A DNA stretch of 39,316 nt, from positions 1-39,316 of the forward strand of contig JAFYYN010000161.1 in assembly GCA_017557525.1 (NCBI GenBank). The letters are read 5' to 3'. Shown one piece after another: positions 1 through 39,316 of the stretch (positions are counted from its first letter, which is position 1; each line of letters opens with the position of its first letter). A program made the position numbers and the translations under genes. The DNA comes from Lachnospiraceae bacterium (lineage in GTDB: Bacteria; Bacillota; Clostridia; Lachnospirales; Lachnospiraceae). The notes below the pieces were generated by a model that was not told where the DNA came from, made no database searches, and worked only from the letters and a program-made list of their open reading frames with translations.

Positions 1-198
1 ATGTACAAATTCCGTTTCTGCCAGGTATTCTTCTTCACTTCTGTCACCGAGTGCCGAAATCCTTAAAACATATTCCTTAACTTCATTTTTGCTGCAGACA
101 TAAACAAGATTTCTCCCTCCGTCATGTCCTGCAACCTGGTTTAATATATATCCTTCTAAATAATATAATTTTACTGCTTTATCTATAATATTATTCAT
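1..198 (-). CDS. Phosphotransferase, APH/choline-kinase-like (N-terminal part only)
   Basis: This gene runs off the left edge, and only its first 66 codons are visible. The ATG at 198-196 has the ribosome site AAGGTGAG just upstream and lies 23 nt after the stop of the ABC-F gene, so the two are probably cotranscribed. The visible part has a short N-terminal helix, then GGRNLVYVC and EYVLRIS. This resembles the glycine-rich strand-turn-strand and the first beta strands of the aminoglycoside phosphotransferase/choline kinase fold, where the R in VLRIS replaces the usual ATP-binding lysine region. The catalytic HGDLH-type loop would lie outside the window, so neither substrate nor activity can be judged. 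Its place behind an ABC-F ATPase suggests a second antibiotic-resistance or small-molecule kinase function, but that is inference. Confidence 0.55.
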   Translation of the reverse strand, partial: MNNIIDKAVKLYYLEGYILNQVAGHDGGRNLVYVCSKNEVKEYVLRISALGDRSEEEYLAETEFVH

Positions 199-221
199 TC
201 CACATCTCACCTTTCACACGC

Positions 222-1775
222 TCAGCCTTCCTCATTGACACATTTAAGGCCCTCCGGAGTCAATCGGTATGTTTTATCGCAGACTTCGGAAAGGTATTTT
301 CTGTCGTGTGATACACTGATGATTGCTCCCGGGAAATCCTTCAGCATCTTCCGGATCACAGGTCCTGATAACGGTGAAAAGTTTCTGGTCGGCTCATCAA
401 GTATCAGTACATTTGCTCCCGACATACTAAGCTTAAGTAATAGTACCTTTGCCTTCTGTCCGCCCGAAAGCTCACGTATCGGGTGCTCCATCTCATCTGC
501 CGTATACTTTAGGGCTCCAAGATATGTACGTATCCCTGTTCTTTCCTCTTTTTCTCCCGAAGTATCAAGGAAGTCAACCGGTGTCATATCAAGATCAAGT
601 AATACCTCATAGTTCTGAGGCATGTACTCTGCCCTTATGTCATCTCTTGATAAAAGTTCTTTCACTATCTTTGTTATAAATGTTGACTTTCCGCAGCCGT
701 TGGTACCAATAATTCCTACCTTTTCAGAACCGCGGATCTTAAGCTCAATGCCTTTTGCAAGTGTTCTGCTACCATCCAAAGTATTTAAATCCTCGGCCTC
801 ATACTGAATTACCCACTTGCCCGAAGGTATCCTACTGTTTTCGTCACCAAGCTTAAAGAAGATGGCCTCCTCCTGTTCAGGCATTTCGGTCATATCTTCA
901 TCTTCACGCTCGAAACGCTTTTCCATGGCCTTGACATTCTTCATCTTTTTCTTAAGCAGTCTGCCGATGGCATCACGGTCTGCATGAGTAATATTATCGA
1001 GCCGGGCACCTACACTCTGTTCCATACGGCGAAGCTTTTCATCCCTTATCTTCTTTTCACGCCTCTCGCCCAGTGCTATCTGCTCCTGCTTTTCAAAAGC
1101 ATTCATTCTTTCTTCCACGTAGGTCCTGTAAGGCACATTTGCTACCGTATGTCTGCACTTGGTCTTTCGTCTTATCTGCTCGAAATGTATCACACGGTTT
1201 GCAGTATGTTCTATAAGAGTTTCATCATGTGATATAAACAAAACAGCATGCTTCCAACCGTTGATAAAGCTCTCCATCCATTCCAGGGTTTCGATATCGA
1301 TATCATTTGACGGCTCGTCAAGCAGCAGGATGGTCGGGTTCTCTATAAGGATCCTCATCATCTGTGCCTTAACTCTCTCACCTCCCGAAAGAGTCCGCAT
1401 CTCCTGCTCTCTGTAGAAAAACTCCTGCTCCACATGAAAATCTTTTGCAAGCTTCGACAGTTCTCTGGGAGTTTTGTCAAAAAAGTCAGGACACTCCATA
1501 AAATACTCATTTACGGTCTTTGACTTTTCGTTTTCAGCCAGTTCCTGTGGCAGGTATCCTAGTTTTTCTCCGGTTATTACCTTTTCGCCGGAGTAATCCA
1601 TATAATCCTCGACAAGCTCCGGATCAAATATCCACTTCATAAGAGTGGACTTACCGTTTCCCTCCTCACCTATCATTACGGCTCTGTCACCGTCATTTAA
1701 TACCAGTGAGAAGTTTTCCAATATAGTTCTTAAATCTTTCTTATGTGTTAATGTAACATTTTTAATCTGGAACAT
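222..1775 (-). CDS. ABC-F family ATPase (ribosome-protection / antibiotic-resistance type)
   Basis: This is a soluble protein with two ATPase cassettes and no membrane segments, the layout of ABC-F translation factors that bind the ribosomal E site. The first cassette has Walker A GEEGNGKST (about residue 36), signature LSGGE (129) and Walker B ILLLDEPSND (149). A charged, Arg/Lys-rich interdomain linker of about 100 residues follows. The second cassette has GTNGCGKST (about 357), LSGGQ and LILDEPTRN, then an SHD switch. The start chosen is the ATG at 1775, 7 nt after AAGGGGG. A longer reading from a TTG at 1793 would overlap that ribosome site. The linker length and the leader (promoter, small ORF, terminator) are typical of resistance ABC-F proteins of the Vga/Lsa/VmlR kind rather than housekeeping EttA or Uup. 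Which drug is involved cannot be read from the sequence. Confidence 0.85.
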   Translation of the reverse strand: MFQIKNVTLTHKKDLRTILENFSLVLNDGDRAVMIGEEGNGKSTLMKWIFDPELVEDYMDYSGEKVITGEKLGYLPQELAENEKSKTVNEYFMECPDFFDKTPRELSKLAKDFHVEQEFFYREQEMRTLSGGERVKAQMMRILIENPTILLLDEPSNDIDIETLEWMESFINGWKHAVLFISHDETLIEHTANRVIHFEQIRRKTKCRHTVANVPYRTYVEERMNAFEKQEQIALGERREKKIRDEKLRRMEQSVGARLDNITHADRDAIGRLLKKKMKNVKAMEKRFEREDEDMTEMPEQEEAIFFKLGDENSRIPSGKWVIQYEAEDLNTLDGSRTLAKGIELKIRGSEKVGIIGTNGCGKSTFITKIVKELLSRDDIRAEYMPQNYEVLLDLDMTPVDFLDTSGEKEERTGIRTYLGALKYTADEMEHPIRELSGGQKAKVLLLKLSMSGANVLILDEPTRNFSPLSGPVIRKMLKDFPGAIISVSHDRKYLSEVCDKTYRLTPEGLKCVNEEG

Positions 1776-1798
1776 ACACATTCCCCCTTCCAATCACA

Positions 1799-1819
1799 AG
1801 AACACCGTATCGGTGCTCT
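1799..1819 (-). other. Hairpin just upstream of the ABC-F ribosome-binding site
   Basis: A 9-bp stem with a 3-nt loop (AGAGCACCG, ATA, CGGTGTTCT on the transcript; one G-U pair) ends about 8 nt before the GGAAGGGGG ribosome site. It could influence initiation or be part of an alternative fold of the leader. It has no run of T and is not a terminator. Confidence 0.4.
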
Positions 1820-1836
1820 ATACTCCCGGGGTATCT

Positions 1837-1868
1837 TTTCAATCAGAGAACCGTCCCTCTGATTGAAA
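1837..1868. repeat. REP-like palindrome (GGGACGGTTCTC type)
   Basis: A 12-bp perfect inverted repeat (TTTCAATCAGAG and its complement) encloses an 8-nt loop containing ACCGTCC. From memory, palindromes with GAGAACCGTCCC/GGGACGGTTCTC cores are scattered repeats in many bacteria, often near IS200-like (RAYT) transposases. None is in this window. It lies inside the ABC-F leader, between the terminator and the gene. A second palindrome of a similar class is near 39170. Confidence 0.6.
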
Positions 1869-1880
1869 GGCATAAAAATA

Positions 1881-1906
1881 GCCCTGATACCTTCACGTAT
1901 CAGGGC
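1881..1906 (-). terminator. Intrinsic terminator in the ABC-F leader (probable attenuator)
   Basis: On the transcript, a 10-bp perfect stem GCCCTGATAC/GTATCAGGGC with a 6-nt loop is followed by TATTTTTAT. It lies about 80 nt after the leader ORF stop and about 105 nt before the ABC-F start, so it can end transcription before the gene. It belongs to the gene's own leader, because the promoter is further upstream at 2143-2171. No convincing antiterminator arm was found by eye. Confidence 0.75.
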
Positions 1907-1981
1907 ATATAAAGCTTGTTATCATAGTTGCAGTACCATTATGCATTATGGCATAAATAGACATACTCCAAATAATCCGCT

Positions 1982-2062
1982 TCAGTTTGCACTTCTCCGG
2001 GAGGCATTATCTTTTGCATTTTCAATTGTGTTTACAAATCTGGTCTTAATAATAATTGACAT
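1982..2062 (-). CDS. Leader peptide upstream of the ABC-F gene, 26 residues
   Basis: A short ORF begins ATG TCA ATT ATT ATT AAG with the strong ribosome site AAGGAGG 7 nt upstream, and ends in TGA at 1982. Its product starts MSIIIKTRF and ends ASRRSAN. It sits about 75 nt after a consensus promoter and before the terminator at 1881-1906. Known resistance ABC-F genes (vmlR, vga, lsa types) and erm genes are often induced when an antibiotic stalls a ribosome on such a peptide and favours an antiterminator fold. The RRSAN tail or the isoleucine run could be a stall point. This role is inferred from layout. The good ribosome site and placement are seen directly. Confidence 0.65.
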   Translation of the reverse strand: MSIIIKTRFVNTIENAKDNASRRSAN

Positions 2063-2142
2063 TGCTGCCTCCTTATCTTGCCTTGCGGCATAATCATATT
2101 TCTATTTGCTTCTTGTCAGCAAAATCCTACTGACATTTTCAG

Positions 2143-2171
2143 ATTATACCCTTTACCCTTTTAATTGTCAA
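2143..2171 (-). promoter_or_regulatory. Consensus sigma-A promoter for the ABC-F unit
   Basis: On the minus strand TTGACA (2171-2166) and TATAAT (2148-2143) are separated by exactly 17 nt, so both boxes match consensus fully. Transcription should start near 2136, giving a leader of about 360 nt before the ABC-F gene. So strong a promoter fits a gene controlled by premature termination rather than by a repressor. The preceding fliB-like stop lies about 50 nt upstream, with only a weak 7-bp hairpin (2203-2219) between. Confidence 0.85.
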
Positions 2172-2220
2172 GTATTTTTTTAAATCGTTTCACTAATGAT
2201 AAATCCACACTATGCGGATA

Positions 2221-3231
2221 CTATATTTTTTCAAAACTTATATATGCATTATAATAAAATGCAGTATGTTCTATAAGATGGTAAACTGCCGCTATCAAAT
2301 CAGTCAGTTTCTCCATTGCGGGACTGTTTAACGTGTTTACCGTACAGATAAGCCGTAATATTTCGTACTGTACGATCAGCCCGAAAAATGACTCAGCTTT
2401 ATCAATCCTCTTATCACAATATGGGAAAGACGCGAAGATAAGATTGTTTACCATCAGATTTTCGAAATATATTTCCCACTTTGGGAAATTTTTCTTAAAA
2501 ACCTCAAAATCCGAATCGTATAGTTTTTCCGCGTCTCCCTCTCCGTTACCGTATCTTGCAAAAGCAGCTTCTGCGTAACTTTTTAATGTATCAGATGTTT
2601 CTAACAGCGTGCCCAATATATCCAGTATGTTTTTTAGAGATATCCCTTTAAAGTTTTTAACACCTAAAAGGCTGCCTATAGAAATAATCCTGTCGTTTAA
2701 GCTCTGCCCTCTGTCCTGCATTATGGACAGGGAGTCTTTTAAAATTGTCTCTGCGTCCGGTGGCAGGCTTTCTGTAATTTCAGGCTTTACCCCATCGTCT
2801 GCTTCCATATAGCAAGTATCTATTTTTTCTTTTAAAAGTAGGATTTCAACTACCGCTTCACAGCTTGCAGATAATACGGCTTTAAAAATACCGTTTGTCT
2901 GCTTAAGACTCCTAGGATATACCCTGCAGGTTTCGGGTATCATAGGCTCCCCGCACTCCTTCTGCAGCATGCATAACCCGTCATCCCCAAGCATCCTGCA
3001 CTGTCCTCGCCAATCAGGCACTATATATGCAAATTTATCAGATGTGCCCAGCTCTATCTTTACTAATGCACTTTCAATTTTTTCATGAAGCATTTCCGAA
3101 CAGTCCAGCCCTATCAGCCTGAAATACTCTTTCTCCGTAACGGCTATTTTCCAGCCTTTACAGCAGGCATTTCTGCACTTGCCGCATTTACAGGAAAATA
3201 ATCTAAAATAATCCGGCACAAGCCATTTCAT
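2221..3231 (-). CDS. fliB: FliB-like lysine N-methylase family protein (cysteine cluster)
   Basis: The product has 336 residues. The N-terminus MKWLVPDYFRLFSCKCGKC continues with RNACCKGWKI, so cysteines lie at about 14, 16, 19, 23 and 24. Further Cys-containing segments (GQCRMLG, GLCMLQ, ETCRVYPR at about 95-125) complete the pattern of the FliB flagellin lysine-N-methylase family. The cysteines probably hold an iron-sulfur cluster. The long C-terminal half is helical and variable. The start is 4 nt after the stop of the histidine kinase, with ribosome site AAGAAGG inside the kinase's last codons, so translation is coupled. No flagellar gene is nearby. A substrate other than flagellin, or a link to the transporter/two-component system, is possible but unproven. 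Confidence 0.7.
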   Translation of the reverse strand: MKWLVPDYFRLFSCKCGKCRNACCKGWKIAVTEKEYFRLIGLDCSEMLHEKIESALVKIELGTSDKFAYIVPDWRGQCRMLGDDGLCMLQKECGEPMIPETCRVYPRSLKQTNGIFKAVLSASCEAVVEILLLKEKIDTCYMEADDGVKPEITESLPPDAETILKDSLSIMQDRGQSLNDRIISIGSLLGVKNFKGISLKNILDILGTLLETSDTLKSYAEAAFARYGNGEGDAEKLYDSDFEVFKKNFPKWEIYFENLMVNNLIFASFPYCDKRIDKAESFFGLIVQYEILRLICTVNTLNSPAMEKLTDLIAAVYHLIEHTAFYYNAYISFEKI

Positions 3232-3235
3232 TGTT

Positions 3236-4363
3236 TCACACCTTCTTGACCAGCAATTCTACCACAAATCCATTATCGTTATAATACTCAAAACCGCCAC
3301 CCTGGCGCTCCATATAATTTTTTACCAGATAGAGACCAAGTCCGTAGCCTGTCCGTTCTTTTGAATTGTTACCCCTGTAATATTTCTCGGTAATAAGCGG
3401 GATATCCGAGTCCGGTACACCGGGACCGGAATCCCGGACAATTATCTTTATATATTTGACCGTATTTCCGCTATCCGGATGATTTTCCTCAGTTTCAAGG
3501 AAACTGACATGTATATCCGTCCCCGCATACTTATAGGAATTTCCGACTATATTGTCAACCACCTGCTCCATACGGAGCCTGTCCATGTACACAAGGCATT
3601 CAGGTATATGACCATCAAGGATGATATTCCCATAATCCTTAAGTCCTTTAAAGTACTGCTCTATCAATAACGATGAGTATTCATCAACATTCACCGTAAT
3701 CTCATCCATGTCATCAAGGGTAGCCTTGAAAACACTCTGGATCAGCTGGTTAATGACTTCTGATTTATTTGAAATGATATTCAGTTTTTCTTCAAGATCT
3801 TCCGGATTGTAAGTCTTTTTCATCGCAAGCTGTGCGGTTAAGACTTCACAGGTCGCCTGAATGGTCGCAATAGGTGTCTTAAGGTCATGACTTAATTCTG
3901 CAACCATCTCTCTTTTTGCGTTTTCTGCCTCTATCTCTCTTTGTTTTGAGTCTTTCAATGCCACACGCATTAAGTCAAAGCTTTCAGCAAAATTAATAAA
4001 GCCATTATTCTTGGTTATGGGGAGCGGCACCTCAAGATTCCCTTTTGAGATCTCCGCGGCAAAATCCTGAAGCTCCAAAACAGGCTTTAACTCCCTTCGG
4101 TATATCAGATACAGTAATATATAGCCAAGCACGAATATTATCAGCCACAGTATACAGAAATAAACAAAAATCCTGTTTTTAATTTCTTCCGAACTGCTGT
4201 TCATTCCTTCCCAAATACGTTTATAAATTATCAGTTCTTCATCCGTATATGAAGCAGGAGCCTTTATCTTAAGATCAAGCTTTTGGAAAAGCAGGAAAGA
4301 TATCGGAAGAACCATCAGCATAAATACGGTAAAAAGAATGACAAGTATCCTATATTTCTTCAT
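3236..4363 (-). CDS. Sensor histidine kinase (HAMP, HisKA, HATPase)
   Basis: The protein has 375 residues. Two membrane helices (about 5-27 and 65-88) enclose a small extracytoplasmic loop of about 37 residues, too small for a large ligand domain. A HAMP-like linker follows, then the H box SHDLKTP with phosphoacceptor His159, N box DNIVGNSYKYAG, G1 DSGPGVP and G2 GYGLGLYLVKNY. The ATG lies within the end of the response-regulator gene (14-nt overlap), so the pair is coupled. The small sensor loop beside an FtsX-type ABC transporter recalls transporter-dependent sensing of peptide antibiotics or envelope stress, as in Bce/Vnc-type systems. That role is inferred. Confidence 0.88.
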   Translation of the reverse strand: MKKYRILVILFTVFMLMVLPISFLLFQKLDLKIKAPASYTDEELIIYKRIWEGMNSSSEEIKNRIFVYFCILWLIIFVLGYILLYLIYRRELKPVLELQDFAAEISKGNLEVPLPITKNNGFINFAESFDLMRVALKDSKQREIEAENAKREMVAELSHDLKTPIATIQATCEVLTAQLAMKKTYNPEDLEEKLNIISNKSEVINQLIQSVFKATLDDMDEITVNVDEYSSLLIEQYFKGLKDYGNIILDGHIPECLVYMDRLRMEQVVDNIVGNSYKYAGTDIHVSFLETEENHPDSGNTVKYIKIIVRDSGPGVPDSDIPLITEKYYRGNNSKERTGYGLGLYLVKNYMERQGGGFEYYNDNGFVVELLVKKV

Positions 4364-5090
4364 CCTTACCCTTCTCTAACTCCAGAATATATCCTGTTCC
4401 CCAGACTGTTTTGATAAATTCCGGGGCATTTGGATCCTTCTCGATCTTCTCTCTAAGCTTTCTTATATGTACATTAAGGGTCCCGTCTGTAAAGAATGCA
4501 TCTCCCCAAACTTCATCAAACAGTACTTCCTTAGTAACTATGGTGTTTTTATGATCATAAAGGCACTTTAGTAATGCAAACTCCTTTGCCTTTAATGCAA
4601 TCCTTTTCCCGTTAAGTATTACCGACATAGTTGCTTCTTCCAAACGGAATCCCAATCTGCTTTCTTTTTCATCTGTTAAGGCATTGCTCGCGTTTTCTGC
4701 CGGATCTGCAGAAATATTGCTGAATTCCCTGATCCTCTTAAGATTAACCTTTACCTTTGCCAAAAGCACAGATAAGCTGTACGGCTTTTTCACATAATCA
4801 TCCCCGCCTATACTTAAGGCAACAAGTACATCATCATCACTTTGGCGTGCACTGATAAAAAAGATGGGCAGTCTGTAGGTTTCTCTCAGCTTTTTACATA
4901 CCTCAAAGCCTGACCCGTCTCCAAGATTAATATCCAGCAAAACTATATCCGCAGTATTGTTTTCAAAAAAAGCATAACAAGACACAGCACTGTTTACGTA
5001 CTGTGTCTTTACATCAAACATATTAAAATATTCTGCCGTCATCCTGGCAAGCTCTTCTTCATCATCAACTATCAGACAATTATAATGCAT
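4350..5090 (-). CDS. OmpR-family response regulator
   Basis: The product has 246 residues. The receiver domain has the acidic pair D9-D10-E11, phosphoacceptor D53 (LLDINLGDGSGFE) and the conserved Lys in YVKKPYS near 102. A linker of about 25 residues leads to a C-terminal winged helix (KEFALLKCLYDHKNTIVTKEVLFDEVWG, then TLNVHIRKLREKIE and TVWGTGY). It overlaps the kinase gene and has its own promoter at 5175-5203. The likely target is the transporter operon upstream. The ribosome site before the ATG at 5090 is weak, with no clear AGGAGG, so expression may be low. Confidence 0.9.
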   Translation of the reverse strand: MHYNCLIVDDEEELARMTAEYFNMFDVKTQYVNSAVSCYAFFENNTADIVLLDINLGDGSGFEVCKKLRETYRLPIFFISARQSDDDVLVALSIGGDDYVKKPYSLSVLLAKVKVNLKRIREFSNISADPAENASNALTDEKESRLGFRLEEATMSVILNGKRIALKAKEFALLKCLYDHKNTIVTKEVLFDEVWGDAFFTDGTLNVHIRKLREKIEKDPNAPEFIKTVWGTGYILELEKGKDEEI

Positions 5091-5174
5091 ATTTCATTTA
5101 CTGCTGCAGGCATATTTATAACGGTTTGCGAAGCCTGCACCACAGACCGTAAACTATTCTTGTGTAACAATAGC

Positions 5175-5203
5175 ATTATACTAGATTTTTATGATATTTA
5201 CAA
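5175..5203 (-). promoter_or_regulatory. Promoter for the response regulator-kinase-fliB genes
   Basis: On the minus strand TTGTAA (5203-5198), a 17-nt spacer and a perfect TATAAT (5180-5175) lie in the 119-nt gap between the permease stop and the regulator start. It would let the two-component genes be made independently of the transporter. The leader after it contains a GCAGGC/GCCTGC inverted repeat of unknown meaning. Confidence 0.65.
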
Positions 5204-5209
5204 TGTTTT

Positions 5210-7615
5210 TTATTCTTCCGTTATCATTTCTACCGGTATGAGCTTTCTTACCTTAAGCCCCGTAAGGAAAGAAGTAACTACTGCCACTGTAATAATACCG
5301 AGAACTGTAATAGTAATTGCAGACCATGAGATTGCAAACTCAGCTTCCTTCATTGCAAAGAGAGAAAATGCCGCTCTTGTAAAAAGCCTTCCCGCCCCTT
5401 CCGCAAGTATTGATCCTATAAGGGCACCGACTGTAATTGCAGGTATATTGGTAAGCATTATCTGTGACATAAGTCCCAGTGAAGTCTGCCCCAAAGCCTT
5501 GCTGATACCCATGCTTTTCCACTCACGGTTAAGCTTTGCCCTGATAACGAGTGACTCGACAAAAATTACTATCAGGGTTGTTAATACAAGTATTACTGCG
5601 CAGATTGCATTCATTGAATAATTTACAGTTTCCACCGTACTGTCCATAACCTTTTTAAGATTATTGCAGGTAAGAGTCAAACCATTTTCGTCTCCGAACT
5701 TTTCAATTTCCGACTTAAGCATATCATAGGTAAAGCCGTCTTCTCCAATGATCTTATAAGCATAGATATTTGAAAGATCGCCGGGCAAAATCTTTTCTGC
5801 GCCGGAAATGAGCATATATACTGTCCGTCCCATCCTTTCAACCCTCTGGTTGATACCGGTAACAATGAAACTGGCTTTTTTATCCGCATATTCAATTTCA
5901 ACAACATCGCCAAGCTTAATTCCAAGGTCGATCGATACGCCGTTTGTGATCATTATCTCATTTTCTTTTTCAGGATATCTTCCATCTATCATGTATGTAT
6001 TAACGGTATTGTTAAAATCATCAACTGCATAGGTATATACCATATCCTTCTTGCCATTAAAGATCACCGTAGGTTCATATCCGATTTCCACAAGAATATT
6101 CTTAACTCCTGTCAGTTCTCCTAATTCTCCGGATATATCGCCGCCAATCCTGTTTCTGACCTCCAGATCAGCCATCTCAAAACCCATAAGCCGAAGCATT
6201 GCTTCGGGATCTTCCCCATAGTTTTCCTTCATTCCAAAACCGGCAAGCGTTGCAATCGTAAGTACCATGCTTATAAAAATCATAAGAAGGTTTCTTCCAA
6301 GTCCGCCAAAGGTTTCCTTAAGTGACATAACAACCGGTACAGGTAATGCGGTATTCTCAAAAGGAAACAGATTTTTCTTGTAATTATGGGTATTTATCCC
6401 ACCTCTTAAGGCATCCAAAACGCTAATTTTCTTATAAGTCCTGCTGATCAGTCTCGATACCAAAAATACCACTGTGACAAGACCTAAAACAGTACATACC
6501 GCTACAGGCAGATTTATTGGCTGATTCCAGGAAAGTCCCAATACTGAACTAATTACATTTCCAAAAGAACCAATTGTAAGTGTTGCTATAACAACCCCTA
6601 AAGCAGATCCAACTGCCGCAACTATTGAAATCTCAAATGTAAGTGCCCATCTCAGCTCTTTAACAGTATATCCTGCAGCTTCCATGATACCTGTGTTTTT
6701 CATGTTCCTCTGTATAAAGTTTTTGATACTGAAGGAAATGATAATAAGGGCAACCGTCATTATGATGCAGGCAAAAAGTAATATTATTGCCATTGCAACC
6801 ATAGGGAGAAACATTGATCCGCCCTTCATCATATCCCAGTTTATAAGAAAATATACTGTATAATTTTTGTCTGGTTCAAGAGCACTGTATTTTGAAATGC
6901 TTGATTTATAAACTTCCGCCACTTCACTTTCAAGATCGTCAGTCGTGTAGTCTTCAGCAAAATTACTTACATCTGCAACTCCTTTATGTGCATTATATCT
7001 TTTTGCGGTTTCAGGATGGTCACTTACCATCTTATTAAGCATTTCCTTATGCATTCCGCAGTAATATGTTGTGATGTTCATAGTACTGCAAAAATAGGGA
7101 TCTTCAAGATATCCTGCTACATTAAACCTGTAAATGTCATCACCCATCTTTATATCTATCTCATCACCAATATCGAATGATGTTTTCTGGTTAAAAGGAA
7201 GAAGGATATCATTCACGTTATGACCAAATTCAGGAATAGTTACGTTCATCAGTCTCTTCTCCTGATCAAAGTCCTCAACCATAAATGAAAAAGATGAATA
7301 TTCGTCTTCGTTCTGCTTTTTATATTCAGTTACAAAATAAACAAGCGGAGTTACTTCATAATCTGTTATCAGGTTGTTTTCCGTTAATGCTTTTTTAGCC
7401 GATTCTGTTTCAGCAACAGTATCCTGGTTAAAAAGTATTACATGCGCTCCGTTTACTTCCTTAAATCTGTCCTCCAGCACATTACCCAGCCCTACAAGTG
7501 CCGAAGCGCAGTCAAATATTAGCAATGCAGAGATACAGGTAAGGATAAGGAAGGTGATCATATCCGAACGCTGTTTTTTCATATTGTTTTTAGCTATATA
7601 TATTAGTTTATACAT
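5210..7615 (-). CDS. ABC transporter permease, FtsX/MacB type (801 residues)
   Basis: A cytoplasmic N-terminus (MYKLIYIAKNNMKKQRSD) precedes TM1 (about 20-42). A large extracytoplasmic domain (about 45-265) follows, then three membrane helices (about 270-300, 325-355, 375-400). A second, similar half begins at about 440 with one helix, then an extracytoplasmic domain to about 665, and ends with three helices. This duplicated FtsX fold with two external domains is typical of transporters that export or strip peptides, lipids or antibiotics rather than of nutrient importers. The ribosome site AGAGAGGA precedes the ATG. The ATPase gene lies upstream, separated by 140 nt of hairpin repeats. Confidence 0.85.
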   Translation of the reverse strand: MYKLIYIAKNNMKKQRSDMITFLILTCISALLIFDCASALVGLGNVLEDRFKEVNGAHVILFNQDTVAETESAKKALTENNLITDYEVTPLVYFVTEYKKQNEDEYSSFSFMVEDFDQEKRLMNVTIPEFGHNVNDILLPFNQKTSFDIGDEIDIKMGDDIYRFNVAGYLEDPYFCSTMNITTYYCGMHKEMLNKMVSDHPETAKRYNAHKGVADVSNFAEDYTTDDLESEVAEVYKSSISKYSALEPDKNYTVYFLINWDMMKGGSMFLPMVAMAIILLFACIIMTVALIIISFSIKNFIQRNMKNTGIMEAAGYTVKELRWALTFEISIVAAVGSALGVVIATLTIGSFGNVISSVLGLSWNQPINLPVAVCTVLGLVTVVFLVSRLISRTYKKISVLDALRGGINTHNYKKNLFPFENTALPVPVVMSLKETFGGLGRNLLMIFISMVLTIATLAGFGMKENYGEDPEAMLRLMGFEMADLEVRNRIGGDISGELGELTGVKNILVEIGYEPTVIFNGKKDMVYTYAVDDFNNTVNTYMIDGRYPEKENEIMITNGVSIDLGIKLGDVVEIEYADKKASFIVTGINQRVERMGRTVYMLISGAEKILPGDLSNIYAYKIIGEDGFTYDMLKSEIEKFGDENGLTLTCNNLKKVMDSTVETVNYSMNAICAVILVLTTLIVIFVESLVIRAKLNREWKSMGISKALGQTSLGLMSQIMLTNIPAITVGALIGSILAEGAGRLFTRAAFSLFAMKEAEFAISWSAITITVLGIITVAVVTSFLTGLKVRKLIPVEMITEE

Positions 7616-7634
7616 TTTAGTCCTCTCTTATTCT

Positions 7635-7665
7635 ATACTCCATCGCTTCGCGACGGAGCCATGTC
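7635..7665. repeat. Hairpin-forming direct repeat, copy 1
   Basis: A 31-nt unit, identical to that at 7698-7728. Inside it a 9-bp stem (CTCCATCGC pairing with GCGACGGAG, one G-U) closes a 3-nt loop. It lies between the ATPase and permease genes of one transporter. Confidence 0.8.
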
Positions 7666-7697
7666 GTAGGCTTATTTGGTACACTTTGAGTATTTAG

Positions 7698-7728
7698 ATA
7701 CTCCATCGCTTCGCGACGGAGCCATGTC
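7698..7728. repeat. Hairpin-forming direct repeat, copy 2
   Basis: This is the second exact copy of the 31-nt unit at 7635-7665, 32 nt from the first. The spacing resembles a repeat-spacer-repeat, but there are only two copies and no cas genes. Short GC-rich hairpins of this kind are common interspersed elements. Confidence 0.8.
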
Positions 7729-7752
7729 ACACGCTCCTTCGGAGCATGTGAC
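7726..7752 (-). other. 12-bp hairpin directly after the ATPase stop codon
   Basis: Arms GTCACATGCTCC and GGAGCGTGTGAC (one G-U pair) with a GAA loop start 3 nt after the ATPase stop. No T-run follows, so it is more likely an mRNA-stabilising or processing element than an intrinsic terminator. It overlaps the edge of repeat copy 2 by 3 nt. Confidence 0.6.
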
Positions 7753-7755
7753 GAA

Positions 7756-8562
7756 TTACCAACCCTGTACCTGCAGGAATTCCTTTAACTTAGCGTGTCT
7801 TTCCTTCGCCTTCTCTATGTTCGGATTCTCCTCATCCTTATAATCTCCCATATATGGTCCAAGATCACATTCGGCTGAAATAACACCATCCGCCAGATAT
7901 ATCACTCTGTTGCCTCTTTCTGCCGCCTTTATGGTATGTGTTACCATTACTATGCTCTGACCGTCCTTATTCAGATCCGTCAAAATATCCAGCACATTTA
8001 TTGTATTCTGAGAATTAAGGGCTCCTGTAGGCTCATCTGCAAACAGTACCTCAGGATCATTTATAACTCCTCTGACTACGGCAACCCTCTGCTGCTGCCC
8101 GCCTGAAAGCTGTGTCGGAAACTTCCTGTAATCTCCCTCTCCGATCTCTACTCTTCCCAAAAGCTGTTTTGCTTTAGCGGCTAAAGCCTTACGGTCCTTA
8201 CTCTTTAAAAGTCCGCTTATCATAACATTATCAAGTGCCGATAGGGTGTCATTCAGATAATTCTGCTGGAATACAAAGCCTGCATGATTACGTCTGAATA
8301 AGGCAAGCTTATCATTGCTGAACTTGGAAATCTCCAGACTGCTGTTATCCACATAATAGGTAACTGTACCGAGCGAAGGTCTGTCCATCCCTGAGAGGGA
8401 ATATAACAAAGTACTCTTTCCTGATCCCGAGTTACCCATTACTACAGTAAAATCTCCTTTATAGATGCTTAAGTTAAGATTTTTAAGTACGTGCTGCTGA
8501 ACCGATTCGTTTGAAAAAGTCTTACACAAATCCTTCGCTGTTAATATTGCTTCTTTACCCAT
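7756..8562 (-). CDS. ABC transporter ATP-binding protein (MacB/LolD type)
   Basis: The product has 268 residues and a single nucleotide-binding domain. Walker A is GNSGSGKST (43-51), the Q loop FVFQQN (97), the signature LSGGQQQR (152) and Walker B VLFADEPTGALNS (172), with the switch His in VTHTIKAA. The DEPTGALNS string is characteristic of the MacB/LolD/Bce group that pairs with FtsX-like permeases, matching the permease downstream. The last 35 residues are a charged extension. The ribosome site AAAAAGGAG precedes the ATG. Together with the permease and the two-component system it forms a likely antimicrobial-peptide or envelope-stress response unit. Confidence 0.92.
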   Translation of the reverse strand: MGKEAILTAKDLCKTFSNESVQQHVLKNLNLSIYKGDFTVVMGNSGSGKSTLLYSLSGMDRPSLGTVTYYVDNSSLEISKFSNDKLALFRRNHAGFVFQQNYLNDTLSALDNVMISGLLKSKDRKALAAKAKQLLGRVEIGEGDYRKFPTQLSGGQQQRVAVVRGVINDPEVLFADEPTGALNSQNTINVLDILTDLNKDGQSIVMVTHTIKAAERGNRVIYLADGVISAECDLGPYMGDYKDEENPNIEKAKERHAKLKEFLQVQGW

Positions 8563-8611
8563 ATCTGTATTACTCCTTTTTGTTTATCGGAAACTTTTTA
8601 TCCACCAAAAA

Positions 8612-8662
8612 ACTTCCGTGCTCATTTGTTGATCTTAATATACAACAAATATTCACGGAAGT
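8612..8662 (-). terminator. Long imperfect hairpin with T-run between pfkB-like gene and ABC ATPase
   Basis: On the minus strand arms ACTTCCGTG/CACGGAAGT (9 bp) enclose a second stem ATTTGTTG/CAACAAAT and an 11-nt loop. TTTTTTGG follows directly. It fits an intrinsic terminator for the five-gene unit upstream. No good promoter is visible in the 50 nt between it and the ATPase start. The hairpin may therefore also act as an attenuator or operator for the transporter operon, or the promoter may lie within it (TATATT near 8640). This could not be settled by eye. Confidence 0.65.
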
Positions 8663-8710
8663 CTTAACCTGTCTCTTCTCTATTCCTTAATTATTTCTTA
8701 AATGATAAAC

Positions 8711-9610
8711 CTATTTTATTAATTGCTTAACCTCTTCCAGTCTTGGAGGATTTAAAGGCAGAGGAAATCTTGATATCGCTATGGCAGAGCATGCACTTGC
8801 AAATCTTACAAGCTCATCATCCTTCATACCGTGCAGTATACCATATGTACAGCCGGCCTTAAAGGTATCTCCGGCACCTAAAGTACTTTTAACCTCCACA
8901 GAGAACGGCTTCATCCTATGGATTTCTTCTCCCTTTCTGGCATAAAGCATATCTCCGCCACCCTGGGTGATAATGGTGAGTCCGTCCGTTTCCGCCAGCA
9001 TAAGCTTCATTATCTCTTCGGGCTGCATGCCGGCATAGTGCTGGGAGGTACATTCCTTTGATACTACATTTACAGCTGCATTACGGTGTAACTCCGAGTC
9101 GTGCCTGCAGTCAATGGTTACATACGGGATATCAAGCTTCTTACAGATTTTTGCTGCGAGCATAGTTTCCTCCCCAAAAAACGGATCTATTGCTGCTGCC
9201 TTACATCCCGCGATATCCTCCTCTTTAGGTATGCTCCACCATCTCTTTCCAGACGAGAACAGGGTCTGAAATCTGCCCATGGGTGATCGCACAAGACCCG
9301 CGATCACAACATAATCCATCACACCCGGGTCATCTTCCCAAAAGTGAACTGCCGAAAGGTCAACCTTCTTATCCTCATAAAAGCTTTTAAGCATTGGAGC
9401 CACTGCAGTACCTATCCATGTACCGTCCATCCTTACGGAAACACCCAGTGAATCTAATACTGTTGCAGCTGTACCCGTTTCGCCTCCGGGCAGGAAATAC
9501 TGGTCCTTGATCTCTGAATACTCATCCGGCTGCAGGAAGCCATCCTTCAGTAAAAATGAATGTGTTCCAAGTATCTGTCCATACAGATATACTTCCGCAT
9601 TTGTCCTCAT
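8711..9610 (-). CDS. PfkB-family carbohydrate/nucleoside kinase
   Basis: The product has 299 residues. An N-terminal strand leads to the PfkB substrate region (PGGETGTAATVLDSLG, about 41-56). Near the C-terminus the PfkB signature STLGAGDTFKAGC (about 243-255) supplies the anion hole and catalytic Asp of the ribokinase superfamily. Sequence cannot fix the sugar or nucleoside. The unusual FSSGKRWWS stretch in the middle is not a ribokinase feature. It is the last gene of the five-gene minus-strand set, 21 nt after the unknown gene, and a terminator follows. Confidence 0.82.
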   Translation of the reverse strand: MRTNAEVYLYGQILGTHSFLLKDGFLQPDEYSEIKDQYFLPGGETGTAATVLDSLGVSVRMDGTWIGTAVAPMLKSFYEDKKVDLSAVHFWEDDPGVMDYVVIAGLVRSPMGRFQTLFSSGKRWWSIPKEEDIAGCKAAAIDPFFGEETMLAAKICKKLDIPYVTIDCRHDSELHRNAAVNVVSKECTSQHYAGMQPEEIMKLMLAETDGLTIITQGGGDMLYARKGEEIHRMKPFSVEVKSTLGAGDTFKAGCTYGILHGMKDDELVRFASACSAIAISRFPLPLNPPRLEEVKQLIK

Positions 9611-9631
9611 CCCGGTTACCTCTCCTTTAAC

Positions 9632-10111
9632 CTATTTCAGGGATATCTTATATATATAATTCCTTAAGAAATTGGGATCACTTGCTCCACTCCCAAGCAT
9701 CTCATAAAGATTATCTTTCCCGGCGATAAGCTTTCCTCGGAAAAAGTTTTCAAGCTCCTTTACATGCTCTGATTTTAACCTGTTAAAGAAATCGTAGCTG
9801 TATTTGAGCTTAGTCCCCGAATATGCCAAAACCTCCACGCTGTTCCACTGTTTGGCGGCAGAGAGCAGATATTCCACACGGTAATTTTGGAAGATAAGCA
9901 TTACTGAAAGATCATTATTATTTACAGCCATGCACGCCTCTTTTACTTCCCCGTATTCAGCAAATGGGTACGTAAAGCATCTGTCCATATTGAGATCGGT
10001 ACCGTCAGGAAGACCTATAACCTCAGTATAAATGTCATCCGATTTCAGCATATCAAGATATCCCGTAAACTTAAGCGCATCCTCCGGTGCTAAAGCAAAT
10101 GTAACCTTCAT
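9632..10111 (-). CDS. Unknown protein, 159 residues
   Basis: I do not recognise a family. The product has no signal peptide or membrane segment. It looks like a mixed alpha/beta soluble protein, with hydrophobic strands (MKVTFALAP, LSVMLIFQNY, VEVLAYSG) and a helical, charged C-terminal third. The ATG follows directly after the TAG of the phosphodiesterase (ATAGATG), so the two are translationally coupled and may act together. Between a phosphodiesterase and a PfkB kinase it might be part of a nucleotide or sugar-phosphate salvage step, but nothing in its own sequence shows this. Confidence 0.8.
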   Translation of the reverse strand: MKVTFALAPEDALKFTGYLDMLKSDDIYTEVIGLPDGTDLNMDRCFTYPFAEYGEVKEACMAVNNNDLSVMLIFQNYRVEYLLSAAKQWNSVEVLAYSGTKLKYSYDFFNRLKSEHVKELENFFRGKLIAGKDNLYEMLGSGASDPNFLRNYIYKISLK

Positions 10112-10582
10112 CTATATCCTCCGTGCCTCAAACTCAAAACCGCCCTTGCCGTCAGTTTTCATGACCACATACGAAGGTGCTCCGTCTCTGGGTCTCGAAA
10201 TACTGCCGGGATTGATCACCCACCTGCCGTTTCCGTTTAACAGCTTCTGTTCATGGGTATGACCGTATAGTATAACATCGTATCCGCTGTTTACCGCATA
10301 ATTTAAGATTTCTCTGTCATCAAGACATGGTAATTTGTTTCCGTGTTCGATATGTATCAGCTTACCCTCAATATTTAAGTTCTGCACAGCAAACTCTCCG
10401 GAAAAAATATCACAGTTTCCCCTAACACCGTTTACCCTGCAGCCGAGTCTGTCGCTGATATAATCGAAATCTCCCGTACCGTCGCCGCAATGCAGTATCA
10501 GATCAAATTTACCTTCTTTTTTCTTAAGCAAATCTATATTCTCAGTACTTCCGTGAGAATCGCTGATGATCAAAATTCTCAA
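10112..10582 (-). CDS. YfcE/MJ0936-type metallophosphodiesterase
   Basis: The product has 156 residues, normal for this small calcineurin-fold family. The metal-binding motifs are in order: DSHG (8-11), GDGTGD (about 33), GNCD (about 55), HGN (about 80) and GHTHE (about 107), followed by NPGS. Family members hydrolyse phosphodiesters with Mn or similar ions, and the natural substrate is usually unknown. It lies 14 nt after the secreted-protein gene and abuts the unknown gene. A second member of the family, only moderately similar, is at 17929-18474. Confidence 0.88.
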   Translation of the reverse strand: MRILIISDSHGSTENIDLLKKKEGKFDLILHCGDGTGDFDYISDRLGCRVNGVRGNCDIFSGEFAVQNLNIEGKLIHIEHGNKLPCLDDREILNYAVNSGYDVILYGHTHEQKLLNGNGRWVINPGSISRPRDGAPSYVVMKTDGKGGFEFEARRI

Positions 10583-10596
10583 GCTTTGTCTCCTTA

Positions 10597-11499
10597 TTAA
10601 TCAAACAAACGGCGGTTTGTAACTAACGGTTCCTTAACATCTCCGAAGTCATCGGTCTGATTATCAACATAGATCCAGCCTTTAACATCCGATGACTTAA
10701 TATATGCAACAAAAGGAGCTGTCAGATCATCGGACAGCTTTACTTTCTTAACATAGAATTTCTGTCCCTTCTTTATCTCACCCTTAAATTCTGTAAGTGA
10801 AGAATCAGAGAATACCTTAATGTTGCATGCTGCCTTAAACTTACCTATCTTATTATCAGCGTAAAACTCAGGAGCAACGGTATAAACGCCTGACTTAGCC
10901 TTCTTTTCGGTAAAGCCCTTTTTCCCAAGCTTATAATCAACCTTTAACCACAGACATCCAAATGTCTGTGACCAGTAATCCACTCCCAGTGTCAGATACT
11001 TATTATTTTTCTGATCAGCCACAACATAAGAGAATGAAGAAACATTATAATCCTCACCGACAAGTGTAAGCTTTCCCTTCTTGTATCTGAAAACCTTCAT
11101 GCCGAGCAGTATCTCATTATATGCAGAATAATAACTGGCAACGATTTCCTTATAGCTGTCCGAAGGGTTTATGTCTGCTATTTCTACTTTAATATAAGCT
11201 AATGTATAAAGTACATCATGGAGACGATGCTCTTCGGGTTCATCAGGATAAGCCTCAATTACATATCCCTCGCTCCATGCCTCTTTTCCGTCAATGGAAA
11301 TCTTAAAGCTGTATTCACCATCTTCTTCATCATATGAAAATCTTATTTCAGGCTCATAATAAATGATCTCTTCCTTGCCATCACCGTTTAAGTCAGCAAT
11401 AAGTGTGTTATCACTTGCCTTTAAGCCATATGTATCTGCCAGTAAACTGAATCCTAAAACAAAAAGACAGCATAACAATAATTTTGACAGTTTTTTCAT
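10597..11499 (-). CDS. Secreted protein with FG-GAP/EF-hand-like and SH3-like parts
   Basis: The product has 300 residues. A signal peptide (KKLSKLLLCCLFVLGFSLLAD, cleavage probably after about residue 29) is followed by LIADLNGDGKEEIIYY. This is a DxNxDGxEE calcium-binding loop as in FG-GAP/VCBS repeats. A second weaker copy (IADINPSDSYKEIVASYY) occurs at about 108. The C-terminal 80 residues (NIKVFSDSSLTEFKGEIKKGQKFYV ... GWIYVD) look like an SH3b-like wall-binding fold. The protein is exported and perhaps held at the cell wall. No enzymatic motif is visible. Among cytosolic enzymes in the same operon it is an odd neighbour. Confidence 0.75.
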   Translation of the reverse strand: MKKLSKLLLCCLFVLGFSLLADTYGLKASDNTLIADLNGDGKEEIIYYEPEIRFSYDEEDGEYSFKISIDGKEAWSEGYVIEAYPDEPEEHRLHDVLYTLAYIKVEIADINPSDSYKEIVASYYSAYNEILLGMKVFRYKKGKLTLVGEDYNVSSFSYVVADQKNNKYLTLGVDYWSQTFGCLWLKVDYKLGKKGFTEKKAKSGVYTVAPEFYADNKIGKFKAACNIKVFSDSSLTEFKGEIKKGQKFYVKKVKLSDDLTAPFVAYIKSSDVKGWIYVDNQTDDFGDVKEPLVTNRRLFD

Positions 11500-11526
11500 A
11501 ATATAATACCTTGCCCTTTCTCGTTT

Positions 11527-11832
11527 TTAATCAATCACCATATCAAAGCAGCTTCTCTGCTTAACAAAAGGTCTTACCTTACCATCAGCTACCGCCACAT
11601 GATCGGGATGCACTGCGTATCCCTTTAATGCTGCCTCGTCAGTTAAAGTCGAGTCTAACATCAGGTCTCCGTTTGAGCTTGCAAGCCCCTCTGTATAAAC
11701 CCTGATCTCTAAAAGTCCGGGTACCTTTCCTTTAAGGCCCTCAAGTCCTTCCTTGATCCCTCGTTTTATTTCCTCCTTTTCCTGTAAGGAATACTCATCC
11801 TTTAAGGTCCAGACAATCACATGTTTTACCAT
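11527..11832 (-). CDS. Dabb-domain (stress-responsive alpha/beta barrel) protein
   Basis: The product has 101 residues from the chosen start. It begins MVKHVIVWTLKD, typical of the Dabb dimeric ferredoxin-like fold, and keeps the conserved PGLLEIRVY strand and the HPDHVAVADGKVRPFV segment. The start is the ATG at 11832 with AAGGAGA upstream. A longer frame beginning at 11904 would start before the predicted transcription start (-10 box at 11883-11888). It is the first gene of the five-gene minus-strand unit. Family members range from plant stress proteins to polyketide cyclases, so its function here is unknown. Confidence 0.85.
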   Translation of the reverse strand: MVKHVIVWTLKDEYSLQEKEEIKRGIKEGLEGLKGKVPGLLEIRVYTEGLASSNGDLMLDSTLTDEAALKGYAVHPDHVAVADGKVRPFVKQRSCFDMVID

Positions 11833-11882
11833 TCTTAGTCTCCTTCCCTGCATGCAATTGATTTGTCTGCATACATGTGTAT

Positions 11883-11911
11883 ATTTTAGCACATACAAAG
11901 ACACTTCTCAA
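11883..11911 (-). promoter_or_regulatory. Promoter of the Dabb-to-PfkB unit
   Basis: On the minus strand TTGAGA (11911-11906), 17 nt and TAAAAT (11888-11883). It is divergent from the promoter at 11952-11980, leaving about 40 nt between the -35 boxes where a shared regulator could bind. Confidence 0.6.
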
Positions 11912-11951
11912 TAATAATTTAACTAATATGGGGAAAACAGTGAAAAAAACA

Positions 11952-11980
11952 TTGCCATATCTTAATAAGTAGGTTAAAAT
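11952..11980 (+). promoter_or_regulatory. Promoter of the NarL-type regulator
   Basis: TTGCCA (11952-11957), 17 nt and TAAAAT (11975-11980), about 40 nt before the regulator start. The boxes each match 5 of 6 consensus bases. Confidence 0.6.
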
Positions 11981-12019
11981 AGTATTGTTAATGTTTCAGG
12001 GGTTTACAGGAGAAAAAAT

Positions 12020-12643
12020 ATGTGGAACGTATTGATCGTAGATGATCAGAACACCTCCAGGCATCTGATGGAGATGATGGTTGAGGCAAGTGAAAATTAT
12101 AAGCTGGTAAAAGCAATACCTTTGGCAAAGATGGCGGATATATATGCCCTGACGCTGCCGGTGGATCTGATCATTATGGACATAGTAATGGCTGACGGTA
12201 TCAGTGGATTAGAGGCAGCAGAAAAGATAAAAAAGAGCAAGCCCGAAATAAAGATACTGCTTGTTACCTCAATGCCGGAGGTTAGCTTTATGCAGAGGGC
12301 AAAAGCAATAGGTGTGGACAGCTTCTGGTATAAGGAAATAGAGGAGACACCCCTCTTAAATGTTATGGACAGGACCATGGCAGGGGAGAACATTTACCCT
12401 GACTCTCCGCCTCCTGTTAAACTGGGACTGGCAGACAGCTCAGAGTTTACCGACAGGGAGCTTGAGGTACTCAGGGTTCTTACCACAGGCTGCCCGGACC
12501 AGGAGATAGCCGAAAAACTTAACATCAGCTTCTCGACGGTCAGGACTCACATCAACCACATGCTTGATAAAACAGGCTTTGAGACGAGAACCGAGCTTGC
12601 CATACATGCAAGGCTGTCAGGGGTAGTTATTCCGGATATTTAG
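12020..12643 (+). CDS. NarL/FixJ-family response regulator (orphan)
   Basis: The product has 207 residues. The receiver domain has D8-D9, phosphoacceptor D54 (IIMDIVMADG), a conserved Thr/Ser region LLVTSMPE and the Lys in FWYKEIE. The C-terminal LuxR helix-turn-helix (FTDRELEVLRVLTTGCPDQEIA, then ISFSTVRTHINHMLDKTG) binds DNA. A ribosome site (CAGGAG) precedes the ATG. No kinase gene adjoins it. The only kinase of the matching NarX/DesK-like HDELG type in the window is at 22590-23816, which has no regulator of its own, so the two may be partners. A terminator follows the gene, so it is transcribed alone. Confidence 0.9.
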   Translation: MWNVLIVDDQNTSRHLMEMMVEASENYKLVKAIPLAKMADIYALTLPVDLIIMDIVMADGISGLEAAEKIKKSKPEIKILLVTSMPEVSFMQRAKAIGVDSFWYKEIEETPLLNVMDRTMAGENIYPDSPPPVKLGLADSSEFTDRELEVLRVLTTGCPDQEIAEKLNISFSTVRTHINHMLDKTGFETRTELAIHARLSGVVIPDI

Positions 12644-12661
12644 TAACATTAATAAAGATGC

Positions 12662-12701
12662 GTCGCATCGACAAAATTGTTGATGTGACGACAAAATTTT
12701 T
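12662..12701 (+). terminator. Terminator of the NarL-type regulator
   Basis: A stem GTCGCATC/GATGTGAC (one G-U) with an inner ACAA/TTGT extension is followed by GACAAAATTTTT. It starts 18 nt after the stop codon. Confidence 0.6.
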
Positions 12702-12792
12702 AAGATATCATACAGTTGTAGTCAGGAAAATTAATCAAAACATTTGATATATGCAAATGAGACGATTAATAATATATTTTCAGGAGGGTATT

Positions 12793-13428
12793 ATGGGTTT
12801 CTTTGACAATTTGAAAAATTCAGCAGTTTCCAGCATCAAGCAGTCAGCAAACAGCACCGCAAACAGTGCAGTTAACAATGCTTTCTACAATGCAACAGGC
12901 GGAAACAAGGATGGTGTAGGCAAGGGCAAGAACAGCTCACAGACATTTACATTCAGCAGTATTCCCAATAGCGTAGCTGAGCTTCAGGCATTCCCGGAGT
13001 CATGTCTTGATTCACCTTTTAAGACAACAGCTCTTGTTCTTCTTGTTTTATGTAATTATGAGAGAGATGAGAACACAACATATGAAATGCTTGATTTTCT
13101 TAAGGGACCTGAGAGCGTATCCGGTTATGAGAAGCAGTTCATCAAGGAGCGTTTAGCCGGCAAGTATTACAAGCCTTTCTCATATTTTGCAGGTACTTCA
13201 CCCAAGAATGGCTACATTCCTACAGAGCCTTTCACAATCACAGTTTATGAGAATCCTTACTCATTTGACAATGAGAACTGGGCTATCATGTGGGTAAAGA
13301 GCAGCGGCGCTGATACCGAGAGACAGGTTAAGCTTCGCAGAAAGCCTTCAACAAATCAGTGGTTCTTAAATGAGATTCTTTGCTTAAGTGACATCAGAAT
13401 TCCTGAGTCAGAAGATCCTTGGGCATAA
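12793..13428 (+). CDS. DUF6935-type protein
   Basis: The product has 211 residues from the ATG at 12793, which is preceded by CAGGAGGG. A longer frame from 12751 has no ribosome site. A Ser/Asn/Ala-rich N-terminal 50 residues (low complexity) precedes a conserved region ending with SYFAGTSPKNGY, ITVYENPYSF, ENWAIMWVKSSGAD, KPSTNQWFLNEI and DPWA. From memory this matches the DUF6935 family of gut and rumen Firmicutes. Function is unknown. No signal or membrane segment is seen. A hairpin terminator follows. A diverged fragment of the same gene's 3' end occurs at 18465-18542. Confidence 0.75.
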   Translation: MGFFDNLKNSAVSSIKQSANSTANSAVNNAFYNATGGNKDGVGKGKNSSQTFTFSSIPNSVAELQAFPESCLDSPFKTTALVLLVLCNYERDENTTYEMLDFLKGPESVSGYEKQFIKERLAGKYYKPFSYFAGTSPKNGYIPTEPFTITVYENPYSFDNENWAIMWVKSSGADTERQVKLRRKPSTNQWFLNEILCLSDIRIPESEDPWA

Positions 13429-13485
13429 TCCGACAAGTATATAGCAAGATAAACTATTTACTAAAAATATAATTTGTGAAATAAT

Positions 13486-13514
13486 AGACCCCAGCAGGAT
13501 CCCTGCCGGGGTCT
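13486..13514 (+). terminator. Hairpin after the DUF6935-type gene
   Basis: Arms AGACCCCAGCAGG/CCTGCCGGGGTCT (one internal mismatch) with a 3-nt loop are followed by TTGCATTAT. The stem is strong but the T-run is poor, so some readthrough into the xylanase gene, 28 nt further on, is likely. Confidence 0.6.
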
Positions 13515-13542
13515 TTGCATTATACAGAAAAAGGAGAAGAAA

Positions 13543-14799
13543 ATGGGACGTTTTGATCACAGAAAAGCGACAGTTAAGCTTATATTAAAGGACGCAGCAG
13601 GAAACCTGCTGAAGAACACAGAGATAAAGGCTGAACAGAAAACACATAAATTCCTGTTCGGATGCGGAGCATTTGATACAATGGGCGTAGTTATGCCCGA
13701 TGATCTTCCTCCGTTCCCCGGAGCAGACCCCGAAAGGATGAAGCAGATGAAGGCCAGCTCCATTGAGAGAATGGAGAAATTTAAGAAGCTCTTTAACTAC
13801 GGAACAATTCCTTTTTACTGGGGAATGTATGAGCGCAAGGAAGGCGAGCCAAACCAGAAGATGACCATGGATGAGGCTAAGTGGCTCAATGCTAACGGCA
13901 TCAAAGTAAAAGGTCACCCTCTCTGCTGGCATACTGCATGTGCTGACTGGCTTATGAAATATTCCAATAAGGAAATATTAGAGAAACAACTTGCACGTAT
14001 CCATAGGGATGTAAGTGCTTTTAAGGGACAGGTTGATATGTGGGATGTTATCAACGAAGTTGTTATCATGCCCGTATTTGACAAGTATGATAATGCGATT
14101 ACAAGGATTTGTAAGGAACTCGGTAGATTTAAGCTTGTAAAGGAAGTTTTTGAGGCTGCTAAGGCAGAGAATCCTGATGCTACTTTCCTCATCAACGATT
14201 TTAATACCTCACAGTCATATGAAATCCTGATCGAAGGCCTGCTTGAGATGGGTGTTCCGATTTCAGCTATAGGTATCCAGAGCCATCAGCATCAGGGATA
14301 CTGGGGCAAGGAAAAGCTCCATCAGGTGCTTGAAAGATTTGAGCATTTCGGGTTACCGATCCACTTTACTGAGAATACTCTTATTTCGGGAGATATAATG
14401 CCTGCCTATATTGAGGATCTTAATGACTGGCAGGTTGATGAGTGGCCTTCAACTCCCGACGGACTTGAAAGGCAGGCAAGGGAAGTATCTGAAATGTATA
14501 CAGAGCTTTTTGCTCATCCTCTAGTAGAAGCTATTACCACATGGGATCTTACCGACGGCAAGTGGCTTAAGGCTCCTTCCGGAGTGCTTACAGCAGATAA
14601 TAAGGAAAAGCCCGTATATGACGCTCTTATGGGTCTTGTTCATGGTGAATGGGAAACTAAGGAGAGTCTTGTCACAGACGCAAACGGCGAAGTAAGCGTT
14701 ACAGGATTTAAGGGTGAATACGATATAACAGCCGAGGGTAAGACTGTCAGGGTAAGCCTTATGGGAAACTCTGATGAACCCATAGTTATATCATTATAA
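13543..14799 (+). CDS. Intracellular GH10 endo-xylanase-like glycoside hydrolase
   Basis: The product has 418 residues and no signal peptide, so the enzyme is cytosolic and probably acts on imported xylo-oligosaccharides. After a short beta-rich N-terminal part (5-35) the GH10 barrel begins at HKFLFGCGAF. It holds GHPLCWH (124-130), WDVINEV with acid/base Glu172, GIQSHQHQGY (244-253) and the nucleophile Glu277 in IHFTEN. The last 40 residues (TDANGEVSVTGFKGEYDITAEG) form an Ig/Cna-B-like add-on that echoes the N-terminal DAAGNLLKNTEIKAEQ segment. The C-terminal part after WDLTDGKWLKAPSGVL is conserved in GH10. Ribosome site AAAAAGGAGAAG. Exact substrate is unproven. Confidence 0.85.
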   Translation: MGRFDHRKATVKLILKDAAGNLLKNTEIKAEQKTHKFLFGCGAFDTMGVVMPDDLPPFPGADPERMKQMKASSIERMEKFKKLFNYGTIPFYWGMYERKEGEPNQKMTMDEAKWLNANGIKVKGHPLCWHTACADWLMKYSNKEILEKQLARIHRDVSAFKGQVDMWDVINEVVIMPVFDKYDNAITRICKELGRFKLVKEVFEAAKAENPDATFLINDFNTSQSYEILIEGLLEMGVPISAIGIQSHQHQGYWGKEKLHQVLERFEHFGLPIHFTENTLISGDIMPAYIEDLNDWQVDEWPSTPDGLERQAREVSEMYTELFAHPLVEAITTWDLTDGKWLKAPSGVLTADNKEKPVYDALMGLVHGEWETKESLVTDANGEVSVTGFKGEYDITAEGKTVRVSLMGNSDEPIVISL

Positions 14800-14814
14800 T
14801 AGGGGTATGGAGAT

Positions 14815-15213
14815 ATGAGCACATTTAATAGCCTAAAGGAAGCTCAGGAATATTTTAAGGGTGACATATTTGCTTCAGATAACGGAATGGTTATAGATGA
14901 GCTTGGAGAGGATTACTGCTGCTGCAGTATGACTCTCAATGAGCATCATTTAAATGCAAACGGAGGGATAATGGGTGGTGTTATATTTACCCTTGGAGAC
15001 TTTTCGTTTGCGGTCCTTTCCAATCAGATACACAGACCCACTGTAGCCCAGCAGGTAAGTGTTAATTTCCTCGGCATGCCAAAGGATAGGACACTAAAAG
15101 CAAAGGCTGTACTTAAAAAGACCGGCAGGTCATCAACCATAATAAATGTCGATATAGTTGATGGTACCGGAAGAGCTATTGCACAGTTTATAGGAACCGG
15201 ATTTAAGTTATAA
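14815..15213 (+). CDS. PaaI-family hotdog thioesterase
   Basis: The product has 132 residues. The hotdog fold motif NANGGIMGGVIFTLGDFSFAVLSN (about 43-66) holds the central helix and catalytic Asp, followed by AQQVSVNFLGM and KKTGRSSTIINVDIVD. The family cleaves acyl-CoA thioesters, such as phenylacetyl-CoA or other short acyl-CoAs. It lies 15 nt after the xylanase gene with a GGGGTATGGAG ribosome site, so it belongs to the same transcript. No functional tie to xylan use is evident. Confidence 0.85.
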   Translation: MSTFNSLKEAQEYFKGDIFASDNGMVIDELGEDYCCCSMTLNEHHLNANGGIMGGVIFTLGDFSFAVLSNQIHRPTVAQQVSVNFLGMPKDRTLKAKAVLKKTGRSSTIINVDIVDGTGRAIAQFIGTGFKL

Positions 15214-15237
15214 AAAAGGTTCCCGGAAAGGAGCTAT

Positions 15238-16050
15238 ATGAGACTTGGTACATCATCACCTTTAATGCATAATTCTCCCGAGGAATGGGCAGAAAATCAG
15301 GTACACTTAGGCTGCCGCTCTGTAGTATTTCCTGTACAGAGTAATGAGCCAAAGGAAAAAATAGATGCCTATAAAAAGGCTGCTACTGACCATGATCTGC
15401 TTATAGCTGAAGTAGGGATCTGGAGAAATGCCCTTTCTCTGGATACAGATGAAAGAGCTAAGATGAGGGATTACTGTGTAGCACAGCTAATGCTTGCGGA
15501 TTACCTGGGAGCACGCTGCGCGGTAAATGTGGCCGGAGCCTTTGGACCAAGATGGGATGGCCCTTATAAGGAGAATTTCTCTAAGGAAGCAAGAAAAGAA
15601 ACCGTTAGTATGGTGCAGGATATCATCGACCGTGCGGAGATACAGAATACATATTTTACATTGGAGCCCATGCCGTGGATGATACCCACAGGCCCTGAGG
15701 ATTATTTAAGACTTATAGATGAAGTAAACCGTGACCGTTTTGCTGTTCACATGGATATTATCAATATGACAAATTCGGCTGACAGATATTTTAATGCCGA
15801 AGAGTTTGTTGATGAATGTGCTGCTCTGCTTGGAAAACGTATACGCAGCTGTCATATAAAGGATATACATCTTAAGCAGGAGTATACCATTCAGCTTGAG
15901 GAATGCGCACCGGGATGCGGAGAATTTCCGCTTAAATATTATGTACAGAAAATGCATGAGATAGATCCGGATATGCCGATAATACTTGAGCATTTAAATA
16001 CCGATGAGGAATATATAAAATACATGGAATACCTTAAGTCAATACTGTGA
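15238..16050 (+). CDS. Sugar phosphate isomerase/epimerase-like TIM-barrel protein
   Basis: The product has 270 residues of the AP-endonuclease-2/xylose-isomerase-like superfamily. Candidate metal ligands are the Glu in LEPMPWM (about 145), the His/Asp in AVHMDIIN (about 170), the His in CHIKDIHL (about 207) and the Glu in ILEHL (about 259), spaced as in these isomerases. It starts 24 nt after the thioesterase with AAAGGAG upstream. Substrate is unknown. A keto-sugar or inositol-type substrate would be usual. It sits in the same cluster as the xylanase and hydroxyacid dehydrogenase, which may hint at sugar-acid metabolism. Confidence 0.82.
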   Translation: MRLGTSSPLMHNSPEEWAENQVHLGCRSVVFPVQSNEPKEKIDAYKKAATDHDLLIAEVGIWRNALSLDTDERAKMRDYCVAQLMLADYLGARCAVNVAGAFGPRWDGPYKENFSKEARKETVSMVQDIIDRAEIQNTYFTLEPMPWMIPTGPEDYLRLIDEVNRDRFAVHMDIINMTNSADRYFNAEEFVDECAALLGKRIRSCHIKDIHLKQEYTIQLEECAPGCGEFPLKYYVQKMHEIDPDMPIILEHLNTDEEYIKYMEYLKSIL

Positions 16051-16109
16051 TACTTAAGTAAATGATCATGAAAGGGGCATGGGCATAAAGCCTGTGGCTG
16101 GGTTTATAT

Positions 16110-17006
16110 ATGGAATATACAAGAATTTCAGATGCAAATACCATAACTGCAAAATATATGGACAGCATTCTCATAAAGGAACGTCTGATAGATTCTCAGG
16201 TAGCGGATATTAAGACGGAGTTTTTTGGAGAAACCTTTGATATGCCTGTTTTTACACCGGCTTTTTCCCATCTTGGGAAATACAGTGAAAGGGAACTGAC
16301 AGGACTCGAGGAGTATTCCGTTGCCGCCAAAAACAAGAATATCCTGAATTTTGTGGGGATGATGGAAAATGAACAGTTTAGCCGTATAGCTAAAACCGGT
16401 GCAAAGACAGTACGTATCGTCAAACCTTATGCAGACAACGGCAAGGTCAGGGACCAGATGCAGTATGCCGAAAGCGTCGGAGCCTTTGGTATAGGCATGG
16501 ATATAGATCATATATTCGGGAACCAGGGTCTTGATGTTGTTATCGGAGAGCAGATGGCTGTCCAGACAACGGATATGTTAAGGTCGTATATAGAATCATC
16601 AAAGCTTCCCTTTGTCGTAAAGGGAGTATTAAGCAAAGAGGATGCCGTAAAATGTGCTGAGATAGGTGCCAAAGCGATCATCGTAAGCCATCATCATGGC
16701 AGGCTTCCTTATGCAGTACCTCCTATGATGGTACTTCCTGAGATCAAAGAAGCCCTTAGAGGTAAGGATGTAAAGATAATAGTTGACTGCGGTATCGCAA
16801 GCGGAGCCGATGTATTTAAGGCTATAGCACTTGGCACAGATGCAGCGGCAGTCGGAAGATCTATGCTTCCTGCACTCGAAAAAGAAGGTATTGCTGGAGT
16901 TGAAAAATTCCTGCAGGGTGTAGCAGACGAATTAAGATTTATAATGAGCTGCACCGGATATTCCAAAGTTTCAGATGTGGATGATAAATGTTTGTATTTT
17001 TCATAA
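16110..17006 (+). CDS. FMN-dependent alpha-hydroxy-acid dehydrogenase-like protein
   Basis: The product has 298 residues, shorter than classical lactate oxidase (about 350). The FMN barrel is recognisable: DMPVFTPAFSHLG, the FMN-binding PFVVKGVLSKEDA, and IVDCGIASGADVFKAIALGTDAAAVGRSML near the C-terminus. In place of the usual SNHGGR catalytic segment it has SHHHGRLPYAVPP. From memory that is a regular feature of a short Firmicutes subfamily. The reaction is therefore uncertain, though oxidation of a 2-hydroxyacid is the family norm. The ribosome site before the ATG is weak. Confidence 0.78.
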   Translation: MEYTRISDANTITAKYMDSILIKERLIDSQVADIKTEFFGETFDMPVFTPAFSHLGKYSERELTGLEEYSVAAKNKNILNFVGMMENEQFSRIAKTGAKTVRIVKPYADNGKVRDQMQYAESVGAFGIGMDIDHIFGNQGLDVVIGEQMAVQTTDMLRSYIESSKLPFVVKGVLSKEDAVKCAEIGAKAIIVSHHHGRLPYAVPPMMVLPEIKEALRGKDVKIIVDCGIASGADVFKAIALGTDAAAVGRSMLPALEKEGIAGVEKFLQGVADELRFIMSCTGYSKVSDVDDKCLYFS

Positions 17007-17023
17007 TAGTAGTGTAAAATTTT

Positions 17024-17052
17024 TTGGCAGGGTTGTTAAGCAGTCCTGCCAA
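17024..17052 (+). other. Hairpin after the FMN enzyme gene (weak terminator)
   Basis: Arms TTGGCAGG/CCTGCCAA with a 13-nt loop, followed by TATATGTATATT instead of a clean T-run. It may end the xylanase transcript. The following 105 nt to 17157 hold a possible promoter (TTGAAA ... TAAAAA, 17-nt spacing) for the HAD gene and nothing else recognisable. Confidence 0.45.
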
Positions 17053-17163
17053 TATATGTATATTCTGTATTGCAGAAGTTTTATGGGTTAAAGAAATAGT
17101 TATTGAAAAATACGGAAAGATATGATAAAAAGAAAGCTGATAAAAATATAAGGAAAAGTGATC

Positions 17164-17826
17164 ATGTATAAATATGTGTTTTTTGACTTGGACGGGACTC
17201 TTACACAGTCCGAGTTTGGAATTATGGCAGCTGCGGTAAGGGCATTAAATCATTTTGGCATAGAAACTCCAAGCAAGGAGATACTGAAAAAGTTTATCGG
17301 ACCGCCTCTGTATGTATCATTTCATGATTTTTACGGACTCTCTGATGAAGACAGCGAAGAGGCAATTAAGATATACCGAGAATACTACGTTAAAGAAGGC
17401 GTATATCAGACTCCTCTTTATCCCGGGATAAAGGAGCTGCTCAAAGCACTTAAAGACTCCGGCTGTACTCTGATGATCACCACTTCAAAGCCTGAAACCA
17501 TGGCTGTGACTGTGGCAAAGAATGATGGGATTTTCGAATATTTTGATGCGATCATCGGACCTGCCCTTGATGAACACGACCCTAATAAGGCGATACTTCT
17601 CAGAAGGGCGTTAAAAGCCCTTGGGACCGACGAGTCAGATAAGGAATTTTTAAAGAACTGCATTATGATAGGCGATCGTTTCTATGATATCGGTGGTGCC
17701 CGTGAGGTTGGCATCGACTCCGTCGGAGTATTATACGGATACGGAACAGAGCAGGAACTTATGGAAGCAGGTGCTACCTATATTGCAAAAGAAGTCTCCG
17801 ATATCAGGGATATAATCCTGAAATAA
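17164..17826 (+). CDS. HAD-family phosphatase (phosphoglycolate phosphatase-like)
   Basis: The product has 220 residues. Motif I is DLDGTLT with nucleophile and acid/base Asp (about 8 and 10). Motif II is ITTSKPE (about 107) and motif IV IMIGDRFYDIGGAREVG (about 174-190). The cap is an alpha-helical C1 type between motifs I and II, as in Gph/PGP and pyrophosphatase PpaX. The ATG at 17164 is preferred over the GTG at 17158 because AAGGA is spaced 9 nt from it. Likely function is hydrolysis of a small sugar phosphate or pyrophosphate. Confidence 0.86.
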   Translation: MYKYVFFDLDGTLTQSEFGIMAAAVRALNHFGIETPSKEILKKFIGPPLYVSFHDFYGLSDEDSEEAIKIYREYYVKEGVYQTPLYPGIKELLKALKDSGCTLMITTSKPETMAVTVAKNDGIFEYFDAIIGPALDEHDPNKAILLRRALKALGTDESDKEFLKNCIMIGDRFYDIGGAREVGIDSVGVLYGYGTEQELMEAGATYIAKEVSDIRDIILK

Positions 17827-17928
17827 CGTGACTGCTTTCCCTAAAGGTAAAACCTTTGGGTAACGGCAGCTAATATGGTTAACGGATATAAATCGGACAT
17901 ACGCCATGTCTGTGAAAGGATATAAAAA

Positions 17929-18474
17929 ATGAAAATTCTTATAGCATCAGATATCCACGGATCCGCAAAGTATTGCCGGATGTTACTTGAAGCTTACGCA
18001 AGAGAAAATGCGGACAGGCTGCTGTTACTTGGAGATATATTATACCACGGACCCAGGAACGATCTTCCTGAAGAATATGCTCCGAAACAGGTAATAGAAT
18101 TACTAAACTCATATAAAAATGAGATATATTCCGTGCGCGGAAACTGTGAGGCTGAGGTGGACCAGATGGTACTCGGATTCCCTGTCATGGCTGATTATAT
18201 ACTGCTTCCGGCAGGAAACAGGATGATATTTGCTACTCACGGCCATATATACAATAAGGAAAAGCTACCTCCCATGAAAAAAGGAGATATCCTCGTTACC
18301 GGACATACCCATGTAACCGCATGTGAGGATATGGGAGACTATATTTATATGAACCCCGGATCTGTTTCTATTCCTAAGGAGGATACCCCCAGAGGATATA
18401 TTATGCTGGAAGACGGGAAATTTATCTGGAAGAATTTAGAGGGTGAAGTATTAAGGGAATATATTGGTTCTTAA
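17929..18474 (+). CDS. yfcE: YfcE-family metallophosphodiesterase
   Basis: The product has 181 residues, close to E. coli YfcE. The motifs are DIHG (8-11), GDILYHGPRND (about 36-46), GNCEAEVDQM (about 69), THGH (about 104) and GHTHV (about 124), then NPGSVSIPK. The HGPRN element is a YfcE hallmark that separates it from the shorter phosphodiesterase at 10112. The last codons (Gly-Ser-stop) lie within the conserved fragment of a DUF6935-type gene, so the natural C-terminus may have been replaced when that sequence arrived. Ribosome site GAAAGGA. Confidence 0.85.
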   Translation: MKILIASDIHGSAKYCRMLLEAYARENADRLLLLGDILYHGPRNDLPEEYAPKQVIELLNSYKNEIYSVRGNCEAEVDQMVLGFPVMADYILLPAGNRMIFATHGHIYNKEKLPPMKKGDILVTGHTHVTACEDMGDYIYMNPGSVSIPKEDTPRGYIMLEDGKFIWKNLEGEVLREYIGS

Positions 18475-18542
18475 ATGAGATCTACCGCTTAAGTGACATC
18501 AGAGTTTTCGGGTCAGAAGATCCTTTTATAAATAGCGTATAA
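18465..18542 (+). pseudogene. 3' remnant of a DUF6935-type gene
   Basis: In the reading frame beginning TGG at 18465 this encodes WFLNEIYRLSDIRVFG and then SEDPF, closely matching WFLNEILCLSDIRIPE and SEDPW at the end of the protein at 12793-13428. Aligned by eye over 60 nt, 50 bases are identical, starting at GGTTCTTAAATGAGAT. Homology begins sharply at the TGG and is absent upstream, where the phosphodiesterase gene is intact. The frame stays open to a TAA at 18540. It is a broken copy or the trace of a deletion or duplication. Confidence 0.75.
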
Positions 18543-18544
18543 AA

Positions 18545-18579
18545 AACGGCTTCGGGTATAAGTTAAATCCGAAGCCGTT
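18545..18579. terminator. Bidirectional terminator between the convergent yfcE and metG genes
   Basis: An 11-bp perfect stem AACGGCTTCGG/CCGAAGCCGTT has T-rich sequence on both sides: AAATTTTT after it on the plus strand and TTTTTTAT after it on the minus strand. It can stop both transcripts. Confidence 0.88.
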
Positions 18580-18595
18580 AAATTTTTAAAGTTTA

Positions 18596-20563
18596 TCAGC
18601 AGATTTCAGAACCTGCAGGAAGTGATTTTTCGGGAGTCATAAGTGCAAGGTTTCCCTTATCGTCTTCTGCACATAGGAGCATTCCCTCAGATTTCATACC
18701 GGCCAGAGTAGCAGGTTTTAAGTTAACAACTACCATTACCTTCTTTCCTACCATCTCTTCGGGTGAGTAAAATGCCTTGATACCTGAAAGGATCTGCTTT
18801 ACATCATTTCCTATCTTTACCTGTGAGCAGAGAAGCTTTTTGGACTTCGGAACCTCCTCACACTTTATGATCTCGCCAACTCGGAACTCAAGCTTTGCAA
18901 AATCATCATAGGTAATCTCAGCCTTTGTAGGAACACTTACATTGATCGACTCACCCTTGTCCTCTGCGGGAGCCTCTTCCTTAGGTGCATCTTTAAGAAG
19001 GATCGCATTAAGTTCTTCAATTTCCTTATCCACATCAATACGAGGGAAAATAATTTCTCCCTTGTGAACGGTTACGTTTACAGGAAGCACTCCGAATTTC
19101 TTGTCATTCTCATAGGTTACATCCGCAGCTGTAGCACCTATCTGCTCCCAAACCTTGGGCATTGTAGTAGGCATATAAGGGCTTAAGAGTGAAGAAGTGA
19201 TCCTTATGGATTCAAGCAGGTTGTAAAGCACGGTTGCCAGACGTGCCTTCTTGGTCTCGTCCTTTCCAAGCTTCCAGGGCTCTGTTTCATCAATATATTT
19301 ATTTGCCCTGTCAACAAGAGTAAATATGGTTTCCAGTGCCTGTTTAATCTGAGTGTTGTCAATAAATTCATCAACCTTAGGGCAGATAGAAAGTGCCAGA
19401 TCAATCAGTTCCTTATCTACCGGAGCTTCCTCGCGTTCTGAAGGAAGAGTCCCTCCGAAATACTTGTCAGCCATTGCAACGGTACGTGATACGAGATTAC
19501 CGAACCCGTTTGCAAGATCGGAATTGATACGGTTGATAAGTATTTCATTTGAGAAATCCGAATCAGCACCGAGTGCCATTTCTCTTAATATATGGTAACG
19601 GATACTGTCACAGCCGTAACGCTCGCCCAAGATAAACGGATCTACAACATTACCCTTAGACTTTGACATCTTGTCACCATTAAAGGTGATCCAGCCATGT
19701 ACTGCCAGGTGCTTGGGTAAAGGCAGCTCTAATGCCATAAGCATAGCGGGCCAGATAAGTGCATGGAATCTCATGATATCCTTGGCTACCATATGTACAT
19801 CGGCAGGCCAGAAGGTGTCAAAATCATTGTATTTTCCATTATCATAGCCAAGTGCGGTGATATAGTTTGAAAGCGCATCTATCCAAACATATACTACGTG
19901 CTTGGTATCAAATGTAACGGGGACGCCCCATGTAAATGAAGTACGTGATACGCAGAGATCCTCTAATCCGGGCTTGATGAAATTATTAACAAGCTCTACA
20001 GCTCTTGACTTCGGCTGGAGATAGTCAGTATTAAGCAACAGGTCTTCCAGTCTTTCAGCAAACAGGGACATTTTAAAGAAATATGCTTCTTCCTCGGCGT
20101 CTATTACATCACGTCCGCAGTCAGGACATTTTCCGTTCTTAAGCTGAGAAGGAGTCCAGAAGCTTTCACAGGGAGTACAGTATTTTCCGACATATTTTCC
20201 CTTGTAAATATAGCCTTTATCGTAAAGTGCTTTAAATATCTTCTGTACACTCTCAACATGATAATCATCAGTTGTACGTATATATCTGTCATAACTGATG
20301 TTCATGTAACTCCAGAGCTTTTTAAATATCTCAACTATGCCGTCTACATACTTCTGAGGTGTGATACCGGCATCTTTGGCTTTCTGTTCAATCTTTAATC
20401 CATGCTCATCCGTACCTGTAAGGAACATTACATTACGTCCCTGCATACGGCGATATCTCGCGATTGAATCACAGGCAACGGTTGTGTAACAGTGTCCGAT
20501 GTGGGGATTACCCGAGGGGTAATAGATCGGGGTTGTGATGTAAAAAGGTTTCTTTTCCGACAT
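18596..20563 (-). CDS. metG: Methionyl-tRNA synthetase
   Basis: The product has 655 residues, normal for the long form with a C-terminal tRNA-binding domain. The class I signature is PSGNPHIGH (16-24), and a four-Cys zinc knuckle (CTPC ... CPDC) lies at about 128-147. The KMSKSKGN loop (about 299) activates methionine with ATP. The C-terminal about 110 residues (FAKLEFRVGEI ... KPATLAGMKSEGMLLCA) form the Trbp111/Arc1p OB-fold that grips tRNA and dimerises. An acidic linker with EAPAEDKGE precedes it. Ribosome site TAAGGAGG. Expression is controlled by the T-box leader at 20578-20875. Confidence 0.97.
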   Translation of the reverse strand: MSEKKPFYITTPIYYPSGNPHIGHCYTTVACDSIARYRRMQGRNVMFLTGTDEHGLKIEQKAKDAGITPQKYVDGIVEIFKKLWSYMNISYDRYIRTTDDYHVESVQKIFKALYDKGYIYKGKYVGKYCTPCESFWTPSQLKNGKCPDCGRDVIDAEEEAYFFKMSLFAERLEDLLLNTDYLQPKSRAVELVNNFIKPGLEDLCVSRTSFTWGVPVTFDTKHVVYVWIDALSNYITALGYDNGKYNDFDTFWPADVHMVAKDIMRFHALIWPAMLMALELPLPKHLAVHGWITFNGDKMSKSKGNVVDPFILGERYGCDSIRYHILREMALGADSDFSNEILINRINSDLANGFGNLVSRTVAMADKYFGGTLPSEREEAPVDKELIDLALSICPKVDEFIDNTQIKQALETIFTLVDRANKYIDETEPWKLGKDETKKARLATVLYNLLESIRITSSLLSPYMPTTMPKVWEQIGATAADVTYENDKKFGVLPVNVTVHKGEIIFPRIDVDKEIEELNAILLKDAPKEEAPAEDKGESINVSVPTKAEITYDDFAKLEFRVGEIIKCEEVPKSKKLLCSQVKIGNDVKQILSGIKAFYSPEEMVGKKVMVVVNLKPATLAGMKSEGMLLCAEDDKGNLALMTPEKSLPAGSEIC

Positions 20564-20577
20564 TTTTGTTCCTCCTT

Positions 20578-20875
20578 AAAAACAAAACAGCTCCCGTCTT
20601 ATTAAAGACGGGAGCATAACTCACGTGATACCACTTTAATTCACCTGTACCTCGCGGCACAGATCTTAGCAACTGTCTGTCAACAGTCCACACTATAACG
20701 GGTGAACCCGTCAGAACCTTAGAACATATGCTCCTCAGCCCTGCAGCTCCGGGACCATCTTCAACTGTCTTTCTGCCATCCGCTCTCAGCAAATGCGGAC
20801 TCTCTGTATGCATTTGGGCAGCCTACTCTTCCTTTCACAGCCTTTGGATATTTTCTTTACCAGTTTGATTTTAAT
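20578..20875 (-). promoter_or_regulatory. T-box riboswitch, methionine-specific, for metG
   Basis: The leader starts about 10 nt after the -10 box at 20882-20887. It has a long stem I with AGAGAGTC, the GCTGAGAG loop and a specifier region in which GAAG is followed by ATG (20758-20756) and GGTCCC, with GGGCTGAGG closing the stem. The T-box AAAGTGGTATCACG is at 20637-20624, then the terminator hairpin at 20590-20615. The AUG specifier matches metG. When uncharged tRNA-Met binds, its acceptor end stabilises the antiterminator and lets metG be transcribed. The T-box motif departs slightly from the usual GGTACCGCG. Confidence 0.9.
20590..20615 (-). terminator. T-box terminator of metG
   Basis: A perfect 10-bp stem GCTCCCGTCT/AGACGGGAGC with a 6-nt loop is followed by TGTTTTGTTTTT on the minus strand. 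It competes with the antiterminator that contains the T-box sequence. Confidence 0.9.
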
Positions 20876-20881
20876 GGATGC

Positions 20882-20910
20882 ATTATCGCACAAATACTTT
20901 GTTTTGTCAA
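20882..20910 (-). promoter_or_regulatory. metG promoter
   Basis: TTGACA (20910-20905), 17 nt and GATAAT (20887-20882) on the minus strand. The -35 box lies only about 10 nt after the flavoenzyme stop codon. No separate terminator follows that gene, so its transcript must read into the T-box. Confidence 0.8.
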
Positions 20911-20920
20911 GGCACTTTTT

Positions 20921-22552
20921 TCACAGTTTTCCAAGAGCATGTTTTGCTGCTATCATACCAAAGGTATAACACTTACCTAAGGACAGTCCGGTCTGATGGA
21001 AGGGATAATCTGCTCCGCCATAGAATGGTCCCCCCAGATTTCCTACACAGTATAGTCCGGGGATAACGTTTCCTTCATCATCTAAAGCCTGTCCGTTTTC
21101 ATTTACTACTACTCCGGAAACCTCTGCTGAAACACGGATATGCTTTCTTGCTCCCCAGAAAGGTGCCTTTTCAATTTTATGCATATATTTGGCAGGCTTT
21201 CCAAAATCGGTATCGCAGCCCTTATCACAAAGCTCATTATAACGGTCAACGGATGCCTTCATTTTATCATAAGGGATATCAAGTTCCTTTGCCAGTTCTT
21301 CTAAGGTATCGCATCTGTGCAGATCTATAAGATTCTTAAATACTCCCTGAGGATTTTCCACTGCTCCCGGGATAAATTTCTGCATAACCTGAGGCGGTAC
21401 CTTGCCACTTACAAATTCCTCATTGGGCCAGCTCATATAGCTGTCATCATATATAGTACAGTACCAGCCCTTAGAGCCCTTTTCCTTATGCTCCTCATCA
21501 AGCATGCTTCCCTTATATGACGGCTGATATTTCAGGATATTGCCCATATATACAAAGCCGGTGTATTCATTGGTAAAGCGCTCGCCATTCATATTCAGAT
21601 AAAGGAAGGGCTCCTCCCACATAAGTGCCGAATCAAAATCGTGCATCATCTTGGTATGTCCGAGGTTTTCCATCCTTGCACCGGCACTGATTGCAAGTAC
21701 ATGTCCGTCACCGGTTTTTCCGAACTGTTTCTTGTCAAATTCGTCTATATCGGGACACCAGTGTTTTACCATGGCGGAGTTATTTGTATAGTCACCGGTT
21801 GCCAGAATTACGGCCTTTGAAGCATTGAACTGTATATATTTTCCTTCTTCATTCTTACCTATAACTCCGGTTACTTTGTCTCCGGTTTTGACAAGCTTAA
21901 CGGCCGGGGTTGAAAAGAAGGTTTCAAGATCAGGATTCTTTGACTTAACGTTTTCAAGTATATTTTTTAGCGCGTTTCCAACGTTTAAAGGCTTGGGACC
22001 TACCCAGGGAGCCCAGAAATAACAGTGGTCATCACCGTATTCGTAGCTGTTTTCGCGATCCCTCCAGGTACCTGTAAAGTCACCGCTTGTACTGATAAAT
22101 GCACAAAGCTTGTCTCCATCGTTTAATAATTTTGCACTTTCGGTATTGCTGTCAACCTTGCTGCCGTCACCGTATTCTGTTTCTTTGGTAAATCCGCCTC
22201 GGTTCCAAAACCACATCATAGCTTCTTCGGAGTAGTCCGCATAAGCACGAAGCTGTTTAACATCTGCTCTCCAGTTACAAAGACTGTTAGTATGGTGTAT
22301 CCATTTTACTATGCCTGCCTCTGTAGAACGTGATTTTATAATAGCAGAACCACAGTTGCCCTGTGAAACAACACTACCTTCTTTCTGGAGCAGAGCTACC
22401 TTAGCTCCAAGCTCTGCTGCCCAGCCTGCAGCCGGTACGCCCGATGCTCCGGCTCCTACTACTACGATATCAAAATCCCGTATCTCATCTACCGCAATAT
22501 CATTTAACTCGCAGACAGAAGCTGCTATCTCACTTTCATTTAACTTTTCCAT
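20921..22552 (-). CDS. FAD-dependent oxidoreductase (fumarate reductase flavoprotein-like)
   Basis: The product has 543 residues. The N-terminal Rossmann motif is DIVVVGAGASGVPAAGWAAELGAKVALLQKEG (GxGxxG at 33-38). The FAD-binding-2 pattern continues with VILATGDYTNN, and ends with a C-terminal NxGGPFYGGADYPFHQTGLSLGKCYTFGMIAAKHA. There is no signal peptide, Tat motif, FMN-binding domain or heme motif, so it is a cytosolic single-domain enzyme. Members of this family reduce alkenes such as fumarate, urocanate or ketosteroids, and the substrate here is unknown. It is 37 nt after the sensor kinase gene, with AGGAGAAGG as ribosome site, so the enzyme and sensors form one unit. Confidence 0.85.
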   Translation of the reverse strand: MEKLNESEIAASVCELNDIAVDEIRDFDIVVVGAGASGVPAAGWAAELGAKVALLQKEGSVVSQGNCGSAIIKSRSTEAGIVKWIHHTNSLCNWRADVKQLRAYADYSEEAMMWFWNRGGFTKETEYGDGSKVDSNTESAKLLNDGDKLCAFISTSGDFTGTWRDRENSYEYGDDHCYFWAPWVGPKPLNVGNALKNILENVKSKNPDLETFFSTPAVKLVKTGDKVTGVIGKNEEGKYIQFNASKAVILATGDYTNNSAMVKHWCPDIDEFDKKQFGKTGDGHVLAISAGARMENLGHTKMMHDFDSALMWEEPFLYLNMNGERFTNEYTGFVYMGNILKYQPSYKGSMLDEEHKEKGSKGWYCTIYDDSYMSWPNEEFVSGKVPPQVMQKFIPGAVENPQGVFKNLIDLHRCDTLEELAKELDIPYDKMKASVDRYNELCDKGCDTDFGKPAKYMHKIEKAPFWGARKHIRVSAEVSGVVVNENGQALDDEGNVIPGLYCVGNLGGPFYGGADYPFHQTGLSLGKCYTFGMIAAKHALGKL

Positions 22553-22589
22553 TATCCTTCTCCTAAAAAACAGTTGTAAATAGCTGCTT

Positions 22590-23816
22590 TCACTTCACTG
22601 AAATCAAATTCAGCATAAACCCTTTTTTTGTGTCTATGCTCATCTCGTACCCTGCATCTTCGGCAATCTTCCTTAACGATTTCAGGCCTCCGTGTTCTTC
22701 AATCGGGCCCTCTGGCGGATTGCCGTTGTTAGTGAAGGTAAGTGCCAATTTACCGTCCCTGGTTTCTGCCTTAACATATACAGTATCCCCGCCTGCATGC
22801 CTGAAGGTATTTGTCAGGCACTCATGTAATGCAGAGGCAGTTACTGTTTTGGCGGTTTTTTCTTCGGGAAGAGAACCCTCTATCTCGATCTTCATACCAA
22901 TATCAGCTGCTGCTTTGTATATTTCCTTATATTCGTCCTGTTCCTCCTGCTTCCGCTCTACGCCCAGGAGCTTTAGATTTTTCATCCAGAAATCTGTCAG
23001 CAGCTGTCTGTTACCATCACCTGTTTTTACATATCTTTTTGCTGCAAGCAGTATCTCTCCGAGCTCATCGTGAATGTGGACTTTGGCATTTAAGAGCTCT
23101 TTTTCTATCGTAGCTGTAGTAACGTTTCTGTTATATTCCTTTAATCTTGCCTGCCGTAGTTCAAGCGATTCGGTTTTTGCAAGGAGCTCTTCAAAGGTTC
23201 TGTATTCGGAGGTTATATCCACCATGACCATTTCTTTCAGCTCGTCCCCAACCTCCATGTTCCGGTTGGAAAAAGCACAAACCTTTTCGGGAGTTTTGAC
23301 GATCACCATTTCCTCGTTACCGGATATTATGGTACAATCCTCACTGATCTCTCTTTTACGCAGTTTTTTCCAAAAAGCTGAAGCATCATTTATGGTTGTT
23401 CCCGTCAGTCTTATGCTCATATCATTCATGGCTTCGTTTACAAACTGGGGAAGTCCGTTTTCGGTATAAAAACAGATACCTTCTTCCATTGCGTCAAGTC
23501 CCTGCTTAACGGAAATGACGGTGAAATTTTCGTGCCGGTAGCGCTTTATTATACGAAGTATTATGGTATCAAACAATATCATGACTGCGATATACACAAG
23601 CACGGCCCAGAGCTTTATGTTGTATTTTTCATCGAGACAAAGCTGGAAAAAGATATAATTTACAATAACCATCGGCAGGAAGAAAACACCGAAGCCCCTG
23701 TACATTCTTTGATAAACAACTTCAGCCAGCTGCATCATGGTAACCCATAATATCAGGAAAACCAGACAGAGAAGGATAGTACGGTAAAGAACAGGGATAT
23801 CGTAAAGAAGTGTCAT
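22590..23816 (-). CDS. Membrane sensor histidine kinase (HDELG type)
   Basis: The product has 408 residues. About three membrane helices lie in the first 92 residues. A PAS-like region follows (about 105-200, GICFYTENGLPQFVNEAM), then a DHp helix with VHIHDELGEIL (His249), the motif of NarX/DesK-related kinases. The ATP domain has N box HECLTNTFRHAGG (331-343) and G box TNNGNPPEGPIEEHGGLKSLRKIAEDAGYEM. It overlaps the 554-residue sensor gene by 4 nt (ATGA). Such kinases pair with NarL-type regulators, but none adjoins it. Confidence 0.85.
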   Translation of the reverse strand: MTLLYDIPVLYRTILLCLVFLILWVTMMQLAEVVYQRMYRGFGVFFLPMVIVNYIFFQLCLDEKYNIKLWAVLVYIAVMILFDTIILRIIKRYRHENFTVISVKQGLDAMEEGICFYTENGLPQFVNEAMNDMSIRLTGTTINDASAFWKKLRKREISEDCTIISGNEEMVIVKTPEKVCAFSNRNMEVGDELKEMVMVDITSEYRTFEELLAKTESLELRQARLKEYNRNVTTATIEKELLNAKVHIHDELGEILLAAKRYVKTGDGNRQLLTDFWMKNLKLLGVERKQEEQDEYKEIYKAAADIGMKIEIEGSLPEEKTAKTVTASALHECLTNTFRHAGGDTVYVKAETRDGKLALTFTNNGNPPEGPIEEHGGLKSLRKIAEDAGYEMSIDTKKGFMLNLISVK

Positions 23817-25465
23817 ACCGCCACCTCCTCTCTGCCAAAAAAGAGAGTTACCACAGAAGTATCAGTATTGGCATTTTCACCGGTATCCTTTTGCATGGAA
23901 ACCTGGAATTTTCCACTGTGTTTTTCTCCGTATACACCGGTAAAGCTGCGGATATCATCTTCATTTACATAAGCATCGAACATTAACCGGACCTTTAGTC
24001 CTTTGATGTCCGAATCCAGATTTACCAGAAGATTCCCGGTTTTTCCGGAAATCTCTTCTAAAATACCTTCAAGACAGTCATATGCTGCAAGCACGGTATC
24101 CTTTTCCAGAGGTTCCGTATTCTCTTTGGTAAGCAGAGTCCCGGTACCGTCAAGGGAGAAATAATCAAGCGACTCCTTAAAAGAAAGGAAAAGATCATTA
24201 AAATCGTATTCCTTTGCTTCCTCTCCCAAAAGATAGAGATTCCCGCGTCTCTTAATATATGAAGCAAGTATACATGCTTTCTCGAGGTTCTTTTTAAAGC
24301 CTGCATCATCCTCAGCTACAGTAAGCAGTCCTTCTATCTCTTCTATCTTTTTTGCCGAAAATTCAGCTATATCATCATAAAGCTTATTCATTACAGCCAC
24401 ATGAACTCTGTCTGCCTGGAGTGAATTTTCTGCTTCCTGGATAGAATTTTCTTCATGAAGCCGGTCGGAGATTTCCTTTAGCTCTCTGTTAGATTTCTTG
24501 ATTGCAGACATATCTTCGGCATAGCTAAGCTTTCCGCCCCAGACGTCTCTTTCCAGTATGTGATAATTTTCCTTAACCTCGCCCCAATCCGTATCTGCAC
24601 CCTTTGAGGCAAGTCTTACTTTGCCGTTATTATCGATGATCCTTGCTACAAGACCGGAATTTACGAAGAAATACCTGTAACCGCTGTTTGAGGGAAGAAG
24701 ACAGGTCTGTATGCAGGCTTCCCACCCACAAACGATAAAGATGGAAAAGGTTTCCAACGGGCTTAAAAATTGAATGCCGTTTACAACCGGAGCAACGCCG
24801 AAATAATCTGTAAGCAGAAAATATGCTGATACCACGAGTACTACATAATATGCCCATGAATCCTTTCGCACGGGCTTACTTGCAAATCTTACTATAACTA
24901 TCACTATGGTCGCTATCAGCATAAGGGCTATCCAGCATATTGTAATATAATAAACCGGCCCGTTTGTATAAAGATCATACCCGGATTCTAAAGGATCAGA
25001 GAACCTGAATGCCAGCTGATGCTTGTCATTTGATAATATCAGGATGGAAAGTATCATGGAAGGGAGCATGAAAAGATCCCACAATGAACTTATCTTTACA
25101 TTTTCAGAACGCCCGCATCTCAAAGAAAGCTTTAACGATACAAATGGCAGGTAGCAGATGGGGATATAATAGCAGTACCACATAAAGCGGTGCACCGTGA
25201 CATAGCCGGTTTCAAACTGAAAGCGAAGTGCCTGAAAAAGTATCAAAAGCAGTAGTAGGATGGCATTTTCTATCAAAAGAGCTTTTATCTGGGGTTCTAT
25301 TATACGTCTTAATACCGTCATTGCCCAGACAACTATGATACCGCCATAAAAGATTCTGGAGAAATTATTGAAAAATGGGTATGACGAATAAAGCATCCCT
25401 GTCAGGCTTACCAGCAGGAATACCAGCATGTATATTAATACTGTACGTTTATTCTTGTATCTCAT
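23813..25465 (-). CDS. Seven-helix membrane sensor with degenerate kinase region
   Basis: The product has 550 residues. The ATG at 25465 is chosen with GGGAG 6 nt upstream; a longer reading uses TTG. Seven or eight membrane helices fill about residues 1-255, followed by a coiled helix region. The equivalent of the kinase dimerisation helix (RVHVAVMNKLYDDIAEF) lacks the HDELG histidine context. The C-terminal part (EISGKTGNLLVNLDSDIKGLKVRLMFD) keeps no clear N or G boxes. It probably senses a ligand and works through the active kinase encoded next to it, with which it overlaps ATGA. Loss of activity is judged from motifs only. Confidence 0.7.
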   Translation of the reverse strand: MRYKNKRTVLIYMLVFLLVSLTGMLYSSYPFFNNFSRIFYGGIIVVWAMTVLRRIIEPQIKALLIENAILLLLLILFQALRFQFETGYVTVHRFMWYCYYIPICYLPFVSLKLSLRCGRSENVKISSLWDLFMLPSMILSILILSNDKHQLAFRFSDPLESGYDLYTNGPVYYITICWIALMLIATIVIVIVRFASKPVRKDSWAYYVVLVVSAYFLLTDYFGVAPVVNGIQFLSPLETFSIFIVCGWEACIQTCLLPSNSGYRYFFVNSGLVARIIDNNGKVRLASKGADTDWGEVKENYHILERDVWGGKLSYAEDMSAIKKSNRELKEISDRLHEENSIQEAENSLQADRVHVAVMNKLYDDIAEFSAKKIEEIEGLLTVAEDDAGFKKNLEKACILASYIKRRGNLYLLGEEAKEYDFNDLFLSFKESLDYFSLDGTGTLLTKENTEPLEKDTVLAAYDCLEGILEEISGKTGNLLVNLDSDIKGLKVRLMFDAYVNEDDIRSFTGVYGEKHSGKFQVSMQKDTGENANTDTSVVTLFFGREEVAV

Positions 25466-25511
25466 TTTTTCTCCCAAATCAGAAAAGAATGATTTTCATA
25501 GTCTGTTAGAT

Positions 25512-25540
25512 ATAATAACATAAGCCCGGATAAAGGTAAA
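25512..25540 (-). promoter_or_regulatory. Promoter of the sensor pair and flavoenzyme genes
   Basis: TTTACC (25540-25535), 17 nt and TATTAT (25517-25512) on the minus strand, about 45 nt before the start codon. It is divergent from the esterase promoter. Confidence 0.55.
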
Positions 25541-25572
25541 CTAATTTTTAGTCTCTGCTTTTCAAGAAAACA

Positions 25573-25601
25573 TTGTCAAACTTCCACTTTTATGTTATAG
25601 T
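25573..25601 (+). promoter_or_regulatory. Promoter of the esterase-to-coiled-coil gene cluster
   Basis: TTGTCA (25573-25578), 17 nt and TATAGT (25596-25601). Transcription should start near 25609, which makes the ATG at 25616 an unlikely translation start and supports 25634. Confidence 0.7.
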
Positions 25602-25633
25602 ATTCTTAGAAAAATATGTGTTTAGGGTGGTTT

Positions 25634-26710
25634 ATGAAAATCGAACTTACAGATAAAAACGTTAAATACCTCGGGAGGACAGCAATGTTTGGAGATACCC
25701 TTCTCCTCTCCCTCTCAGGTTCGGGCATAGAATTTGAATATACAGGTAAAGGCCTCGAGATCACCTTTGTCGGCGGAAACGCAGCAGAACTTCCCGATAA
25801 CGAGGCTAACTACGTGCGCATCGGAATCTTTGAAAACGGCATACGCACCAGGGACCTCGCCCTTAACAAAAAAGAACTCAGAGTTAAAATTGCCGAAAGC
25901 GCTATAACCAAAACCTCTGTTATCAGGATTATGAAGCTTTCCGAGTGTGCAATGTCCCTTATGGGTATTAAACCGCTCGAAATTGCGGACAATGATACCG
26001 TAAAGCCAATCCCTGCTTCAGCTGCTAAACTAGAGTTTATCGGCGATTCCATAACCTGTGGATATGGCGTTGATGACCCTGACCCTACACATAATTTTAA
26101 AACCCTTACCGAGGATGTGACCAAGGGCTTTGCCTATAAAACCGCTGCTGCCCTTAACTGTGATCACAGCATGTTTTCAATCAGCGGCTATGGTATCATC
26201 TCCGGCTTTACAGACAATCCTGAGTTCAGGCATGCCGATCAGCTCATACCTACATTCTATGAGTCCATGGGACTTAGTTATGACAAGCTGGATGGCATTC
26301 CTGTTCCGCATGCTGTCAGGTGGGATTTTTCAAAATATATTCCCGATATCATAGTACTCAACCTCGGGACCAACGATGACAGCTTCTGCCAGGATGACAA
26401 AGACAGACAATCCTGGTATGCTTCAAAATATACCGAGTTTTTAAAGCTTATACGTAAACATAATCAAAAGGCATATATTGTATGTGCTTTTGGTCTAATG
26501 GGCGACAGACTGTATCCAACTATCTGTGATGCAGTAGGCATTTATAAAGCTGAAACCGGGGATACGCGTATCCAAACGGTACATTTACCAGAACAGGACT
26601 TTGAACATGTAGGATACGGAGCGGACTACCATCCTCTGGAATCTGAGCATGAAAAGGCTGCAAAGGTACTGATACCGGTTCTTAGCGAGATTATTGAGAA
26701 AAGATTATAA
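25634..26710 (+). CDS. CE2-like acetyl-xylan/carbohydrate esterase
   Basis: The product has 358 residues from the ATG at 25634 (TAGGGTGG upstream). The N-terminal about 120 residues are a beta-sandwich (jelly-roll) like that of carbohydrate esterase family 2. Then comes an SGNH hydrolase domain: GDSITCGYG with the catalytic Ser at about 139, a Gly in SISGYGI, the Asn in NLGTNDDS and the His in DYHPLESEH. No signal peptide is present, so the enzyme is cytosolic and would remove acetyl groups from imported acetylated oligosaccharides. It complements the intracellular GH10 at 13543, though the genes are far apart. It starts an operon of housekeeping genes, which is unusual company. Confidence 0.82.
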   Translation: MKIELTDKNVKYLGRTAMFGDTLLLSLSGSGIEFEYTGKGLEITFVGGNAAELPDNEANYVRIGIFENGIRTRDLALNKKELRVKIAESAITKTSVIRIMKLSECAMSLMGIKPLEIADNDTVKPIPASAAKLEFIGDSITCGYGVDDPDPTHNFKTLTEDVTKGFAYKTAAALNCDHSMFSISGYGIISGFTDNPEFRHADQLIPTFYESMGLSYDKLDGIPVPHAVRWDFSKYIPDIIVLNLGTNDDSFCQDDKDRQSWYASKYTEFLKLIRKHNQKAYIVCAFGLMGDRLYPTICDAVGIYKAETGDTRIQTVHLPEQDFEHVGYGADYHPLESEHEKAAKVLIPVLSEIIEKRL

Positions 26711-26717
26711 TACCATC

Positions 26718-27320
26718 ATGGGAAAAATATACTGTTTAATGGGGAAAAGTGCTTCCGGAAAGGACAGCATATATAAAAAGCTATTAGAGCAGACTACCGG
26801 CAGATTTAAAACCATAGTCTCCTACACTACCCGCCCTATAAGGAGCGGCGAAACAGAGGGAGTTGAATATCATTTTGTATCTGTTCCGGATTTTGAGGAT
26901 ATGCACTTAGCAGGCAAAGTTATCGAGTACCGTTGTTATCATACCATTCACGGGGACTGGTACTATTTTACGGCAAATGACGGTCAGATCGATCTGTCAA
27001 ACTCCGACTACCTGCTGATCATGACTCCCGAAGGCTGCAGATCACTAAAAAAGCATTTTGGAGATGAAGCCGTCATCCCTATATATATAGAAGTAGAATC
27101 GGGACTCAGGCTTTCAAGGGCAGTCGAACGCGAAAGAAAGCAGGCGCAACCTAAATACGCCGAGCTATGCAGGAGATTTCTTGCCGATGAAGAGGATTTC
27201 TCAGAGGAAAAGCTCGAAGAGATCGGTGTTGAAAAACGATTTGAAAATATCGATATAGATACTTGTGTTGAGGAAATTTTAAGGTTTTTATCACACATCG
27301 AAAACCCGAATCAAATATAG
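26718..27320 (+). CDS. Guanylate kinase paralogue
   Basis: The product has 200 residues. The P-loop reads MGKSASGKDS (8-17), and the GMP-binding segment YTTRPIRSGETEGVEYHFVS (about 37-56) keeps the TRP.R.GE..G..Y.F pattern. The P-loop departs from the standard GPSGAGKST of housekeeping Gmk, and the second half is more helical and charged (RAVERERKQAQPKYAELCRRF). It phosphorylates GMP to GDP if the family function is kept, but it may be a specialised paralogue. No second gmk is visible in the window. The start is the ATG at 26718, 7 nt after the esterase stop, with no good ribosome site; it is probably coupled. Confidence 0.8.
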   Translation: MGKIYCLMGKSASGKDSIYKKLLEQTTGRFKTIVSYTTRPIRSGETEGVEYHFVSVPDFEDMHLAGKVIEYRCYHTIHGDWYYFTANDGQIDLSNSDYLLIMTPEGCRSLKKHFGDEAVIPIYIEVESGLRLSRAVERERKQAQPKYAELCRRFLADEEDFSEEKLEEIGVEKRFENIDIDTCVEEILRFLSHIENPNQI

Positions 27321-27356
27321 AAGTTTTTATACTAAAAAGACAGGAGGTGGCACAAT

Positions 27357-27797
27357 ACGGATATTAAGATTAACCAGACCCAGCCGATCAACCAGATCGA
27401 CCAGACCAAAGCGCCACAGCCTGCAGACGGTAATTTCAAATTTACGCTTATAAGCAGTATAGGTGAAGCAGCATTAGCAGAAAAGCTCTCCGGGTTATTG
27501 GAGGAGATAACCGGACAGGGTGAAAAGATAAAAAAACGCCGGGATATCACGGATATGCGCAAATACAGAAGCCTGATCAAGGATTTTATGAACGAGATTG
27601 TTAACCGCTCTCATAAATTCTCCAGAGAAAACTTTCTGGACAGGCGTGGTCGTCACAGAGTTTACGGAATGATCCGCCTGGTCGACGAAAAGCTCGACGC
27701 ACTTGCTGAAGAGCTCCTTAAGGACGAGCAGGATGCGCTTATGATCATGGGCAGCATAGACGAAATACGGGGACTGCTTTTGGATATTCTGACTTGA
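27357..27797 (+). CDS. yaaR: YaaR-family protein, apparent ACG start
   Basis: The open frame runs from an in-frame stop at 27333 without any ATG, GTG or TTG before a TTG at 27492. Yet coding character begins near 27357: ACG GAT ATT AAG ATT AAC, 9 nt after AGGAGG. Reading from ACG gives 146 residues, the length of B. subtilis YaaR (DUF327). The sequence includes [45 protein letters not shown] and the ending [14 protein letters not shown], which are YaaR features. A start at the 27498 ATG would remove the first third. YaaR sits before holB and ricT here as in Bacillus. Its molecular function is unknown. Confidence 0.8.
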
Positions 27798-27820
27798 TAA
27801 TTCATTGGGGGGTGTTTTAT

Positions 27821-28810
27821 ATGTTAGATTTTAGCAGTATTCTGGGGCATAAAAGTATAAAGGATCACTTGCAAAAGGCCATAGCCGAGGGCCATCCTAA
27901 CCATGCCTACATATTTAACGGTGAAGAAGGCTCCGGACGAAAGACAATGGCAGATACCTTTGCTGCAGCACTCTGCTGCCAGTCAGATTCTTCCGATAAG
28001 CCCTGCGGTAAGTGCATGGCCTGTATGCAGGCTGCTTCAAAAACCCATCCCGATATAATCCGGATAACTCATGAGAAATCAAGGATCGGCGTTGATGACA
28101 TAAGAAACAGCTTACTGGGAGATATCACTATCAAGCCATTTAGCAGCAATTACAAAATATATATCATTGACGAAGCTGAACGTATGACGGAGCAGGCTCA
28201 GAATGCACTGTTAAAAACCCTTGAGGAGCCTCCGGCATATGCAGTCATAATACTTATCACAACAAATACCGGCGCTTTCCTGCAGACAATCATGTCAAGA
28301 TGTGTTACACTGCAGTTTAAACCCCTTGAAACACGTGTCATATCTGATTATCTCATGGAAAATGAAAAGCTTCCGGACTATTTTGCCAAGCTTTGCGCAG
28401 CTTTTTCAGGCGGAAGTATCGGGCAGGCACTGAAATTTGCCAAAAACGAGGATTTTGAACAGATCAAAAATGAATGTCTGTATTATTTAAGAAATATCGA
28501 CAGTCTTTCCATAGATGTTGTCAATGACATGGTTGACACCTTGGGCAAAAGGAAAGCAGACGTTAAGGTTTACCTGGATCTCATGCATCTGTGGTTCAGG
28601 GATATCCTGATGTTTAAGGCAACTCAGGATGCAAACCGCCTGGTATTTCTTGACGAACTTATGGTTATCAAAAGGCAGGCCTCAAAGTACGGCTTTGAAG
28701 CTCTTGGAACGATCTTAGACGGATTTTATACCGTTCAGGACCGCCTTAATGCCAATGTAAACTTTGACATAGCCATCCAGCTCCTCCTTTTAAAGATGAG
28801 GGAGCATTAA
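27821..28810 (+). CDS. holB: DNA polymerase III delta-prime subunit
   Basis: The product has 329 residues from ATG 27821, which has GGGGGGTG upstream; an earlier TTG in frame is unlikely. A P-loop GEEGSGRKT (34-42) and a zinc-binding four-Cys set (C53, then CGKCMAC at 62-68) are followed by IYIIDEAERMTEQAQNALLKTLEEPP. An SRC motif (IMSRCVTLQF) closes the AAA+ core. This is the clamp-loader delta-prime subunit that helps load the beta clamp. The C-terminal helical region is normal. It is in the conserved yaaR-holB-ricT order. Confidence 0.92.
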   Translation: MLDFSSILGHKSIKDHLQKAIAEGHPNHAYIFNGEEGSGRKTMADTFAAALCCQSDSSDKPCGKCMACMQAASKTHPDIIRITHEKSRIGVDDIRNSLLGDITIKPFSSNYKIYIIDEAERMTEQAQNALLKTLEEPPAYAVIILITTNTGAFLQTIMSRCVTLQFKPLETRVISDYLMENEKLPDYFAKLCAAFSGGSIGQALKFAKNEDFEQIKNECLYYLRNIDSLSIDVVNDMVDTLGKRKADVKVYLDLMHLWFRDILMFKATQDANRLVFLDELMVIKRQASKYGFEALGTILDGFYTVQDRLNANVNFDIAIQLLLLKMREH

Positions 28811-28833
28811 TATAGAAAACAGAGGATATCAAA

Positions 28834-29748
28834 ATGACTACAGTAATAGGAGTACGTTTTAGAAGCGTCGGGAAGATTTATTACTTTGACCCGATAGGAC
28901 TTGAAATAGAAAAAGGAGACAATGTAATCGTTGAAACTGCCAGAGGAGTTGAGTTCGGTACTGTCGTACTTGCTCCCCGGGAAGTTGAAGATTCGGTAGT
29001 TGTACAGCCCTTAAAGCCCGTTATCAGAAAAGCTACCGAAGAAGACCGCGAAAAGAATCTAGCAAACCGTGAAAAAGAAAAGGAGGCTTTCAATATCTGC
29101 CTTGAAAAGATTGCAAACCGCGGTCTCGAAATGAAGCTTATCGAATGCGAATACACCTTTGATAATAACAAGGTACTCTTCTACTTTACAGCTGACGGAA
29201 GAATAGACTTCAGAGAACTTGTAAAGGATCTTGCGGCAGTATTCAGGACCCGTATCGAGCTCCGCCAGATAGGCGTAAGGGACGAAACCAAAGCCTTAGG
29301 AGGCCTCGGCATCTGCGGAAGACCTCTGTGCTGCGCAACCTATCTTTCCGATTTCTGTCCGGTATCGATTAAGATGGCAAAAGAGCAGAACCTCTCTCTT
29401 AACCCCACCAAGATTTCCGGTACCTGCGGAAGACTTATGTGCTGCCTTAACAACGAGGAAGAAGCATATGAATATCTTAACAGCAAGCTTCCCAATCCCG
29501 GAGATAAGGTTACAACAAAGGACGGACTTCAGGGAGAGGTACATAGCGTAAATGTATTAAAGCAGGTTGTAAAGGTTATCATCTCAGACGCAAACGGTGA
29601 CCGTGAGGCCAAGGATTATCCCGCTTCGGAGTTATTGTTCAAGGCACGCAAGCATTATGAAAAAACAGCTACTCCCGATGAGTTAAAGGAATTAAGAGAG
29701 CTTGAAGCTCTTGAAAGAAAGGACTCCAAGAACCATCTGGATGACTGA
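28834..29748 (+). CDS. ricT: PSP1-domain protein RicT (YaaT)
   Basis: The product has 304 residues. The PSP1 domain starts near the N-terminus (VGKIYYFDPIGLEIEKGDNVIVETARGVEFG). The C-terminal half has the cysteine cluster ICGRPLCCATYLSDFCPV and SGTCGRLMCCLNNEEEAYEYL (about 150-205), which binds iron-sulfur clusters in the Ric complex. In Bacillus, RicT acts with RicA and RicF in RNase Y-dependent mRNA maturation. RicA and RicF genes are not in the window. It is 23 nt after holB and its ribosome site is weak. Confidence 0.9.
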   Translation: MTTVIGVRFRSVGKIYYFDPIGLEIEKGDNVIVETARGVEFGTVVLAPREVEDSVVVQPLKPVIRKATEEDREKNLANREKEKEAFNICLEKIANRGLEMKLIECEYTFDNNKVLFYFTADGRIDFRELVKDLAAVFRTRIELRQIGVRDETKALGGLGICGRPLCCATYLSDFCPVSIKMAKEQNLSLNPTKISGTCGRLMCCLNNEEEAYEYLNSKLPNPGDKVTTKDGLQGEVHSVNVLKQVVKVIISDANGDREAKDYPASELLFKARKHYEKTATPDELKELRELEALERKDSKNHLDD

Positions 29749-29777
29749 GCTTAAATAGAGCAACGAGGTTTTTCGGT

Positions 29778-31031
29778 ATGAATATAAAGAAAAGACTTCT
29801 TGTTACCTTCCTGTTGTTACTGATCTTGCCATTACTCATGTTTTTCCTGATCATTTTTATCGGCAGGCGGGCATTTGGTGATGGTGACGGACCTTTTTTC
29901 CTGCTGCACCCGGAAGGGATGGTACAGGTAACCTTCCTGCAGGCAGTTTTAACGCTGGTACTCGTTATAGCAATGACGGATCTGATACTTGTAATTTGGC
30001 TTTACCGAAGTATCATCAGACCTTTAAACCTGCTGACTGTCGCTACAAACAAGATTAAGGACGGAGACCTTGATTTCTCCATCCCCACCGAAAGCGAATC
30101 AACAGATGAGCTTGAACAGCTCTGCGAAGATTTCGAGGAAATGAGGATCCAGCTAAAGAAGCAGATTGATACAAGACTGCAGTATGAGCAGGATACAATA
30201 GAGCTTATAAGCAATATTTCGCATGATCTAAAAACTCCTTTAACCGCTATTAAGGGTTATACTGAGGGTATACTCGACGGAGTTGCGGATACAAAGGAAA
30301 AGCAGGAAAAATATTTAAAGACCATCTATACCAAGGCCTCTGATATGACGGTACTTGTAGACGAGCTCTCCTTCTTTTCAAAGATTGATACAAATATTGT
30401 TCCTTATAATTTTACGATTTTTGAAGCCGATGATTTCTTTAATGACTGTGTTGATGAAATGTCCCTCGACACAGAAGTAAAGAATGTAACTCTCGATTAT
30501 ATCAGCAAGCTTCCTAAAGGTCAGCGTATCATAGCGGACCTCGAGCAGCTCAGAAGAGTTATGAACAACCTTATAGGAAATTCCGTAAAATATATGGATA
30601 AGGATAACGGATCCATCGTGGTCCTTGCGGAGGATACCGGAGATAATGTCACTATAAGCGTTCAGGATAACGGAAGAGGTATCGACGAAAAGGATATTCC
30701 GTTTATTTTTGACAGGTTCTACCGCGCCGATTCCTCAAGGAACTCTAAAAAGGGCGGCTCAGGACTGGGTCTGGCTATCACAAAAAAGATCATAGAGGAT
30801 CACAGCGGTACGATTACCGCCAAAAGTATTCCCGGTAAAGGTACCTGCATTTCCTTTACCTTGCTTAAAGAAGGCTCCAAAAATGCTTCTCTCGAGCTTG
30901 GTGAGATTACAGATGCCAATTTCAGGAAAAAGCCCTGGACACGTTCAAAATCAGGCAGTAAGCAGAAAAAGACCACAGAAATACCAACGAATGAAACCAT
31001 AATAGATGTAGATTATACCGGAAAGGAATAA
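29778..31031 (+). CDS. Sensor histidine kinase (HAMP, HisKA)
   Basis: The product has 417 residues. Two membrane helices (about 7-28 and 53-75) flank a short external loop. A HAMP domain (RPLNLLTVATNKIKDGDLDFSI) leads to the H box SHDLKTPLTAIKGYTEG with His149. The N box NNLIGNSVKYM, G1 DNGRGIDEKD, the F box FDRFYRAD and G2 GGSGLGLAITKKI complete the catalytic domain. The last 50 residues are a basic tail. It lies 29 nt after ricT and 2 nt before its regulator; the order kinase then regulator is less usual. Confidence 0.92.
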   Translation: MNIKKRLLVTFLLLLILPLLMFFLIIFIGRRAFGDGDGPFFLLHPEGMVQVTFLQAVLTLVLVIAMTDLILVIWLYRSIIRPLNLLTVATNKIKDGDLDFSIPTESESTDELEQLCEDFEEMRIQLKKQIDTRLQYEQDTIELISNISHDLKTPLTAIKGYTEGILDGVADTKEKQEKYLKTIYTKASDMTVLVDELSFFSKIDTNIVPYNFTIFEADDFFNDCVDEMSLDTEVKNVTLDYISKLPKGQRIIADLEQLRRVMNNLIGNSVKYMDKDNGSIVVLAEDTGDNVTISVQDNGRGIDEKDIPFIFDRFYRADSSRNSKKGGSGLGLAITKKIIEDHSGTITAKSIPGKGTCISFTLLKEGSKNASLELGEITDANFRKKPWTRSKSGSKQKKTTEIPTNETIIDVDYTGKE

Positions 31032-31033
31032 AA

Positions 31034-31729
31034 ATGGATAAAATAAAGATTTTGATTATCGAAGATGAAAATGAAATTGCCGAGCTTGAAAAGGACTATC
31101 TGGAGCTGTCGGATTTTGAAGTTTCTATAGCAAATACCGGCGAGGCAGGCCTTGAAAAGGCTTTAAATGAAGATTTCAGCCTGATGATACTTGACCTCAT
31201 GCTTCCCGGTATAGACGGATTTGATATTTGTAAAAGCGTTCGCGAGCAGAAAGATATGCCCATCATTATAGTATCGGCCAAAAAGGATGATATCGACAAG
31301 ATACGCGGATTAGGTCTTGGCGCCGATGATTATATGACCAAGCCCTTCAGCCCGAGTGAGCTCGTGGCTCGTGTAAAGGCTCACCTTGCACGTTATGAGA
31401 GGCTTGTTGGCAGTGAAAGAAAGAACAATGAGGTCATTGAGATCAGAGGCTTAAGGATCGACAAGACTGCAAGACGTGTATATGTTAACGATGAAGAAAA
31501 ACAGTTCACTACCAAAGAGTTTGACCTGCTTACATTCCTTGCCGAACATCCCAACAGAGTTTTCTCCAAAGAGGAGCTTTTCAGTGAAATCTGGGATGCC
31601 GATCTAATCGGAGACATTGCAACCGTAACCGTGCATATTAAGAAGATACGTGAGAAAATCGAGATCAGTACCAGCAATCCCCAGTACATTGAAACTATCT
31701 GGGGTGCCGGATACCGTTTCAAGATCTGA
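31034..31729 (+). CDS. OmpR-family response regulator
   Basis: The product has 231 residues. The receiver has E10-D11-E12, phosphoacceptor D54 (LMILDLMLPGIDGFD) and Lys in YMTKPFSPSE. The winged helix reads FTTKEFDLLTFLAEHPNRVFSKEELFSEIW and ends TIWGAGYRFKI. The 2-nt gap to the kinase gene (TAA AA ATG) makes translation coupled. Target genes are unknown. The coiled-coil gene just downstream is a candidate. Confidence 0.93.
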   Translation: MDKIKILIIEDENEIAELEKDYLELSDFEVSIANTGEAGLEKALNEDFSLMILDLMLPGIDGFDICKSVREQKDMPIIIVSAKKDDIDKIRGLGLGADDYMTKPFSPSELVARVKAHLARYERLVGSERKNNEVIEIRGLRIDKTARRVYVNDEEKQFTTKEFDLLTFLAEHPNRVFSKEELFSEIWDADLIGDIATVTVHIKKIREKIEISTSNPQYIETIWGAGYRFKI

Positions 31730-31761
31730 TATTCCATCATTTTGTAAAGGAAAGTAACTGC

Positions 31762-32697
31762 ATGCCCACAAGAGTAGAAGAAATATGTAAACAGATCCAC
31801 ATACTATTTGCTAAAGGGGAAGCTTACCAGAACTCCCCCGATCTGGTCATCCTGTCAAAGACCGAGATGTTCGCTCTGCTTCAGGAGCTGAACGAAGCAA
31901 TGTATGAGGTACTCGATCAATATGAGGCAACCACCCGTGCCAAGGAAATGGCAAGGCTTGAAACCGAACGTGAAGCCTCAGAAATTATTGCCAAGGCCAA
32001 GATAGGCGCAGAGGATGTACAGGCTGTTTCCCTGGCCTATACCGATACCATGCTCGATGAAATGAGCATGATGATCGATAATACGACTCAGTTTATCAGA
32101 AATCAGTATCTGGAATTCTTAGCAGCAATGGATGAAAAACAGGAAGGTCTTAAGGCTGACAGGACACAGATACAGGAAAAGTTGCGTAGATTGCATGATT
32201 CGGATAACTATCTTAAGTTGCTTGAGGAAGTACGGGAGGATAGGGAGACCGAAAAGGAAGAAACCGAAAACTCTTCTGCAAACAAAGACAGGAAAGGTAG
32301 TAAAAATATCGCTTCGGACAATCAGTCCGTTTCCGAGGATGAAAACGAGTTCCCGCCTCCTCCTAAAGCACCCGAACCTGTGATACGTGTCAACCGCCCG
32401 GGAGAAAACTCCGGAGTAACCTTCACCACAAGACGCTCACACAACAAAAAGAGCAAGACCGCTCCGCCCAAATCAAGCAGAGCCCAGGCTATGTCAGAGG
32501 AAGAATATAACATGCTGTCTCCTGAGCAGCAGGAAGCACTCGAAAATTCCACTCCCGCTTATGGGCAGGGATACACCGCAGATGATTTCGATCTTGATGC
32601 GGAATACGAGCAGTTTAAAGCCGAAAACCAGGCAGCTGCCGATAATAGCAGCTCAAAGAAGGGCGGTTTCAAGCTGTTTGGTAAGAAAAAGAAATAA
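31762..32697 (+). CDS. Coiled-coil protein with disordered middle and basic tail
   Basis: The product has 311 residues. Residues 1-165 are helical, rich in Glu/Lys/Ala, with heptad character (QELNEAMYEVLDQYEATTRAKE), and recall DivIVA/V-type H-subunit stalk proteins. Residues 165-285 are low complexity (EDRETEKEETENSS, PPPPKAPEP), probably disordered. The end is GGFKLFGKKKK, a basic motif that could bind membrane or nucleic acid. No catalytic motif is seen. It follows the two-component genes by 32 nt. A role in cell division or envelope organisation is plausible from form only. Confidence 0.7.
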   Translation: MPTRVEEICKQIHILFAKGEAYQNSPDLVILSKTEMFALLQELNEAMYEVLDQYEATTRAKEMARLETEREASEIIAKAKIGAEDVQAVSLAYTDTMLDEMSMMIDNTTQFIRNQYLEFLAAMDEKQEGLKADRTQIQEKLRRLHDSDNYLKLLEEVREDRETEKEETENSSANKDRKGSKNIASDNQSVSEDENEFPPPPKAPEPVIRVNRPGENSGVTFTTRRSHNKKSKTAPPKSSRAQAMSEEEYNMLSPEQQEALENSTPAYGQGYTADDFDLDAEYEQFKAENQAAADNSSSKKGGFKLFGKKKK

Positions 32698-32699
32698 TA

Positions 32700-32728
32700 T
32701 TGACTTGCTAAAAACTCTATGATAGAAT
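32700..32728 (+). promoter_or_regulatory. Promoter of the pur operon
   Basis: TTGACT (32700-32705), 17 nt and TAGAAT (32723-32728), starting 3 nt after the coiled-coil gene. The leader to purE is about 95 nt. Confidence 0.65.
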
Positions 32729-32768
32729 TGTACTGTATTTTTCGAATGCAAAACGTGTCAGAGTTTTC

Positions 32769-32798
32769 ATCGGTGACATGAGCAGGCATGTCACTGAT
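32769..32798 (+). promoter_or_regulatory. Strong hairpin in the purE leader
   Basis: A 12-bp stem ATCGGTGACATG/CATGTCACTGAT (one G-U) closes a 6-nt AGCAGG loop, 31 nt before the purE start. No T-run follows, so it is not an intrinsic terminator. It may be an operator or a regulatory RNA fold. The guanine riboswitch pattern was not seen. Confidence 0.45.
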
Positions 32799-32828
32799 CA
32801 GTAAATTTCCTGCAGTAAAGGTAAAAAA

Positions 32829-33314
32829 ATGAAAAAAGTTGGCATCATAATGGGAAGCAAAAGCGATCTTCCCAAGCTGGAAAAGGCAATTGACATTTTA
32901 AAGAGATTTGAAGTTCCTTATGAAGTACATGTTTTTTCTGCACACAGGACCCCTATAGAGGCAAGAGAGTTCTCAGTTAATGCAAGAGCAAACGGATTCG
33001 GAGTTATCATAGCTGCTGCCGGCATGGCTGCTCACCTTGCTGGAGCGATTGCGGCAAACACTACCATTCCGGTTATCGGAATCCCGATAAATGCTTCTTC
33101 TCTGGGCGGAATGGATGCACTTCTCTCCACGGTACAGATGCCCTCCGGTATTCCTGTAGCAACAGTAGGTATAGACGGGGCTTCCAATGCCGCTTTACTT
33201 TCGATAGAGATACTGTCCTTGAGCGATGACAATCTGGCTGCCAAACTGGATGCAGAGCGCAAGGCTAACGCAGAAAAAGTTTTAAATGCAAATTCAGAAG
33301 TTGCCATGGGTTAA
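32829..33314 (+). CDS. purE: N5-carboxyaminoimidazole ribonucleotide mutase (PurE class I)
   Basis: The product has 161 residues, typical of class I PurE. It has [10 protein letters not shown] near the N-terminus, SAHRTP (about 38-43) with the catalytic His, the [15 protein letters not shown] segment and [24 protein letters not shown]. It catalyses a step of de novo purine synthesis that places the carboxyl group on the imidazole ring. It is the first gene of the pur operon. Confidence 0.95.
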
Positions 33315-33380
33315 ACCATGACAACTTTTGATGTTTTTTTGTGTAATCATGATTCAAAAAAATATATAAGGAGAAAAACC

Positions 33381-34421
33381 ATGAACAACAGTTTCAGTGA
33401 AAGCTACAAGGCAGCCGGTGTTGATATCACCGCAGGTTACAAGTCGGTCGAGCTTATGAAGAGCAGTATCGCAAGGACAAAAACATCAGAGAGCACTCCT
33501 GATATCGGAGGCTTCGGAGGTCTTTTCGTTCCGAATATGGCAGGTATGAAGGAGCCAGTTCTTGTAAGCGGTACAGACGGAGTAGGGACCAAGATCAAAC
33601 TTGCATTTCTTATGGACAAGCATGATACGGTTGGTATTGACTGCGTGGCTATGTGCGTAAACGATATCATCTGCTGTGGTGCACGTCCCATGTTCTTCCT
33701 GGATTATATCGCATGTGGCAAGAATATCCCCGAGAAGATTGCAACTATTGTATCAGGCGTTGCTGAAGGCTGTGTTCAGGCAGGCTGTGCGCTTATCGGT
33801 GGAGAAACTGCAGAGCATCCCGGACTTATGCCTGTGGACGAATATGACCTTGCAGGCTTTTCAGTCGGAATTGTTGACAAGGAAAAAGTAATCAACACCG
33901 ATACCCAGAAGGCCGGTGATGTGATCATCGCCCTTCCTTCCTCCGGTGTACATTCAAACGGTTTCTCATTAGTAAGAAAGGTATTTAACCTTGAACATAC
34001 AAATCTTACCCTTCCCATTGCAGAGCTTGGCGGAAAGGGTCTTGGCGAGACACTTCTTACACCTACCAAAATTTATGTAAAGCCCATCCTGGCTCTCATC
34101 GATGAAGTAAAGGTAAAGGGCATAAGCCATATCACCGGTGGCGGCTTCTATGAGAATATTCCCAGAAGTATAAAGAAGGGCTTAGGTGCCCGCATTAAAA
34201 AAGCAGATGTCAGGGTTCTTCCTATCTTCAATCTTCTTGCCAAAGAAGGAAAGATCAATGATCATGACATGTTTAACACCTACAATATGGGTGTCGGCAT
34301 GAGCGTGATAGTTGCTCCCGAGGATGTGGATAAGACTATTGCTTCCTTAAAATCAAATAATATTGATGCATACGTTATCGGCGAACTGGCTGAAGGTATT
34401 GATGGAGTAGAATTGGTATGA
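33381..34421 (+). CDS. purM: Phosphoribosylformylglycinamidine cyclo-ligase
   Basis: The product has 346 residues from the ATG at 33381, with TAAGGAG upstream; a longer frame from 33318 has no ribosome site. Features include [54 protein letters not shown] and [13 protein letters not shown] near the C-terminus. It makes aminoimidazole ribonucleotide from FGAM with ATP. It overlaps purN by 4 nt (ATGA). Confidence 0.96.
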
Positions 34422-35104
34422 TTAAAACGAGAATAGCAGTATTTGTTTCAGGAGGAGGCACCAACCTTCAAGCTCTGATAGATGCTGAGAAGGCAGGGAA
34501 AATACCTCATGGTGAGATAGCACTTGTTGTAGCCAGCAAACCTAAGGTCTTTGCTTTAGAAAGAGCTGCAAAAGCCGGAATTAAATCTATTGTGGTTGAA
34601 AGAAAGGCATATCCGGACAAGCCATCTTTTGAGACAGCACTTAAAAGTGCCCTTGATGAGAATAGGATAGAGATGATCGTACTTGCAGGCTTTATGCTGG
34701 TTCTTTCTGGGGATTTTGTTAAACACTACCACAATAAGATTATAAATGTACATCCCGCTCTAATCCCTTCCTTCTGTGGAGACGGATTTTACGGGCTCCA
34801 TGTTCATGAAGCAGTTTTAAAATATGGTGTTAAGGTAACCGGTGCTACAGTTCATTATGTAAATGAAATAACCGATGGTGGTAAGATCATTCTTCAAAAA
34901 GCCGTTGAGGTTAAGGATGGCGATACTCCTGAGATTTTACAGAAGAGGGTTATGGAACAGGCAGAATGGATAATTCTTCCACAGGCTACTGAGATTGTCG
35001 CAAAAAAAATCAGTACAGACAAACAACCCAAACGGGATGATGACGATTATGGATATGATTCTGCTGATAAGATATCTTTAAAAACCATATTTGAAAGAAA
35101 ATAG
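34418..35104 (+). CDS. purN: Phosphoribosylglycinamide formyltransferase
   Basis: The product has 228 residues, about 30 longer than usual because of a charged C-terminal tail ([20 protein letters not shown]). The core has [15 protein letters not shown] at the N-terminus, and [10 protein letters not shown] with catalytic His and the Asn before it. The Asp is in [13 protein letters not shown]. The loop after the His reads CGDGFYG, a known Firmicutes variation. It formylates GAR using formyl-tetrahydrofolate. It is translationally coupled to purM. Confidence 0.93.
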
Positions 35105-35161
35105 CATTTCATTAGTAAAAAATGATTTTTCGAAAATAAGTACAGAGACAAGGAGAAAAAC

Positions 35162-36598
35162 ATGTCAGAGGACAGGACAAAATACATATCCCCGCTTTCA
35201 ACTCGTTATGCCAGCGATGATATGCAGTACATTTTCAGCGAGGAATTCAAATTCCGTACATGGAGAAAGCTTTGGATCTCACTTGCAAGATCAGAGCAGA
35301 AATTAGGACTTAATATTTCAGACGAGCAGATAGCAGAGCTTGAGGCTCATGCAACCGACATCAATTTTGATGAGGCTAAGGCAAGGGAAAAAATCGTACG
35401 TCATGACGTTATGAGTCATGTTTACGCATACGGACTTCAGTGCCCTAAGGCAGAGCCCATAATTCACTTGGGAGCTACCTCCTGCTATGTAACAGACAAT
35501 ACCGACGTTATCGTCTTAAGAGAGGCATCAAAGCTCGTACTTAAAAAAGCAGGTCAGGTTATCAAGAACCTTGCCGAGTTTGCTGAAAAATATAAGGCAC
35601 TTCCCTGCCTTGCATATACTCACTTACAGCCCGCTCAGCTTACAACTGTGGGCAAACGTGCTACTCTGTGGCTTAACGAACTCCTGATGGATGTTGAAAA
35701 CCTTGAATTCCAGATGAGCCGACTTAAACTCCTCGGATCAAAGGGAACCACCGGTACACAGGCAAGCTTCATGGAGCTTTTCGAAAATGACGAGACAAAG
35801 GTAAAGAAGCTTGAAGCTCTGATCGCGGAAGATCTCGGATTTGAGGCATGTATGCCCGTTTCCGGACAGACCTATTCAAGAAAGCTTGATTCCTTCTTCT
35901 TAAATGTTCTCTCCGGATTTGCACAGAGTGCATATAAATTTACTCAGGATCTTAGAATCCTTCAGTCCTTCGAGGAAATGGAAGAACCCTTCGAGAGTAC
36001 TCAGATCGGTTCATCCGCTATGCCCTACAAGAGGAATCCTATGAGAAGTGAACGTATCGATGCTCTGGCACGTTATGTCATCATTGATTCACTCAATCCT
36101 GCTATGACAGCAGCTACCCAGATGTTTGAGAGAACTCTGGATGACTCCGCCAACAAGAGGATCAGTGTGGCAGAAGCCTTCCTCGCAGTTGATGCCATCC
36201 TTAATATCTACATCAACATTTCTTCAGGTCTTGTTGTTTACGATAAGGTCATCACCCGCAGAGTTATGGAAAAGCTTCCTTACATGGCTACCGAAAATAT
36301 CATGATGGAATCCGTTAAGCGTGGAGGCGACCGTCAGGAGCTTCATGAGAGACTTCGTGTTCATTCTCATGCTGCTGCCGCAGGCGTTAAGCTTGAAGGA
36401 AAGGCTTGCGACCTGATCGACCGTATCGCAGCCGATCCCGCATTTAAACTCAGTGATGAAGAGCTCCGCTCTAACCTTGATCCCGCTAAGTATACCGGAC
36501 GTTCCGTTTCCCAGGTTGAAGAATTCCTAAAGGATTTTGTTCAGCCTGTACTTGACAGGATCTATGAGGCTCCGGTTGAGAGCGTACTAAACGTATAA
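35162..36598 (+). CDS. purB: Adenylosuccinate lyase
   Basis: The product has 478 residues, normal length for this class. The fumarase/aspartase-superfamily signature is SSAMPYKRNPMRSE (about 282-295). The substrate regions HDVMSHV and HLGATSCYVTDN lie at about 80-120, with HLQPAQLTTVGKRA at about 159. It acts twice, converting SAICAR to AICAR and adenylosuccinate to AMP. AAGGAG precedes the ATG. The 57-nt gap after purN holds no obvious promoter. Confidence 0.96.
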   Translation: MSEDRTKYISPLSTRYASDDMQYIFSEEFKFRTWRKLWISLARSEQKLGLNISDEQIAELEAHATDINFDEAKAREKIVRHDVMSHVYAYGLQCPKAEPIIHLGATSCYVTDNTDVIVLREASKLVLKKAGQVIKNLAEFAEKYKALPCLAYTHLQPAQLTTVGKRATLWLNELLMDVENLEFQMSRLKLLGSKGTTGTQASFMELFENDETKVKKLEALIAEDLGFEACMPVSGQTYSRKLDSFFLNVLSGFAQSAYKFTQDLRILQSFEEMEEPFESTQIGSSAMPYKRNPMRSERIDALARYVIIDSLNPAMTAATQMFERTLDDSANKRISVAEAFLAVDAILNIYINISSGLVVYDKVITRRVMEKLPYMATENIMMESVKRGGDRQELHERLRVHSHAAAAGVKLEGKACDLIDRIAADPAFKLSDEELRSNLDPAKYTGRSVSQVEEFLKDFVQPVLDRIYEAPVESVLNV

Positions 36599-36613
36599 AG
36601 GAGGAAACTTCAA

Positions 36614-36874
36614 ATGGCAGAAGAAATCGAATTCCGTTATGACACACAGCTCCTTATCGAAGGAAAAGACCTGGATGAGGACGTTATCACCGATTACATC
36701 ACCGCCAATTTAGTAGGTGACTGCTTACTTGCAGTAGGTGACGAAGACCTTATAAAGGTACATTTCCATACAAATGAGCCCTGGAAGCTCTTAGAGTACT
36801 GCGCTTCCATCGGCGAAATATATGACATAGTAGTTGAAGATATGATACGTCAGTCAAAGGGGCTCCACGGTTAA
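36614..36874 (+). CDS. Small protein resembling the C-terminal DAK2/FakA-like domain
   Basis: The product has 86 residues. The segment VGDCLLAVGDEDLIKVHFHTNEPWKLLEYCASIGEIYDIVVEDMIRQ resembles the middle/C-terminal part of FakA/YloV (fatty-acid kinase, DAK2 fusion), where GDSLVVVGDD, KVHVHTN-P and NM..Q motifs occur. The N-terminal FRYDTQLLIEG could match the FGYCTEF strand of that protein. The DhaL-type kinase domain is absent, so it cannot bind ATP as FakA does. It follows purB by 15 nt with AAAGGAGG and is probably translated well. The likeness is by eye. It may be a free-standing regulatory module or a gene remnant. Confidence 0.6.
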   Translation: MAEEIEFRYDTQLLIEGKDLDEDVITDYITANLVGDCLLAVGDEDLIKVHFHTNEPWKLLEYCASIGEIYDIVVEDMIRQSKGLHG

Positions 36875-36919
36875 TTTTCACGTCAGTCTGTACACTAAAT
36901 GTAGAAGGGGGGGTGTGTT

Positions 36920-37336
36920 TTGAATACTTGGAAAACATTTAAAGAGATAGAAATGGATAAAGATCGAACTTTTTATGTCCTAAACACTTCCTTTAATCAA
37001 GTTTTGAATATTAATAAAATCCACCCTTTAAAGCAAGAGAAAGTATACTCCCTAATTAAAAACCTTGTAAATATGAGTTTTCTAAAGCGTATATGGATTT
37101 TTGGATCATCAACAAATAATAGCTGCAATATTAACTCTGATATAGATGTTTTGGTAGAGCTTGAAAATGACAGTCTTTCCAGTGATGATGACGTAGTTTG
37201 TATGATTCAAAAAAATTTCGCTAAATCTTTAGGATCAAATTTTGATATAGTTTTTCTAAACGATTTAGATAAAACTAAACAGATTTACAACAACATCCTA
37301 AAAACAAGGAGGTTAGTTTATGAGCGCGCTGCTTGA
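36920..37336 (+). CDS. MNT-type nucleotidyltransferase (antitoxin-like)
   Basis: The product has 138 residues from the TTG at 36920, which has AGGGGGG 9 nt upstream; the alternative ATG at 36953 would give 127. The core reads IWIFGSSTNN then SCNINSDIDVLVEL: GSX10DXD with Gly62, Ser63, Asp74 and Asp76, and a third Asp at about 109 (NFDIVFLND). This is the minimal nucleotidyltransferase (MNT) fold that in MntA antitoxins adds AMP to the HEPN toxin. It overlaps the HEPN gene by 17 nt. The DNA is richer in A and T than the pur genes on either side. Confidence 0.75.
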   Translation: MNTWKTFKEIEMDKDRTFYVLNTSFNQVLNINKIHPLKQEKVYSLIKNLVNMSFLKRIWIFGSSTNNSCNINSDIDVLVELENDSLSSDDDVVCMIQKNFAKSLGSNFDIVFLNDLDKTKQIYNNILKTRRLVYERAA

Positions 37337-37766
37337 AAATGCTATTACCTGGCATGAGATATCAACGGAATACTTCAATAAATTTATTAAAAACTCCGAA
37401 GAAACAAGATATTTAAGAGCATGTTGTTATCATATGCAACAAACTGCAGAGTTTTCAATCAAAGGTGTTCTTGAATTATTAGGGAAAGATTATTCTGCAG
37501 GTCATGATTTAGAAGAAAACGGTGAACTGCTAATTTCAGCTATAAATGAAGCAGCACAGAACAATATAGTTTTTTCACCCTTAAAGTCCATAATCAATGA
37601 CATACAGTGGCTTGTAGACAAAAGTGGTATTATCATCAAATGGGAACAAAAACCAAGATATGATGGGGAAAACTTCTTTGCCAAGGAAGAAAATGTACGT
37701 AAATGTAAAGAATGTCTGGACAATATTATTTCTGTTGTTTCAGAATTTATAAATCCATCTAAGTAA
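37320..37766 (+). CDS. HEPN-domain protein (toxin-like)
   Basis: The product has 148 residues, all helical. The motif RACCYH at 33-38 is RX4H, the RNase active site of HEPN toxins. In classical HepT the motif is RX4HXY, where the Tyr is AMPylated by MntA. Here HMQ replaces H-X-Y, so that exact site is absent, though Tyr37 is next to the His. The helices up to residue 80 (EFSIKGVLELLGKDYSAGHDLEENGELL) fit the HEPN four-helix pattern with its conserved HDL. Its AAGGAGG ribosome site lies inside the MNT gene. A HEPN/MNT toxin-antitoxin pair is the likely role; activity is not shown. Confidence 0.75.
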   Translation: MSALLENAITWHEISTEYFNKFIKNSEETRYLRACCYHMQQTAEFSIKGVLELLGKDYSAGHDLEENGELLISAINEAAQNNIVFSPLKSIINDIQWLVDKSGIIIKWEQKPRYDGENFFAKEENVRKCKECLDNIISVVSEFINPSK

Positions 37767-37801
37767 AAATATATAAAATATAATCTTTCAGGAGAATAAC
37801 C

Positions 37802-39082
37802 ATGAATAGACAGACAGTTGCCGTTATCGGCTCAGGCGGCAGAGAGCATGCCATCATCAAAGCTATTAAGAAAAGCCCTCTGGTTTCTAAGATCTATTGT
37901 CTTCCCGGAAACGGCGGGATTGCGGCAGATGCCGAGTGTGTAAGCATCGGTGTTATGGAAACCGCAAAAATAGTTGATTTCTGCAAGGAAAAGCATATTG
38001 ATTTCGTAATTGTCGCACCTGACGATCCGTTGGCAGCAGGTACTGTAGATGCATTAAACGAAGCAGGATTTAAGTGCTTCGGTCCCAAGAAAAATGCCGC
38101 TATCATCGAGAGCAGTAAGAGCTTTTCTAAAGACTTGATGAAGAAATACAACATCCCCACAGCTGCTTATGAGGTATTTACTGAGTCTGCAAAGGCTATA
38201 GAGTATCTTAAAACACAGGATATGCCTATAGTTATAAAGGCTGACGGCCTTGCTCTCGGTAAGGGTGTTATCATCGCTGAGACTCTGGACGAAGCTATAG
38301 AAGCCGTAAAGGAAATGATGGACGGCGGCAAATTCGGTGCCAGCGGTGCCAAAGTTGTCATTGAAGAATTTATGACAGGTCCCGAGGTTTCAGTACTCTC
38401 CTTTACTGATGGTAATGTTGTTATCCCTATGATTTCTTCCATGGATCACAAGCGTGCACATGATAACGATGAAGGCTTAAATACCGGCGGTATGGGAACA
38501 GTTGCTCCCAATCCTTACTATACAGATGCAGTGGCTAAAGAGTGTATGGAGAAGATTTTCCTTCCTACCATCAAGGCTATGAATGCTGAAGGCAGAACCT
38601 TCAAGGGATGCCTCTACTTCGGACTTATGATCACTCCCAAGGGACCGAAGGTTGTTGAATATAACTGCCGTTTCGGAGATCCTGAGACACAGGTAGTGCT
38701 TCCTCTTCTTGAGTCAGATTTATTCAAGATTATGGTAGCTACTGCTGATGGTAATTTAGCCGATACAGAGGTTAAGTTCTCCGACAAGTCAGCTTGCTGC
38801 GTAATATATGCAACCAAAGGCTATCCCGAGAAATATGAAAAGGGACTTCCTATGGAACTCCCTGAGACAGATGCGAATGAATATATCTATGTGGCTGGAG
38901 CAAAGAAGGCAGACGACGGTTCACTTCTTTCCAACGGCGGCCGTGTACTTGGTGTAACTGCTGTAGCTGATACCCTAAAGGATGCCATCGACAAAGCTTA
39001 CGCCCTTACAAAGAAAGTTAAATTTGACGGTGGATTCTATCGTAACGATATCGGTGCCAGAGCATTAAAAGCGCTTAAATAA
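37802..39082 (+). CDS. purD: Phosphoribosylamine-glycine ligase
   Basis: The product has 426 residues, normal length. An N-terminal GSGGREHAIIKAI is followed by the ATP-grasp core (VIKADGLALGKGVIIAETLDEA, GPEVSVLSFTDG, NTGGMGTVAPNPYYT) and RFGDPETQVVLPLL with the metal ligands. It joins glycine to phosphoribosylamine. It is preceded by the MNT-HEPN pair, but CAGGAG gives it its own ribosome site. Other pur genes (purC, purF, purH, purL, purQ) are not in the window. Confidence 0.96.
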   Translation: MNRQTVAVIGSGGREHAIIKAIKKSPLVSKIYCLPGNGGIAADAECVSIGVMETAKIVDFCKEKHIDFVIVAPDDPLAAGTVDALNEAGFKCFGPKKNAAIIESSKSFSKDLMKKYNIPTAAYEVFTESAKAIEYLKTQDMPIVIKADGLALGKGVIIAETLDEAIEAVKEMMDGGKFGASGAKVVIEEFMTGPEVSVLSFTDGNVVIPMISSMDHKRAHDNDEGLNTGGMGTVAPNPYYTDAVAKECMEKIFLPTIKAMNAEGRTFKGCLYFGLMITPKGPKVVEYNCRFGDPETQVVLPLLESDLFKIMVATADGNLADTEVKFSDKSACCVIYATKGYPEKYEKGLPMELPETDANEYIYVAGAKKADDGSLLSNGGRVLGVTAVADTLKDAIDKAYALTKKVKFDGGFYRNDIGARALKALK

Positions 39083-39085
39083 TTA

Positions 39086-39135
39086 CACCTCATCAGTCAG
39101 CTTACGCTGACAGCTTCCCCTCAAAGGGGGAAGCC
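39086..39135. repeat. Interspersed hairpin element downstream of purD
   Basis: Two adjacent hairpins: GTCAGC/GCTGAC with TTAC loop (39096-39111) and GCTTCCCC/GGGGAAGC with a 6-nt loop (39113-39134). From memory, very similar sequences (cagtcagcttcgctgacag, then cttcccctcaaagggg) are scattered in Clostridia genomes, so this is probably a short interspersed element that may also serve as a terminator. Confidence 0.55.
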
Positions 39136-39160
39136 TATATATAATTAACATACATAATTA

Positions 39161-39179
39161 TTGAGGGGTCAGACCCCAA
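39161..39179. repeat. REP-like palindrome (GGGGTC-A-GACCCC)
   Basis: TTGAGGGGTCAGACCCCAA is a nearly perfect palindrome with 6-bp core arms. Such GGGGTC/GACCCC palindromes are, from memory, typical repeat units mobilised by RAYT (IS200-like) transposases. It lies 78 nt after purD. The next 85 nt contain a 7-bp hairpin TAACGTC/GACGTTA (39191-39211) and a terminator-like hairpin near 39265-39295, but no gene. Confidence 0.55.
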
Positions 39180-39264
39180 TGTGGTATAAATAACGTCAAA
39201 TTAAGACGTTAAAGAAATAAAAGCTTATATATTCTCGATTTGATTATATCAATTTTGTCAGAAA

Positions 39265-39295
39265 AACACAAGGCAAAAAGACCTGTGTTGTTTTT
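39265..39295 (+). terminator. Terminator-like hairpin downstream of purD
   Basis: AACACAAGG/CCTGTGTT with one bulged base and an 8-nt loop, followed by GTTTTT. It lies about 180 nt after purD, so it could be the end of the pur transcript or belong to the next gene to the right. Confidence 0.5.
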
Positions 39296-39316
39296 CTTCC
39301 AGGCCAGTGGTAAAAT

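Follow-up and report, generated by a model that had tools for sequence, protein, structure and literature searches.

An ABC-F gene in a stretch of Lachnospiraceae DNA (39,316 bases, hereafter the window) is probably controlled by a ribosome-dependent transcription attenuator that is fired by a stall at the first codons of a leader ORF; all parts of the switch and the ABC-F gene lie on the minus strand (Table 1). Judging from the sequence, we propose that an element in leader codons 19-22 is an anti-Shine-Dalgarno (anti-SD) with two alternative partners, the Shine-Dalgarno (SD) of the leader itself and the apex of the terminator. An attenuator had been suggested in the initial annotation, which reported no matching antiterminator arm; a candidate is in fact present inside the leader ORF. 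On comparison of loci, the attenuator reading is well supported by a shared leader ORF, a shared terminator, and computed mutually exclusive pairings, but not in the role given to a further hairpin or in the resistance-type label given to the gene.

We hypothesize that, with the start empty, the leader SD would pair with the anti-SD in its own ORF, and that a ribosome completing the leader would cover the anti-SD element; either default state would leave the terminator free, so that transcription would stop. A drug-bound ribosome that initiates and stalls at about codons 1-4 would mask the SD and leave the element free, and the freed element would then pair with the apex of the emerging terminator and block nucleation of the hairpin, allowing RNA polymerase to read through into the ABC-F gene. 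Because a first-codon stall masks the SD yet frees the element, the switch would fire mainly on ribosomes that have initiated but not elongated. The drug is most likely of the pleuromutilin, lincosamide, or streptogramin A type, inhibitors that arrest ribosomes on the first codons.

Table 1 Features of the ABC-F locus, in window coordinates
Feature	Positions	Strand	Basis or remark
Sigma-70 type promoter TTGACA-17-TATAAT	2143..2171	-	Exact pattern
5' hairpin, presumed transcript start	2114..2135	-	Fold; similar one in several folded relatives
Small hairpin UGCC-GCAA-GGCA just 5' of leader SD	2079..2090	-	Fold; equivalent in several folded relatives
Leader SD AAGGAGGCA	2066..2074	-	Arm GGAGGCA (2072-2066) of proposed anti-antiterminator helix
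26-codon leader ORF MSIIIKTRFVNTIENAKDNASRRSAN	1982..2062	-	AAGGAGG upstream
Bifunctional element AUGCCUCCCGG, leader codons 19-22	1997..2007	-	Anti-SD and proposed antiterminator strand
Spacer with stem-loop, leader stop to terminator (limits approximate)	1911..1966	-	Fold
Intrinsic terminator, 10 bp	1881..1906	-	Proposed target of the antiterminator: apex ACGUGAAGGUA (1898-1888)
U-rich tract of terminator	1874..1880	-	Sequence
Dispersed repeat hairpin (REP-like), outside the switch	1837..1868	-	At least 42 own-genome matches including itself; absent from L051
SD GGAAGGGGG of ABC-F gene	1783..1791	-	Sequence
ABC-F ATPase, 517 aa, two ABC domains	222..1775	-	ORF from ATG at 1775 to 222

Promoter, leader ORF with AAGGAGG, and terminator are all present as first annotated. 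The promoter is the sole exact TTGACA-N17-TATAAT in the 39,316 bases, against 0.02 expected by chance (2 of 100 shuffles contain one), and we placed the transcription start by assumption 7 nt past the -10 box. The terminator (GCCCTGATAC-GTGAAG-GTATCAGGGC, then TATTTTT) has the most GC pairs among 13 terminator-like sites in positions 1-12000 (7.3 sites expected from shuffles), and its stem begins 75 nt from the leader stop.

We compared 106 usable homologous loci, the window (L021) being one of them; they remained from 110 after L083 (without the N-terminus) and L065, L122, and L123 (upstream too short) were dropped, and several loci are the same genome drawn from two collections. The window's type of leader, class A, occurs in 22 of the 106 loci, window included. 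Among the 30 loci with at least 70% protein identity (window included), 22 have class A, 6 have a second class (class B), and 2 have neither. The leader ORF, whose absence from homologous loci the initial annotation would have counted against the attenuator, is thus conserved. A terminator between the uORF and the gene was found in the relatives' leaders, L062 lacking the T-run after the stem. A search of genomes of the family with a class A model matched at least 5 of 397, each directly upstream of this ABC-F gene, and a second search, over the taxonomic class, matched at least the window's own genome, the only one among 391. Counts from the many-genome searches (5/397 and 22/295) are lower bounds because these searches filter strictly and score few candidates. 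No Rfam match was found in 18 loci of both leader classes; in the whole window only a T-box elsewhere reached its gathering score, and positions 1700-2300, searched with E up to 5, gave three snoRNA matches (E 1.2-4.1) far below gathering scores. Neither leader class thus matches any Rfam 15 family under the thresholds applied.

Class A leaders were gathered by patterns that demand GGAGG and CCTCC, and class B leaders by a pattern that demands a final Arg codon, so the presence of these motifs is partly due to selection and is by itself not evidence. Terminators are common between genes, and this one might be an ordinary intergenic terminator next to a chance ORF, with constitutive partial readthrough; we regard this as highly improbable, since relatives with an otherwise different leader sequence have the ORF, the in-frame anti-SD, and the terminator in combination, and a perfect promoter lies between the leader ORF and the upstream gene.

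The leader analyses below used 21 class A leaders (L068, nearly identical to L066, was omitted). Their ORFs have 22-26 codons and carry the anti-SD within the reading frame in 21/21, the element reading UGCCUCCCGG in the window and UACCUCCYGG in many relatives. The peptide itself varies freely, nonsynonymous codons exceeding synonymous ones in all eight same-length pairs compared. The SD:anti-SD helix is paired in 95.8% of cells over the 21 leaders, against 33.5-65.9% when the arms are slid, and two of its eight pairs vary on both sides. The covariation is modest: its score was reached by 23 of 500 shuffles, and the counts of pairs and of types by 375 and 388 of 500, respectively.

The leader might also sense a shortage of charged tRNA at early Ile or Arg codons, with no drug involved, given that the window peptide has three consecutive Ile codons and that Arg stands at codon 4 in 12/21 peptides (but not in the window). 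We give this very little weight: Ile and Arg counts differ among the 21 peptides, the gene encodes an ABC-F ATPase and not a biosynthetic enzyme, and the available parts of two reports describe tested vmlR and cplR leaders as responding to drugs (PMC9226507, PMC10201436).

With the apex position defined after the sequences had been seen, in 20/21 leaders the element outranks every other upstream 14-mer as a partner of the terminator apex, compared with 71/504 for apexes of the other class and 74/420 for shuffled apexes; CCUCC thus intrinsically favours such apexes in 14-18% of controls. Element:apex pairing is weak in the window (-8.0 kcal/mol) and ranges from -9.3 to -13.8 kcal/mol in the 19 leaders other than the window and L052, the latter having a better apex partner site elsewhere. 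A classical antiterminator directed against the 5' arm of the terminator was rejected: the best sites are scattered over the 21 leaders, with none in common.

Folding of the nascent RNA is consistent with the attenuator. With the start unmasked, fewer than four of the nine expected apex pairs form in 21/21 leaders; with the start masked, at least four form in 20/21, and the window goes from 0.9 to 7.5 apex pairs. At least four SD pairs form unmasked in 20/21 leaders, and 19 leaders show in silico both these and the masked apex pairing, the exceptions being L055, which does not respond to masking, and L061, which has fewer than four SD pairs unmasked. Shuffled 5' arm and apex attained the real value in 17/1260 cases. 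The shared parts, both pairings, and the change on masking are thus computational observations. Equilibrium folding with the entire terminator gave an apex pairing of 0.0 in 21/21 leaders; it fails as a proof of antitermination and counts against it. Nested folding is unable to judge a pseudoknot. Because the full terminator wins at equilibrium, the switch must be kinetic, and we infer both these kinetics and drug-dependent readthrough.

In a stall scan with an assumed ribosome footprint, a P site at codons 1-3 brought apex pairing on in 19/21 leaders and a stall at codon 12 in 9/21, and window stalls at codons 13-15 likewise yielded 4.0-5.3 apex pairs. The scan bears on a different trigger for the same leader-ORF attenuator, a macrolide-type arrest on R/K-X-R/K in place of a first-codon stall. 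By eye, 13/21 peptides carry this motif in the first eight codons (KTR at codons 6-8 in the window), and the tlrB motif RYR of Bacillus subtilis stalls ribosomes with tylosin (available part of PMC6851288). We nevertheless consider this trigger unlikely. If the P site held the motif's middle residue, the arrangement that this source gives for tlrB (PMC6851288), the window ribosome would stand at codon 7, where the SD:anti-SD helix stays paired: 0.9 of nine apex pairs form in the window and none of the 21 leaders reaches four. A stall at codon 5 brings one leader of 21 to four apex pairs, and 8/21 peptides are without the motif in their first eight codons.

Ribosome position alone could in principle couple the ORF to termination with no antiterminator, as proposed for tlrB, for which the available part of the source identifies no overlapping antiterminator and says that the stalled ribosome blocks the terminator (PMC6851288). 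This is very unlikely here, as a ribosome at the ORF start cannot reach a terminator stem 75 nt 3' of the leader stop, and apex complementarity would be left unexplained.

Class B leaders of the same ABC-F family have a 4-codon uORF and follow the same logic as the first-codon switch proposed for class A. Own antiterminator-terminator pairs outscore swapped ones in class B, where 0/5000 swaps reach the observed score (strong covariation), and the own-versus-swapped test is not significant in class A (144/2000; 975/5000) because the element hardly varies; these tests take no account of relatedness. The class B nascent-fold set omits L093, L050, L102, L074, and L103, for which the wrong terminator or a shifted element had been picked; the five loci stay in the first swap test, and the nascent-fold set retains L049, which is a twin of L050.

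The further hairpin that the initial annotation placed in the leader is real (14 bp in the computed fold), but we reject the idea that it adds a second regulatory structure. A query of 82 bases spanning it matches at least 42 places in its own genome, itself included, a lower bound as scoring covered 40 of the 80 first-look candidates; the other 41 matches all fall inside query positions 2-39. We looked for an equivalent at the same place in L051, whose ABC-F protein makes it the closest relative (97% over residues 1-475), and found none there.

The gene behind the leader is an ABC-F gene, as annotated, with two ABC domains and a long helical linker (helices 216-260 and 269-293). Foldseek matches PoxtA, VmlR2, Sal(B), and LsaA at TM 0.70-0.71, and human ABCF1 reaches 0.70 as well; resistance factors therefore cannot be told apart by their fold. 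None of the best 25 of 153 NCBIfam models reaches its curated cut-off, and the resistance-type label is not established because the protein scores 281.9 bits with NF000355, under the cut-off of 380. The protein may act in ribosome protection.

Somewhat speculatively, the coding 3' end of the leader ORF may be a three-way switch strand that hides the SD, is covered by a finishing ribosome, and caps the terminator apex when freed by a first-codon stall; together with the 4-codon class aimed at the same terminator spot, it would form a Lachnospiraceae family of sensors for ribosomes that initiate without elongating, which use apex capping instead of whole-arm competition. If so, RNA geometry alone would separate first-codon stalls from most later ones, terminators could be relieved via their loop, and an ABC-F family below curated cut-offs would be tied to drug-type regulation. 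Uncultured gut and rumen Lachnospiraceae would then have a testable wiring for sensing ribosome inhibitors before ABC-F expression.

The uORFs of vmlR/cplR-type attenuators have 3-4 codons, with the published consensuses MIN, MR[I/M], MK[L/Q], and MAGN. The window ORF (26 codons) and class A ORFs in general (22-26 codons) do not fit this length, and class A therefore falls outside that short-uORF subtype as a variant. According to the available part of PMC9226507, vmlR of B. subtilis is likewise an ARE-ABCF gene with a uORF and an anti-antiterminator/antiterminator/terminator arrangement, in which a ribosome that lincomycin has stalled on the uORF keeps the anti-antiterminator from forming. 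The vmlR uORF, however, is the tripeptide MIN in a bulge of the anti-antiterminator, whereas in the window the SD:anti-SD helix of the leader itself is the proposed anti-antiterminator, and the strand that switches belongs to the coding sequence close to the ORF end. The cplR system of Clostridioides/Clostridium, as described in the available part of PMC10201436, resembles ours as a clostridial ARE-ABCF gene with uORF-controlled transcription and translation attenuation; it differs in its uORF consensus MR[I/M] and in a terminator stem that also hides the SD of the main gene, and is nearer to the 4-codon class B than to class A. B. subtilis tlrB (yxjB) shares a leader peptide (nine codons), an intrinsic terminator, and a drug-stalled ribosome, but the available part of PMC6851288 describes a stall at the C-terminal RYR, no identified antiterminator, an rRNA methylase gene, and a hidden SD that is that of the main gene. 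The available part of PMC10314930 presents msrD as an ABC-F gene regulated on macrolides in terms that include "leader peptide" and "attenuation", and msrD differs in being macrolide-specific. Set beside these systems, the window leader looks like a variant of vmlR/cplR-type uORF-controlled ARE-ABCF attenuators not seen in that form before.

The promoter, leader ORF, terminator, further hairpin and ABC-F gene reported in the initial annotation are all present in the window.

Features of the ABC-F leader and its surroundings in the window
Feature	Position	Strand	Remark
Perfect promoter	2171-2143	minus	sole match in the window (0.02 expected)
26-codon leader ORF with AAGGAGG	2062-1982	minus	MSIIIKTRFVNTIENAKDNASRRSAN
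Anti-Shine-Dalgarno element	2007-1997	minus	leader codons 19-22
Intrinsic terminator, 10 bp	1906-1881	minus	
Terminator apex	1898-1888	minus	
Further hairpin	1868-1837	minus	
ABC-F gene, 517 aa	ATG at 1775	minus	
336-aa protein, cysteine-rich start	2221-3231		directly upstream of the leader promoter
Histidine kinase, response regulator, FtsX-type permease and ABC ATPase in a row (Pfam)	3236-8562	minus	
T-box leader	20601-20847	minus	98.3 bits

We fetched 110 loci with a homologous gene (the window's own included), of which 106 had a complete start and sufficient upstream sequence. Two leader classes were found. The window's class (class A) occurs in 22 of the 106 loci, the window among them. 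Class B has a four-codon ORF, M-x-x-R-stop (three codons in a few). A pattern in which the Arg is already required assigns 48 loci to it, and another 15 of the 36 remaining loci have, as read by eye, a comparable short ORF with Arg as its last codon. Among the 30 loci at ≥70% identity, 22 are class A, six class B and two neither; neither class was found in the close relatives L058 and L072 (77-82%), and L058 carries GGGGACGG-type repeats at the leader position. A class A model matched at least 5 of 397 genomes of the family, and all five matches lie on the same strand directly upstream of the window's ABC-F family; at the level of the taxonomic class, the one match among 391 genomes was in the window's own genome. 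No Rfam family matched the leader at gathering scores, with only chance-level matches below them. The ABC-F protein of locus L051 is 97% identical to the window's (residues 1-475), yet its class A leader is clearly different, whereas the leader of L052, whose protein is 92% identical, is almost that of the window; exchange of leaders may therefore be independent of the gene. Loci L055 and L075 have about 200 bases nearly in common between terminator and ABC-F start.

Class A leaders (n = 21; L068 omitted as near-identical to L066) share the order small hairpins, Shine-Dalgarno, ORF of 22-26 codons, stop, stem-loop and terminator, and near its end the ORF reads in-frame ACC/GCC-UCC-UGG/CGG/UGU. 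The collecting pattern required CCTCC inside the ORF and left its frame free; the frame of CCUCC is identical in 21/21. Nonsynonymous exceed synonymous codon changes in all eight same-length pairs (the pairs overlap; two of the 10 pairs were of unequal length). A constant frame with a freely changing peptide suggests that the ORF is kept open and its end kept for the RNA sequence. As an anti-Shine-Dalgarno, CCUCC is complementary to the Shine-Dalgarno of its own leader; in the 21-leader alignment, 95.8% of cells are paired vs. 33.5-65.9% when slid. Covariation in this helix is modest: both sides change in two of eight pairs (six invariant), and shuffled controls reach the covariation score in 23/500, the paired percentage in 30/500 and the both-sides cells in 30/500, but the counts of pairs in 375/500 and of types in 388/500.

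The initial annotation had found no matching antiterminator arm; we propose the anti-Shine-Dalgarno element as a candidate. When all upstream 14-mers were scored against the terminator apex, this element ranked first in 20 of 21 class A leaders (exception L052), including the window (-8.0 kcal/mol), typically pairing UACCUCCYGG with CCGGAAGGUA or CCAGNAGGUA. Control apexes picked the element in 71/504 (class B apexes) and 74/420 (shuffled own apexes) cases, and the same scan with the terminator 5′ arm gave no common upstream site in the 21 leaders. Swapping partners within class A did not significantly weaken the pairing (144/2000; 975/5000), a comparison uninformative for covariation because the element is too uniform.

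The alternative structures that the initial annotation suggested looking for were computed by folding nascent RNA ending at the apex, with or without a mask over the Shine-Dalgarno and first eight codons. Unmasked, the window element is predicted to pair with the Shine-Dalgarno (6.8 expected pairs of 9; apex 0.9); masked, it pairs with the apex (7.5), in a duplex 2006-1998 : 1897-1888 of eight pairs with one mismatch and one bulge. At least four Shine-Dalgarno pairs form unmasked in 20/21 leaders (L061, 3.2) and at least four apex pairs in 0/21; masked, 20/21 reach four apex pairs (L055, 0.2), and 19/21 show both exclusive pairings. Of 1260 trials with a shuffled 5′ arm and apex, 17 reached the unshuffled value. 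With the whole terminator present, the terminator wins at equilibrium in 21/21, so the mechanism must be kinetic: a ribosome masking the Shine-Dalgarno and first codons would free the element to cap the apex before the terminator 3′ arm emerges.

We moved a 31-nt footprint along the ORF, with ≥4 apex pairs taken as switching. Switching was predicted in 19/21 leaders with P-site codons 1-3, in 5/21 at codon 4 (window included), in ≤1/21 at codons 5-9, in 2, 6, 9, 4, 1 and 2 at codons 10, 11, 12, 13, 14 and 15, and in none at codons 16-22; the window also gives 4.0-5.3 apex pairs at codons 13-15. Twelve of 21 class A peptides start M-x-x-R, and the window's starts MSIIIK. The macrolide-type motif KTR, although it exists in the window peptide, lies where the scan predicts no switching and is an improbable stall trigger. 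A stall at the first codons, putatively by a drug, is favored by the scan and the peptide start.

This predicted switch logic gains support from class B. There, a conserved GAUUAUC element is the pairing partner of the stop-codon region, and the adjacent strand pairs with the terminator apex. Of the eight pairs in the GAUUAUC helix, one has both sides changed, in 6/30 sequences, and the two innermost are disrupted in two and three sequences. Swapped partners did as well as own ones in 0/5000 (35 distinct pairs), likewise against the whole terminator (0/5000, 34 pairs), relatedness being ignored in both; in L091 and L046 the antiterminator and apex sequences are quite different and still complementary. 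Among 295 genomes examined in the order, at least 22 match a class B model, giving at least 27 places and up to three per genome. Twenty places combine the motif with a long ORF matching the window ABC-F (12 at 57-67%, eight at 22-25%); among the other seven, L156 is near a 57% relative, L153 and L154 are near distant ABC matches, and L152, L157, L161 and L162 have no ABC-F match within the locus. Of two distant genes tested, one is Lsa-like (514.7 bits, below the cut-off of 750; it ends at the locus edge) and the other passes NF000355 (418.6 vs. 380). The class B leader, present in L057, L063, L077, L091, L046 and others, has a strongly covarying antiterminator-apex pairing and also precedes one Lsa-like and one Vga/Msr-like ABC-F gene.

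The further hairpin exists but was rejected as a switch component. An 82-base query over this part of the leader matched at least 42 own-genome places, itself included (40 of 80 candidates scored), and the at least 41 nonself matches all fall within query positions 2-39, the hairpin portion. It is a dispersed REP-like palindrome, TTTCAATCAGAGGGACGGTTCTCTGATTGAAA, and is absent at the corresponding place in L051, the nearest relative by ABC-F protein. Y1 transposases, the enzyme type accompanying such repeats, have four matches in the genome (PF01797).

The gene was initially annotated as a resistance-type ABC-F; ABC-F stands, but resistance-type is not established. Its translation has two ABC domains with Walker and signature motifs. 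It scores 281.9 bits against the NCBIfam general ribosomal-protection model (cut-off 380), followed by the Vga, Msr and CplR models, and none of the best 25 of 153 models reached its cut-off. Among proteins of solved structure, Lmo0919, VmlR2 (8buu) and the lincosamide-streptogramin A protein in 7nhl are closest in sequence; the AlphaFold model (mean pLDDT 87.5) resembles PoxtA, VmlR2 and Sal(B) at TM 0.70-0.71, with human ABCF1 equal at 0.70. Given the subthreshold scores and the equally similar ABCF1 fold, the protein is an ABC-F close to resistance factors, not certified as one. Elsewhere in the genome, at least two loci (C188 and C92) exceed the NF000355 cut-off. The four-gene row in the window resembles peptide-antibiotic detoxification modules; the 336-aa protein has no Pfam match at E 1e-5.

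The weakest links are kinetic antitermination, the window's weaker apex pairing and the putative protective role of the ABC-F protein. No description of either leader class was recognized in the freely accessible journal literature searched, which does not prove absence. PMC10201436 and PMC9226507 give the short uORFs of such genes as MIN, MR[I/M], MK[L/Q] and MAGN, and consider their stalling by drugs that act right after initiation likely. The window probably holds a ribosome-stall transcription attenuator of this known type, predicted here in a new version.
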